A DNA stretch of 42,446 nt from Gemmatimonadales bacterium (GTDB taxonomy: Bacteria; Gemmatimonadota; Glassbacteria; GWA2-58-10): contig JAJRTS010000107.1 of the NCBI GenBank assembly GCA_024278175.1, positions 1 to 42,446 on the forward strand, given 5' to 3'. Below, piece by piece: positions 1 through 42,446 of the stretch. The notes below the pieces were generated by a model. It had not been told where the DNA came from. It searched no databases and saw only the letters and a list, made by a program, of their open reading frames with translations. The translations under genes were made by a program, and so were the position numbers. How positions within the stretch are numbered: the stretch's first letter is position 1; every line of letters starts with the position of its first letter.

Positions 1-52
1 TAACCTTTTCCCAAAAAGCATCGGACACTTCCCAAGAGTGAATTATTGCCAT
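1..52 (-). CDS. 5' end of a probable IS5/IS4-type transposase (partial)
   Basis: Only the first 17 codons are inside the window. The start ATG (50-52, minus strand) follows a strong GGAGGTGCT ribosome-binding site. The visible peptide MAIIHSWEVSDAFWEKV fits the N-terminus of IS5-family (DDE) transposases, which usually open with a pattern like 'yevSDaxWekvxPLiP'. The surrounding first 330 bases are clearly more AT-rich than the rest of the window, which suits an insertion sequence or acquired DNA. No terminal inverted repeat of the IS could be identified, so the element boundary is unknown. The family call rests on a short peptide and is tentative. Confidence 0.5.
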   Translation of the reverse strand, partial: MAIIHSWEVSDAFWEKV

Positions 53-126
53 AGCACCTCCAAGGTATAATTTTCAATACCTGAAGCAATATGACAAAAT
101 TATTTCAAAAAGTAAAGCTTATTTAC

Positions 127-311
127 GGATAAGTTCTAAATTGTTATGAGGAAGTTTTTTATATCACTCATTTTTGTATATCAAAAGAAAATTCAGGCCT
201 GTTAATTGTAACTACATGATTTGAAAAAGATATGCCCCTTGATAAAAAGTTTTGGAAAAAGAGAGGGGGAGTGACAATTCTTTCAATTTTTTGATTAAAG
301 CAAAGGTCTCA
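127..311 (+). repeat. Repeat R2, copy A (leader element upstream of the aminotransferase)
   Basis: This AT-rich stretch matches, with scattered differences, the reverse complement of 28346-28586. Shared blocks include CACTCATTTTTGT, AGAAAATTC, GTTAAT, AAGTTTTGG, AAAAGAG, GGGGGAG and ATTCTTTCAATT, ending in TTGATTAAA and CAAAGGTCTCAAA. Both copies lie immediately upstream of a gene and point the same way relative to it. Copy A lacks the long palindrome of copy B. It ends about 10 bases before the GGAGG of the downstream gene, so it probably contributes its promoter or leader. Confidence 0.75.
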
Positions 312-330
312 AAAAATTTTGGAGGTTGAT

Positions 331-1446
331 ATGTCTGTGCCGGGTGAATTGAATCCTCCCGTCAGAGTCCTGATGGGCCCGGGGCCCAGCGAGGCGCACC
401 CCAGGATACTGCGAGCCATGGCTACTCCGCTGCTCGGCCACCTGGACCCCTGTTTCCTGGATATTATGGATGAGGTCAGGGAGATGCTGAGGCAGGTTTT
501 CCGCACCGGCAACGAGCTGACGATCCCGATATCCGCCACCGGCAGCGCGGGGATGGAAGCCGCTCTGGCTAACTTGCTGGAGCCGGGAGACGAAGCCCTG
601 GTTTGCGTCAACGGAGTTTTCGGCAACCGGATGTGCGATATTGTGGGCCGCTGCGGAGCCGGGCTGGTCCGGGTGGATGCTCCCTGGGGCAGCCCGATTG
701 ATCCTGAGGATGTGCGAGAGGCGCTGACGGGCTGCCGGCCGAAACTGGTGGCCATCGTCCATGCCGAAACTTCCACCGGAGTGCTCCAGCCGCTGGAAGA
801 GATCAGCCGGCTGGCCCACCAGGCCGGGGCCCTGTTCCTGGTCGACACGGTCACCTCGCTGGGTGGCGCCGACGTGCGGGTGGACGAGTGGGAGATAGAT
901 GCGGTTTACAGCGGGACCCAGAAGTGCCTGGGCGCCCCGCCGGGGCTCTCGCCGGTATCGTTTAGCAGCCGGGCGCTCGAGGCGATGGACAGCAGGAAAA
1001 GCAAGGTCCAGAGCTGGTACCTGGATTTGAGCCTGGTCAGGAAATACTGGGGTGAGCAACGGGTGTACCATCACACGGCGCCCATTTCCTCGATCTACGC
1101 ACTGCGCGAAAGCCTGAGGATTGTGCTGGAAGAGGGCCTGGAGGCCCGTTTTGCCAGGCACAAAGCCAATAGCGAGTTGCTGCGCGCCGGACTGGAAAAA
1201 CTGGGTTTCGAGTATCTGGTGGCCCCAGAATATCGGCTGCCCATGCTGAACACGGTTATAATCCCGGCCGGGCTGGAGGACGCTCCCACCAGGCGCAAGC
1301 TGCTGGAGCGCTACAATATCGAGATCGGCGCCGGGCTGGGTGAATTGGCCGGCAAGGTCTGGCGCATCGGACTGATGGGCTACAGCTCATCGGAGAACAA
1401 CGTCAATCTGCTGCTCTCGGCAATCGGCAAGCTGATGAACGGCTAG
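331..1446 (+). CDS. Class V aminotransferase (alanine/serine-glyoxylate type)
   Basis: This is a 371-residue PLP enzyme of the class V aminotransferase family, most like alanine-glyoxylate or serine-glyoxylate aminotransferases that turn glyoxylate into glycine. The N-terminal GPGPSEAHPRIL motif, the ATGSAGMEAAL cofactor segment, LVDTVTSLGG with the PLP-ring aspartate, and the Schiff-base lysine in SGTQKCLGAPPG (about residue 198) are all present, and the length is normal. The start ATG at 331 was chosen because GGAGG (321-325) sits five bases upstream; an earlier in-frame TTG at 319 lies inside that signal. A glyoxylate role fits the fused 2-hydroxyacid dehydrogenase 300 bases downstream. 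Substrate cannot be fixed from sequence: ureidoglycine-glyoxylate and phosphonate aminotransferases share this fold. Confidence 0.88.
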   Translation: MSVPGELNPPVRVLMGPGPSEAHPRILRAMATPLLGHLDPCFLDIMDEVREMLRQVFRTGNELTIPISATGSAGMEAALANLLEPGDEALVCVNGVFGNRMCDIVGRCGAGLVRVDAPWGSPIDPEDVREALTGCRPKLVAIVHAETSTGVLQPLEEISRLAHQAGALFLVDTVTSLGGADVRVDEWEIDAVYSGTQKCLGAPPGLSPVSFSSRALEAMDSRKSKVQSWYLDLSLVRKYWGEQRVYHHTAPISSIYALRESLRIVLEEGLEARFARHKANSELLRAGLEKLGFEYLVAPEYRLPMLNTVIIPAGLEDAPTRRKLLERYNIEIGAGLGELAGKVWRIGLMGYSSSENNVNLLLSAIGKLMNG

Positions 1447-1480
1447 TAGCATTTCGCACCGGTCTGTCGGCCGGAGTACT

Positions 1481-1517
1481 GAATGAACTACCCCGCGGCA
1501 GAGCCGCGAGGTATCTG
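1481..1517 (+). repeat. Repeat R4, copy a
   Basis: A short element containing GAACTACCCCG and the palindrome CGCGGCAGAGCCGCG, followed by AGG. Related copies lie at 1671-1702 and 36816-36860. The dyad would form a stable hairpin just after the aminotransferase stop, but no U-run follows it, so terminator function is uncertain. Confidence 0.55.
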
Positions 1518-1546
1518 AAAAATCCCCCTTTTCGAGGAGGGGGGAG

Positions 1547-1620
1547 AACAACCCCCGCCCGCTTCCAGCGTGCACCCCCTTTACTAAGGGGACTTGCTCC
1601 CCCCCTTTGCTAAAGGGGGG
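1547..1620. repeat. Repeat R3 (copy 1, reverse orientation) and C/G-run hairpin
   Basis: At 1547-1591, read on the minus strand, is an element with CCCCTTAGTAAAGGGGG followed by GCGGGCGGGGGTTGT. Forward copies lie at 9919-9963 and 18968-19012. Next to it, 1600-1620 forms a near-perfect CCCCCCTTT-GCT-AAAGGGGGG hairpin. This material fills the gap between the aminotransferase and dehydrogenase genes and is bracketed by the two R4 copies, so the whole stretch looks like a composite of small repeats. No gene is seen in 1447-1758. Confidence 0.6.
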
Positions 1621-1670
1621 CCAGGGGGGATGTTAGCTGCTCGTCTTGTCACTGCAACAGCTTACCCCGC

Positions 1671-1702
1671 AGCAGAGCTGCGAGGAATTCTTTTCGATTA
1701 AA
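1671..1702 (+). repeat. Repeat R4, copy b
   Basis: ACCCCGCAGCAGAGCTGCGAGGAAT followed by CTTTTCGATTAAA. It matches 36816-36860 including the GCGAGGAAT and CTCTTCG parts, and matches 1481-1517 in the dyad. The dyad has compensating changes relative to copy a: CGCAGC/GCTGCG against CGCGGC/GCCGCG. Confidence 0.55.
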
Positions 1703-1758
1703 AAAACCGGGTTCGTTACGATGATTATGGGTAACCAGACCCGCCGAGGAGTTAACAG

Positions 1759-4647
1759 ATGACCGACCCAGGCAAATTACGCTCACTGGAACAGGCCCTG
1801 GCCTGCCGCCTGCGCGGAGAAGTTCTTTTCGATCAAGTCACCCGGGGCATCTATGCCACCGATGCAAGCAACTACATGATGACGCCCCTAGCTGTGGTGC
1901 TGCCTGTGGACGAAGAGGATGTGATCGCGGTGGCAGAGATTGCCGCCGAGCTGGGAGTGAGCGTTTTGCCGCGCGGAGGGGGGACCAGCCTGGCCGGCCA
2001 GGCGGTGGGAGAATCGCTGGTCATCGATTTCACCAAGTACATGAACCGGATTATCGAAGTAAACCAGCAGGAGCGCTGGGCCAGGGTTCAGCCCGGAGTG
2101 GTCCGCGACAATCTGAACGCAGAGCTGGCAGGCCTCGGCCTGCATTTTGCCCCGGATCCAGCCACCACCAGCCGGGCCACTGTGGGAGGGATGATCGGCA
2201 ACAACTCCTCTGGCACCAAAAGTATAATCTACGGCAAGACGGTGGACCACACCCTGGAGACCAGAGTGGTCCTGGCCGGCGGCCAGGTGCTGGAACTGGC
2301 CGGTCTGTCCGCCGGGGAATATGCCGCCCGCAGCGCCGGAACCGGCCGCGAGGGGGCGATCTTGCACGGATTCAAGCAGATTGTGGACGGTAGCCGGGAG
2401 GAGATCCTGCGCACTTTTCCCAAGGTGATGCGCCGGGTGGGAGGCTACAACCTGGACGAATTTACCGGAGACGGGCACTGGAACCTGGCCAAGCTGATCG
2501 TGGGCAGCGAAGGGACCCTGGCCACCCTGACCGAGGCCAAAATCAACCTGGAACCCCTGCCCAAACACGCCGTACTCTGCGTGGTCCATTTCAGCGACTT
2601 GCTTGAGGCGATCCGGGGGGTCGAGCCGATTCTGGCCCACGGGCCCTCGGCTGTGGAGATCCTGGACCGCACGGTGATGACCCTGGCCCGGGAAAACCGC
2701 TCGACGGCATCGTTGTGCGACTTTCTCCAGGGCGATCCGGAGGCGGTGCTGATTGTGGAATTCTTTGGGGACACTCTGGAGGAAGCTGTCGGCAGGGCCG
2801 CAAAACTGCAAAGCGAACTGCGCACTCAGCAGGTGGGCTACGCCTGCCCGCTGCTGAGTGACCGGGAGTCGATGGCCAGGGTCTGGACGGTGAGAAAAAA
2901 GGGCCTGGGGTTGCTGCTGGGCATGAAAGGGGAGCGTAAACCAATCCCCTTTATCGAGGATGCCTGCGTGCCGACCGCCCGGCTGGCTGAATATGTGGAC
3001 CAGGTGATGGATATCTGCCGGGAACAGGAAACCCGGCTGGTAATATACGCCCATGCCAGCGTGGGAGTTATCCATCTTCGCCCGGTGCTTGATCTGGCCC
3101 GGAGCACGGATATCGAGAGGATGAAAGCGATCGCCGAGGGGGCGTTCGAACTGGTGAAGCGCTACGGAGGATCCTGGAGCAGTGAGCACGGGGACGGGCT
3201 GTCCCGCAGTCCGTTTCTGGAAAGGTTTTACGGCCCCCGGATTTACCGCGCTTTCACCGAGGTCAAAAGGCTTTTCGACCCGGCCGGGCTGATGAATCCG
3301 GGCAAGATTATCGCTGCTGTGCCGATGGACGAGAACCTGCGCTACGGGACCGGGTACCAGCGGCCCGGGCTGGCATCGGAATTCAGCTTCAGGGACTTCG
3401 GCGGTTTTACCGCAGCGGTGGAAATGTGCAGCGGAGTTGGCGAGTGCCGCAAGACCCTGACCGGTACCATGTGCCCAAGCTACATGGCCACCCGCGACGA
3501 GGAACACTCCACCCGGGGCAGGGCCAATGCCTTGCGTCTGGCCATGACCGGCGGATTCGGCCCGGACGGGCTGACCAGCAAGCGGCTTTACGAGACTCTG
3601 GACCTGTGCCTCAGTTGCAAAGCCTGCAAATCAGAGTGTCCGAGCAATGTGGACATGGCCAGGCTGAAAAGCGAGTCCCTGCACAGGTACCACCTGCAGC
3701 ACGGCAGTACGGTGCGCGACAAGGCCGTGGCCTCATCTCTGGCCCTGTCGCGGTTTCTTTCGGGATGGAAAGCTCCACTGGCCAATTCACTGCTGAAGTC
3801 CAGCCTGTTCCGGACATTGCTGGAAAAGACGGCCGGGTTTGACCGGCGCAGAGTGCTGCCCCTGTACGCCAGCGAAACTTTTCAGCGCTGGTTCGCTGTG
3901 CGGCAGGCTAACGTTTCGGCAAAAAGAGTGGTGCTTTTCGACGACTGCTACATAAACTATAATGAACCTCAAGTGGGCTCCTCGGCAGTGGAGTTGCTGG
4001 AATCGTGCGGCTACCAGGTGCTGCCTGCCCGGGCGGGCTGTTGCCAGCGCCCCAGAATCTCACATGGCTATCTTGACCAGGCCCGCCGCGATGGAGAAAA
4101 AACCCTGCGCCGGCTGGACGAATTTATCCGCCAGGGACTGCAGGTGGTGGTTTGTGAGCCCAGTTGCGCATCCGCGCTTACCGACGACCTTCCAGACCTG
4201 ATCGACGATCCTGGCCTGGCAGGCAGGGTCAGAGAAAACGTGATGATGATCGACGTTTTCCTGCAAAACGAGATCGATCACGGCAGGCTGGATATCCGGT
4301 TCACCGCTCGGGTGGAGAAGGTTTCACTCCACGGACACTGCCATCAGAAAGCTCTTTACGGTTCCACGGCAATGATGAAGATCCTGGGCCGGGTGTCCGG
4401 CCTGGCTGTCTCTGAAATTGATTCGGGCTGCTGCGGCATGGCCGGTTCGTTCGGCTATGAAAAGGAGCACTACGAGCTTTCTCTAAAAATAGGCGATAAC
4501 CGGTTGTTTCCGGCCGTAAGAAAGCTGGGCGAAGACACGGCGCTGGTGGCTTGCGGTTTCAGTTGCAGGCATCAGATCGAGCACGCTACCGGCGTAAAAC
4601 CCCTGCACTGGGTGGAAACGATTCGTGGCAGAGGGGCGTTGAAATAA
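1759..4647 (+). CDS. Fused FAD/Fe-S 2-hydroxyacid dehydrogenase (GlcD-GlcF / YdiJ type)
   Basis: A 962-residue fusion. The N-terminal half is a GlcD-like flavoprotein: FAD-binding type 4 domain (about 38-180) with PRGGGTSLAGQ and IGNNSSGTKS, then an FAD-oxidase C domain ending with EHGDGLSR and LFDPAGLMNPGKI. The C-terminal half is GlcF-like: cysteine motifs from about residues 557 and 617 (CSGVGEC, CLSCKACKSECP) for Fe-S clusters, then two CCG-type segments (GCCQRP, SGCCGMAGSFGYE near 890). Such fusions include D-lactate dehydrogenases, glycolate oxidases and the D-2-hydroxyglutarate dehydrogenase YdiJ; electrons usually go to quinones at the inner membrane. The ATG follows GAGGAG at good spacing. 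The last codons, including the TAA, lie inside repeat R1 copy 1. LarA, encoded convergently downstream, favours D-lactate as a substrate (inference). Confidence 0.87.
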   Translation: MTDPGKLRSLEQALACRLRGEVLFDQVTRGIYATDASNYMMTPLAVVLPVDEEDVIAVAEIAAELGVSVLPRGGGTSLAGQAVGESLVIDFTKYMNRIIEVNQQERWARVQPGVVRDNLNAELAGLGLHFAPDPATTSRATVGGMIGNNSSGTKSIIYGKTVDHTLETRVVLAGGQVLELAGLSAGEYAARSAGTGREGAILHGFKQIVDGSREEILRTFPKVMRRVGGYNLDEFTGDGHWNLAKLIVGSEGTLATLTEAKINLEPLPKHAVLCVVHFSDLLEAIRGVEPILAHGPSAVEILDRTVMTLARENRSTASLCDFLQGDPEAVLIVEFFGDTLEEAVGRAAKLQSELRTQQVGYACPLLSDRESMARVWTVRKKGLGLLLGMKGERKPIPFIEDACVPTARLAEYVDQVMDICREQETRLVIYAHASVGVIHLRPVLDLARSTDIERMKAIAEGAFELVKRYGGSWSSEHGDGLSRSPFLERFYGPRIYRAFTEVKRLFDPAGLMNPGKIIAAVPMDENLRYGTGYQRPGLASEFSFRDFGGFTAAVEMCSGVGECRKTLTGTMCPSYMATRDEEHSTRGRANALRLAMTGGFGPDGLTSKRLYETLDLCLSCKACKSECPSNVDMARLKSESLHRYHLQHGSTVRDKAVASSLALSRFLSGWKAPLANSLLKSSLFRTLLEKTAGFDRRRVLPLYASETFQRWFAVRQANVSAKRVVLFDDCYINYNEPQVGSSAVELLESCGYQVLPARAGCCQRPRISHGYLDQARRDGEKTLRRLDEFIRQGLQVVVCEPSCASALTDDLPDLIDDPGLAGRVRENVMMIDVFLQNEIDHGRLDIRFTARVEKVSLHGHCHQKALYGSTAMMKILGRVSGLAVSEIDSGCCGMAGSFGYEKEHYELSLKIGDNRLFPAVRKLGEDTALVACGFSCRHQIEHATGVKPLHWVETIRGRGALK

Positions 4648-4836
4648 AACGCTCAACGCCCTCGAATGAAATATTTTGCTTGGTTTGCTGTCAAGGGCAA
4701 GGCAAGCCGTTCCTTTAAACAATGCCGCTAGTTATGCTATTCCAAGTAGTTACATTACTCTTGTCTTCGGCTGGTTTAATCTGGAACGGTCCTTGACAAC
4801 TCCAATGCCCATACTTTCGTGTTTTTTCGGGCACGG
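4632..4836 (+). repeat. Repeat R1, copy 1
   Basis: Starts with AGGGGCGTTGAAATAAAA and forms the hairpin GGGCGTTGA...TCAACGCCC. It continues with the left arm TGTCAAGGGCAAGGCAAGCC, a divergent centre, the right arm GGTCCTTGACAAC and the tail CCCATACTTTCG. A C-to-T change in the right arm keeps pairing through G-U. The left end overlaps the last 16 bases of the dehydrogenase gene and supplies its TAA. The copy lies between convergent genes. Confidence 0.85.
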
Positions 4837-4869
4837 TCCAAGGCTGATTGTCCGAAGCGGGTACGATAC

Positions 4870-6141
4870 TCAGCCGGCGACAAAGGGAATGGTCTGCGGC
4901 CCCTCGGGCAGCACGCAGACCGAAGCTCCGGGGCCGATCTTCGCTACCAGTTTTTTTACCGTGGAATCGATGCTGCGGCAGGGTTTGAGATGGGCTCTGC
5001 TAATCTGGTCATCAGTCAGGTTCCGGCTGTAAAAGTACACTTCCGCCTTGCTACAGACAAGGGCCAGCAACTGGGCCTCCCACATGTCCTGCACGTGGAA
5101 GCCTGGAGCCCGGAGAGTCTCGAGCAAAGAACCGATATCCCTGGCCTGGTGCAGCAGGCGGGCGAATTCGCCATGGTCGGGGATACCGTCCCAGCAATCG
5201 GCGGCCACGATAATACTGCCTCCCGGCTTGACAATGTTGGCCGCCGCGCTCATTCCCTTGACCGCCTGATAAAGGTTCAGGTCCAGCGGGTAACCCGAAT
5301 TGCTGCTGATTACGATATCGAATGGTTGACTGACAGGGACCATCGCCCGCTCCCGGACAAAAGCGCAGCCGGTTTCGTGAGCTTTTTTATAATCTCCGGC
5401 AAACACCCCGGTAATCTGCTTGTTCCGGTTCAGCGCCACGTTTACCAGAAATGCCGGCGGAGCAAGGGAGACGGCCTGGCGCACGTCCTCCCAAACCGGA
5501 TTGCCCTCGGTTACGCCCCAGGTGGCCAGCGGGCTGTCGAGGTTTTTCACGCTGTGGTTTCTGCAGATGGTATCCAGGGAGGCAAGGCCCGGCATGCATG
5601 CCTTGCCTCCCCCTGAAAATCCTGCAAAGAAGTGGGGCTCGATAAATCCGGTAAGAATTTTCACTGTGCAGTCAAGGTACTCCCGGTGCAAAAAAATCTC
5701 GTTCCCGGCCGCTGTCGCTCCGGCCGGGACGTGAGAGTCCCGGTTATTGGCATCGTTCTGAATTATTTTGTAATTGGCGGCAATCTCCTCTCCCAGCATT
5801 TCCTTTAGCTCGGATACGGTATTGGACCGATGAGTTCCTGTGGCGTTAAAGAGCATTATCCGATCGCGGGAGAGCGGGCCTAGCTCGTCGAGGATAGCGG
5901 AAATAAGCAAGCGGTTCGGCGCCGGCCGGGTGACATCGCTGAATACTATGCCGATCGTGTCTTCGGGCCCGATCAACGAATTCAACGGTGGGCAACCGAT
6001 CGGCTGACGCAGGGCCGCCCGGAGCGCCCCGGCCTGGTCGGGCAGGCCCTCGATATACTCCGGTTCCAGCACCCTGGCCCGCAAATCGTCCGGCAGACCG
6101 ATCTCCAACCCCTCTTTCCCGTAGGTCAGTCTTATCTGCAT
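4870..6141 (-). CDS. larA: Nickel-dependent lactate racemase LarA (DUF2088)
   Basis: A 423-residue protein of the LarA family, which interconverts L- and D-lactate with the nickel-pincer cofactor NPN. The residues expected from the family are visible: DVTRP (Asp69, Arg72), ATGTHR (His104), EPHFFAGFSGGGK (His170 and Lys180, the lysine that holds the cofactor), NHS (His196) and YQAVKG (Gln292, Lys295). The complete set argues for an active 2-hydroxyacid racemase or epimerase; some family members act on other hydroxy acids. AAGAGG lies about ten bases before the ATG. The cofactor genes larB, larC and larE are not in this window. The convergent FAD/Fe-S dehydrogenase could oxidise the D-isomer it makes. 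Confidence 0.9.
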   Translation of the reverse strand: MQIRLTYGKEGLEIGLPDDLRARVLEPEYIEGLPDQAGALRAALRQPIGCPPLNSLIGPEDTIGIVFSDVTRPAPNRLLISAILDELGPLSRDRIMLFNATGTHRSNTVSELKEMLGEEIAANYKIIQNDANNRDSHVPAGATAAGNEIFLHREYLDCTVKILTGFIEPHFFAGFSGGGKACMPGLASLDTICRNHSVKNLDSPLATWGVTEGNPVWEDVRQAVSLAPPAFLVNVALNRNKQITGVFAGDYKKAHETGCAFVRERAMVPVSQPFDIVISSNSGYPLDLNLYQAVKGMSAAANIVKPGGSIIVAADCWDGIPDHGEFARLLHQARDIGSLLETLRAPGFHVQDMWEAQLLALVCSKAEVYFYSRNLTDDQISRAHLKPCRSIDSTVKKLVAKIGPGASVCVLPEGPQTIPFVAG

Positions 6142-6313
6142 ATCCCGGTTTCCTCTTAAGTACCAGTCACCTGAAAGTCTCCCCCGATGCGGGACCTTGT
6201 GATCTGCCTATAGTCACGGTACCAATAAATTCAGAGAATTTCAAGTCTGGCCTACGGCTGGAATGACCTGCCCCCAGGGCTTATACCACCTTCAGAGTTA
6301 GTCAACCAACCCT

Positions 6314-6355
6314 GCAAAAACACGAAGGCCGTAACTCGTTGAGAGCTACGGCCTT
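6314..6355 (-). terminator. Intrinsic terminator of the tRNA-Ser gene
   Basis: The dyad AAGGCCGTA...TACGGCCTT (6325-6355) has an inner CTC-GTT-GAG helix. Read on the minus strand it ends in a T-run (complement of 6316-6320). It begins about ten bases after the 3' CCA of the tRNA. Confidence 0.8.
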
Positions 6356-6364
6356 ATCTGTATA

Positions 6365-6454
6365 TGGCGGAGAGGCAGGGATTCGAACCCTGGGACGGCG
6401 TGAACCATCACCGGTTTTCGAGACCGGCTCCTTCAACCACTCGGACACCTCTCC
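6365..6454 (-). tRNA. tRNA-Ser (anticodon CGA)
   Basis: A 90-base class II tRNA on the minus strand. The acceptor stem GGAGAGG pairs with CCTCTCC, followed by discriminator G and an encoded CCA. The anticodon arm is CCGGT-CTCGAAA-ACCGG, giving anticodon CGA (codon UCG). A long variable arm and the T-arm GGGTTCGAATCCC are present. An intrinsic terminator follows directly. Confidence 0.95.
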
Positions 6455-6634
6455 GCTGGTTTATACCCGCAAGATTATTTTGTATGAAGGAACAGAAAGC
6501 TAACAAACTTGTTCCCCGCAGGCAAGAGCCATCCACGCAATATCCAAAAAAATGAAACCCGATTTCTCATCGGTGCGTCCTACCTGGCAGCAGTGCTGAA
6601 ACGGCACCATTCAAACCAACCAACGAGGTAAACG

Positions 6635-7498
6635 ATGAGCATCCTGACCGGCATCCTGACAGTAGTGCTGCTCTTTTGCAACCTGGGCGTTGAAAGTCTG
6701 TTGGCCGACACTCTGGAACGCACGTTTCCCGCGGCTGCGGCTGTGGAAGTGGTGGCCGACGACGCGTCGATCGTGCTTATCGGCGGCGAGACAGGCCTGA
6801 TTGAGCTGAAAGTGGAGAGCAATAAAGATATTGAGGAATACTACGAGATTTTCTCCGGATTGGACAACGGCGTACTCCTGATCAATGTCGAGCGCAAAAA
6901 TAAGGGATTCAGGTTGTTCAGGATATTCAGGCTGTTCAGCGGCCCCTCCCCCTCGATCAGCCTCAGCCTGGCTGTCCCCTTCCAGACCGCCTGCCGGCTG
7001 CGTACCTCAGTCGGCTCCATCAATTGCAGCAACGTGCGGGGCGAGGTTACTCTTAAGACCGGCGCGGGCAGGATTACGGTGGACGGGCATTCCGGCAGCC
7101 TGGGCGCTAAGACCGGCGCAGGCAAGATAAAGCTGAGCGGATGCAGCGGCGCGATGGTGCTTAAAACCAGCGCGGGCAGGATTACGGTGGACGGACATTC
7201 CGGTAGCCTGGACGCTAAAACCAGCGCCGGTTCGATCAAGGTTGAGTTGGTATCCTCGCCCATAGCGGACTGCCGCCTGCAAACATCGAGCGGAGGAATA
7301 ACGTTGTCCCTGCCAGCGGGCAGCAATGCCGACCTTTACGCAAAAGCATCCAGTGGGGGTGTAAGCACCGACATTCCGGTAACCGTTTTAGGCAAACAAA
7401 CGCGCGGCAAGCTGGCAGGCAAAATCGGTTACGGCGGTCCGAGCATCACGCTAAAAACCAGCAGCGGCAGAATCAGAATCAGGAAAAACGAGTTCTAA
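6635..7498 (+). CDS. DUF4097-family secreted repeat protein (putative adhesin-like)
   Basis: A 287-residue protein with an N-terminal signal peptide (MSILTGILTVVLLFCNLGVES...) followed by the DUF4097 pattern: short beta-strand repeats with T-x-A/S-G-x-I in almost every turn, as expected of a right-handed beta-helix. A 36-residue unit containing GRITVDGHSGSL occurs twice at a 108-base offset (7052 and 7160) with nearly identical DNA, indicating a recent internal duplication. The start ATG follows CGAGG by seven bases. Repeat R1 copy 2 begins one base after the stop. DUF4097 proteins have no settled biochemical role; some sit in stress-response operons. No partner gene is adjacent. Confidence 0.75.
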   Translation: MSILTGILTVVLLFCNLGVESLLADTLERTFPAAAAVEVVADDASIVLIGGETGLIELKVESNKDIEEYYEIFSGLDNGVLLINVERKNKGFRLFRIFRLFSGPSPSISLSLAVPFQTACRLRTSVGSINCSNVRGEVTLKTGAGRITVDGHSGSLGAKTGAGKIKLSGCSGAMVLKTSAGRITVDGHSGSLDAKTSAGSIKVELVSSPIADCRLQTSSGGITLSLPAGSNADLYAKASSGGVSTDIPVTVLGKQTRGKLAGKIGYGGPSITLKTSSGRIRIRKNEF

Positions 7499-7711
7499 AG
7501 GGGCGTTGAAATAAAGACATTCAACGCCCTCGAATGAAATATTTCGCTCGGGCAAGTTGTCAAGGGCAAGACAAGCCGTTCCTTTTACAAATACTGCTGT
7601 TCGTGTTATACCAGGCAATTACACTGCTCCCGCCGGTTTTCGGCCAGCAATGGCGAGGAACGGCCCTTGACAACCCGCTTCTCATACTTCCGTTATTTTT
7701 CAACGCGCGTC
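7499..7711 (+). repeat. Repeat R1, copy 2
   Basis: Begins directly after the DUF4097 stop codon with AGGGGCGTTGAAATAAAG and the hairpin GGGCGTTGA/TCAACGCCC. The arms TTGTCAAGGGC and GCCCTTGACAA match perfectly. The centre differs from other copies but keeps paired parts: GCCG-GTTTT-CGGC where others have CCGG-TTTGAG-CCGG. It ends in CAACGCGCGTC. Between convergent genes. Confidence 0.85.
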
Positions 7712-7809
7712 TTAAAAAGTGTTGGAAAATACCTTCCGTGGCATTTTTCGCCGCAGCGGCTCAGCGGGCATGGCTACAGTATCGCTCCAGGGGGGGGCGA
7801 TTGTCTTGT

Positions 7810-8670
7810 TCAACGCAAGTTTCCCTTGCTGTCGGTAACCGGGTTGGCGTAGCAGTACAGGCAGTCGCAACGGCACGGTTGACCGGCGTAGCCGCCGATA
7901 TCGACACTCTCGTTACAGAGACACCCGGCGCCGGAGCGCTGTCCGCGGTCACGGCGGCCACTGAGCTGAACTCCGAAAAGCCGCTCGATCAGCGCATGAT
8001 CTATACAGCCGGCCGCCTCGATATTGCCGATCCCCGCCGCGGCGATCTCAGGCTCGCAGCAGGTCAGTATTTTTACTCCGTAGCCCTCGGCAGTGGAAGC
8101 CATCCGCGACGCCACTGCCAGCATCCGCGCACTGTCCGGGTACTCGAACGAAAAATCGGGCACAGCGCGCTGCCTGCGCTCGATCTTGCGGTAGGGGTCC
8201 ATGAACGAGATCGTGCATGAGCCGACCCCCAGCCCGGCGGCGAATTCAAGCAGGCGGCTGAAATCGTGAAGGTTGTCGTACAGATGGCCGTCACGGTGGT
8301 AAAACACCACCGGGTCGAATCGCCAGCGCACGGCCTGTGGAGTGAACAACCGCGCCAGAGCCGCCATTTGCTCCATCCTCTCTTCCAGCGGCGGGACTCC
8401 CGGCTCCAGCAGGGGATCGTAACTGTTGAGCGTAAAATTGAACACGCAGTTCCAGCCGGACAACCGGTCGAGCCGGCGCAGCAGCGGCCCGTAGTCCTTA
8501 CTCCAGAAAACCAGCGCGGCCACACTCTGCCGGCTGAGTTGAACATTGCGGACCCGGCCGTTGTAAGGGTTTGTCAGCGTGAACATCCCCTCGTCCAGGC
8601 GGGTAAAAAACCAGTCGAGATAGAACGCGGGGATGTCGGTGCGGCGGCTGGCGCTGATCACTGTTTTCAT
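7810..8670 (-). CDS. DUF1848 family protein (probable Fe-S/radical-type enzyme)
   Basis: A 286-residue member of DUF1848. The opening ISASRRTDIPAFY is the hallmark of the family. The C-terminus carries GYAGQPCRCDCLYCYAN, a Cys cluster (C-x-C-x2-C) thought to hold an Fe-S cluster in a TIM-barrel protein distantly like radical SAM enzymes. Function is unknown for the family. Other cysteines (GCLCNES, LTCCEPE) are also present. No clear ribosome-binding site precedes the ATG at 8670, but the start matches the family N-terminus exactly. It lies downstream of a small secreted-protein gene on the same strand, separated by a hairpin. Confidence 0.82.
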   Translation of the reverse strand: MKTVISASRRTDIPAFYLDWFFTRLDEGMFTLTNPYNGRVRNVQLSRQSVAALVFWSKDYGPLLRRLDRLSGWNCVFNFTLNSYDPLLEPGVPPLEERMEQMAALARLFTPQAVRWRFDPVVFYHRDGHLYDNLHDFSRLLEFAAGLGVGSCTISFMDPYRKIERRQRAVPDFSFEYPDSARMLAVASRMASTAEGYGVKILTCCEPEIAAAGIGNIEAAGCIDHALIERLFGVQLSGRRDRGQRSGAGCLCNESVDIGGYAGQPCRCDCLYCYANPVTDSKGNLR

Positions 8671-8688
8671 CGTGGTAAAATCCGTGGG

Positions 8689-8706
8689 CGCCGGTTGCGA
8701 CCGGCG
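8689..8706 (-). terminator. Hairpin after the small secreted-protein gene
   Basis: Perfect seven-pair stem CGCCGGT-TGCG-ACCGGCG. On the minus strand only a short ATTTT follows six bases later, so it is a weak terminator candidate; it may also affect entry to the DUF1848 gene 20 bases on. Confidence 0.4.
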
Positions 8707-8768
8707 TTGGTTCTTGTATAACGCTGAACGTGGGTATAGATTGATTATCGGAATCGCGGCCGACCGGG

Positions 8769-9188
8769 CTAGCGCCGCACCCGGATTGTCGAACCGCGAT
8801 TGGCCTGGACCGGGCGCCGGTAGCGACCGTAGGAAACTATCTTCTGGCGGCTGGAGTAGCGGCTGGCGTAACCGTAGCTCCTTTGCGATGTACTTAGCGA
8901 GGATGTCAGCCTGGAACGGATAGTCGCCCCGCGGTTGGCCGATTTGCTGGCGAATATGCTGTAGCGGCTTGCGGATGATCCCCGGTAAGTGCGGCCCGCC
9001 GCGCCCTTGAAGCGGAAACTGCGACGGTCCGCGTTGTATTTCGGCCAGGCGTACGAACTGCCCCAGCGGCTTCCGGCCGATTGCAGCGACGGTTGCGATG
9101 CGGCCGTGGCGGAGACTGGCGGCGTCAACAGCACTGCCGCGCCGCAGATTGCAACCGAAACCATTAATTTCAGCACGCGTCCGGTCAT
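8769..9188 (-). CDS. Small secreted basic Ser/Arg/Tyr-rich protein
   Basis: A 139-residue protein I do not recognise. The start at 9188 is set by AAGGAGGAGCTC before the ATG; a longer reading to 9371 would run through this signal and the promoter. Residues 1-30 (MTGRVLKLMVSVAICGAAVL..., cleavage near SATAAS) form a clear signal peptide. The mature part is rich in Ser, Arg and Tyr, with no acidic cluster and no cysteine, and ends with RGSTIRVRR. Such composition suits binding to an anionic surface polymer or nucleic acid, but that is only a guess. It has its own good promoter (9205-9232). Its start codon shares CATG with the ATG of the divergent gene. Confidence 0.65.
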   Translation of the reverse strand: MTGRVLKLMVSVAICGAAVLLTPPVSATAASQPSLQSAGSRWGSSYAWPKYNADRRSFRFKGAAGRTYRGSSASRYSIFASKSANRGATIRSRLTSSLSTSQRSYGYASRYSSRQKIVSYGRYRRPVQANRGSTIRVRR

Positions 9189-9813
9189 GAGCTCCTCCTT
9201 ACTTAACATAGCCCGGCCCCCGGTTTTGTCAAGCGCGCGGGTGTTGCTGGCGCTTTGCCTGGCAGCCGTTTTCGCTCCGGGCGTGCGCGCCGAAGAACCC
9301 GCCGACAGCGTGAAGCCGCAAAGCCGGGAACAGCTCAGGCAAATGCTGCCTGAGGGTTTCATGGACTCCACGGTCTCGATTATCGCCGACCGGGGCCGTG
9401 CGCGGAAAAAATCCCCCTCCGGCGCGCTGCTGCGCAGCCTGGCCCTTCCCGGCTGGGGCCAGTTCTACACCGGGCACCCGGTGCGCGGAACGATTACCGC
9501 TATTGTCGAAACCGCTTTCATCGCCGGGATGGTGTTGAAATTTCGCGACCGGGCGAACCTGCGGCGCAAGCTCTCGCGGCTGGAAGCCGTTAACGGCCCG
9601 GAATGGCCCGTTGACGACCCCGAAAGGATGGGGCTCAACTCCCGGATCAAAAACGCTCAGCACAGCGGGGGCAACTACCTGGCCTACGGGGCCACGGTCC
9701 TGCTGATGGGAATGCTCGACTCCTACGTGTCGGCCCACCTCTACGATTTCGACCGTCACTTTGCCGTGTCCGGCACTGGGCGCACGCGGCTTGCTCTGCA
9801 AATTGAGTTTTAA
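9187..9813 (+). CDS. DUF5683-like membrane protein
   Basis: Up to 208 residues. A signal sequence or N-terminal membrane segment (ARVLLALCLAAVFAPGVRA, then EEPADS) is followed by SGALLRSLALPGWGQFYTGHPVRGTI, the 'PG-x-GQ-x-Y' signature of DUF5683-type proteins. Two more hydrophobic stretches follow (TAIVETAFIAGMVL and YGATVLLMGMLDSYVSAHLYDFD). Family function is unknown; members are often near cell-envelope genes. The start is uncertain. ATG 9187 overlaps the divergent start in CATG, while TTG 9226 or GTG 9241 would leave room for the opposing promoter; none has a good ribosome-binding site. The reading frame is open further upstream, but that part is antisense to the secreted-protein gene. 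Confidence 0.65.
   Translation: MSSSLLNIARPPVLSSARVLLALCLAAVFAPGVRAEEPADSVKPQSREQLRQMLPEGFMDSTVSIIADRGRARKKSPSGALLRSLALPGWGQFYTGHPVRGTITAIVETAFIAGMVLKFRDRANLRRKLSRLEAVNGPEWPVDDPERMGLNSRIKNAQHSGGNYLAYGATVLLMGMLDSYVSAHLYDFDRHFAVSGTGRTRLALQIEF
9205..9232 (-). promoter_or_regulatory. Sigma-70-type promoter of the small secreted protein gene
   Basis: On the minus strand a perfect -35 TTGACA (9227-9232), 16-base spacer and -10 TATGTT (9205-9210). Transcription would begin near 9198, about ten bases before the start codon, with AAGGAGGAG inside the short leader. The promoter lies within the probable 5' coding part of the divergent gene. Confidence 0.6.
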
Positions 9814-9918
9814 GCCCCTGGACAACAAAAAAACCCGTAACGCTGCGGTTCGTCTATACGCAAGGGGAGTAAAATCCCTGAACCAAATCAGCGTACGGAC
9901 AGAAACGGCCACCGAAAA

Positions 9919-9979
9919 TTCCCTTAGCAAAAGGGAGCCCCGCAGAAAGCAGGCGAGGGTTGTCCTGCCCCCCCCCCCC
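9919..9979 (+). repeat. Repeat R3, copy 2, and C-run at the thiC 3' end
   Basis: 9919-9963 reads TTCCCTTAGCAAAAGGGAG followed by GCAGAAAGCAGGCGAGGGTTGT. This matches 18968-19012 and the reverse complement of 1547-1591. A run of about 12 C (9968-9979) follows and abuts the thiC stop codon on the minus strand. Confidence 0.6.
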
Positions 9980-11239
9980 TCATTCCCGCATGGCGCAAAG
10001 CTCCGCGCACATGCTGCACAGGTTCTCGTCGGCGGGCGCTCGCGCACCGCGCACCGCGCGGGCAAGCGGCGGATCGATAGCCAACTCGTACATTTTCTCC
10101 CAATCGAGCGCCTTGCGCGCGCGGCTCATCGCCAGGTCCCAGTCCGCCGCACCGGGAAGACCCTTGGCCAGATCGGCGGCGTGGGCGGCGATCCGGCAGC
10201 AGATCACCCCGGTATGTACATCCTCCAGCGTGGGCAGGCACAGATGCTCGGCCGGGGTAACGTAGCACAGAAAATCCGCTCCGGCCGCTCCGGCAATCGC
10301 CCCGCCGATAGCGGAGGTGAGATGGTCGTAGCCGGGAGCCACATCGGTCACCAGCGGGCCCAGCACGTAGAACGGCGCGCCATCGCAGAGCCGCTTCTGC
10401 AACTCGATATTAAGCCGCACGTCGTTCAGCGGCACATGGCCCGGCCCCTCCACCATCGCCTGCACTCCGGCCTCGCGGGCGCGCTGGACGAGCTCACCGA
10501 GAATCATCAGTTCGCTGACCTGGCCCCGGTCGGTGGCGTCGGCAATCGAACCGGGCCTGAGGCCATCGCCCAGGCTGAGCGTAACGCTGAACTCCGCCGC
10601 CATTTTCAGGATTTCATCGTAATAGGTGTAAAACGGGTTTTCCTTGCCGGTGGCTTTCATCCAGCGGTTGAGGAACGAACCGCCGCGGCTGACAATCCCT
10701 GTTACCCGGCCCTGCATGTCCAGTTGACGGATGCCCTCGCGGGTCAGCCCGCAATGGACCGTGATAAAATCGACACCCAGGCGGCAGTGCTCCCACGCGG
10801 CCTCGATAAAAGCTTCCTCGCTCACATCGTCGAAACTGATGCCCCGCACCACCACGTCGGCGGCCAGCTTGTAGATCGGCACCGTGCCCACGGGCGCTTC
10901 GCTTTTTTCCAACGAGAGCTTGAGCATCTTCTCCAGGTCCGGCCCGGTGGAGAGGTCCATCACCGCGTCGGCCCCGGCGTCGATCGCCGCGCGCAACTTT
11001 TTCAGCTCGTCCTCCACAGTACCGGCGTCGCGGCTGGTGCCGTAATTGGCGTTAACCTTGGTGCGTGTCCCCTCGCCCACGGCGATGGGACTGACAACTC
11101 CGCTGCGGAGCCTGTTACCCAGCACAACCACGCGACCGCGGGCAATCGCTTCGGAGAGCGCCTTTTCATCGAGCGGCTCGTTTTCAGCCGCCTGCCGGAC
11201 CATTCCGGCCGGCAGGTCAAAATCCCATCGCTTATCCAT
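9980..11239 (-). CDS. thiC: Phosphomethylpyrimidine synthase ThiC (short form)
   Basis: A 419-residue radical SAM enzyme of the ThiC family, which rearranges aminoimidazole ribotide into the HMP-P half of thiamine. Characteristic segments: VNANYGTS, DLSTG, GTVPIYKLA, TVHCGL, VSRGGSF, LSLGDGLRPGS, MVEGPGHVPL, VTDVAPGYDHLTSAIGG and LCYVTPAEHLCLP. The C-terminal cluster motif CSMCAELC has C-x2-C-x3-C spacing, whereas E. coli/Caulobacter-type ThiC has x4. The length matches the short ThiC group, which also contains the benzimidazole-forming BzaF-type paralogues, so that alternative is open. ATG 11239 has GGAG nine bases upstream; a GTG five codons earlier overlaps that site. No TPP riboswitch is seen in the 78-base leader, which instead holds an intrinsic terminator. 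Confidence 0.88.
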   Translation of the reverse strand: MDKRWDFDLPAGMVRQAAENEPLDEKALSEAIARGRVVVLGNRLRSGVVSPIAVGEGTRTKVNANYGTSRDAGTVEDELKKLRAAIDAGADAVMDLSTGPDLEKMLKLSLEKSEAPVGTVPIYKLAADVVVRGISFDDVSEEAFIEAAWEHCRLGVDFITVHCGLTREGIRQLDMQGRVTGIVSRGGSFLNRWMKATGKENPFYTYYDEILKMAAEFSVTLSLGDGLRPGSIADATDRGQVSELMILGELVQRAREAGVQAMVEGPGHVPLNDVRLNIELQKRLCDGAPFYVLGPLVTDVAPGYDHLTSAIGGAIAGAAGADFLCYVTPAEHLCLPTLEDVHTGVICCRIAAHAADLAKGLPGAADWDLAMSRARKALDWEKMYELAIDPPLARAVRGARAPADENLCSMCAELCAMRE

Positions 11240-11255
11240 TCTATATTTCTCCACG

Positions 11256-11284
11256 AAAAAAACCGCGCGCGGACAACGGCGCGG
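11256..11284 (-). terminator. Intrinsic terminator between the TIM-barrel gene and thiC
   Basis: On the minus strand CCGCGC-(10)-GCGCGG is followed at once by seven T (complement of 11256-11262). It ends the TIM-barrel transcript but lies only about 17 bases before the thiC start codon, leaving almost no room for a separate thiC promoter. It may act as an attenuator. Confidence 0.7.
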
Positions 11285-11317
11285 GTTGGTTTGTAAGCCG
11301 CCGCAGGGGGCGAAAAC

Positions 11318-12124
11318 TCAGAGCAGCTCGATCTGGTGTTGTCCCAACCCCTTCTTGCGCACGAGCTGCAATGATTCGAACGCCTGTTCCGGCGCCATCT
11401 TGAACACGATATCCGGAACGAGGTTTTTCTTGATACACGCCAGGTAAAAATCCTTGAGCGGGATACTGCCCGAACCTACCGGCAGCCGCTCGTTGTCCCG
11501 CACTTTGGCGTCGCTGAGATAGACCATATCCAGGCGGCCGGAGAGCTGGTTGACCCAGTTGGTGATCTTTTTCCCGCTGAACGCGTAGGCCCCGGCCAGG
11601 TCCAGGCAGACACCGCTCACCTCCGGCGGCAGGCCTTCGAGCAGCCGGAGCTGGATGGCCGGTTCGTCCTCGAACATATTGGCGAACAGCATTTTAACGC
11701 CCAGCCGCTCGGCGTAATCGGCCACACGGCGCCACAGCGGACGGCAGACCTCGAACCACTGATCCAGCACCCTGGCGTGCAGCAGGGTGTTGTACCCGCT
11801 GAAAAAGGTGACATAACCGGCTTCGAGTGCCGCGGCGATTTCGATGGTGCGCAGGTAGAGCTTCTGAGTGTGCTCGCGGATGTAGGGATCGAGGCTGCCG
11901 GGGGCCAGATCGTAGAACGGTCCCTGCACGTGGCGACTGATTCCCTGCCCGCGAAGAGTACGGCCCAGGCGCGAAACCGCGGGCAGTTCGCAGACCTTGA
12001 GAATCCACTCCGGGTCGGTGAGCTCGAACTCCACGCCCATGCCGGTTTCCACAAGCCTGTCGATCAGACCGGTGACCTGGGGATAGGGCGACGAAACGAA
12101 ATAATGAAGCTGGCCGCTGGTCAT
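11318..12124 (-). CDS. Xylose-isomerase-like TIM-barrel protein (AP endonuclease 2 superfamily)
   Basis: A 268-residue protein resembling sugar-phosphate isomerase/epimerase TIM barrels. Visible hallmarks are an early VEFELTD strand, QGPFYDLAPGSLDPYIREH (the usual 'H-x-P...D...' segment), KMLFANMFE, GVCLDLAGAYAFSG and DMVYLSDAKVRDNERLPVGSGSIPLKDF, which corresponds to the 'H-x-xD...H-xP-G-xG-x-id' end of the family. Several metal-site histidines and acids usual in the family are replaced (SDAK where HDN/HLsD is common), so activity and substrate are unclear. Its ATG overlaps the DUF885 stop as ATGA, indicating translational coupling. A terminator follows it before thiC. Confidence 0.7.
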   Translation of the reverse strand: MTSGQLHYFVSSPYPQVTGLIDRLVETGMGVEFELTDPEWILKVCELPAVSRLGRTLRGQGISRHVQGPFYDLAPGSLDPYIREHTQKLYLRTIEIAAALEAGYVTFFSGYNTLLHARVLDQWFEVCRPLWRRVADYAERLGVKMLFANMFEDEPAIQLRLLEGLPPEVSGVCLDLAGAYAFSGKKITNWVNQLSGRLDMVYLSDAKVRDNERLPVGSGSIPLKDFYLACIKKNLVPDIVFKMAPEQAFESLQLVRKKGLGQHQIELL

Positions 12125-13755
12125 CCTTTCTCCCTCTTTAGGGCTGCACTCAGCCGTTTTTCAGCCATTGCGGGCGGCAGGCCGCTGACACGGATCAGCC
12201 TGTCGTGAAATTCCTTCAGCGAGAATTTGTCGCCGAGCTCAGCGCTGAACCGCTCGCGCCAGCGCTCGATCATCAGACGGCCGGCCAATGCTCCCACCGA
12301 CGAGGCCGGGGCGGCGGCCAGGGCGCTGACAATCTGCCACGACTGCTTTTCGCCGATCCCGGTGCGCTCGGCCAGTTCGTTTACCGCCCGTTCTTCCGTC
12401 ATCCCGCCGGTGTGAAGGTCCATGTCCACCAGCACGCGGCAAGCGGTCAGCAACCTGTCGTGCCGGGCGTGAAGTTTCAGCAGCGGCTCATCATCGAACA
12501 CGCCGCTCTCCGCCACCGCACCCAGCACGTATGATTCCCAACCGGCCTCGATCACTCCGCCGCGCGCAAGGTATGCCAGCCGCTGCGGGCAATAGCGCCT
12601 GCGCTGCTGAAGGAACGTGTGCCTGCCGGGATAAACCTGCCGGATCACTGTCGCCAGCGCATTGACTCGCGAATGGGCGGGCAGCAGGCGGACCAGGTCA
12701 TCGTCCGAGGGCCTGGTGACGCAGAAATTCGCGACCGCTCCACTCTCGAAATGCGGCGGCTCAATATATCCGGCCACCGGTATCATCGTAGTCTCGAACT
12801 CGGGGGTAGCCACCACTTCCAGACTACCGCCGGCGGGCAGGGTGACCAGAGCCGCCGAGCGGAGCCGCCCGGCGACCTCGTCGATAATCCCGCGCCAGTA
12901 AGCCGGCAGATTTTCCACGTCCGGTAACGGGGCGTCCTGACCCAGCGCCGCGCGCCAGTCTTTCGACCCGCAGAGGCCGGCCGCGGTTTGCTCCAGGGCT
13001 TCCTCCGCCTGCTCCAGTTCCAGTTTAACCGTCTCGCGTAACTCGTCCTTGTCCAGATCCAGTTGATAGTGGACGGCGAGCAGGTAATTGAACAGGTCTT
13101 CTCCCACGGCGCAAATCCCGTTGCTGCGGGGCTGAACCTCATCGATCAGAAATTCCACGTATTCCTCGAACGCCCTGAGAGCCTGATTGCTGTACTTGTC
13201 GATCACGTTCTCAAGCTCCGGCACCTCGCGGGCCAGAATGCCGGTGATCCGCGCCAGGAATTCCCGCCCGCGGGCGCTGAGTTCCACGGCGCGCATGGTG
13301 AGGATATACGGCGGGTTTTCTCCATAGCTCAGGTTCAACCGGCCCTCGGCCAGTACGCGCGGTATTTCGCGAAGGCGGTCGATAGAGCGCAGGGCCCGGA
13401 AATGGTACGGCGCGTTAGAGCGGGCCACCAATTGATAGATCCCGTAGAGCGCCAGCCGCGGATAGGTGGTGGCGTCGCGGTCCAGGCTGGAAAAATGCTC
13501 CTCCATGTACGAGCCAACCCTGAGGGCCGTGGCCAGATGATCCGCCTCGGCCGCCAGGTTGCCCCTGACCTTGAGGGCTTCGAGCCGCCCGAGATACTCC
13601 AGCTTTTTTTCAAGCTTTTTCCTGCGCGAAACCAGGTCCAGCTTTTCCAGCATGTCGTCGTAGCGGTGCACTCCGGCGATAGTGGCCTCCACGGGATTTT
13701 CCCGCCAGAGGAACTCCAGAATTTCGTCGATCAACTGGTCGGCCCCAGCGGCCAT
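12121..13755 (-). CDS. DUF885 family protein with degenerate metal site
   Basis: A 544-residue helical protein with the length and architecture of DUF885 (a gluzincin-like peptidase clan). The N-terminus (ADQLIDEILEFLWRENPVEATIAGVHRYDD) matches the family's 'P...at..G.hryDd' opening. Family members normally carry HEAxPGHHxQ and EGWALYAE. Here the equivalent segments read RQVYPGRH (about 369-375) and EAGWESYVLG (about 405), so the HE pair and the first His of HH are lost. If the alignment is right, the protein cannot bind the catalytic metal in the usual way. No signal peptide is evident. GTAAGGAGA precedes the ATG. It is translationally coupled (4-base overlap) to the TIM-barrel gene; repeat R1 copy 3 lies directly upstream. 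Confidence 0.75.
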   Translation of the reverse strand: MAAGADQLIDEILEFLWRENPVEATIAGVHRYDDMLEKLDLVSRRKKLEKKLEYLGRLEALKVRGNLAAEADHLATALRVGSYMEEHFSSLDRDATTYPRLALYGIYQLVARSNAPYHFRALRSIDRLREIPRVLAEGRLNLSYGENPPYILTMRAVELSARGREFLARITGILAREVPELENVIDKYSNQALRAFEEYVEFLIDEVQPRSNGICAVGEDLFNYLLAVHYQLDLDKDELRETVKLELEQAEEALEQTAAGLCGSKDWRAALGQDAPLPDVENLPAYWRGIIDEVAGRLRSAALVTLPAGGSLEVVATPEFETTMIPVAGYIEPPHFESGAVANFCVTRPSDDDLVRLLPAHSRVNALATVIRQVYPGRHTFLQQRRRYCPQRLAYLARGGVIEAGWESYVLGAVAESGVFDDEPLLKLHARHDRLLTACRVLVDMDLHTGGMTEERAVNELAERTGIGEKQSWQIVSALAAAPASSVGALAGRLMIERWRERFSAELGDKFSLKEFHDRLIRVSGLPPAMAEKRLSAALKREKG

Positions 13756-13771
13756 CCTGTCTCCTTACCCT

Positions 13772-13983
13772 CTAGCAGCGTGTTGAAATATTCGAAAGTA
13801 CGGGTGCCCGGTTGTCAAGGGCCGTTTCCCGCTATGCCGGCTCAAACCGGAGTAAGTGATACAACCGCTTGGTATAGCACAAGTAACAGGATCAGCAAAA
13901 GAAACGGCTTGCCTTGCCCTTGACAACCAATCAGGCAAAATATTTCATTCGATGGCGTTGAACGTTTTATTTCAACGCCCCTC
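13772..13983 (-). repeat. Repeat R1, copy 3 (reverse orientation)
   Basis: The only reversed copy. Read on the minus strand it starts AGGGGCGTTGAAATAAAACG, with hairpin arms GGCGTTGA/TCAACGCC, then GGTTGTCAAGGGCAAGGC. The centre GTGCTATACCAAGCGGTTG is almost identical to copy 4. The right arm is GAAACGGCCCTTGACAACC and the end is TTCAACACGCTGCTAG. It lies between the DUF4139 stop and the DUF885 start, both on the minus strand. Confidence 0.87.
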
Positions 13984-13997
13984 CAGCAGCGGGCAGC

Positions 13998-15431
13998 TCA
14001 AATAAACTCGATAGTGTAGCTGACTTTTACTCTGGACCCGGCCGGAACCCGAGGGTTGAATCGCACCAGGCCGGATTCCAGCTTTTGCATCTCGTGTGAT
14101 TGCTCAATCATTTTCCAGTCGCCGGGCAGGGACTCGTCCACCTGCACGGTGACCGCCGTGTCCTTGCCGTTAATCAGTTCGATTTCGACAGTGACCCGGC
14201 GCAGGCGGTCGGAGAGCCGCTGGAAGTCAAGCTGACGCCGCACGCCCCGGACATCGAACGCCCTGCCCGCTCGTACGCTGACTTTTTCCCCGGCGCTCAC
14301 GTGGCCGATCCGGTCCTCGCCAGCGAACCAGAGAGTGCCCTCGCCGCCGCGCTCGTAGATCCGCACCAGCCCGGCGGGCAACGGTTGCCCGCCACCACCG
14401 CGGGCGGCGGCTTTCCAGTTCAGGATTACTTCCGCCGGCACGCTCTCGCGCCGGCCGCGCTGGGCGGAGCGGAAAAACCGCTGCGAACCATTGAGGCGAT
14501 AGACCTTCTCCACATCGACCGGCCGCGGGGCGAACAGTTGGACCTGCATCGCCTGGTTGTGCAGCAGGTCGGTGCGGCCGGGCAGGTCGTAACGGTAGTA
14601 CTCGAACTGCTCACTAGGCTGGATTGCGCCCGCGTCCGCCGTGGCCGCCGCCAGCGAGGCCCGCATTTCCACTCCCCCGGGATTTCCACCCGGCGCTTCG
14701 CGGTTGATTTCCCCGGCCAGCAGATGAATTTGCGCAACTCTGAAATCCGCCCCGCTGTTGTTGCGCAGGGTAACCCAACCGCCCAGAGTGGCGCGCTGCT
14801 GGTCCGGCTCCACTGTGAGCACATACTCGCTCTGCCACGAGACCCCGTTGGTCAGGTAACTGAAATTGATCTCCCGCTCACCCGCGCGGGAGGACTCGAC
14901 CAACCAGCTCAGCACCGGCTCGGCCACCAGAGCCTCCGGCAGCTTTGGAAAAACGAGTTTGCCGTCGGGCGCAAGCAGCACCTCGCCATCGACTTCCACC
15001 ACCGGGCCACCATCGTTGGCCAGGATTTTAGCCCGCCGTCGCCGCACAACCCCGCTGCGCTCATCCTTTGTTTCGATAATCACTTCCCGCCCCAGATAGG
15101 CGTCGAGCAGGTTGCTCCGGTTGAGCCGGTTGAACAGGTAGCGCTGCTCCACGAGCCGGACGCCCTGGCCGGGGGTGGCGATAACCGAGGAGGGGAGCAG
15201 CATCCGGCCCACATCGGCCAGCCGCAGCTCAGTGCGACCCCGCTCAAGGTTCACCCGGCGGCGCTCGCGCACCAGGGCCAGGTTGTTGTTATAAATTGCC
15301 AGGCTCAGCTCTACCCTGTCTTCCGCCGCGGAAACCAGCCCGGTTTCCGCAGCCACGCTTCCGGAGGCCACCAACACGCACACAAGCACGACAACAAAAA
15401 TATCCGCAAACCTGAACACCGGTAACTCCAT
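13998..15431 (-). CDS. DUF4139 domain secreted protein
   Basis: A 477-residue protein with an N-terminal signal peptide (FADIFVVVLVCVLVASGSVAAE). The DUF4139 features are the opening LAIYNNNLALVRERRRVNL, the early GRTELRLADVG, the WLVESSRAGEREINFSYLTNGVSWQSEYVL block and a beta-rich C-terminal region ending in KVSYTIEF. Family members are exported proteins of unknown function in many Gram-negative lineages. There is no Shine-Dalgarno sequence before the ATG, though no better start exists. It lies 123 bases downstream of the dGTPase gene on the same strand. The stretch 15432-15554 holds nothing recognisable. Confidence 0.8.
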   Translation of the reverse strand: MELPVFRFADIFVVVLVCVLVASGSVAAETGLVSAAEDRVELSLAIYNNNLALVRERRRVNLERGRTELRLADVGRMLLPSSVIATPGQGVRLVEQRYLFNRLNRSNLLDAYLGREVIIETKDERSGVVRRRRAKILANDGGPVVEVDGEVLLAPDGKLVFPKLPEALVAEPVLSWLVESSRAGEREINFSYLTNGVSWQSEYVLTVEPDQQRATLGGWVTLRNNSGADFRVAQIHLLAGEINREAPGGNPGGVEMRASLAAATADAGAIQPSEQFEYYRYDLPGRTDLLHNQAMQVQLFAPRPVDVEKVYRLNGSQRFFRSAQRGRRESVPAEVILNWKAAARGGGGQPLPAGLVRIYERGGEGTLWFAGEDRIGHVSAGEKVSVRAGRAFDVRGVRRQLDFQRLSDRLRRVTVEIELINGKDTAVTVQVDESLPGDWKMIEQSHEMQKLESGLVRFNPRVPAGSRVKVSYTIEFI

Positions 15432-15554
15432 GGAGAGGATTCACTGGATCGCCCAGTGAGCGCGGGGGGCGACTTATCAGTTTGAAACGCAGTTTTACCG
15501 ATCACTTAAAGGTATTCAAAACCACCCCGCACTGTCAACTCGGATGAGGGGCGC

Positions 15555-16712
15555 TCAGCCCGGCATCCGGGGCAGAAAAAGGTCTTCGAACACCTTGGTG
15601 AAATAGCGATCTGTCATCGTGGCCAGGTAATCGCGCACGATCACGGGGGACGAGGTTTCCCGCAGGTACTGCTCTGAGCGGTTGTTCAGGAAGTGCGGAT
15701 AGATAATCGAGCCGGTGCGGCCGGTCTTGAGCACGTCGAGGAAATGCTCGAACATGACCCTGAACGCGTTTTCGATCCGCTGTTTTTCCTTGCGGATTTC
15801 CGGGTGACGGTAGATTCGTTTGTAGTTGAACCGGCGAAGGCGTTGAAAGGCGTCCAGCACCGGATCGCTCAGACGGATCACGCCCCCGCCGATGCTGGCT
15901 TCCAGCATATCGCTGACCAGCGAGTTGATTATCTCGCTGTTGCTGCTGCCCAGCGCATCCACCAGTTTGCCGGGGATATCGTCACGCCCGATAATCCCCA
16001 TCCGGATTGCGTCCTCGATGTCCTGGCCCACGTAGGCCACCGTGTCGCACATGCGCACCACACAGCCCTCCAGCGTGGCGGGCGCCAGCTCCGGCTTCTC
16101 GCCATCGGCGCAGCTTGCCACATAGGCGGCGATATCATCCTCGGTGCGGCCCCTGGCGGGCAGCAACGGACCGATATCCGCCTCCCCGTCGTGGAACAGG
16201 ATCCCGTCGCGGACCTGGAACGTGAGGTTCATCCCCCGGTTTGCGTTGGCGATCCTGTCCACGTAGTAGAGGCTGTGGACGTTGTGGTGGAAGTGGCCGA
16301 TCCCGTAGCGATGGCAGAGCTGGTCGAGAAACTCCTCGCCGTCGTGGCCGAACGGCGGATGGCCCAGGTCGTGGCCCAGGGCCACCGCCTCGATCAGGTC
16401 CACGTTCAGCCTCAGCAGGCGGCCGATCGTACGGCCGATCTGGGAGACCTGCATACTGTGGAGCGCGCGGTTGGTAATGTGCTCGTCGAACTGGGAGGCG
16501 AAATAGACCACCTGGGTCTTGCCCACATAGCGCCTGAACCCGCCGCTGTAGAGAATGCGGTCGCGGTCGCGGGCGAACGGGCTGCGGAAATCCTCGTCGC
16601 CGGTGGGATGGCTGCGCACCGCCGCCGCGTGCGGCACGGCGTGCGGACTGAGCTGCCTGTCGCGCTCGGCCAGGATTTGCCTGCTGTGCTCGTGTAATTT
16701 TTCGTGTGCCAC
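15555..16712 (-). CDS. dNTP triphosphohydrolase (dGTPase, HD domain)
   Basis: A 385-residue dGTPase-family protein, which removes triphosphate from deoxynucleoside triphosphates. HD-domain metal ligands are visible: His85 (HSMQVSQIGRTIGR), His114-Asp115 (GHDLGHPPFGH, with His118 and His123) and a downstream Asp in VVRMCDTVAYVGQDIEDA. The N-terminal RSPFARDRDRILYSGGFRR is typical of the dGTPase group. The start is GTG with GGGAGG five bases upstream. A possible promoter (TTGATG, 17 bases, TATTTT) lies at 16810-16838. The gene is divergent from the DASS transporter, and R1 copy 4 lies between them. Confidence 0.9.
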   Translation of the reverse strand: MAHEKLHEHSRQILAERDRQLSPHAVPHAAAVRSHPTGDEDFRSPFARDRDRILYSGGFRRYVGKTQVVYFASQFDEHITNRALHSMQVSQIGRTIGRLLRLNVDLIEAVALGHDLGHPPFGHDGEEFLDQLCHRYGIGHFHHNVHSLYYVDRIANANRGMNLTFQVRDGILFHDGEADIGPLLPARGRTEDDIAAYVASCADGEKPELAPATLEGCVVRMCDTVAYVGQDIEDAIRMGIIGRDDIPGKLVDALGSSNSEIINSLVSDMLEASIGGGVIRLSDPVLDAFQRLRRFNYKRIYRHPEIRKEKQRIENAFRVMFEHFLDVLKTGRTGSIIYPHFLNNRSEQYLRETSSPVIVRDYLATMTDRYFTKVFEDLFLPRMPG

Positions 16713-16809
16713 TTCGTCCTCCCGGTTCCTGCGCGGGACGGCCCCCCCCGGATTGCGCCGCCCTTGGTTAGCAAGAATGATCCTGAGACATCAACTGGTT
16801 CAACAGCTG

Positions 16810-16838
16810 AAAATACCTAATCCGGGCCGTCACATCAA
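16810..16838 (-). promoter_or_regulatory. Candidate promoter of the dGTPase gene
   Basis: Minus-strand -35 TTGATG (16833-16838), 17-base spacer, -10 TATTTT (16810-16815). Four of six consensus matches in each box. Confidence 0.35.
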
Positions 16839-16858
16839 GCCACCGGACAAGCTTTTCC

Positions 16859-16888
16859 TTGACAGGGCGGCGGCAACAGTCCTATTGT
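16859..16888 (+). promoter_or_regulatory. Candidate promoter of the DASS transporter gene
   Basis: Plus-strand -35 TTGACA (16859-16864, perfect), 18-base spacer, -10 TATTGT (16883-16888). Transcription from about 16895 would place the whole of R1 copy 4 in a 5' leader of roughly 260 bases before the transporter start codon. Confidence 0.5.
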
Positions 16889-16941
16889 CGGGGCAATAGA
16901 GATGAGCGTCAATCCCTGTCCACACATTTCTCATTGACTTA

Positions 16942-17152
16942 GAGGGGCGTTGAAATAAAGGCATTCGACGCCCTGGAATGAAATTTTTTTGCCTTGTCGG
17001 TTGTCAAGGGCAAGGCAAGTTTTTTTACCGGTTCTGTTACTTGTGCTATACCAAGCGGTTGTATCACTTACTCCGATTTGAGCCGGGAGAGCGGGAAACG
17101 GCCCTTGACAACCATATTCCCATACTTTCGTCATAATTCAACACACATCTAG
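16942..17152 (+). repeat. Repeat R1, copy 4 (in the probable DASS transporter leader)
   Basis: Starts TAGAGGGGCGTTGAAATAAAG. The left hairpin has a mismatch (TCGACGCCC). The internal arms GGTTGTCAAGGGC and GAAACGGCCCTTGACAACC match exactly. It ends TTCAACACACATCTAG six bases before the transporter ATG. The centre is nearly identical to copy 3, with a G-to-T difference in CCGATTTGAGCCGG. Confidence 0.87.
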
Positions 17153-17157
17153 AGCCC

Positions 17158-18729
17158 ATGGAACACACCGATCAGGACAATTCGCTGCGCCCGCTGGCGG
17201 GCCTGGTGCTCGGCCCGGCGCTGTTTTTCCTGCTGCTGCTCCTGCCCACTCCCGGCGCCCTGGAGCCGGTTGCGATGAGGATGGCGGCGGTGGCCGCGCT
17301 GATGGCCGCGTGGTGGATCACAGAGGCGATCCCGATTCCCGCCACCGCCCTGCTGCCTCTGCCCCTGTTCCCCCTGCTGGGGATCCTGCCGGCGGCCGTA
17401 ACTCCGCTGAGCTACGCCGACAGGATGATCTACCTCTTTTTCGGCGGTTTTCTGATCGCGGTGGCCATGCAGCAGGTGGGCCTTCACCGGCGGATCGCCC
17501 TGCGGATTATCCGCGCTATCGGCTCCAGCCCCCCGCGCCTTCTGCTGGGTTTCATGGTGGCCAGCGCGTTCCTTTCGTTGTGGATCTCCAACACGGCCAC
17601 CACGATGATGATGCTGCCGATAGCGATGGCCGTGGTGCTGCAGATGTCCGACAACGTAATCAGCAGCGCCGACGGCGAGAAAATCCGCGACAGTTTCGGG
17701 CTGGTGCTGATGCTGGGGATCGCCTATTCGGCCAGTATCGGCGGGGTGGGTACGCTGGTGGGTACTCCGCCCAATATCGTAATGGCGGGATTTGTAAAAA
17801 AATTATTCCCCGCCGCCCCGGAGATCAATTTCCTGCAATGGATGCTGCTGGGCCTGCCGCTGGTGGCGGTTTTTGTGCCGATTGCCTGGTTTTACCTGGT
17901 ACGCTGGGGCTGCCCAACGAACCTGCACAAGCTCGAGGGGCTGGACCACCACAGCGGAGCGGCCTACCTGAACGAGCAGATTCGCGAACTGGGCCGGATG
18001 CGCTGGGGCGAGAAAGCGGTGCTGACCGTGTTTTGTATCACGGCGCTGGCCTGGATTTTCCGCAAGCCGATCGACTTCGGTTTTTTCTCCACCTGGGGCC
18101 TTACCCGCGTGTTTCCGCTGATCGACGACAGCACGGTGGCGATGACCATGGGTGTGTCGCTGTTCCTGATTCCGGCCGGGCGCGGCAGCGGCAAGCGTTT
18201 CCTGCTAAGCTGGAAAACCGTGCGGGCAGGCATGCCGTGGGGCATCCTGATCCTCTACGGCGGTGGGTTCGCGCTGGCAAAGGGGATGGAGGCCACGGGG
18301 CTGGCGCTCTGGCTGGGCGGGCAACTGGCCTGGCTCTCCAGCGTACCGGTGCCGGTGATGATCCTGGCCACCTGCCTGATGCTTACTTTCCTGACCGAGA
18401 TCACATCCAACACGGCCACCACCACGATGCTGATCCCGGTGCTGGCCGCAGCCGCGGTGGCAATGGGTACGCACCCCTACCTGCTGATGATCCCGGCGAC
18501 AATCTCGGCCAGTTGCGCGTTCATGCTGCCGGTGGCCACTCCGCCCAACGCGATTGTGTTCGGCAGCGGCTGGGTGCGGATCCCGCAGATGGCGCGGGCG
18601 GGCCTGTGGCTCAACCTGATCGGGGTGGTGCTGGTGACAGTAGCGGTCTATACGGTGGGGCTGGCCGTGTTCGATATCGACCCGGGCGTGGTGCCCCAGT
18701 GGGCGCAACATCTGGCCGGCGGACCGTAA
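17158..18729 (+). CDS. DASS-family sodium/dicarboxylate symporter
   Basis: A 523-residue inner-membrane protein with about a dozen hydrophobic segments. It carries both SNT motifs of the divalent anion:Na+ symporter family: WISNTATTMM (about residue 144) and ITSNTATTTM (about 418). VGTPPNI and the second repeat's VATPPNAIVFGSG are also typical. Members import succinate, malate, citrate or, in some branches, sulfate or phosphate; dicarboxylate is most likely. No ribosome-binding site is visible, because repeat R1 copy 4 ends six bases before the ATG. A plus-strand promoter lies upstream of the repeat and a probable terminator lies at 18850-18876. Confidence 0.9.
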   Translation: MEHTDQDNSLRPLAGLVLGPALFFLLLLLPTPGALEPVAMRMAAVAALMAAWWITEAIPIPATALLPLPLFPLLGILPAAVTPLSYADRMIYLFFGGFLIAVAMQQVGLHRRIALRIIRAIGSSPPRLLLGFMVASAFLSLWISNTATTMMMLPIAMAVVLQMSDNVISSADGEKIRDSFGLVLMLGIAYSASIGGVGTLVGTPPNIVMAGFVKKLFPAAPEINFLQWMLLGLPLVAVFVPIAWFYLVRWGCPTNLHKLEGLDHHSGAAYLNEQIRELGRMRWGEKAVLTVFCITALAWIFRKPIDFGFFSTWGLTRVFPLIDDSTVAMTMGVSLFLIPAGRGSGKRFLLSWKTVRAGMPWGILILYGGGFALAKGMEATGLALWLGGQLAWLSSVPVPVMILATCLMLTFLTEITSNTATTTMLIPVLAAAAVAMGTHPYLLMIPATISASCAFMLPVATPPNAIVFGSGWVRIPQMARAGLWLNLIGVVLVTVAVYTVGLAVFDIDPGVVPQWAQHLAGGP

Positions 18730-18849
18730 CAAAAGGGCCACGTTCTTCGCTGATCTCATCAAGTATTAGAAGAAGCTGTTTCATAACTGGAGCTTTACTT
18801 TTGCTTTTTCCCGTTGCCGGGTAATACCTAAAAACACAACCCCCTGTTT

Positions 18850-18876
18850 CCCCCTGCTTTATTAAGGGGGATTTTT
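18850..18876 (+). terminator. Probable terminator of the DASS transporter gene
   Basis: CCCCCT-(9)-AGGGGG followed by ATTTTT, 120 bases after the transporter stop. The hairpin resembles the CCCCTT...AAGGGG cores of R3-type repeats, so it may be a repeat serving as a terminator. Confidence 0.5.
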
Positions 18877-18967
18877 ACCGGGCCGGGCTTCAGTTGATCT
18901 TACAATCCCATGACGGCAACTCATCGCCCGGTCTGCCGCGCGTATAACAGGCGGGGCTGTGCAATTT

Positions 18968-19045
18968 TCCCCCTTAGCAAAGGGGGTGCCTGCGCAGCAG
19001 GCGGGGGTTGTCTGCTTTTACGGGCGAACACGAGGGAAAGCCCCT
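18968..19045 (+). repeat. Repeat R3 copy 3 followed by repeat R5 copy 1
   Basis: 18968-19012 contains CCCCCTTAGCAAAGGGGG, then GCAGCAGGCGGGGGTTGT, matching 9919-9963 and the reverse complement of 1547-1591. 19026-19045 reads GAACACGAGGGAAAGCCCCT and recurs with one change at 33678-33697. The rest of the 18730-19116 gap holds two terminators and no gene. Confidence 0.6.
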
Positions 19046-19053
19046 ACTGTATC

Positions 19054-19089
19054 CAAAAACCAAGGGTCACTGCATACGCCGTGACCCTT
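19054..19089 (-). terminator. Intrinsic terminator of nadA
   Basis: Nine-pair stem AAGGGTCAC/GTGACCCTT (19062-19089). On the minus strand it is followed by GGTTTTTGG. It begins 28 bases after the nadA stop. Confidence 0.8.
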
Positions 19090-19116
19090 AGTTTATCCCA
19101 CATATTTCAAAACAGC

Positions 19117-20187
19117 CTAGCTGCTCATCGCCAGCATCTTCTCAATCGGCAGCCGGGCCCGATCCATAATCTCCGGCTCCAGCTCTATCTCATACTTGCT
19201 CAGATCACCGCCGGAGTCGATCCGGCGCAGGATATCGAGAATCCCCTCCAGCGCCATCTTGGCCATCCACTGGCAGCGCACCGAGCAGGCCGTGTTGAAC
19301 TGCACGCCGGGGAACTCCTGCGCCAGGTTGGATGTCAGCTCGCACTCGCTGGCCACGAACGCCCGCTCCAGCGTACCCGCCGCCACCCGCTGGCCGATAT
19401 CCTTACTGATCTGGCTGGTGCTGCCGTAGAAATCCGCCTCGCGCAGCACGTCCGGGCGACACTCCCAATGGGCGTAGATCAGCTTGTTCGGGTGGCCCCT
19501 GGGCATCTCGAAACTCTTGCGCACGTCCAGCAGATCGTCCAGGGTGAATTTTTCGTGGACCTCGCAGACCGCGCCGCGGGTGCCACTGTCCTGACCGGGA
19601 TAGATCACTTTCTTCCCGCCGCCCAGCTCCTGCTCCAGGTTGGCTGCGAACAGGATATCCGGCACGAAAATAATCTCATCGCCGGGCATCCTGCGCGCGA
19701 TATCAACCGAGTTGGCCGAGGTGCAGGTGATATCGCAACGGGCCTTGGCCTCTGCGTAACTGTTGATATAGATCATCACCGGTGCGCCGGGATGCAACTC
19801 CCGCAGGCGGTCGATCTCGGCGGGGTCGAACTCGTCGGCCAGCGAGCAGCCGGCCTCCTTGTCGCTGATCAGCACGCGCTTATCCGGGCTGAGCACCTTG
19901 GCGGTTTCGGCCATGAAGCGGACGCCGTTGAAAATAATATACTCGGCCCCGGTGGTGGCGGCGAACCGGCTGAGTCCCAGCGAATCCCCCTGCTCATCGC
20001 GGCTGGACAGGTTGAACACCAGTGGTTCCATGTAGTTGTGGCCCAGAACCACCACGCCGAGTTTGCGTTTTAATTCAAGAATATCGTACACCAACGGAGC
20101 CTTCGCTTCGATGTCCACGGGGGTGAGCGTGGGATCCTTGCGCGAGTAGAGGTCTTCCTTGACCCGCTCCAGTGTGAGTTCAGTCAT
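19117..20187 (-). CDS. nadA: Quinolinate synthase NadA
   Basis: A 356-residue [4Fe-4S] enzyme that condenses iminoaspartate with dihydroxyacetone phosphate to quinolinate in NAD synthesis. The three cluster cysteines are visible in KEAGCSLAD (about 113), TRGAVCEVHEKF (about 208) and FNTACSVRC (about 299). Also present are LGHNYMEP, GDSLGLS, FNGVRFMAETAKVL, the YINSYAEAKARCDITCTSANS block and AHWEC. The start at 20187 has GGAG eight bases upstream; an in-frame ATG at 20235 adds 16 unconserved residues and lacks a clear site. nadB and nadC are not in the window. An intrinsic terminator follows. Confidence 0.93.
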   Translation of the reverse strand: MTELTLERVKEDLYSRKDPTLTPVDIEAKAPLVYDILELKRKLGVVVLGHNYMEPLVFNLSSRDEQGDSLGLSRFAATTGAEYIIFNGVRFMAETAKVLSPDKRVLISDKEAGCSLADEFDPAEIDRLRELHPGAPVMIYINSYAEAKARCDITCTSANSVDIARRMPGDEIIFVPDILFAANLEQELGGGKKVIYPGQDSGTRGAVCEVHEKFTLDDLLDVRKSFEMPRGHPNKLIYAHWECRPDVLREADFYGSTSQISKDIGQRVAAGTLERAFVASECELTSNLAQEFPGVQFNTACSVRCQWMAKMALEGILDILRRIDSGGDLSKYEIELEPEIMDRARLPIEKMLAMSS

Positions 20188-20248
20188 CGTTACCGCTCCG
20201 GACAGGTTAAACCTCACGTAAAACAGGACTTTCATACCTACAATTACA

Positions 20249-20277
20249 ATCTAACAAATTGAGCGCTGAATCACAAC
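20249..20277 (-). promoter_or_regulatory. Candidate nadA promoter
   Basis: Minus-strand -35 TTGTGA (20272-20277), 17-base spacer, -10 TAGATT (20249-20254). The match is moderate (four of six in each box). It lies in the 125-base gap between the upstream URO-D gene and nadA. Confidence 0.35.
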
Positions 20278-20312
20278 CGGGCAATGGGGAGCTGGCGGGC
20301 TAAAATCGGGGG

Positions 20313-21551
20313 TCAACAGTCGCCGAATTCGCGCACCGCGGCGAACATCGCCACCACGTTTTCCGGCGGCACATCGGCCAGGATGTTGTGTACCTGCTGG
20401 AACACAAACCCGCCGCCGGGAGAGAGTTTTTGCAGTTGGGCAATAACGTGCTCCCTGACCTGCTTCGGAGTAGCCGTGTTGAGCAGACTGCGGGTGTCGC
20501 AGCCGCCGCCCCAGAAGGTGAGCCGGGAGCCGAAATCGCGCTTGAGAGCCGCCGGGTCCATGCCCTCGCAGGAGATCTGCACCGGATTGATTGCGTCCAG
20601 GCCGGCTGCAATGACGTCGTCCAGCAGCGGCCTCACGCCGCCACAGCAATGGAGCATCACGCGCACGTCGGCAAGTTTTTTTGCCCTCCGCCACATCTTC
20701 CGGTGACGGGGTTTAAAAAATTCGCGGTACATCTGCGGGGAGAACTGCGGCCCGGCCTGGGTGCCCATGTCGTCGCCGAACGCGATTATGTCGATATCCT
20801 CGCCCACGTCGGCCAGATAACGTTCAAGGGCCGCAAGGTAGAGTTCAACCGCCTCGTCCAGGAACCGATGCGCCCGCTCAGGTTCGGCGGCCAGCATCAT
20901 GAAAAAATTGTCGTGGCGAAACAGGAAATGGCCAAGCTCCACCAGGCTGCCGCCGAACAGACCGATTATCGCCCGGTCGGTACTCTGGCGCAGAGCCTTT
21001 GCGCGCTTGCGCAGCAACGCCCGGCCGTCCTCGCCGGCGGCCAGCGGACCCGGGGGGGAGCCGATGGCGGTCCAGAGGCACTCGTCCATGGCCTCGCCAA
21101 GCGTAAATTCATTGCCGCTATCCGCCCATGGGTAAAAAGTCTGCTCAAAGTAGATCGCTCCGTTCGGCATCCTGCCGAGCACTCGACCGGACTTGGAGAG
21201 CAGCGCCCAGTCGCCGTCATCCTGGCGCACGGGCGACGCCCAGCGGGGCATCAGGCAGGGTGAGCCGTCGGGCAGCTCCCAGTCCACCCACAGGCCCGGC
21301 TCGTTGTCGAACGCACGCCCCAGTTCCACGGTGTCCACAGCGAACGCGCCGAGCACGTCCTCGTCCACCACGGCCAGTTGCTGCACCGGATCGTAGACCT
21401 TCAGCGGTTTCTCCGGCAGACCCAGGTGGGCGCGCAGCCGTTTGTATGCTATCGCGGCGATTCCGCTGGAGCGATGGCCGGAGAGGTCGACCGGCACGCG
21501 GTCGGGCTGGCGGTGGTCCAGCGCGCACAGGACTCGTTGGCGGGAATTCAT
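20313..21551 (-). CDS. Uroporphyrinogen decarboxylase-fold protein (URO-D/MtaA-like), paralogue 1
   Basis: A 412-residue protein. The opening MNSRQRVLCALDHRQPDRVPVDL is characteristic of the URO-D/MtaA-like group that is separate from true HemE. RVMLHCCGGVRPLL (near residue 300) supplies a His-Cys-Cys segment like the zinc site of MtaA/CmuA methyltransferases, and IAFGDDMGTQAGPQFSPQMYREFFKPRH is the usual core. Relatives transfer methyl groups between cobalamin or CoM and small molecules, but many have unknown roles. AGGAGA precedes the ATG by eight bases. It is 41 bases downstream of the alpha-galactosidase gene and probably co-transcribed with it. A second paralogue is at 28649. Confidence 0.8.
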   Translation of the reverse strand: MNSRQRVLCALDHRQPDRVPVDLSGHRSSGIAAIAYKRLRAHLGLPEKPLKVYDPVQQLAVVDEDVLGAFAVDTVELGRAFDNEPGLWVDWELPDGSPCLMPRWASPVRQDDGDWALLSKSGRVLGRMPNGAIYFEQTFYPWADSGNEFTLGEAMDECLWTAIGSPPGPLAAGEDGRALLRKRAKALRQSTDRAIIGLFGGSLVELGHFLFRHDNFFMMLAAEPERAHRFLDEAVELYLAALERYLADVGEDIDIIAFGDDMGTQAGPQFSPQMYREFFKPRHRKMWRRAKKLADVRVMLHCCGGVRPLLDDVIAAGLDAINPVQISCEGMDPAALKRDFGSRLTFWGGGCDTRSLLNTATPKQVREHVIAQLQKLSPGGGFVFQQVHNILADVPPENVVAMFAAVREFGDC

Positions 21552-21592
21552 TTTATCGTCTCCTGCAGCTTCTGTTTCTTTTCGATTCGCAA

Positions 21593-23758
21593 TCAGTCAA
21601 GCGGGGTGACTTCCAGCAGCAGGTTGTCCCGGAACCCCCGGCGGATAAAGGGGTTGTCGCCCGATACGGTACCCAGGTCCTCGCCGCGGCCGTACTCGTA
21701 AACCTTGTAGCTCCTGCCCTGCACCAGTCCGCGCAGCTCAATGGGGGCGCCCACGCTCCACGCATCGGAAAAAAAGCCGTAGTACAGCTTGCCGCCGGAG
21801 CGCACGACGTGGCCCTCTGGCAAATCGAACGCGATGTCGTAGAGGTTGAGGTACTCGCTCCGGGCCAGGCCTTTCTCCCGGTAAATCCCGATCCAGCGCT
21901 GCCAGTTTTTTTGCTGTTCAGCAGTGAGATCGGTAAAAAAAGTGGTTACCTGCGCCCCGGTACCAATCGCACTCTCGAACGATTCGGGCACGCTGAATCC
22001 CTCCCACTCATCCATCGGCACCTGGTAGCAGTCCCCCACGGCGAACGAGGCTCCCCGGTAGGCTTTCTCCACCTTGATCCTGCGCCGCACCTGCTTCAGA
22101 TTGATCGGGTCGGAGGCGTTGGCCACATTGTAGTAAGGCATCTTAAACGGGTCGTGGGGCATGGCGCAGATGCACATCTCCACCGGCGCGCCGGGCCTGA
22201 TCCGCTGGGCCTCGCGGTAGATCGCCTCATAGAACCGGGGCTGTCCCCGGAACGACTCCAGCGGCACGCCGTGGTTGTGCGCCGGGTTGAAACACGGCGG
22301 AGTGGAGGTCAGGTCCTGGGTGTCGATATAGAGACCGTCGTAGCCCCACTCGCCCATGATCTTGCGCACCAGAGCGACAGCGTGGTCGATGCCGGGCCGG
22401 TAGACCGGACAGAGGTAATACAGTCCCCGCTTGCTCAGCGGCAGGCTGCCGTCCTCGTTTTGCACCAGCCAGTCGGGATGCTCGGCCGCCAGAGAGCTCT
22501 GCGGGCTCACTCCCTGCGGATACCACCAGAGGCTGGTCCTGAACCCGGAGCGGTGAACACTGTCGACAAAAGCCACCATCTCGGCCTCGCCGCCGGGGAA
22601 CTTGCCGGGCGAAGTATTTACATTCCAGTCGCCGTACCAGTCGAACCAGCCGTCGTCAAGATTGGCCCAGCTCAAGCCCACCTTTCGCTGTTCCTCCAGC
22701 GATGAGTAGATTTCCTCCAGGGTGAAATCCTTGCGCAGGCCCCAGCTTTTCCAGTAGGGTTCGAAAGACTGCGGCGGTGATTCGAGCGGAATGTTTACTC
22801 CCCGGGCGCGAAGGATATTCGCATAGGTCCGCAGCGGGTCGAAAAAATCCAGCTTGTGCAGGATCACCGCGCACTCGATAGTCGCCACGCTCTGGCCTGG
22901 GTTCAGAAAGCGGTCCTGTCCCAGACGGTCGTCCGGGCTTTGCCTGATCGAAATTTCCACCGCGCCGTCGGCGGCGGTTTGAACCGGCAGGGAAATCCAC
23001 TGCTGGCTGGTCTCTGCGCTGGCGATCGCCAGCCCCATTCCCGGCGCCCAGACATCCACCAGCGGGGTTCCGCCGCCGGCCACCTCGCTGCTGGTCAACT
23101 CGCTCATGCCCATGAAATTGCGCCGGTCGAACGTGGCGCTGAGCGGAATCAGCGAGTAGTCCCAGCCCCAGCGGGTTGCAGCGCCCTGGTAGCTGGCGAA
23201 CTCCCAGGGGTCGGCGTCGACATCGAGGAGTTTACGGTTGAGCCTGAAGTGGTTCGCCACCAACTCGTCGATTTCCAGCCGCCGCTCTCCCTCGTTGCGG
23301 AACACGGCGCTTGTAAATACCGTCGCGGGGAAATCCTCGTAAAACGTCAGGCTTAAATCCACTCCGATCAGCAGCGGAGCATAGAGCCTCTCCCCATATT
23401 GCGCGGCAGAGGCCGGCAAGCGATAGCGCACCCCCCGCCCCAGACCCGGTTCGTTTACCTGTTCGGTTTTTAACGCGTCCCAGTCGACCTTGAACCCGGT
23501 GACTTCCAGAGCGCCGAACACCGCGTAGAACGACGGCCTGCCGGTTGTCAGCGGCTCGACAAAGCTCAGCGCCGAACCATCGGTGAGCAGAAAGGGCACG
23601 ATATCCAACCCATCGCTGACCAGCAGCCTGACGTCGCCATGCTCGAACACCATGCCGCCCTCGACCAGTGTACCGCGCGCGGTAGCGGAAGAACCCGCGG
23701 CCGACAACAACATCAACAAACCGGCGGAAAACGCCGCAAGCATACGGTGCAGATTCAT
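21593..23758 (-). CDS. Secreted GH36-like alpha-galactosidase
   Basis: A 721-residue exported glycoside hydrolase: signal peptide (MNLHRMLAAFSAGLLMLLSAAGSSATA), a beta-rich N-terminal domain of about 300 residues, then a (beta/alpha)8 barrel. Clan-D features are NLDDGWFDWYGDW, TSLWWYPQGVSP, the likely nucleophile in YDGLYIDTQD (about 477) and the likely acid/base aspartate in NASDP (about 551). A C-terminal beta domain follows (GHVVRSGGKLYYGFFSD). The probable activity is cleavage of alpha-galactosides in the periplasm or outside the cell; related alpha-N-acetylgalactosaminidase or other GH36/GH27 specificities are possible. AGGGAG lies eight bases before the ATG. It heads a likely two-gene unit with the URO-D-like gene. 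Confidence 0.8.
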   Translation of the reverse strand: MNLHRMLAAFSAGLLMLLSAAGSSATARGTLVEGGMVFEHGDVRLLVSDGLDIVPFLLTDGSALSFVEPLTTGRPSFYAVFGALEVTGFKVDWDALKTEQVNEPGLGRGVRYRLPASAAQYGERLYAPLLIGVDLSLTFYEDFPATVFTSAVFRNEGERRLEIDELVANHFRLNRKLLDVDADPWEFASYQGAATRWGWDYSLIPLSATFDRRNFMGMSELTSSEVAGGGTPLVDVWAPGMGLAIASAETSQQWISLPVQTAADGAVEISIRQSPDDRLGQDRFLNPGQSVATIECAVILHKLDFFDPLRTYANILRARGVNIPLESPPQSFEPYWKSWGLRKDFTLEEIYSSLEEQRKVGLSWANLDDGWFDWYGDWNVNTSPGKFPGGEAEMVAFVDSVHRSGFRTSLWWYPQGVSPQSSLAAEHPDWLVQNEDGSLPLSKRGLYYLCPVYRPGIDHAVALVRKIMGEWGYDGLYIDTQDLTSTPPCFNPAHNHGVPLESFRGQPRFYEAIYREAQRIRPGAPVEMCICAMPHDPFKMPYYNVANASDPINLKQVRRRIKVEKAYRGASFAVGDCYQVPMDEWEGFSVPESFESAIGTGAQVTTFFTDLTAEQQKNWQRWIGIYREKGLARSEYLNLYDIAFDLPEGHVVRSGGKLYYGFFSDAWSVGAPIELRGLVQGRSYKVYEYGRGEDLGTVSGDNPFIRRGFRDNLLLEVTPLD

Positions 23759-23874
23759 CTACAGACTCCCTGGGTAAAAATTCCCGGGCTTTGATTGAAA
23801 TTTATGCACAACAGGCTGGAAAACGCATCCGGACAAGAGTTTTCCAACTCAAAAAGCCCCGGACCTGTTTGCCT

Positions 23875-23912
23875 GTGGCAAAAATGGCAAAAATGGCAAA
23901 ATGGCAAAAATA
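23875..23912. repeat. Short tandem repeat, about 4 x ATGGCAAAA
   Basis: Four near-identical 8-10 base units (TGGCAAAAA, TGGCAAAAA, TGGCAAAA, TGGCAAAAA) in the gap between the alpha-galactosidase and PHP genes. Read on the minus strand it is T-rich and directly follows the terminator hairpin, so it includes the U-run. Confidence 0.7.
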
Positions 23913-23931
23913 CAGGCGCGCAACGCGCCTG
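23906..23931 (-). terminator. Intrinsic terminator of the PHP gene
   Basis: Perfect hairpin CAGGCGCG-TTG-CGCGCCTG on the minus strand (23913-23931), followed by TATTTTTG. It lies 17 bases after the PHP stop codon and separates that gene from the alpha-galactosidase unit. Confidence 0.8.
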
Positions 23932-23947
23932 CGTCTGGCTCGGCGGC

Positions 23948-25114
23948 TCAGGGTTTTTTAAACGTCACGTCCAGTTCGAAGCGCACAGGCTGGCTCTTGC
24001 CGGGAGCTGGCACCAGGTTCAGCGCGCGGTAAGGCAGGCTGATAGTCTTTCGCCCCTCGGTCTCCACGCTTTTTCCGCTGACGCCCAGTTGGACAATTGC
24101 ACCGGGCACCAGCGTAACAGAGTCGGGAAAATTCAGCTCCGCCACCTCGCCGTCGGCCTCGAGTCTGAACGGGATATCCGAGCGGTTACGAACCTGAACC
24201 ACGGCCCCGCCCTTGCCGGTGATGGTCACCTGATGGTTGACCAGTTTTACGGCAGTCTCGAAAATGGGACGCAGGTAGATGCTTTCGCCGTAGATATTTC
24301 CCTCTAGAAAAGCGGCCGTGCGACGGGCGAACAGGGCTTCTTTCAGCGCGCTCTCGGTTTTTTCCTCGGCGAACACGAGCGTCATCGGGCGGAAATCACC
24401 GGCCTGGGCGTGGGGGTCGTAGTCAAAATCAATCAGGGAATGGACATCGGACGTGCCGAGAAAAGTGAGCCCCTTCTCCAGGCACCACTGCTGGGCCTCG
24501 GGGTAATAGTCGCGCCCGTTGACCACCTCGATCCCGTGCAGCCAGCCTTTCTCCAGTAGCCTGGTGTGCTCCGGGTGCCAGATAGACTGGTTGCCCTTCT
24601 GCCTGAACGGCGGGTGGTTCCAGAAGATAAAAGCTCCCTGGTCGACCGCCCGCCCGATACTTTCGAGGTAGTCCTCGTGCTCGACAATCGCGCTGTTTTT
24701 CAGAAACAGGGCGTTGAAATGTCCGGGCGGGACTTGCTTGGTAATCTCCACCGCCTTAATCAGGATGATGCCCAGTTTTTCGGCCAGGGGACGGGCGATC
24801 TCCACACTGCGGTCGTGGTCCCGACGGACATCGTCCTGGTGGGGCGTATACTCGATATGATCGCTGATCGCGATCGCATCGAGACCATCGCGCCAGGCCT
24901 CCTCGATCCGGATATCCGGCCAGACCCGGCCATCGGAGAAAACGGTGTGGGTGTGGAAATCGCACTTGAGGGTGACGTAGCCGGGGATATCTGGAATCCG
25001 CGGCTCGAACCGGGCCTTGACCCTGCACAGGGCCTGGTTGGGGAAAACTGTTCCCGCCACCAGCGCCAGCATACTGCATAATAGCAACGGGTGGAACTTT
25101 CTTGCTCCGTTCAT
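23948..25114 (-). CDS. Secreted PHP-domain metal-dependent phosphoesterase
   Basis: A 388-residue exported protein. The start at 25114 was chosen because GGGAG lies seven bases upstream and the next residues form a signal peptide (ARKFHPLLLCSMLALVAG...); a reading from 25204 would bury it. The PHP metal-site motifs are present: DFHTHTVFSDG (His54, His56), ISDH (Asp85, His86), an internal FWNHPP and GTSDVHS. The C-terminal 120 residues form a beta-rich extension ending FELDVTFKKP, often seen in secreted PHP proteins. The substrate is unknown; a phosphoester from an environmental polymer is plausible given the neighbouring glycoside hydrolase. An intrinsic terminator follows. Confidence 0.82.
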   Translation of the reverse strand: MNGARKFHPLLLCSMLALVAGTVFPNQALCRVKARFEPRIPDIPGYVTLKCDFHTHTVFSDGRVWPDIRIEEAWRDGLDAIAISDHIEYTPHQDDVRRDHDRSVEIARPLAEKLGIILIKAVEITKQVPPGHFNALFLKNSAIVEHEDYLESIGRAVDQGAFIFWNHPPFRQKGNQSIWHPEHTRLLEKGWLHGIEVVNGRDYYPEAQQWCLEKGLTFLGTSDVHSLIDFDYDPHAQAGDFRPMTLVFAEEKTESALKEALFARRTAAFLEGNIYGESIYLRPIFETAVKLVNHQVTITGKGGAVVQVRNRSDIPFRLEADGEVAELNFPDSVTLVPGAIVQLGVSGKSVETEGRKTISLPYRALNLVPAPGKSQPVRFELDVTFKKP

Positions 25115-25461
25115 TATTCGGCTCCCGGTTATGTGGGCTTTATCGCGTCGTTTCGGGCTAAACTTCAGACATTTAATATGTGATGAACCCGGACTGGAAT
25201 GCAACAGGAATCTGATGAGACAGGCATTACGGTAAAAACAGGGAGTGGAAACTGAAGCGGAGTTCCGGTTGGAATAAAATCAAGCGGCCCCGCCGGAAAC
25301 GACACCCCAACCCTCACCGCTCCGGGGGGAGCAGAGCATCAAAACAAAACGCCTCCTGTGCCCGCGTTCACCGCAAAAGCCACGAGATGATGGCGTGGTT
25401 CAGACACCGCGGGCAGTCACAAGTACTTTACGCCGCATTTAACCAGGAAAATTATCGCAGT
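25115..25461. other. Intergenic region without recognised gene
   Basis: About 350 bases between the PHP gene and the PhoU-like gene, both on the minus strand. The part near 25115-25205 should hold the PHP promoter, but no convincing -35/-10 pair was found. No repeat of the R1 to R5 families, RNA gene or open frame with familiar features was seen. Confidence 0.6.
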
Positions 25462-26160
25462 TTATTCCTGGGCCTTACCCTTATCTTTCTTCTTCTTGCC
25501 AAAACCTATCCTGTGAAAAGGATTTACTTCAGCTGAGGCAATGTTGAAAATATGCCCCTCTATCCGCCTTAAATAGCGAAGGTAAAGCGCAAGTTTTGCG
25601 CCTTCGGAGCAGCTTAACCCCTCGTCGTTATCCTGGGTCAACAACCTGTTGATCATTTTCAAATATACTTTATCGACATCCGGATGAGTTCTGGTGAGCT
25701 CACTCGCTGTTTCCCTGATGTCATCGCCCGTTTCAAAAATATCAATCAATCTTTCCAGTCGTTCAAACAGCAGTCGTTCGAATTTGCTCACATCTTTTTC
25801 CAGCTTACCGCTATTGAACCTGCCGGGATAATCAGTCGCAAGACGGGAGATATCTTTTGTATGGTCGCCAATTCGCTCGATGTAAACGACCAGATACAGA
25901 ATAACGAAAGCACTTTCCATCTCGCGTACACCATTGAACGCAAGATGAGTTAGTACTTTCTTTCTGACATCCCTGACAAATCGGTTTATCTGCCTGTCCC
26001 GCTCCCTGATCTCCTCGAGCGAAACTCCCGATTCGGTCCAAAGCAAGGTTACCGAATCCCTGAACAGGCTCAAATCCTCTTTCAGCATCTCAATAATCTG
26101 CTCGTTGGCCTGCGCCAACAGATTCTTGCTCCTCATCAGATTTATCAGAGACTTGAACAT
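25462..26160 (-). CDS. PhoU-like protein (DUF47/PhoU helical family)
   Basis: A 232-residue all-helical protein with the PhoU hallmark YIERIGDHTKDISRLA in the first repeat and a matching RRIEGHIFNIASAE in the second. PhoU proteins bind metal clusters through such E/D motifs and modulate phosphate transport or signalling. Some members accompany Na/phosphate cotransporters, but no pst or Na/Pi gene is adjacent here. The start at 26160 has AGGAGGTGG six bases upstream, and the protein then begins MFKSLINLMRSKN. The C-terminus is a lysine-rich tail (GKKKKDKGKAQE). It appears to be a single-gene unit. Confidence 0.75.
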   Translation of the reverse strand: MFKSLINLMRSKNLLAQANEQIIEMLKEDLSLFRDSVTLLWTESGVSLEEIRERDRQINRFVRDVRKKVLTHLAFNGVREMESAFVILYLVVYIERIGDHTKDISRLATDYPGRFNSGKLEKDVSKFERLLFERLERLIDIFETGDDIRETASELTRTHPDVDKVYLKMINRLLTQDNDEGLSCSEGAKLALYLRYLRRIEGHIFNIASAEVNPFHRIGFGKKKKDKGKAQE

Positions 26161-26584
26161 GGCACCACCTCCTGAGGTAAAAATATGGCGTTGGGCGCAG
26201 GCCAACCGTTGCGCAAAAGCGGAAGCTGTCCTCCGTGCCGGAGGGCTTACTCCAATATGCCGTCAGCCAGTGGTTAAACGCGCAACGCCGGCCTGCGAGT
26301 TTTGAAGCAACGAGGTACGGCTTTACGCACAGGCATTAATCCATAATAAACTTCAGAGCCAACGGTATCAAAAAAAATATCAGCAATATACACAGGGATT
26401 GCATACCCCGTGGTTAATTGTGGCGTGGTGGGTGGATTTTTTCAAGCCACGCGCCCTGATTTATCTCTATTCTTTTCTGAGCGCAATCCACCTCGTTTCG
26501 CTGCGGACATCGCAGGGCGCATCTTGCGATCAGGATGTGCTTTTGCAATTACTCCGGAAAACACAATTGCTTGCCGGCGGATAA
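26161..26584. other. Intergenic region without recognised gene
   Basis: About 420 bases between the PhoU-like start and the end of the GH20-like lipoprotein gene. The base composition is mixed and short frames show no family resemblance. No terminator hairpin with a U-run was found for the lipoprotein gene, and no R-family repeat is present. Confidence 0.55.
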
Positions 26585-28291
26585 TCATTCCGGACTGGTT
26601 TTTCCGCTGACCAGGTCGCCGAAATCCGCCAGCAGTTCGTATTTATCCGACCAGGTGGTGTACATGATTCCCGAGGCCCCCGGCACGTCTTTCATGGCCC
26701 GCAGCCAGGCCTTGGGGTTTTCCAGATCGTCGGCGTCGTAGTAGGCCGCGGCCAGGGTCTTGTGGCCCAGTCCGGAAAAGAACGCCAGGCTCTTGTCCAT
26801 GATTTTACCCCACCAGCAGGCTATTACCAGCTCACGCGGCACATACTTCCAACTGCTGGTGTAAAGCCCGCCGGCCAGATAGTAGTAGTCCTTGCCGTGA
26901 TAATCCTCACCGGCGTTATGGTTGGGATCAAGCATGTCGCTCCAGATCACCACCTCCACCCCGGGCATGGCCTGGCGCAGCAACTCAAACTGACGGGTCA
27001 CGCAGGCGCCCAGGATTTCGCCCTGGCTGATCCCCCGGTCCGTGCAGGCTTTGCAGGTTCCTCCGGCACGCACTTCGTCCATGTCCAGGAATACCTTTGC
27101 GGGGCCCAGGTGCTCGTTCATCAGCCGGGCCTGCTCGGCCCAGATCTCGAATACCCTTTCCTCGGACGGGCAGATGGTTCTCTGGTTCTTGCCTTTGACG
27201 GACATGAAGCCGTGGTAGTAACTCACCCGCAGTCTCTCGCCGGGCTTAATCCGGCTATCCGGGGTAAGCCCGATTACGGGGCCCTCATGTTCGAACCGGC
27301 AGTCGAGCTCCGGGTCCTCGATACGCTCGTAGTCCCGGCCTTCTTCGTAAACCGTGCCGTTGGCCTCGCCCCGGACGATTACCGGAGCGCCCGGGCGCCG
27401 CAGTACGTTGACCAGACCCACTTCCTCGAGTTCGAGACCGTCGATCCAGAGTTTGCCTCCCGTGGCTTCAGGGGCGCCCACCCTGATCTCCAGCTCCTCG
27501 TGGTTCCAACTGTTGAATCCCAGCACGAGCCGGGTCCACTCGTTGGTGGCGCCCCAGCGGGGAACCAACTCGCCCACCAGCCGCTCGCTGCCGATGACCT
27601 CGATTTTGAACTTCCTGCGCGGAGAAAGCTCCTCGGTCCTGACCCAGCAGCGGATAACGTAGCTGCGCCAGGGTTTCACGGCCACGGTCTGACTGATCAC
27701 CGCGCCGTCCGGCTGGCCGGCGTCAAAGTTCTCCAACCTCAGCGATTGGCCGCCCTCGCGGAAATTCTTGCCGTCCACGTGGATTACCACTCCCAGGTCG
27801 CCTTCGTGCCTGAATCCGGACAGCTTGCCATCCGCGGTCTCTTCCAGCCCTCCATTGACCAGCTCCACCGGCGCATCGGAGACAAAACGGGCCTGCCGGG
27901 CCTGGGCCACGAACAGTTGATCCCGTACGGGCAGGCCTGCCGCCAGGTTGGGGTCGTGGGACAGGACGCTGCTGCCGTAGCCGGCTGAAAATACCAGCGG
28001 GATGATCTCCATGCCCAACTCGCCGCAGGCTTTTTTGAGTCTCTCAAGGCCCGTAAAATATTCCTCGTTTTGCAGGTCCAGCATGTCGAAACCAGCCCCC
28101 AGAACCATGCCGTTCAGACCGTGCTCCGCGCCGGTACGGGCGATCTGGATTATTCGGCCTACAGCCGCCGGTTGCGAGAGGTTTCCGTCACCAACAAATA
28201 CCCAGCGGTAGGGCAATTGACTGCTGCTTCCGCAGGAAGCAGCAGTCAATAAGACGATAGCAAACATGAAAGAAATTATACCGGTTTTCAT
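26585..28291 (-). CDS. Lipoprotein glycoside hydrolase-like protein (GH20-like barrel with inserted beta domain)
   Basis: A 568-residue predicted lipoprotein. The start at 28291 gives MKTGIISFMFAIVLLTAASC with the lipid-accepting Cys20. Residues about 30-140 and 350-568 look like two halves of a TIM barrel; between them lies a beta-sandwich resembling a carbohydrate-binding module (QSLRLENFDAGQPDG, WRSYVIRCWVRTEELSPRRKFKIEVIG, KLWIDGLELEEVGL). The second half has FLDMDEVRAGG (about 401), comparable to the Asp-Glu pair of GH20-like enzymes, and VVIWSDMLDPNHNA. The exact family and substrate are not certain. Repeat R2 copy B forms its upstream region. The site before the ATG is a weak GGGGGAAAAG. 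Confidence 0.6.
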   Translation of the reverse strand: MKTGIISFMFAIVLLTAASCGSSSQLPYRWVFVGDGNLSQPAAVGRIIQIARTGAEHGLNGMVLGAGFDMLDLQNEEYFTGLERLKKACGELGMEIIPLVFSAGYGSSVLSHDPNLAAGLPVRDQLFVAQARQARFVSDAPVELVNGGLEETADGKLSGFRHEGDLGVVIHVDGKNFREGGQSLRLENFDAGQPDGAVISQTVAVKPWRSYVIRCWVRTEELSPRRKFKIEVIGSERLVGELVPRWGATNEWTRLVLGFNSWNHEELEIRVGAPEATGGKLWIDGLELEEVGLVNVLRRPGAPVIVRGEANGTVYEEGRDYERIEDPELDCRFEHEGPVIGLTPDSRIKPGERLRVSYYHGFMSVKGKNQRTICPSEERVFEIWAEQARLMNEHLGPAKVFLDMDEVRAGGTCKACTDRGISQGEILGACVTRQFELLRQAMPGVEVVIWSDMLDPNHNAGEDYHGKDYYYLAGGLYTSSWKYVPRELVIACWWGKIMDKSLAFFSGLGHKTLAAAYYDADDLENPKAWLRAMKDVPGASGIMYTTWSDKYELLADFGDLVSGKTSPE

Positions 28292-28345
28292 CTTTTCCCC
28301 CAGGTTAAACGTAACCTTCAGCCGGAAACGCCACGCAAAGAAATC

Positions 28346-28586
28346 ACTCTTTGAGACCTTTGATTTAATCAAAGAATTGAAAGAATGGCGAGGGGGAGAG
28401 ACAAAACCTTTTTAAAAAGGTTCTTTTCTCTCCCCCTCACGCTCCCCCACTCTTTTGCCAAAACTTCTTATCGAGGAGCGTATCTCTACTCCCATCAATC
28501 AGTTATGATTAACGGGCTCGAATTTTCTGTTGTTACACAAAAATGAGTGGTATGAAAAATCTCCTCACCACAATTCAGTCGTCCAT
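28346..28586 (-). repeat. Repeat R2, copy B (leader of the GH20-like lipoprotein gene)
   Basis: The reverse complement matches 127-311 over most of its length. Shared blocks: ATTGT..TGAGGA, CACTCATTTTTGT, AGAAAATTC, GTTAAT, AAGTTTTGG, AAAAGAG.GGGGGAG, ATTCTTTCAATT, TTGATTAAA and CAAAGGTCTCAAA. It differs by an extra stretch of about 50 bases (see 28390-28438). At the downstream end CTTTGATTAAATCAAAG is a perfect dyad; copy A has one mismatch there. It ends 55 bases before the lipoprotein start. The rest of 28292-28648 holds no gene. Confidence 0.75.
28390..28438. repeat. Long palindrome inside R2 copy B
   Basis: Outer arms GAGGGGGAGAGA/TCTCTCCCCCTC and inner arms AACCTTTTT/AAAAAGGTT make an almost uninterrupted hairpin of about 49 bases. 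It is absent from R2 copy A, where only GTGACA stands in its place. It would block or terminate transcription in either direction. Confidence 0.8.
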
Positions 28587-28648
28587 TTTTTCAAAGGTCT
28601 CCCTTTGAAAGGAGGCATTTCTCGCTAATACCTTCCGCCCGCCAATGA

Positions 28649-29821
28649 TCAGCCGCAGTAGCTAACGCACATATTCTGGTACTCGTCCAGCATGGCCATG
28701 AAATTATCGTATTGCGTGCCCACCGCCACCGAGTGGCTGGTGCCGATAATAAACCCGCCGGAACCCGCCCCGGGGGTTTCCAGCGCCACCCGGAACGCAC
28801 GGCGCACATCGGCGCGGACCTCCCCGGTCGTACCGGCTATCAGGTGCTCCACCCGCACGCCGCCCCAGAGGGCCAGCTTGTTGCCGTAGCGGCTGCGAAG
28901 GTCCTGGATGTCCATGCCCGCGCTCTCCTGCAACGACTGGTAGCAGTCGTAGCCTGCCTGGACGAAAAAGTCCAGCAGCAGAGTGTTGTTGCCGCAGGCG
29001 TGCTTGAGCACCTTGAGGCCCCGGCCATGGACCGCCGCGGTGCGCTCGATGATGTTCGGCAGGCAGAACCGCTCGAAATCCGCCGGGGAAATCATCGGGC
29101 CGGTGTTGCAGGAGAAGTCAGTACCCCACAGCACGGCGTCCTGACCCGGCCGGATAAAAAAGTTATCCTCCAGCATACCGCTGGCCAGCGCGCTGCGATG
29201 AGCGGAGAGCACCGCCTCCGGATTCAGCGCGAATTCCAGCAGGCCGCGCTCGTAATCACCGCCCAGCAGCACCATCGACGCCTCGTTTCCGCTGGGCCCG
29301 ACCACGAACCGCTCTCCGGCAAAATGGCCGATCACGGCGTCCACCACCTCGAAACAACTCGCATCCGGCGGCGCCACGGACTCGGGGACCGGGAAATCCT
29401 CGGGGGTGAATGTCTTCTCGCGCATCACCGGATCGTCGATACAGGTGATATCATCCGTGCGCGGGCTGTAGCGGTAGACCCTGCCCTGGCGGTCACGCCA
29501 GCTCACGTCATCGATTTTCTCCGGACGCAGGGGCTCGTACCCTTGCGGCGGCAGTACGGAAGAGGCCATCGCGTGAACCGGGACGATATCAATCATATCA
29601 AGTTTTGAGTAGAACTCGATGGCGTCCTCTCGCCAACTTGCAGCCACCTCGTCGCGGCGGCCCTCCCACAGGGCTAGCTGGCTGGCGGCCTTGGCCCTGA
29701 GGAATGTCTGGCGGCCAAGCACCTTGCTCACCGTGTCGTGATCGACCGCGAAAAAACCCAGCGGCGGCCTGTCCGGCTCCCCGTGTTCCAGGGCGGCCAG
29801 CACTCTTTGCCTTGAATTCAT
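28649..29821 (-). CDS. Uroporphyrinogen decarboxylase-fold protein (URO-D/MtaA-like), paralogue 2
   Basis: A 390-residue protein of the same family as the gene at 20313, again opening MNSRQRVLAALEHGEPDRPPLG. The metal-site region reads KVLKHACGNNTLLLDFF (about 275), the KHxCGN variant, instead of the HCCGG of paralogue 1, so the two probably differ in substrate. YNFSCNTGPM-type residues (WGTDFSCNTGPMISPADFERFCLP) form the usual core. The start at 29821 is eight bases after the M28 peptidase stop; a longer start at 29848 would overlap that gene and lacks a site. The two genes are probably co-transcribed. The substrate is unknown. Confidence 0.78.
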   Translation of the reverse strand: MNSRQRVLAALEHGEPDRPPLGFFAVDHDTVSKVLGRQTFLRAKAASQLALWEGRRDEVAASWREDAIEFYSKLDMIDIVPVHAMASSVLPPQGYEPLRPEKIDDVSWRDRQGRVYRYSPRTDDITCIDDPVMREKTFTPEDFPVPESVAPPDASCFEVVDAVIGHFAGERFVVGPSGNEASMVLLGGDYERGLLEFALNPEAVLSAHRSALASGMLEDNFFIRPGQDAVLWGTDFSCNTGPMISPADFERFCLPNIIERTAAVHGRGLKVLKHACGNNTLLLDFFVQAGYDCYQSLQESAGMDIQDLRSRYGNKLALWGGVRVEHLIAGTTGEVRADVRRAFRVALETPGAGSGGFIIGTSHSVAVGTQYDNFMAMLDEYQNMCVSYCG

Positions 29822-29829
29822 CGTCTCGC

Positions 29830-31092
29830 TCACAGGCCCATCAACCATTTAGTATACTCCTTGAACAGTTGGAACCAGTTTTCTACGCAATCAGCCGGCA
29901 CATGGCGCGGCACATCCTCGGGACGGTGCCAGAGCCGGGTCGGATAGTAGCCCTCGCTGTCGACATACACGGCCCTGATCGCGTCATCGCGGAACGGCCG
30001 GGCATCGAGCAGGAACCCGTCGCGGCCCTCCCAGCGCAGCGCAACCGGGATATCCAGCCTGCTGTCGATACTCAGGATAATCTTCAGCAGATCCTCGTCG
30101 GCGGTATGGATTTTCAGGTCCGGCCCCCAGCTTACGGAGTCGAGATTGACCAGAAAACGGATATCCCTGAACGTGCCCTCCTCCCTGCGGAGGCGGGCGT
30201 AATTGACCGCTCCCAGTTCGTCGTATTCCTTGCCGGTGGTGGCCACGAAAGTGAGTGCCTTGTCGTTGCGCGCGCCGCTGAAGGCATGGGCGATCATCAG
30301 CATCGCGATCACCGATGCCGTGTTGTCACTGGCGCCGGGGCTGTCGTAAACCGTGTCCAGATGAGCCAGAAAAACCACTTCCTCACGGCTCTGGCCCGGC
30401 AGATGGCCGATCACATTGGAGGTCCGCACACCCTGAGTAAATTCCACGAGCGACACCGCACGCACGGCAGCACCGCTTTCCACGGCCTCGGTGAGCAGTG
30501 GAATATCCTGCCTGCCGATATTGAAAATCGGCTGACACTTCACTTCCTGCTCAAGGCCGCAATAGGGCAACGGCACCGCACGGCCGTGGCCGGATAAACT
30601 GATATAGGCCCGCGGCTCATCGCTGTCGGGGCCGACAATGGCATACGGCAGGCTCTCGATTCCCCTGTTGCGGCGCAGGACCCCCTGTACGCCCTCCGCC
30701 GACGTTCCCCTGCTGCCGGGGGACGGAAACGTTTCGAGCCGCGTATCGCCGATCAGCAGCTCCGGAGCGGCCGTCAGCCGCCAGCGCTCGAATTCGAACG
30801 TATCGAGGGAAACCTCCGGAACGGCTCGCTCCAGCTCGCGCCTGACTATGGCGACGGAGTGTTCATGGGCCCGGCTGCCCACCGGGCGCGGCCCCAGGGA
30901 GCAGATCTCTTCCAGCAGCACTTTCAGGTACTCGAACCTCGACTCCCGGCTCGCCACCATCGCGCTGCTGTCGGGAAACGTGTTGTCCTCCTTGCAGCCT
31001 GATAAAGCACCGGCCGCGGCCGCCATGCCCGCGGCGGCCCGCAGGAAATTCCGGCGTGTGATGCCCGGATTATCCGCCCTGATATCGCTCAT
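29830..31092 (-). CDS. Tat-exported M28-family metallopeptidase (lipoprotein)
   Basis: A 420-residue protein. The start at 31092 has AAGGAG nine bases upstream. ITRRNFLRAAAG (Arg13-Arg14) is a twin-arginine signal, and ALSGC (Cys33) is a lipobox, so it should be a folded, lipid-anchored periplasmic enzyme. Zn-site elements of M28 are FLAHLDTV (about 244), SPGASDNTASV, NLDSVSWG and LWHRPEDVP. The general-base/ligand segment, normally EE-x-GL-x-GS, reads KEYDELGA, so the first glutamate appears to be lysine. That may reduce or change activity, or mark a subfamily. The downstream URO-D-like gene is in the same unit; the TMTC-like gene is divergent, 77 bases away. Confidence 0.75.
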   Translation of the reverse strand: MSDIRADNPGITRRNFLRAAAGMAAAAGALSGCKEDNTFPDSSAMVASRESRFEYLKVLLEEICSLGPRPVGSRAHEHSVAIVRRELERAVPEVSLDTFEFERWRLTAAPELLIGDTRLETFPSPGSRGTSAEGVQGVLRRNRGIESLPYAIVGPDSDEPRAYISLSGHGRAVPLPYCGLEQEVKCQPIFNIGRQDIPLLTEAVESGAAVRAVSLVEFTQGVRTSNVIGHLPGQSREEVVFLAHLDTVYDSPGASDNTASVIAMLMIAHAFSGARNDKALTFVATTGKEYDELGAVNYARLRREEGTFRDIRFLVNLDSVSWGPDLKIHTADEDLLKIILSIDSRLDIPVALRWEGRDGFLLDARPFRDDAIRAVYVDSEGYYPTRLWHRPEDVPRHVPADCVENWFQLFKEYTKWLMGL

Positions 31093-31169
31093 ACCGTCCA
31101 TCTCCTTGACAGCCTCCTTCATCTGCTTCCATATTTCAGCCTCAACCGATAACATTGAGAAGAATATAT

Positions 31170-33533
31170 ATGAGCCCTCCGGCAACACAAAAGTTTTTCC
31201 GTAGCGCCTGGCTCCCCTGGCTGAGTGTGGTTGTCGCGGCGGCCGTTGCGTTCATCCCCGTTTTGAGCGCCGGGTACGTGCAGTGGGACGATGTTCTGCT
31301 GACCAACAAGCTGGCCCTGCGCGGGATGGACGCCGAGCACCTGCGCAATATCCTCCTGCCCGGCGGCGGTGCATACCAACCCGTGCGCGACCTCTATTTC
31401 TCGCTGATCTACCGTTTCAGCGGTTTCGAGCCATTTGGCTACCACCTGGCCAACTGGCTGTTGTATCTGGTCGTAGCCGCGCTGGCCGTGCGCTGTGCCG
31501 CCGTCATTTGCCACCGGGCCGGCTGTGGACGCACCGGGTGGGCGCTTATCCCCTGGCTGACCGGAGTGCTGTTCGTCCTGCATCCGCTGCACGTGGAGGT
31601 CGTCGCCTGGATGCAGGGCAACAAGGACTTGCTCGTCTCGGCGTTTTCCCTGGGCGCGTTCCTGTGCTGGGAGAAATACACGCGCCCGAGCGGCGGAGGA
31701 ATCAGCTACTACATTGCGGCGCTGCTGCTGTTCCTGCTGGCTCTGGGCAGCAAACCCTCGGCGGTCAGTTTCCCGCTGGTCCTGCTCACGTTCGACCTGT
31801 TGTTTCCCGGCGGCAAAGCGGCCAGGGCAAAGGGAGTGGCAGCCCGCCTTGTTGCGCTGGTCCCGCGTTATCTGCCGGTCCTGATCCCGGCGGCGATACT
31901 GACGATCTATTTCGTGCTCTTCAGCGGGGCGATGGACAGCACGAGACTAAGCGCCGGAAACTTCCTGGCGATCCCGCTGATCCTGCTGGAATATTACCGC
32001 CTGCTGCTGCTGCCGGTGGGCCTGAGCCACCGTTACCTCGATCCGCAGTTCAGTTCCCTGGCCGATCCGGCCTGGTGGGCCGGTGTGCTGCTGACAGTGG
32101 CGATAATCTATCCGGCCTGGCGCCGGGTGCGCAAACAGCCGCTGGTCGCATTCGGGATAGCGTGGTTCTATATCTGCTGGCTGCCCCAGAGCAACCTGTT
32201 TCCGATCGCGATCCGGGTGGCGGACCGCTACGTTTTTTTATCCATCCTGGGGGTAGCGCTGGCTGGTGCCGGCGCGCTGGTGGCCGTACTTGAAAAAGCG
32301 TATGGCCACCAGCGGGCTTTCGGCCGCGCCGTGCTGGCCGGGGTGTTGCTGGCTGCCTTGCTGGGAACTTTAAGCTGGAACAGGTGCCTGGCCTGGCACG
32401 ACGGGGTCCGGCTATGGTCCGGCGCGGTGGCAAAATACCCTGACCGCAGCTTCTATCACTACGGCCTGGCCGAGGCTTATCTGGAGCAAAACGAGCGGGC
32501 GGCCGCGCGCAGATCGTTCGCCAGGGCAGCGGAGTTATCTCCCGGCGACGCGCGCAACTGGATCAGCCTAGCATACATGCTGAAACAGGACGGGGAGCCG
32601 GACAAGGCGGAAGCGTACTACCTGCGGGCGCTGAAGCTCGACAGGGGCAGTTTCAACGCGGTCAACAGCCTGGGCAATATCTATTCCCGCACGGGCCGCG
32701 ACTCCCTGGCGCTGGAATATTACCGCCGCGCCCTGGACATTCGCCCCGGTAACTACATGACGGTCTCCAACCTGTCCCAGCTTTACCGTAAGCTGGGCCG
32801 CGACCGGCAGGCCGACAGCCTGCTCGGCTCTCTGGAGCGCGGTGACCTTCCCCAGCCGGTAGTCCTGCTGCGACGCGGACGGCGCTTTATCGAACAGGGC
32901 CGGCTTGACAGCGCGCGGGCCAGGTTCCAGCGGGCCGTGGAACTGGACCGCAACATGATGCCTGCCTGGGCCGGCCTGGGCGAGGTCTACCTGCGCCAGG
33001 ACTCCCTTGCCCGGGCGATTGAAATCATGAGACTGGTGAACGAGCGCAGCGAACCCGGCTGGAATCTGCTCAACAACATGGCCCTGGCGTTCGAGCGCGC
33101 GGGAGAGCCGGACTCCGCGATAGTATATTATCGTCAGGCATACCGCGCGGAACCGGATTCGGCGATGAGCGCGATCAATCTGGCTGTCAACCTCAACCGC
33201 CGGGGCCGCCGCGCTGAGGCTATCGCTATCCTGCGGAAGCTGTTGACCGGCCAGCCGGACAATTTCCCGGCCCTGCGCAACCTGGGCAACTGGCTCACCC
33301 TGGATGAGCGTTACGAGGAGGCCGCACTGAGCTACAGCCGCGCGCTGGCAGTGAACCCGGACGACCCCAACGCGCACTACAGCCTGGGACGGCTCTACCT
33401 TCAGTTCCTCGGGCGTCGCAGCGAGGCCCTGGCTCACCTTCGCGAAAGCCTGCGCCTGGACCCGGCCCAGCCACAGGCCCCGGCCCTGCGTCAGGCCGTG
33501 CAGCAACTGGAAGCCGCGCTGGCGGGCAACTGA
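31170..33533 (+). CDS. TMTC-like membrane glycosyltransferase with TPR domain
   Basis: A 787-residue protein. The first 400 residues contain about ten hydrophobic segments and the GT-C pattern of TMTC-type O-mannosyltransferases: an acidic GYVQWDDVLL just after the first membrane segment, FHPLHVE-like VLHPLHVEVVAWMQGNKDLL, and SKPSAVSFPLVLLTFDLLFPGG. The C-terminal half (from about 425) is a chain of some eight to ten tetratricopeptide repeats, such as AEAYYLRALKLDRGSFNAV and ALEYYRRALDIRPGNYMTV. It probably sits in the inner membrane with the TPR part outside, transferring sugar from a polyprenyl donor; bacterial members have no well-defined substrate. ATG 31170 has GAGAAG upstream. Confidence 0.78.
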   Translation: MSPPATQKFFRSAWLPWLSVVVAAAVAFIPVLSAGYVQWDDVLLTNKLALRGMDAEHLRNILLPGGGAYQPVRDLYFSLIYRFSGFEPFGYHLANWLLYLVVAALAVRCAAVICHRAGCGRTGWALIPWLTGVLFVLHPLHVEVVAWMQGNKDLLVSAFSLGAFLCWEKYTRPSGGGISYYIAALLLFLLALGSKPSAVSFPLVLLTFDLLFPGGKAARAKGVAARLVALVPRYLPVLIPAAILTIYFVLFSGAMDSTRLSAGNFLAIPLILLEYYRLLLLPVGLSHRYLDPQFSSLADPAWWAGVLLTVAIIYPAWRRVRKQPLVAFGIAWFYICWLPQSNLFPIAIRVADRYVFLSILGVALAGAGALVAVLEKAYGHQRAFGRAVLAGVLLAALLGTLSWNRCLAWHDGVRLWSGAVAKYPDRSFYHYGLAEAYLEQNERAAARRSFARAAELSPGDARNWISLAYMLKQDGEPDKAEAYYLRALKLDRGSFNAVNSLGNIYSRTGRDSLALEYYRRALDIRPGNYMTVSNLSQLYRKLGRDRQADSLLGSLERGDLPQPVVLLRRGRRFIEQGRLDSARARFQRAVELDRNMMPAWAGLGEVYLRQDSLARAIEIMRLVNERSEPGWNLLNNMALAFERAGEPDSAIVYYRQAYRAEPDSAMSAINLAVNLNRRGRRAEAIAILRKLLTGQPDNFPALRNLGNWLTLDERYEEAALSYSRALAVNPDDPNAHYSLGRLYLQFLGRRSEALAHLRESLRLDPAQPQAPALRQAVQQLEAALAGN

Positions 33534-33623
33534 ACCGAACCAACCGCCGGGGTGAGTTTAGAGTGGTTCTCGAAACAATTGTTCGCTTGATTATCCTTCG
33601 AAAAGCCGCTCTTTCCCTCGTAA

Positions 33624-33697
33624 GGGCGAGGCATGCCTCGCCCGCAAAAAATACAGCCGACGCACAGGTTAACGGAAGAACACGAGGGCAAGCCCCT
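33624..33697. repeat. Palindrome GGGCGAGGCATGCCTCGCCC and repeat R5 copy 2
   Basis: 33624-33643 is a perfect 20-base palindrome of a type seen as scattered short repeats in many bacterial genomes. 33678-33697 reads GAACACGAGGGCAAGCCCCT, one base different from 19026-19045. The rest of the gap 33534-33967 contains only the terminator at 33879. Confidence 0.65.
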
Positions 33698-33878
33698 GCG
33701 ATATTCTACGAACAACCGAAGCTTTTCCGTACCATTCTCAGGATTTTCCTGCCCTCGCAAAAAGACGAAACTTTTGATAACAGCGATAGAGGGCAAGTGT
33801 CAGGATCGGTTAAGGACAACCGGGAGATCGCAATCCGTCAAATGACCCCGTTGAAGGCATGAAGCATGCTTTTCATCT

Positions 33879-33915
33879 AAAAAACCTCCCCCGGTTACCC
33901 GGTGGGAGGTTTTTT
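33879..33915. terminator. Bidirectional intrinsic terminator
   Basis: AAAAAACCTCCC-CCGG...CCGG-TGGGAGGTTTTTT gives a strong hairpin with U-runs in both directions. It serves the convergent lolA gene (53 bases away) and possibly the TMTC-like gene. Confidence 0.85.
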
Positions 33916-33967
33916 AATCGAACTGGGATCATCGGACCGGCAAATTATCACGACAGACCACTTCGCC

Positions 33968-34672
33968 CTAATTGGCCGCTCCGCCGCCATGCCGGATCAC
34001 CTGTGTACCCGCGGGCAGATTGAACGTGAACCGAGAGTCGCTGAGCTTCAGGTTATCCTTCTGGTTGCTGTATTCCAGCATCGTGCTGTCGCCGTTCTTC
34101 TGCACGATCACCGTCTTGACCGGATACCACTTGCCGTCGCTGACAGTCAGCATCACTTTTCCCAAACTCAGCGCGGGGCTGGCTGCCGCGGAGCCGGGGA
34201 TCGGAGTCAGGGCCAGCGTGTAATAGCTGCCACCCCCCTCCCACGGACCCGTTTCCACAAGTTTCACGGTGAACTGCTCCTGGATGCCGGCCACCGAACC
34301 GCCGAACCCGACAAACATCGCGCTCAGTCCGCTGGACTGCTTGAGCGAGAGCTCGTGGACCTGCTTGAGATCAGGATAGTGCAGCCAGACGTGGTTGTAG
34401 TTGATAATCAACTGCTGGCGCTCGGGAGACTGGGTGTCGAGCACCAGCTTGTCCGGGTTGCGGAAGTAAAACTTGCCCTCGCTCACTATGCTCTCGTCGA
34501 ACAGGGCCATCCGCTTGGTCTGCACGAAATCAGCCTGCAGGTCTTCCATCCGGCTGTTGGCCCGGTTCATCCGCCCCAGCACATCATCGACCGACATTGC
34601 GGCCGCCTGCGCCACGACGGCGCTGCACAGGCAGGTGGCGGCTATGATAAAAACAGACAGGTATTTGCTCAT
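33968..34672 (-). CDS. lolA: LolA-type outer-membrane lipoprotein carrier
   Basis: A 234-residue periplasmic protein with a signal peptide (SKYLSVFIIAATCLCSAVVAQA). It shows the LolA layout: DDVLGRMNRANSRMEDLQADFVQTKRM, then GKFYFRNPDKLVLDT, QQLIINYNHVWLHYPDLKQV, a LTPIPGS region and DSRFTFNLPAGTQVI near the end. LolA takes lipoproteins from the LolCDE exporter to the outer membrane. A LolD-like ATPase lies two genes upstream, but no LolC/E permease is in the window. AGGAGT lies about ten bases before the ATG. R1 copy 5 abuts this site on the upstream side. Confidence 0.85.
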   Translation of the reverse strand: MSKYLSVFIIAATCLCSAVVAQAAAMSVDDVLGRMNRANSRMEDLQADFVQTKRMALFDESIVSEGKFYFRNPDKLVLDTQSPERQQLIINYNHVWLHYPDLKQVHELSLKQSSGLSAMFVGFGGSVAGIQEQFTVKLVETGPWEGGGSYYTLALTPIPGSAAASPALSLGKVMLTVSDGKWYPVKTVIVQKNGDSTMLEYSNQKDNLKLSDSRFTFNLPAGTQVIRHGGGAAN

Positions 34673-34689
34673 TAAACGGTAACTCCTGA

Positions 34690-34903
34690 GAGGGGCGCCC
34701 TCAATAAAACTCTCAACGCCCTTTAATTAAATATTTTCCCTAGGCAAGTTGTCAAGGGCAAAGCAAGCCGTTCTTTTTACCGGTTCTGCTGTTCGTTTTA
34801 TTTCAAGCAGTTAGATTGCTCATGTCCGGTTTCGGCCAGTATAACAGAGAACGGCCCTTGACAACCCTTGTTCCCATTCTTTCGTATTTTTCGGGCACGC
34901 TTC
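34690..34903 (+). repeat. Repeat R1, copy 5
   Basis: Starts GAGAGGGGCGCCCTCAATAAAA. The left hairpin is degraded (GGGCGCCCTCA against TCAACGCCC), but the internal arms TTGTCAAGGGC and GCCCTTGACAACC are intact. It ends TTTCGTATTTTTCGGGCACGC. Relative to the flanking minus-strand genes it lies between the radical SAM stop and the lolA ribosome-binding site. Confidence 0.82.
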
Positions 34904-34922
34904 TATATCGGATGCGGTTCGA

Positions 34923-35948
34923 CTACCGGACAGCGCCCACCGCTTCGTTTGGCTTACGGTCCACCGAGTGCTGGGCGAAGTATTCCTTGATCAACGCGGG
35001 CAACGGCCGCTCCAGGTAGCTGCGGATCGAAACGTAGCAGCCACCGCAGTCGTTATACGGCACGAACTCGCGCTTGATCTGCCTGATAGAGGTGTATTCC
35101 TTGTCGTGCATCGAACAGGGCTTGAGGGTCCCCTGCGGCGTAACCACCAGGAAGCGCTTGCCCGCGCTGCAGGACTTCATCTCGCCCTTCTCGAAAAATT
35201 CCAGCGTACCCTGGAGGTTGAAATCCGCGTTCATGATCCGGCCGCAGTTGAGCTCCTTGTAGGAGCGCAACTGGTCGAACTGGCCATGAAGTTGCTCCAG
35301 GTCTTCCTCGCTGCTGATAGTATAGTCGCGGTTGCCTGTGCGCAGCACCGAGTAGGCGCTGTAGGAGATACTCACGCCCCAGCGCTCCGCCACCCGCGCG
35401 ATATCCATAATGTAAGGCATGTTTTCTCTTGTGATCGCGCAGTTGAGCACGATATCATCGTGGCCCAGCGCGGCCAGCGCGGGGATAGTCTTGTCCAGCT
35501 TGGCGAACAGGCCCTTTGTGCCGCGCCACTGATCGTGACGCTCATCGGGAAAGCAGAGGCTGATCGAAAGCTGGTTGATTCCGGCTTCGCGCATCGCCAG
35601 GTACTTTTCCTCCGTCAGCAGCCAGCCGTTGGTGACAACGATCAGGTAGGGGGCCGCACTGCCCGCCGGTTTGACCGCCTTCAACACCTCGACCAGATCC
35701 TTGCGCAGCAGGGGTTCACCGCCGGAGACCTGCACGATCACCGGCTTGAGCCGCTTCATCAGCTTGCGGTAACCCTCCGGACCGATCCTCTTTTCGTCCT
35801 CGATTATCCCGCCCATGTTGCAATGCTTGCAGTCATTACAACAGGAATATGTCATTTCCAAAGAAACCACCGTGGGATAACCCGCAATGTAGGCCGGAAT
35901 CCCTTTGGCTAGTATCGAGGCTGTTTCCGTACGGGTCAGCTTCTTCAT
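34923..35948 (-). CDS. Radical SAM protein with SPASM-like C-terminus
   Basis: A 341-residue radical SAM enzyme. The cluster motif C-x3-C-x2-C is in YSCCNDCKHCN (Cys36, Cys40, Cys43), followed by QVSGGEPLLR (the GGE motif). The C-terminal region has further cysteines in SCSAGKRF, LKPCSMHD and YNDCGGC, typical of a SPASM/twitch auxiliary-cluster domain with its '...G...pC' pattern. Relatives modify peptides, cofactors or lipids; no precursor peptide or obvious substrate gene is near. The start ATG overlaps the stop of the ABC ATPase gene (ATGA), so the two are translationally coupled. Its role may be linked to that transporter, but the pairing has no familiar precedent to me. Confidence 0.82.
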   Translation of the reverse strand: MKKLTRTETASILAKGIPAYIAGYPTVVSLEMTYSCCNDCKHCNMGGIIEDEKRIGPEGYRKLMKRLKPVIVQVSGGEPLLRKDLVEVLKAVKPAGSAAPYLIVVTNGWLLTEEKYLAMREAGINQLSISLCFPDERHDQWRGTKGLFAKLDKTIPALAALGHDDIVLNCAITRENMPYIMDIARVAERWGVSISYSAYSVLRTGNRDYTISSEEDLEQLHGQFDQLRSYKELNCGRIMNADFNLQGTLEFFEKGEMKSCSAGKRFLVVTPQGTLKPCSMHDKEYTSIRQIKREFVPYNDCGGCYVSIRSYLERPLPALIKEYFAQHSVDRKPNEAVGAVR

Positions 35949-36703
35949 TTATGCCGCCCTTCTCCGTTAATACACCCGTCCACCATGTACAATGTGCGGT
36001 CGCCCTGCCCGGCGACCTCCGGGTCATGGGTGACCATGATGATGGTCTGCCCATGCTCCGAGTTCAGCTTGCAGAGTATTTCCAGTACCTTTTCCGTATT
36101 CTGTCTGTCCAGGCTGCCGGTGGGCTCGTCGGCCAGCAGAATCGCGGGACGGCGTACCAGCGCCCTGGCGATCGCCACCCGCTGTTGCTCGCCGATGGAC
36201 ATCTCGGCGGGACGGCGATGGAGTTTATCACCCAGGCCCACCAGCTCGAGAAGCTCTGTCGGCGAAGGCAACCCTTTGCGTTGACTGCCGTTGCGAAATA
36301 TTGTCAGGCGCGTGGCGATCTCAACGTTCTCAACCGATGTCAGTGTGGGCAGCAGGTTGAAACGCTGGAACACGAACCCGATCTTGTCGTAGCGCATCCG
36401 CGTAATATCGGCATCGCCACGACCGGTCAACTCCACGCCATCGAGCCAGATCCGCCCGCTGTCGGAGTGAGTCAGGCCGCCGAGCAGATAGAGCAAGGTC
36501 GATTTACCGGAACCGGACGGACCCATCAGGCTGAAAAACTCGCCCTGATCAACACTGAAAGACACCTCTTTCAGCACTTGGGTTGTGTTGCCGCCGCTAC
36601 GGTAATCCTTGCGTAAGTTTTCGACCCTGATGGCCTTATTTCCATTATTCGCTGTGATGTGAGATGCTCCTGATTGAGCTTCCACCCCTGTACCCGACCT
36701 CAT
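35945..36703 (-). CDS. LolD/MacB-type ABC transporter ATPase
   Basis: A 252-residue ABC ATPase. Walker A is GPSGSGKS (61-68), the Q-loop FVFQRFNLLPTLT, Walker B ILLADEPTGSLD, and the H-loop MVTHDPE. The signature is MSIGEQQR (about 167) where LSGGQQQR is usual; the I and E are unusual but the core G-x-QQR is kept. Sequence style places it with LolD/MacB/FtsE-like exporters. No permease gene is adjacent. It has a very good promoter (36736-36764) and a short leader with a hairpin (CCGGCA/TGCCGG) just before the ATG; no Shine-Dalgarno site is evident. It overlaps the radical SAM gene. Confidence 0.85.
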   Translation of the reverse strand: MRSGTGVEAQSGASHITANNGNKAIRVENLRKDYRSGGNTTQVLKEVSFSVDQGEFFSLMGPSGSGKSTLLYLLGGLTHSDSGRIWLDGVELTGRGDADITRMRYDKIGFVFQRFNLLPTLTSVENVEIATRLTIFRNGSQRKGLPSPTELLELVGLGDKLHRRPAEMSIGEQQRVAIARALVRRPAILLADEPTGSLDRQNTEKVLEILCKLNSEHGQTIIMVTHDPEVAGQGDRTLYMVDGCINGEGRHK

Positions 36704-36735
36704 AGCGCCGGCAACAATATAACCCTGCCGGTCTC

Positions 36736-36764
36736 AGTATAGCAGCGGACAATAAGTTAGTCAA
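36736..36764 (-). promoter_or_regulatory. Strong sigma-70-type promoter of the ABC-radical SAM unit
   Basis: Minus-strand -35 TTGACT (36759-36764), 17-base spacer, -10 TATACT (36736-36741). Transcription would start near 36729, giving a leader of about 26 bases that contains the CCGGCA-(12)-TGCCGG stem-loop directly before the start codon. Confidence 0.7.
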
Positions 36765-36815
36765 GTTTGAAAGGATTCCGGTACGTTTTATTTTTACCGT
36801 CAATCAGGGCCGCTG

Positions 36816-36860
36816 TAATGAACTACCCAGTGGCAAGCCGCGAGGAATGCTCTTCGCTAA
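36816..36860 (+). repeat. Repeat R4, copy c
   Basis: TAATGAACTACCCAGTGGCA followed by AGCCGCGAGGAATGCTCTTCG. It matches 1481-1517 at the left and 1671-1702 at the right (GCGAGGAAT, CTTTTCG/CTCTTCG). The left half of the dyad has decayed. Confidence 0.5.
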
Positions 36861-36961
36861 AATCCATTACTCTTTTTCGCCGCCCGCAGGGATGTGAATC
36901 ACCCCTTCGGCTGATCCCCGAGAGCCGGATTCAACTGACAACCGTTTTGCTCGACAGGCAT

Positions 36962-37175
36962 AGAGGGGCGTTGAAATAAAGACATTCAACGCCCTATGGT
37001 GAAAAATTTCGTTTGTTCGGTTGTCAAGGGCAAGGCAAGCCGTTTCTTTTGCTGATCCTGTTACTTATGTTGTATCAAGCCGTTGCGTCGCTCGAGCTGT
37101 TTTGGACCGGCCTGGCTGGAAACGGCCCTTGACAACCAGGCGCCCATACTTTCGAATACTTCAACACGCTGCTAG
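36962..37175 (+). repeat. Repeat R1, copy 6
   Basis: Starts AGAGGGGCGTTGAAATAAAG with a perfect GGGCGTTGA/TCAACGCCC hairpin. The arms are GGTTGTCAAGGGC and GGAAACGGCCCTTGACAACC, and the end is TTCAACACGCTGCTAG. The terminal CTAG supplies, on the opposite strand, the TAG stop of slt. Between the ABC promoter and the slt 3' end. Confidence 0.88.
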
Positions 37176-39538
37176 TTAACGGCTGAAAACTCCGGAAGTT
37201 TCCAGGCGAACAGGTTCCGGCTCTCTCCGCCCAGCTCCTGGTAGCGCCAGTAGTTGGTCAGCACTATTCTATTGTAATAATACGTCTCTTCCAGTGGAAT
37301 CAACTCGATAAAAAGATCCAGATCGAACCCGTCCTGCGTCACACCGGCCTGGCGCGATCGTTCCAGCCAGGCGGGCAGGTTGCGGGGATCGGCGTTGTAG
37401 CTGGAGATTGCCAGCGCGATATTCCCGTCGTACTTCTTCAGATTGCTGGACAGGAACTTGACGCCCAAGCGGATATTGACCGCCGGGTCGTAGAGCCTGC
37501 GGGTGCCGACCCTGCCGATTCCCTCGCCCCTGGCCAGGCGGCGGCCCACCGACGGCAGCAGTTGCATCAGGCCCACCGCGCCCGCGTGACTTTTAGCTTC
37601 CGGGTGGAAATTGGATTCCTGGCGCATGACCGCCGTGATCAGCCCCGGCGGGATTGCCCGGCGTTCGCCCTCGCGAACGATCACTTTCGTGTTCTGCCTG
37701 GGACTTAGAAACGCGATCCGCCAGAAATTTTCCGGCAGGCCCAGCCCTCCCTGCTGAAGATATTTCCTGAACGGTCCGCGGAATCCGCGCAACACCCGGC
37801 TGAACAGACCGGCGTCGAGAAAATTCTCGTGGTAGCTGAAACGCAGCCGCAGGTCCCCGGGCGCAAGTGACATCCCGTGAGCATAGATATAGGCGGCCTC
37901 GGCGTGGAAACCCAGCTCCCGCCACTTTCCGGCATGCTCCTGCACGGTGCGGCCGACCGTGCTCATCGTATCGGGAAACCGCGGCGACTGAACCATCGGC
38001 AACTGGCTGACCCAGGGAACGCCCCCCTGCCGGCCCTTGAGTATTCCGTGCTTGAGCGACCGTGCCCTGATCCCGTAATAAGTATAGGGATAGACTCTGG
38101 ACAGGACGGCGAACGTGCGCGCCGCCATTTCCTCATCGCCCAGTACCTGCTGGCTCTTGCCCAGAAAAAGCATCGTGCGCTGCCAGCCCTCGTAAGCGCT
38201 GAAACGGGCACCGGCCCAGGGGGAGAGCACCTCGAGTGCCTCCGGGTAGCGACCCTCGTGGTAGCAGATCAGCCCCGCGTAACTGACGATCTCCACGGCC
38301 AGTTCCTCGTCCGGCCCGGCTGCGAGCAAACCTTTCAGGCCCTCCAGCGCCTGCTCGAACCTGTCGCGCTCGATTTGGCTGCGTGCCAGCAACAGCCCGG
38401 CGTTCATCCTGGCGTCGCTGGCCGGGAAACGGGCGGCGGTAATCGAATCAACCGCGGCCACACGAGCGAAATAAGTGGCCGCATAGCCGAAATAGCGCCT
38501 CGCCGTGGAACGCCGCTTGCCGGACTTATACTTGCGCCAGGAGTAATCGTTCTTGCGCGCTATCGCCTGACATTTTTTTCCGCAACGGTAGTTGAACTCG
38601 GAGCGCAGCAGCAGGGCGCGCTCCATAAGCGCGCTGTTGGGGAAACGGGACGCGAACCGGCTGAAATATCTTTCCAACAGTTTTGCGTTACGACGGTTAT
38701 GCGAGAGCGTGCGGGCGGCGAACCCGCGGTTGATATTCTCGAAAATCCGCAGGTACGCCCGCTCCGCCTGCACAGAGTCGGGATAGCGCTTGATCAGGTC
38801 CGTCAAGACGGAGTGACCGCTCAGGCCTTGGGCAATCGCCCATTGGAGCATCTGTTCTGGACTGAGTTTCAACCCGCCCGCACCCTTGAGCGCCTCCACA
38901 ATCCGGCAGGCATCCTTCGCCTGGCTGTTGCCGGCGGACTCGTCCAGCAGCGCCTGGAGCGGGCCGGCGGCGGCCTTGTACTTTTTCTCCAGCAGCAGGC
39001 GACAGCCGGCCAGCAGCAGTATTCTGCGGGTAAACCGACTGACCGGCCAGGAGCGCCCGAACTCGAGAGCGGCCCGGTACAGCGCCTCGCCATCATGCCA
39101 GTTCACGGCGATAATCCCGGCGGCGCGGGCATATTCAGTTGTAAAGGGAAAGATGGAGTCAAGAGCGGTGAACCCGGCCGCGGCGGCGCGGAAATCAGTA
39201 AGAAAGGGCTGGCCCTCGCGCGAGATGTGGCGGAACGATGGTGCGCCTTTTACAATCCTGTCCACGAACTCGTCTTCTTCGTCCATCCCACGCTGAAACA
39301 GCGCCACGGCCCTGGCCAGACGGCCCAGGGAGTCCGCGCCCGTGGCCTCGCCGCCCAGCTTGATAACTTCCGTGTAAATTTTCTTGCGCACCGCCGGCGA
39401 GGCGTCGAAACTCTCCTGCAACCTCGCGACCGCGGCCGCGCCGCCTGCAACCAGCAGGCCGGGCAGGCTTACGGCAAGCAGCACCGCCATCAGCAGACAG
39501 ACGGGCAATTGATTGTTCAAGCGGCTGGATATATTCAT
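37172..39538 (-). CDS. Soluble lytic murein transglycosylase (Slt-type)
   Basis: A 788-residue periplasmic enzyme that cleaves peptidoglycan glycan strands to anhydro-muropeptides. It has an N-terminal signal/anchor (LPVCLLMAVLLAVSLPGLLVAGG), a long alpha-helical superhelix of TPR-like repeats (about 40-580), and a C-terminal SLT domain. The SLT domain has AVMRQESNFHPEAKSHAGAVGLMQL (catalytic Glu about 640), YDPAVNIRLGVKFL, ISSYNADPRNLPAWL and ELIPLEETYYYNRIV. The ATG follows an in-frame TTG and a weak GAG site. The stop codon is contributed by R1 copy 6. It lies 39 bases downstream of the phosphatase gene. With NamZ nearby it suggests a cell-wall turnover group. Confidence 0.88.
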   Translation of the reverse strand: MNISSRLNNQLPVCLLMAVLLAVSLPGLLVAGGAAAVARLQESFDASPAVRKKIYTEVIKLGGEATGADSLGRLARAVALFQRGMDEEDEFVDRIVKGAPSFRHISREGQPFLTDFRAAAAGFTALDSIFPFTTEYARAAGIIAVNWHDGEALYRAALEFGRSWPVSRFTRRILLLAGCRLLLEKKYKAAAGPLQALLDESAGNSQAKDACRIVEALKGAGGLKLSPEQMLQWAIAQGLSGHSVLTDLIKRYPDSVQAERAYLRIFENINRGFAARTLSHNRRNAKLLERYFSRFASRFPNSALMERALLLRSEFNYRCGKKCQAIARKNDYSWRKYKSGKRRSTARRYFGYAATYFARVAAVDSITAARFPASDARMNAGLLLARSQIERDRFEQALEGLKGLLAAGPDEELAVEIVSYAGLICYHEGRYPEALEVLSPWAGARFSAYEGWQRTMLFLGKSQQVLGDEEMAARTFAVLSRVYPYTYYGIRARSLKHGILKGRQGGVPWVSQLPMVQSPRFPDTMSTVGRTVQEHAGKWRELGFHAEAAYIYAHGMSLAPGDLRLRFSYHENFLDAGLFSRVLRGFRGPFRKYLQQGGLGLPENFWRIAFLSPRQNTKVIVREGERRAIPPGLITAVMRQESNFHPEAKSHAGAVGLMQLLPSVGRRLARGEGIGRVGTRRLYDPAVNIRLGVKFLSSNLKKYDGNIALAISSYNADPRNLPAWLERSRQAGVTQDGFDLDLFIELIPLEETYYYNRIVLTNYWRYQELGGESRNLFAWKLPEFSAVN

Positions 39539-39577
39539 CAAAGCTCTTGTTTTCCGGTAACAGACTGCGTGCAGGCG

Positions 39578-40381
39578 CTAATCTGCCTGCTTCAACACTG
39601 CCAGCATCTGAGCGTGGAGTTTTTTGCTGTTGGCGGCCAGCACCGTCCTGCTGGTGGAAGGGTTAAAATCCCCGCCCGCAAAATCGGTGACAATTCCCCC
39701 GGCCTCGCGGACCATCAGACAACCGGCCGCCGTATCCCAGTGGCTCAGATTTTCCTCCCAGAACCCATCGAACCGCCCGGCGGCAACGCAGGCCAGATCG
39801 TAGGCCGCGCTGCCATCGCGCCGCACCGCGAAACTGCTCGCCAGGAATTTTTCGAACCGGCCCAGGTTGCGCTCGATCACTCCGGGCTGACGGATATTGT
39901 ACGGGAAACCCGTCACCAGGAACGCCCGGTCGAGCGGGTTGTCACCACCGGCCACCCGAAGCTCGCGGCCGTTGAGAAAAGCTCCGCCGCCGGCCGTGGC
40001 GGTGAACATCTCGCGCGTGGCGGGCTGATAGATCACGCCCAGCAGGGAGTCGCCGCCCAGTTCCAGCGCAATCGAGACCACGAAACAGGGGTAGCCGTGG
40101 GCGAAATTGGTGGTGCCGTCAATCGGGTCGATCACCCAGCGGTACTGCGAGCAGCCGCTGGAACGGGTCTCTTCCTCGGCCAGAAAATCGTGGTCCGGAA
40201 ACTGGCGGCGAAGGTTCTTCACCAGCAGCCGCTCCACCTTGCGGTCAAGCGCGGTCACCGGGTCGATTTCGCCCTTGAGCTCCATCTCCACTCCCCCGGC
40301 CAGACTCTCCATCAGCATTTCGCCCGCCCGGCGGGCCAGGCTTTCGGCCAGTTTCAACGCCTTGGGCAACACGTCCCTCAC
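39578..40381 (-). CDS. Inositol monophosphatase-family phosphatase
   Basis: About 267 residues of a Mg-dependent sugar/inositol phosphatase (IMPase/SuhB/HisN type). Metal-site motifs are EIDPVTALDR, AEEE, WVIDPIDGTTNFAHGYP and SHWDTAAGCLMVREAGG; all expected acids are present. The open frame extends to a TTG at 40456, but that TTG coincides with a TTGACA-like -35 element and the extra residues are unlike the family. A GTG at 40381 (protein starting RDVLPKALKLAESLARRAG) or at 40372 fits better. The substrate may be inositol phosphate, histidinol phosphate or another sugar phosphate. It heads a unit with slt and is divergent from namZ. Confidence 0.85.
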   Translation of the reverse strand: MRDVLPKALKLAESLARRAGEMLMESLAGGVEMELKGEIDPVTALDRKVERLLVKNLRRQFPDHDFLAEEETRSSGCSQYRWVIDPIDGTTNFAHGYPCFVVSIALELGGDSLLGVIYQPATREMFTATAGGGAFLNGRELRVAGGDNPLDRAFLVTGFPYNIRQPGVIERNLGRFEKFLASSFAVRRDGSAAYDLACVAAGRFDGFWEENLSHWDTAAGCLMVREAGGIVTDFAGGDFNPSTSRTVLAANSKKLHAQMLAVLKQAD

Positions 40382-40518
40382 GCTCCACCCCCACCTCTTC
40401 GGTGCAAAATATACGGCCAGGGGGTCTAAGATTGTGCTGCGGTCCGCTTTTGTCAAGGTGTCACCCGTGGGGGGACAGCCTTGCCCGCCGCAGCGGCGGC
40501 TGCTAACTTTGGTGACCG

Positions 40519-41763
40519 ATGAAACACGCTTACGGACATATCGCCATTGCCGCGGCGCTGATGCTGATCGTTACCCTGCCGGCCAGTGGTTGTTCCCGGC
40601 CTGAGGTTGCCGGCGACGGGGAAAAACAACCGCCGGCGGTCAAAACCGGGCTGGATGTGCTGGTGGAACGTGATTTCGCTCCCCTGGCGGGCATGCGCGT
40701 GGGCGTGGTGACCAACCACACCGGAGTAGACCGGCGGGGGCGGGCGCTCTACAGCCTGCTGGCCAGGTGCCCGGACGTGGAGCTTGCCGCCGTTTTCGCC
40801 CCGGAGCACGGCCTGGAGGGAGTAATCGAGGGCGAGTACGAGGCGGGCGGGCCGGGCGGCGGCGGCATGACGGTCCACAGCCTGTACGGGAAAAACCGCA
40901 AGCCGACCCGGCAGTGGCTGGCCGGGCTCGATGCGCTGGTGTTCGATATCCAGGATATCGGCACGCGGTTCTACACGTATGTCACCACGATGGCGCTCTG
41001 CATGCAGGCCGCCGCCGAGGCCGGGGTAAAGTTTTACGTGCTCGACCGTCCCAACCCGGTGGGGGGAATCGCCGTGGAGGGGCCGGTGCTGGAGCAGTCC
41101 CTGCGCGGGAATTTTATCGCCTACTATCCGATCCCCGTGCGCCACGGTATGACCGTGGGCGAGCTGGCCCTGCTGTTCAACACGGAGTTCGCTATCGGCG
41201 CGAGCCTGAGCGTGATAGAAATGGACGGATGGCGGCGCTCGATGTATTTTGACAGCACCGGCCTGGCCTGGATCAGTCCCTCGCCCAACATGCGCAGCCT
41301 GAACGCGGCGATCCTTTATCCGGGGTTTGGGATCAGCGAGGCCACCAACATCTCGGTCGGCCGGGGGACCGGGATGCCGTTCGAGCTCTACGGCGCGCCG
41401 TTTATAGACGGCGCGGCGCTGGCGGCGCTGCTTGGCAGCGCGGGCCTGTCCGGAGTTTCTTTCCGGGATACCACGTTCATACCGGCCAGCCACGTATTCC
41501 CCCATCAGGCTTGCGGTGGGATCAGGGTCACGGTTACGGACAGGGACAAGTTCAACAGCGTTCGCAGCGGGCTGCAGTTGCTCAGCGCACTGGAAAAACT
41601 CTACCCGGACCGGTTCGAGCTTGAGCGGATCGACAACTGGATCGGGCGCAGGGACGTTAAGCGCCAGCTCGAGCGCGGTGTGCCGGTTGACCGGATTATC
41701 GCCGGCTGGCGGGACGGGCTGGAACGGTTCAGGCGGACCAGGGCAAAATACCTGCTCTACTAG
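40519..41763 (+). CDS. namZ: NamZ-type exo-N-acetylmuramidase (DUF1343, GH171), lipoprotein
   Basis: A 414-residue member of DUF1343. Characterised members (NamZ, GH171) release terminal MurNAc from peptidoglycan fragments. LPASGC (Cys25) is a lipobox, so the protein is probably anchored in the periplasm. Family landmarks are GLDVLVE, VGVVTNHTGVD, AVFAPEHGLEG (Glu96, probable active-site region), YGKNRKPT, DALVFDIQDIGTRFYTYVTTM, VLDRPNPVGG, VRHGMTVGELA, ISPSPNMRSLNAAILYPG and TNISVGRGTG. The length is normal. GGTGA lies just before the ATG. No other MurNAc-recycling gene (murQ, amgK) is visible; Slt is encoded divergently two genes away. Confidence 0.85.
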   Translation: MKHAYGHIAIAAALMLIVTLPASGCSRPEVAGDGEKQPPAVKTGLDVLVERDFAPLAGMRVGVVTNHTGVDRRGRALYSLLARCPDVELAAVFAPEHGLEGVIEGEYEAGGPGGGGMTVHSLYGKNRKPTRQWLAGLDALVFDIQDIGTRFYTYVTTMALCMQAAAEAGVKFYVLDRPNPVGGIAVEGPVLEQSLRGNFIAYYPIPVRHGMTVGELALLFNTEFAIGASLSVIEMDGWRRSMYFDSTGLAWISPSPNMRSLNAAILYPGFGISEATNISVGRGTGMPFELYGAPFIDGAALAALLGSAGLSGVSFRDTTFIPASHVFPHQACGGIRVTVTDRDKFNSVRSGLQLLSALEKLYPDRFELERIDNWIGRRDVKRQLERGVPVDRIIAGWRDGLERFRRTRAKYLLY

Positions 41764-42177
41764 GAGGTTATTTCAAAACCTCACAGGATTGGTTAATGGT
41801 AATCGAGATTACCGGAACCGACCGATCTTGATCGATACGCCTGTGCACCTCAGGGCGCGATTCTTTTGCGGTGGGGCGGGGTCAATCCCGGGCCGCATGT
41901 CTGAGCCACAGCAAGGGTAGCGTGTAGTTGTCCCGGATCCCACCGGAGCTGCCGGAAGAGACATCGTCCGGCGTGCGATTCGCTTTCAGCGTGCCGAGCA
42001 CACAGGAGCGGAGTTTTACCGATGGCACACCGCCCATATTAAAAAAAACAAGTTTGTGCGAGTTCGGCCCGGAAAAGGCTTTTGCTCTACTTTTGGCCTC
42101 AAAAGTAGAAATATTCTCTCGTTTCTCTCTCAACAACTTGGGCTTTGAAATGACCTCTAATGAACGATGGAACGACT
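41764..42177. other. Intergenic region with a hairpin near 42086-42109
   Basis: About 410 bases between namZ and the DUF819 gene. 42086-42109 is a perfect ten-pair hairpin TCTACTTTTG-GCCT-CAAAAGTAGA, too far from namZ to be its simple terminator and lacking a U-run. An 84-codon frame on the minus strand (41882-42136) runs across this hairpin and shows no recognisable family, so I treat the stretch as non-coding, possibly repeat-derived. Confidence 0.5.
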
Positions 42178-42446
42178 ATGACGGAAAACACACCGCTGAT
42201 CACCAATGACGCTGTCGTTCTCGGCATCCTGGCGTTGATTCTGGCCGCAGTGTTTGTCACCTCCTCCGGCAAGCGGCCCCTGTTCGTCAATTTTTACAAG
42301 TACGTCCCTTCAATCCTGATCATCTATTTTGTCCCCGGCATCCTCTCCAGCGTGGGGCTGATTTCCGGCGACCACTCGAACCTTTATTTCGTCACCTCGC
42401 GCTACCTGCTGCCCGCCTGCCTGGTGCTGCTCACCCTCAGTATCGA
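42178..42446 (+). CDS. DUF819 family membrane protein (partial, 3' end outside the window)
   Basis: The first 89 codons are present. The peptide MTENTPLITNDAVVLGILAL continues into further hydrophobic segments (YVPSILIIYFVPGILSSVGLI) and ends at TSRYLLPACLVLLTLSI. The LIT-NDAVVLGIL opening, the KFYKYVP-like FYKYVPS, and SRYLLPA-LVLLTLS are highly characteristic of DUF819 (YjcL-like) multi-pass proteins, whose transport function is not established. ATG 42178 was preferred; an in-frame ATG at 42160 is possible. Only a weak site (TGGA) precedes it. Confidence 0.85.
   Translation, partial: MTENTPLITNDAVVLGILALILAAVFVTSSGKRPLFVNFYKYVPSILIIYFVPGILSSVGLISGDHSNLYFVTSRYLLPACLVLLTLSI

Follow-up and report, generated by a model that had tools for sequence, protein, structure and literature searches.

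Why does R1, a short dispersed repeat in a Gemmatimonadales genome, so often touch the stop codons of neighbouring genes? In the stretch of DNA analysed here (the window, 42,446 nt), the preliminary description had proposed that copies 1 and 6 of R1 (Table 1) supply stops to adjacent genes, that copy 2 abuts one, and that R1 either inserts at gene ends or is retained because it works as a terminator or 3'-end module. All three contacts are real. The ORF of a fused dehydrogenase closes with GCG TTG AAA TAA (4636-4647) inside copy 1, and the slt-domain ORF (37172-39541, minus strand) ends in a TAG complementary to positions 37172-37174, which belong to the right CTAG of copy 6. Copy 2 does contact the stop of the DUF4097 gene, but it does not begin one base after it, as had been described; rather, the TAA (7496-7498) lies inside the left target site duplication (TSD), and the core, beginning AGGGGCG, starts at 7499. 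The ends of the other copies in the window, 3, 4 and 5, do not serve as a gene's stop.

Table 1. Coordinates of R1 copies, their flanking duplications and associated features (window positions unless a contig handle is given).
Feature	Position	Strand	Remark
Fused FAD-oxidase / 4Fe-4S dicluster dehydrogenase (FAD-oxidase + 4Fe-4S/CCG domains)	1759..4647	+	962 aa
R1 copy 1	4629..4841	+	core starts 4632
Left end of copy 1, A GGG GCG TTG AAA TAA	4632..4647	+	codes GALK + TAA of dehydrogenase
Stranded TGA beyond right end of copy 1	4845..4847	+	homologous to native stop in same-genus empty site
Left TSD of copy 2, CTAA	7495..7498	+	holds in-frame TAA stop of DUF4097 gene
R1 copy 2	7496..7713	+	
R1 copy 3	13773..13985	-	15 nt from a stop
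R1 copy 4	16940..17151	+	between divergent genes; end about 6 nt before start codon
R1 copy 5	34688..34905	+	about 20 nt from a stop
R1 copy 6	36961..37175	+	
Right TSD of copy 6, CTAG	37172..37175	-	complement gives TAG stop of slt gene
31-nt palindrome sites	L181:2911-2941, L163:505, L166:513, L173:104		

Two further features were seen near copy 2. The DUF4097 gene contains 54-nt in-frame tandem repeats (window 7052-7240), and directly beyond copy 2 (window 7710-7800) lies a second MITE-like sequence (AAAAGTGTTGGAAAATACCTTCCGTGGCATTTTTC), an apparent MITE that resembles an element in a stop codon of the same-genus genome G001 (L181:2891-3110).

R1 has a core of ~205 bp without coding capacity and is dispersed in its own genome (4.18 Mb, 113 contigs), where a model of the left 101 nt of the repeat has 139 matches (E <= 0.001). 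Almost all strong copies were taken with 2.5-kb flanks and then aligned. Conservation extends from AGGGGCGTTGAA to TTCAACACGC; together with two less conserved bases farther out, the ends make up imperfect terminal inverted repeats (TIRs; AGGGGCGTTGAA / AAGCGTGTTGAA; 9/12 match in register). Diverged versions, best shared over the left ~86 and the right ~57 nt, are present in 3/5 other genomes of the same family, and none was found in the 55 further genomes of the phylum that were searched beyond this set.

Immediately outside its ends, R1 is flanked by a 4-bp direct duplication with the consensus YTAR (TTAG, TTAA, CTAG, CTAA). Among the 97 copies with both ends readable, 30 carry identical 4-mers at both ends, and 68/97 have YTAR on at least one side. 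When the right ends were shuffled 2000 times, identical 4-mers occurred in 7.5 copies on average and never in more than 18. At two variable positions, -4 (z 3.9) and -1 (z 6.1), left and right ends agree far more often than in shuffles; the near-invariant positions -3 and -2 show a weak excess (z 2.1 each), and at positions 0 (z 1.7) and -5 (z 1.3), no agreement beyond shuffles was found. Because agreement spans -4 to -1 and does not extend to 0 or -5, the duplication is 4 bp long. YTAR is its own reverse complement and holds TAR (TAA or TAG) on both strands, and since it is palindromic in this way, any gene stop that follows a C or T offers R1 a perfect site, whichever way round the element inserts.

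R1 is a bacterial MITE: it is small (<300 bp), is bounded by TIRs, is flanked by a TSD, and is present or absent at orthologous sites. IS5 duplicates Py-T-A-Pu, mostly CTAG, with CAAG among the variants (PMC5493358), and IS711 of Brucella has a YTAR site (PMC3163539). With its YTAR duplication, R1 is thus a MITE with an IS5-type signature. A parent of the IS630/Tc1-mariner type, suspected from the TA flanks, was rejected: the duplication is 4 bp long, positions -4 and -1 being duplicated too, and not the TA-only 2-bp duplication of IS630-type elements, and the lone DDE_3 match is degraded and has no R1 ends. The paired ends also bear on whether R1 could be a palindromic repeat of the REP/RAYT type with a TAG-tagged foot and not a TIR transposon at all. 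A TAG does stand at the hairpin foot, and a related short form, TTAG-AAGCGTGTTGAAAAAACACGCTT-CTAA, exists; however, the two ends of R1 are related and inverted, and the 4 bp duplicated outside them match, features that REP elements are not known to have. We give this reading hardly any credence.

The short form is a 31-nt minimal palindrome made up of two R1-type right ends back to back, and it recurs in both species. At L066, L074, L085, L111 and L126, the right YTAR is followed, directly or a few bases on, by another R1-type end, which suggests later insertions that reused the duplicated target. A second dispersed inverted pair in the window (136-313 and 28350-28578; 85 nt at 79% and 37 nt at 95%) is apparently unrelated to R1.

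In R1's own genome, no transposase with R1 terminal repeats was found among the DDE_Tnp_1 (PF01609), DDE_3 and NF033580 loci. None of these carries an R1 TIR of its own, and the PF01609 and NF033580 loci were rejected as the parent on this ground. Fragments of IS5-family transposases, from at least two distinct ISs, stand at the start of many contigs of this genome (L344, L346, L347, L349-L353), which indicates that the assembly breaks at collapsed IS copies; a parent of R1 could be missing there. One IS5-family element has the right end AAGCTGTTTCATAAC (written inward) beside CTAG or CTAA; ends of this type also occur as MITE-like pairs ~220 bp long, most of them in the same-genus genome, and resemble the AAGCGTGTTGAA end of R1 only in AAGC and TGTT. 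We take this element as a sign of probable YTAR-type IS5 relatives in the lineage and not as the parent of R1, whose putative link to IS5 rests on its TSD together with the other IS5-family fragments in the genome. An isolated AAGAAGCTGTTTCATAAC, the terminus of an IS5-family element or its MITE, was seen at window 18770-18787, just downstream of a gene ending at 18729.

The contact with gene stops holds genome-wide. With genes called in 0.62 Mb of fetched sequence by a home-made codon-usage caller, an in-frame gene stop lies exactly in the TSD in 16/128 copies (12.5%; 11 left ends and 5 right ends), and a further 6 copies supply a stop from inside their left end. Unmasked YTAR sites include 69 stops and 799 intergenic sites, from which a coincidence of 7.9% is expected (69/868 non-coding or stop), or 10.7% when sites are matched to the tetranucleotides that R1 uses, and the excess of 12.5% over 7.9% is not significant (P = 0.07). 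Moreover, the neighbours of R1 comprise 108 gene 3' ends and 125 gene 5' ends. Because the observed coincidence is near the expected range, targeting of stop codons is not needed, and random use of YTAR combined with purging of coding hits is sufficient. The proposed insertion at gene ends is correct, then, only in that YTAR is often a stop and coding hits would be purged.

Stops are also built into the element. The left inverted repeat carries a TGA at +11 and a TAA at +16, counted in relation to the TAR frame. In 52/103 copies, all three frames are closed within 18 nt of the left end, whereas 0.53% of intergenic control stretches are closed in this way; at the right end, two frames are closed. 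As the preliminary description had it, both ends can close a reading frame, by TAR on both strands of the YTAR duplication and by TAA or TGA in other frames of the inverted repeats. Six genes, including the one at copy 1, end inside the left TIR, four at +16 (tails GALK, RALK, GALK and GALE) and two at +11. In total, the stops come mainly from the target site and sometimes from the inverted repeat.

The last 100 residues encoded by each of the 22 stop-coincident genes were searched in five genomes of the same family, and the orthologues in G001 were read. R1 is absent at that place in 20/20 G001 orthologues with readable 3' ends. For 7/14 genes with a stop in the TSD, the G001 orthologue ends at the very same residue, the empty site being YTAR in three (CTAG, TTAA, CTAG) and TGA in four; the other half differ from their orthologue by several residues. 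Both these differences and the four TGA stops, which stand where this genome has TAA or TAG, count against a simple duplication of native stops. The six proteins whose stop is internal to R1 have other final residues than their orthologues. Identical C-termini in R1-free orthologues, which had been named as an observation that would count against stops supplied by R1, were thus found for half of the comparable TSD-stop genes and for none of the six with an internal stop. One G001 orthologue of an R1-bearing gene has a different MITE (CTAG-AAGAGTGTTGAAAAATGCC...) in its stop codon, which is an independent insertion.

Same-genus empty sites make the comparison of before and after direct, as at copy 1. 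The G001 orthologue of the dehydrogenase (91% identity) has an empty site without copy 1 and reads ...HWVETIRGKLQG, TGA, TTGTCCGAAGCGGG, whereas in this genome the protein ends ...HWVETIRGRGALK, TAA, and TGATTGTCCGAAGCGGG resumes past the right end of copy 1; the C-terminus is RGKLQG-TGA in the orthologue and RGALK-TAA here. More distant orthologues end a few to some fifteen residues past an HWVE motif. From these tails and the empty-site comparison, we conclude that a short variable tail was replaced by copy 1 and that the native stop was stranded. The left TSD of copy 1 is decayed (GCAG/CAG), its left junction reading GGCAG compared with GGCAAG in the empty site, and a small deletion has eroded the right junction. 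CAAG is a possible original target, if both junctions later lost a few bases.

The proposed retention as a terminator or 3'-end module found no support in gap use, orientation, terminator signatures or RNA stability. Gaps between genes are occupied alike, whether convergent (13/42), tandem (79/282) or divergent (21/56; P = 0.36), gene 3' ends face left and right R1 ends equally (54 v 54), and copies in tandem gaps show no orientation bias (34 v 41). Retention as a transcription terminator or as a 3'-UTR stabiliser of the upstream gene would fit the strong left hairpin (11 bp) of R1 and the long inverted repeat in its interior (GTTGTCAAGGGC...GCCCTTGACAAC), as well as the skew of tandem-gap copies towards the stop relative to random YTAR sites (51:24, P = 0.0025). 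However, the combination of a G+C-rich stem and a T-run is missing, as no T-run follows either R1 hairpin; no intrinsic-terminator-like site was found in copies 1-4, although the same region has 20; the RNA fold of R1 is not more stable than that of shuffles (z -1.10); and there is no Rfam match at R1. The stems are nearly invariant, with a two-sided change in 3/23 pairs, and because they hardly vary, covariation is uninformative. With gap use and orientation also unbiased, we regard a terminator or stabiliser as very unlikely, and R1 probably has no selected function.

The skew in tandem gaps could also point to a transposase that actively targets stops or gene 3' ends, for example via a transcription-termination structure, beyond its choice of YTAR. 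The copies there do lie nearer stops than starts, and the different MITE in the stop codon of the G001 orthologue would fit such targeting; however, the coincidence with stops is close to that expected, the numbers of 3' and 5' neighbours are similar and convergent gaps show no excess, so that active targeting is highly improbable. Leaving out sites at stops, together with any lying no more than 20-60 nt from a start, weakens the skew (P about 0.08-0.09), but with an 80-nt limit it stands at P = 0.01. The skew likely results from selection against disturbing promoters and ribosome sites, and R1 may have a mild 3' preference in tandem gaps.

Altogether, we consider it very probable that R1 is an IS5-like MITE that owes its stop contacts to its YTAR target and sometimes to its left TIR, with hits in the interior of genes being purged. 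An IS5-like transposase would move R1 in trans, and R1 would insert at YTAR and duplicate it. In a genome of 58.6% GC, many of the tolerable YTAR sites would be the genes' own stops, given that YTAR contains TAA or TAG whichever strand is read. At such a stop, insertion would duplicate the stop without altering the protein, as for copies 2 and 6 and 14 others. When R1 lands a few codons upstream and in another frame, the TGA and TAA of the left TIR would close the gene at once; the protein would lose its last few residues and gain a tail coded by R1, for instance GALK, as at copy 1 and five others. Copies landing farther inside a gene would be purged.

This model offers a simple and testable reason why small repeats hug gene 3' ends without terminator function, i.e. 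the target is a stop and the duplication preserves the stop, and the same reasoning should hold for every IS5-type element that targets YTAR. In a limited literature search, we found no paper stating that a YTAR target is a stop on both strands. For annotation, the model carries the warning that, in genomes of this kind, a short C-terminal tail like GALK would be transposon-coded. It is unlikely that the YTAR target and the terminus with stops in three frames amount to a harm-reducing insertion strategy, and that the GALK/GALE tails recurring at the ends of unrelated host proteins might be read as a shared C-terminal signal.

Among known mobile repeats, De Gregorio et al. are said to have found in 2006 that YPAL often lies close downstream of stop codons. 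YPAL / RU-2 of Yersinia is, like R1, a short mobile repeat with target duplications and empty sites, but it has no terminal inverted repeats and no TA termini and its duplications measure 3 to 26 bp (PMC2229807), whereas R1 has TIRs and a fixed 4-bp YTAR duplication. RUP of Streptococcus pneumoniae and the 155-bp Correia/NEMIS are, like R1, short multi-copy MITEs with TIRs and with stops in all frames (PMC2229807); they differ in their TA (IS630-type) target, their sequence and their host. With IS5-type elements, R1 shares the Py-T-A-Pu target, the sites CTAG, CTAA and TTAG and the CAAG variant (PMC5493358; PMC3163539), and IS711 of Brucella has the YTAR site with duplicated TA (PMC3163539); unlike IS5-type elements, R1 has no transposase, and its TIR AAGCGTGTTGAA is not the one carried by the IS found here. 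Finally, ERIC / RU-1 resembles R1 in inserting at gene 3' ends, replacing the native stop and adding element-coded residues (PMC2759123). While ERIC contains an open frame through which tens of residues are added, no frame stays open beyond 18 nt of the left end in half of the R1 copies, and an R1-coded tail measures about four to five residues at most.
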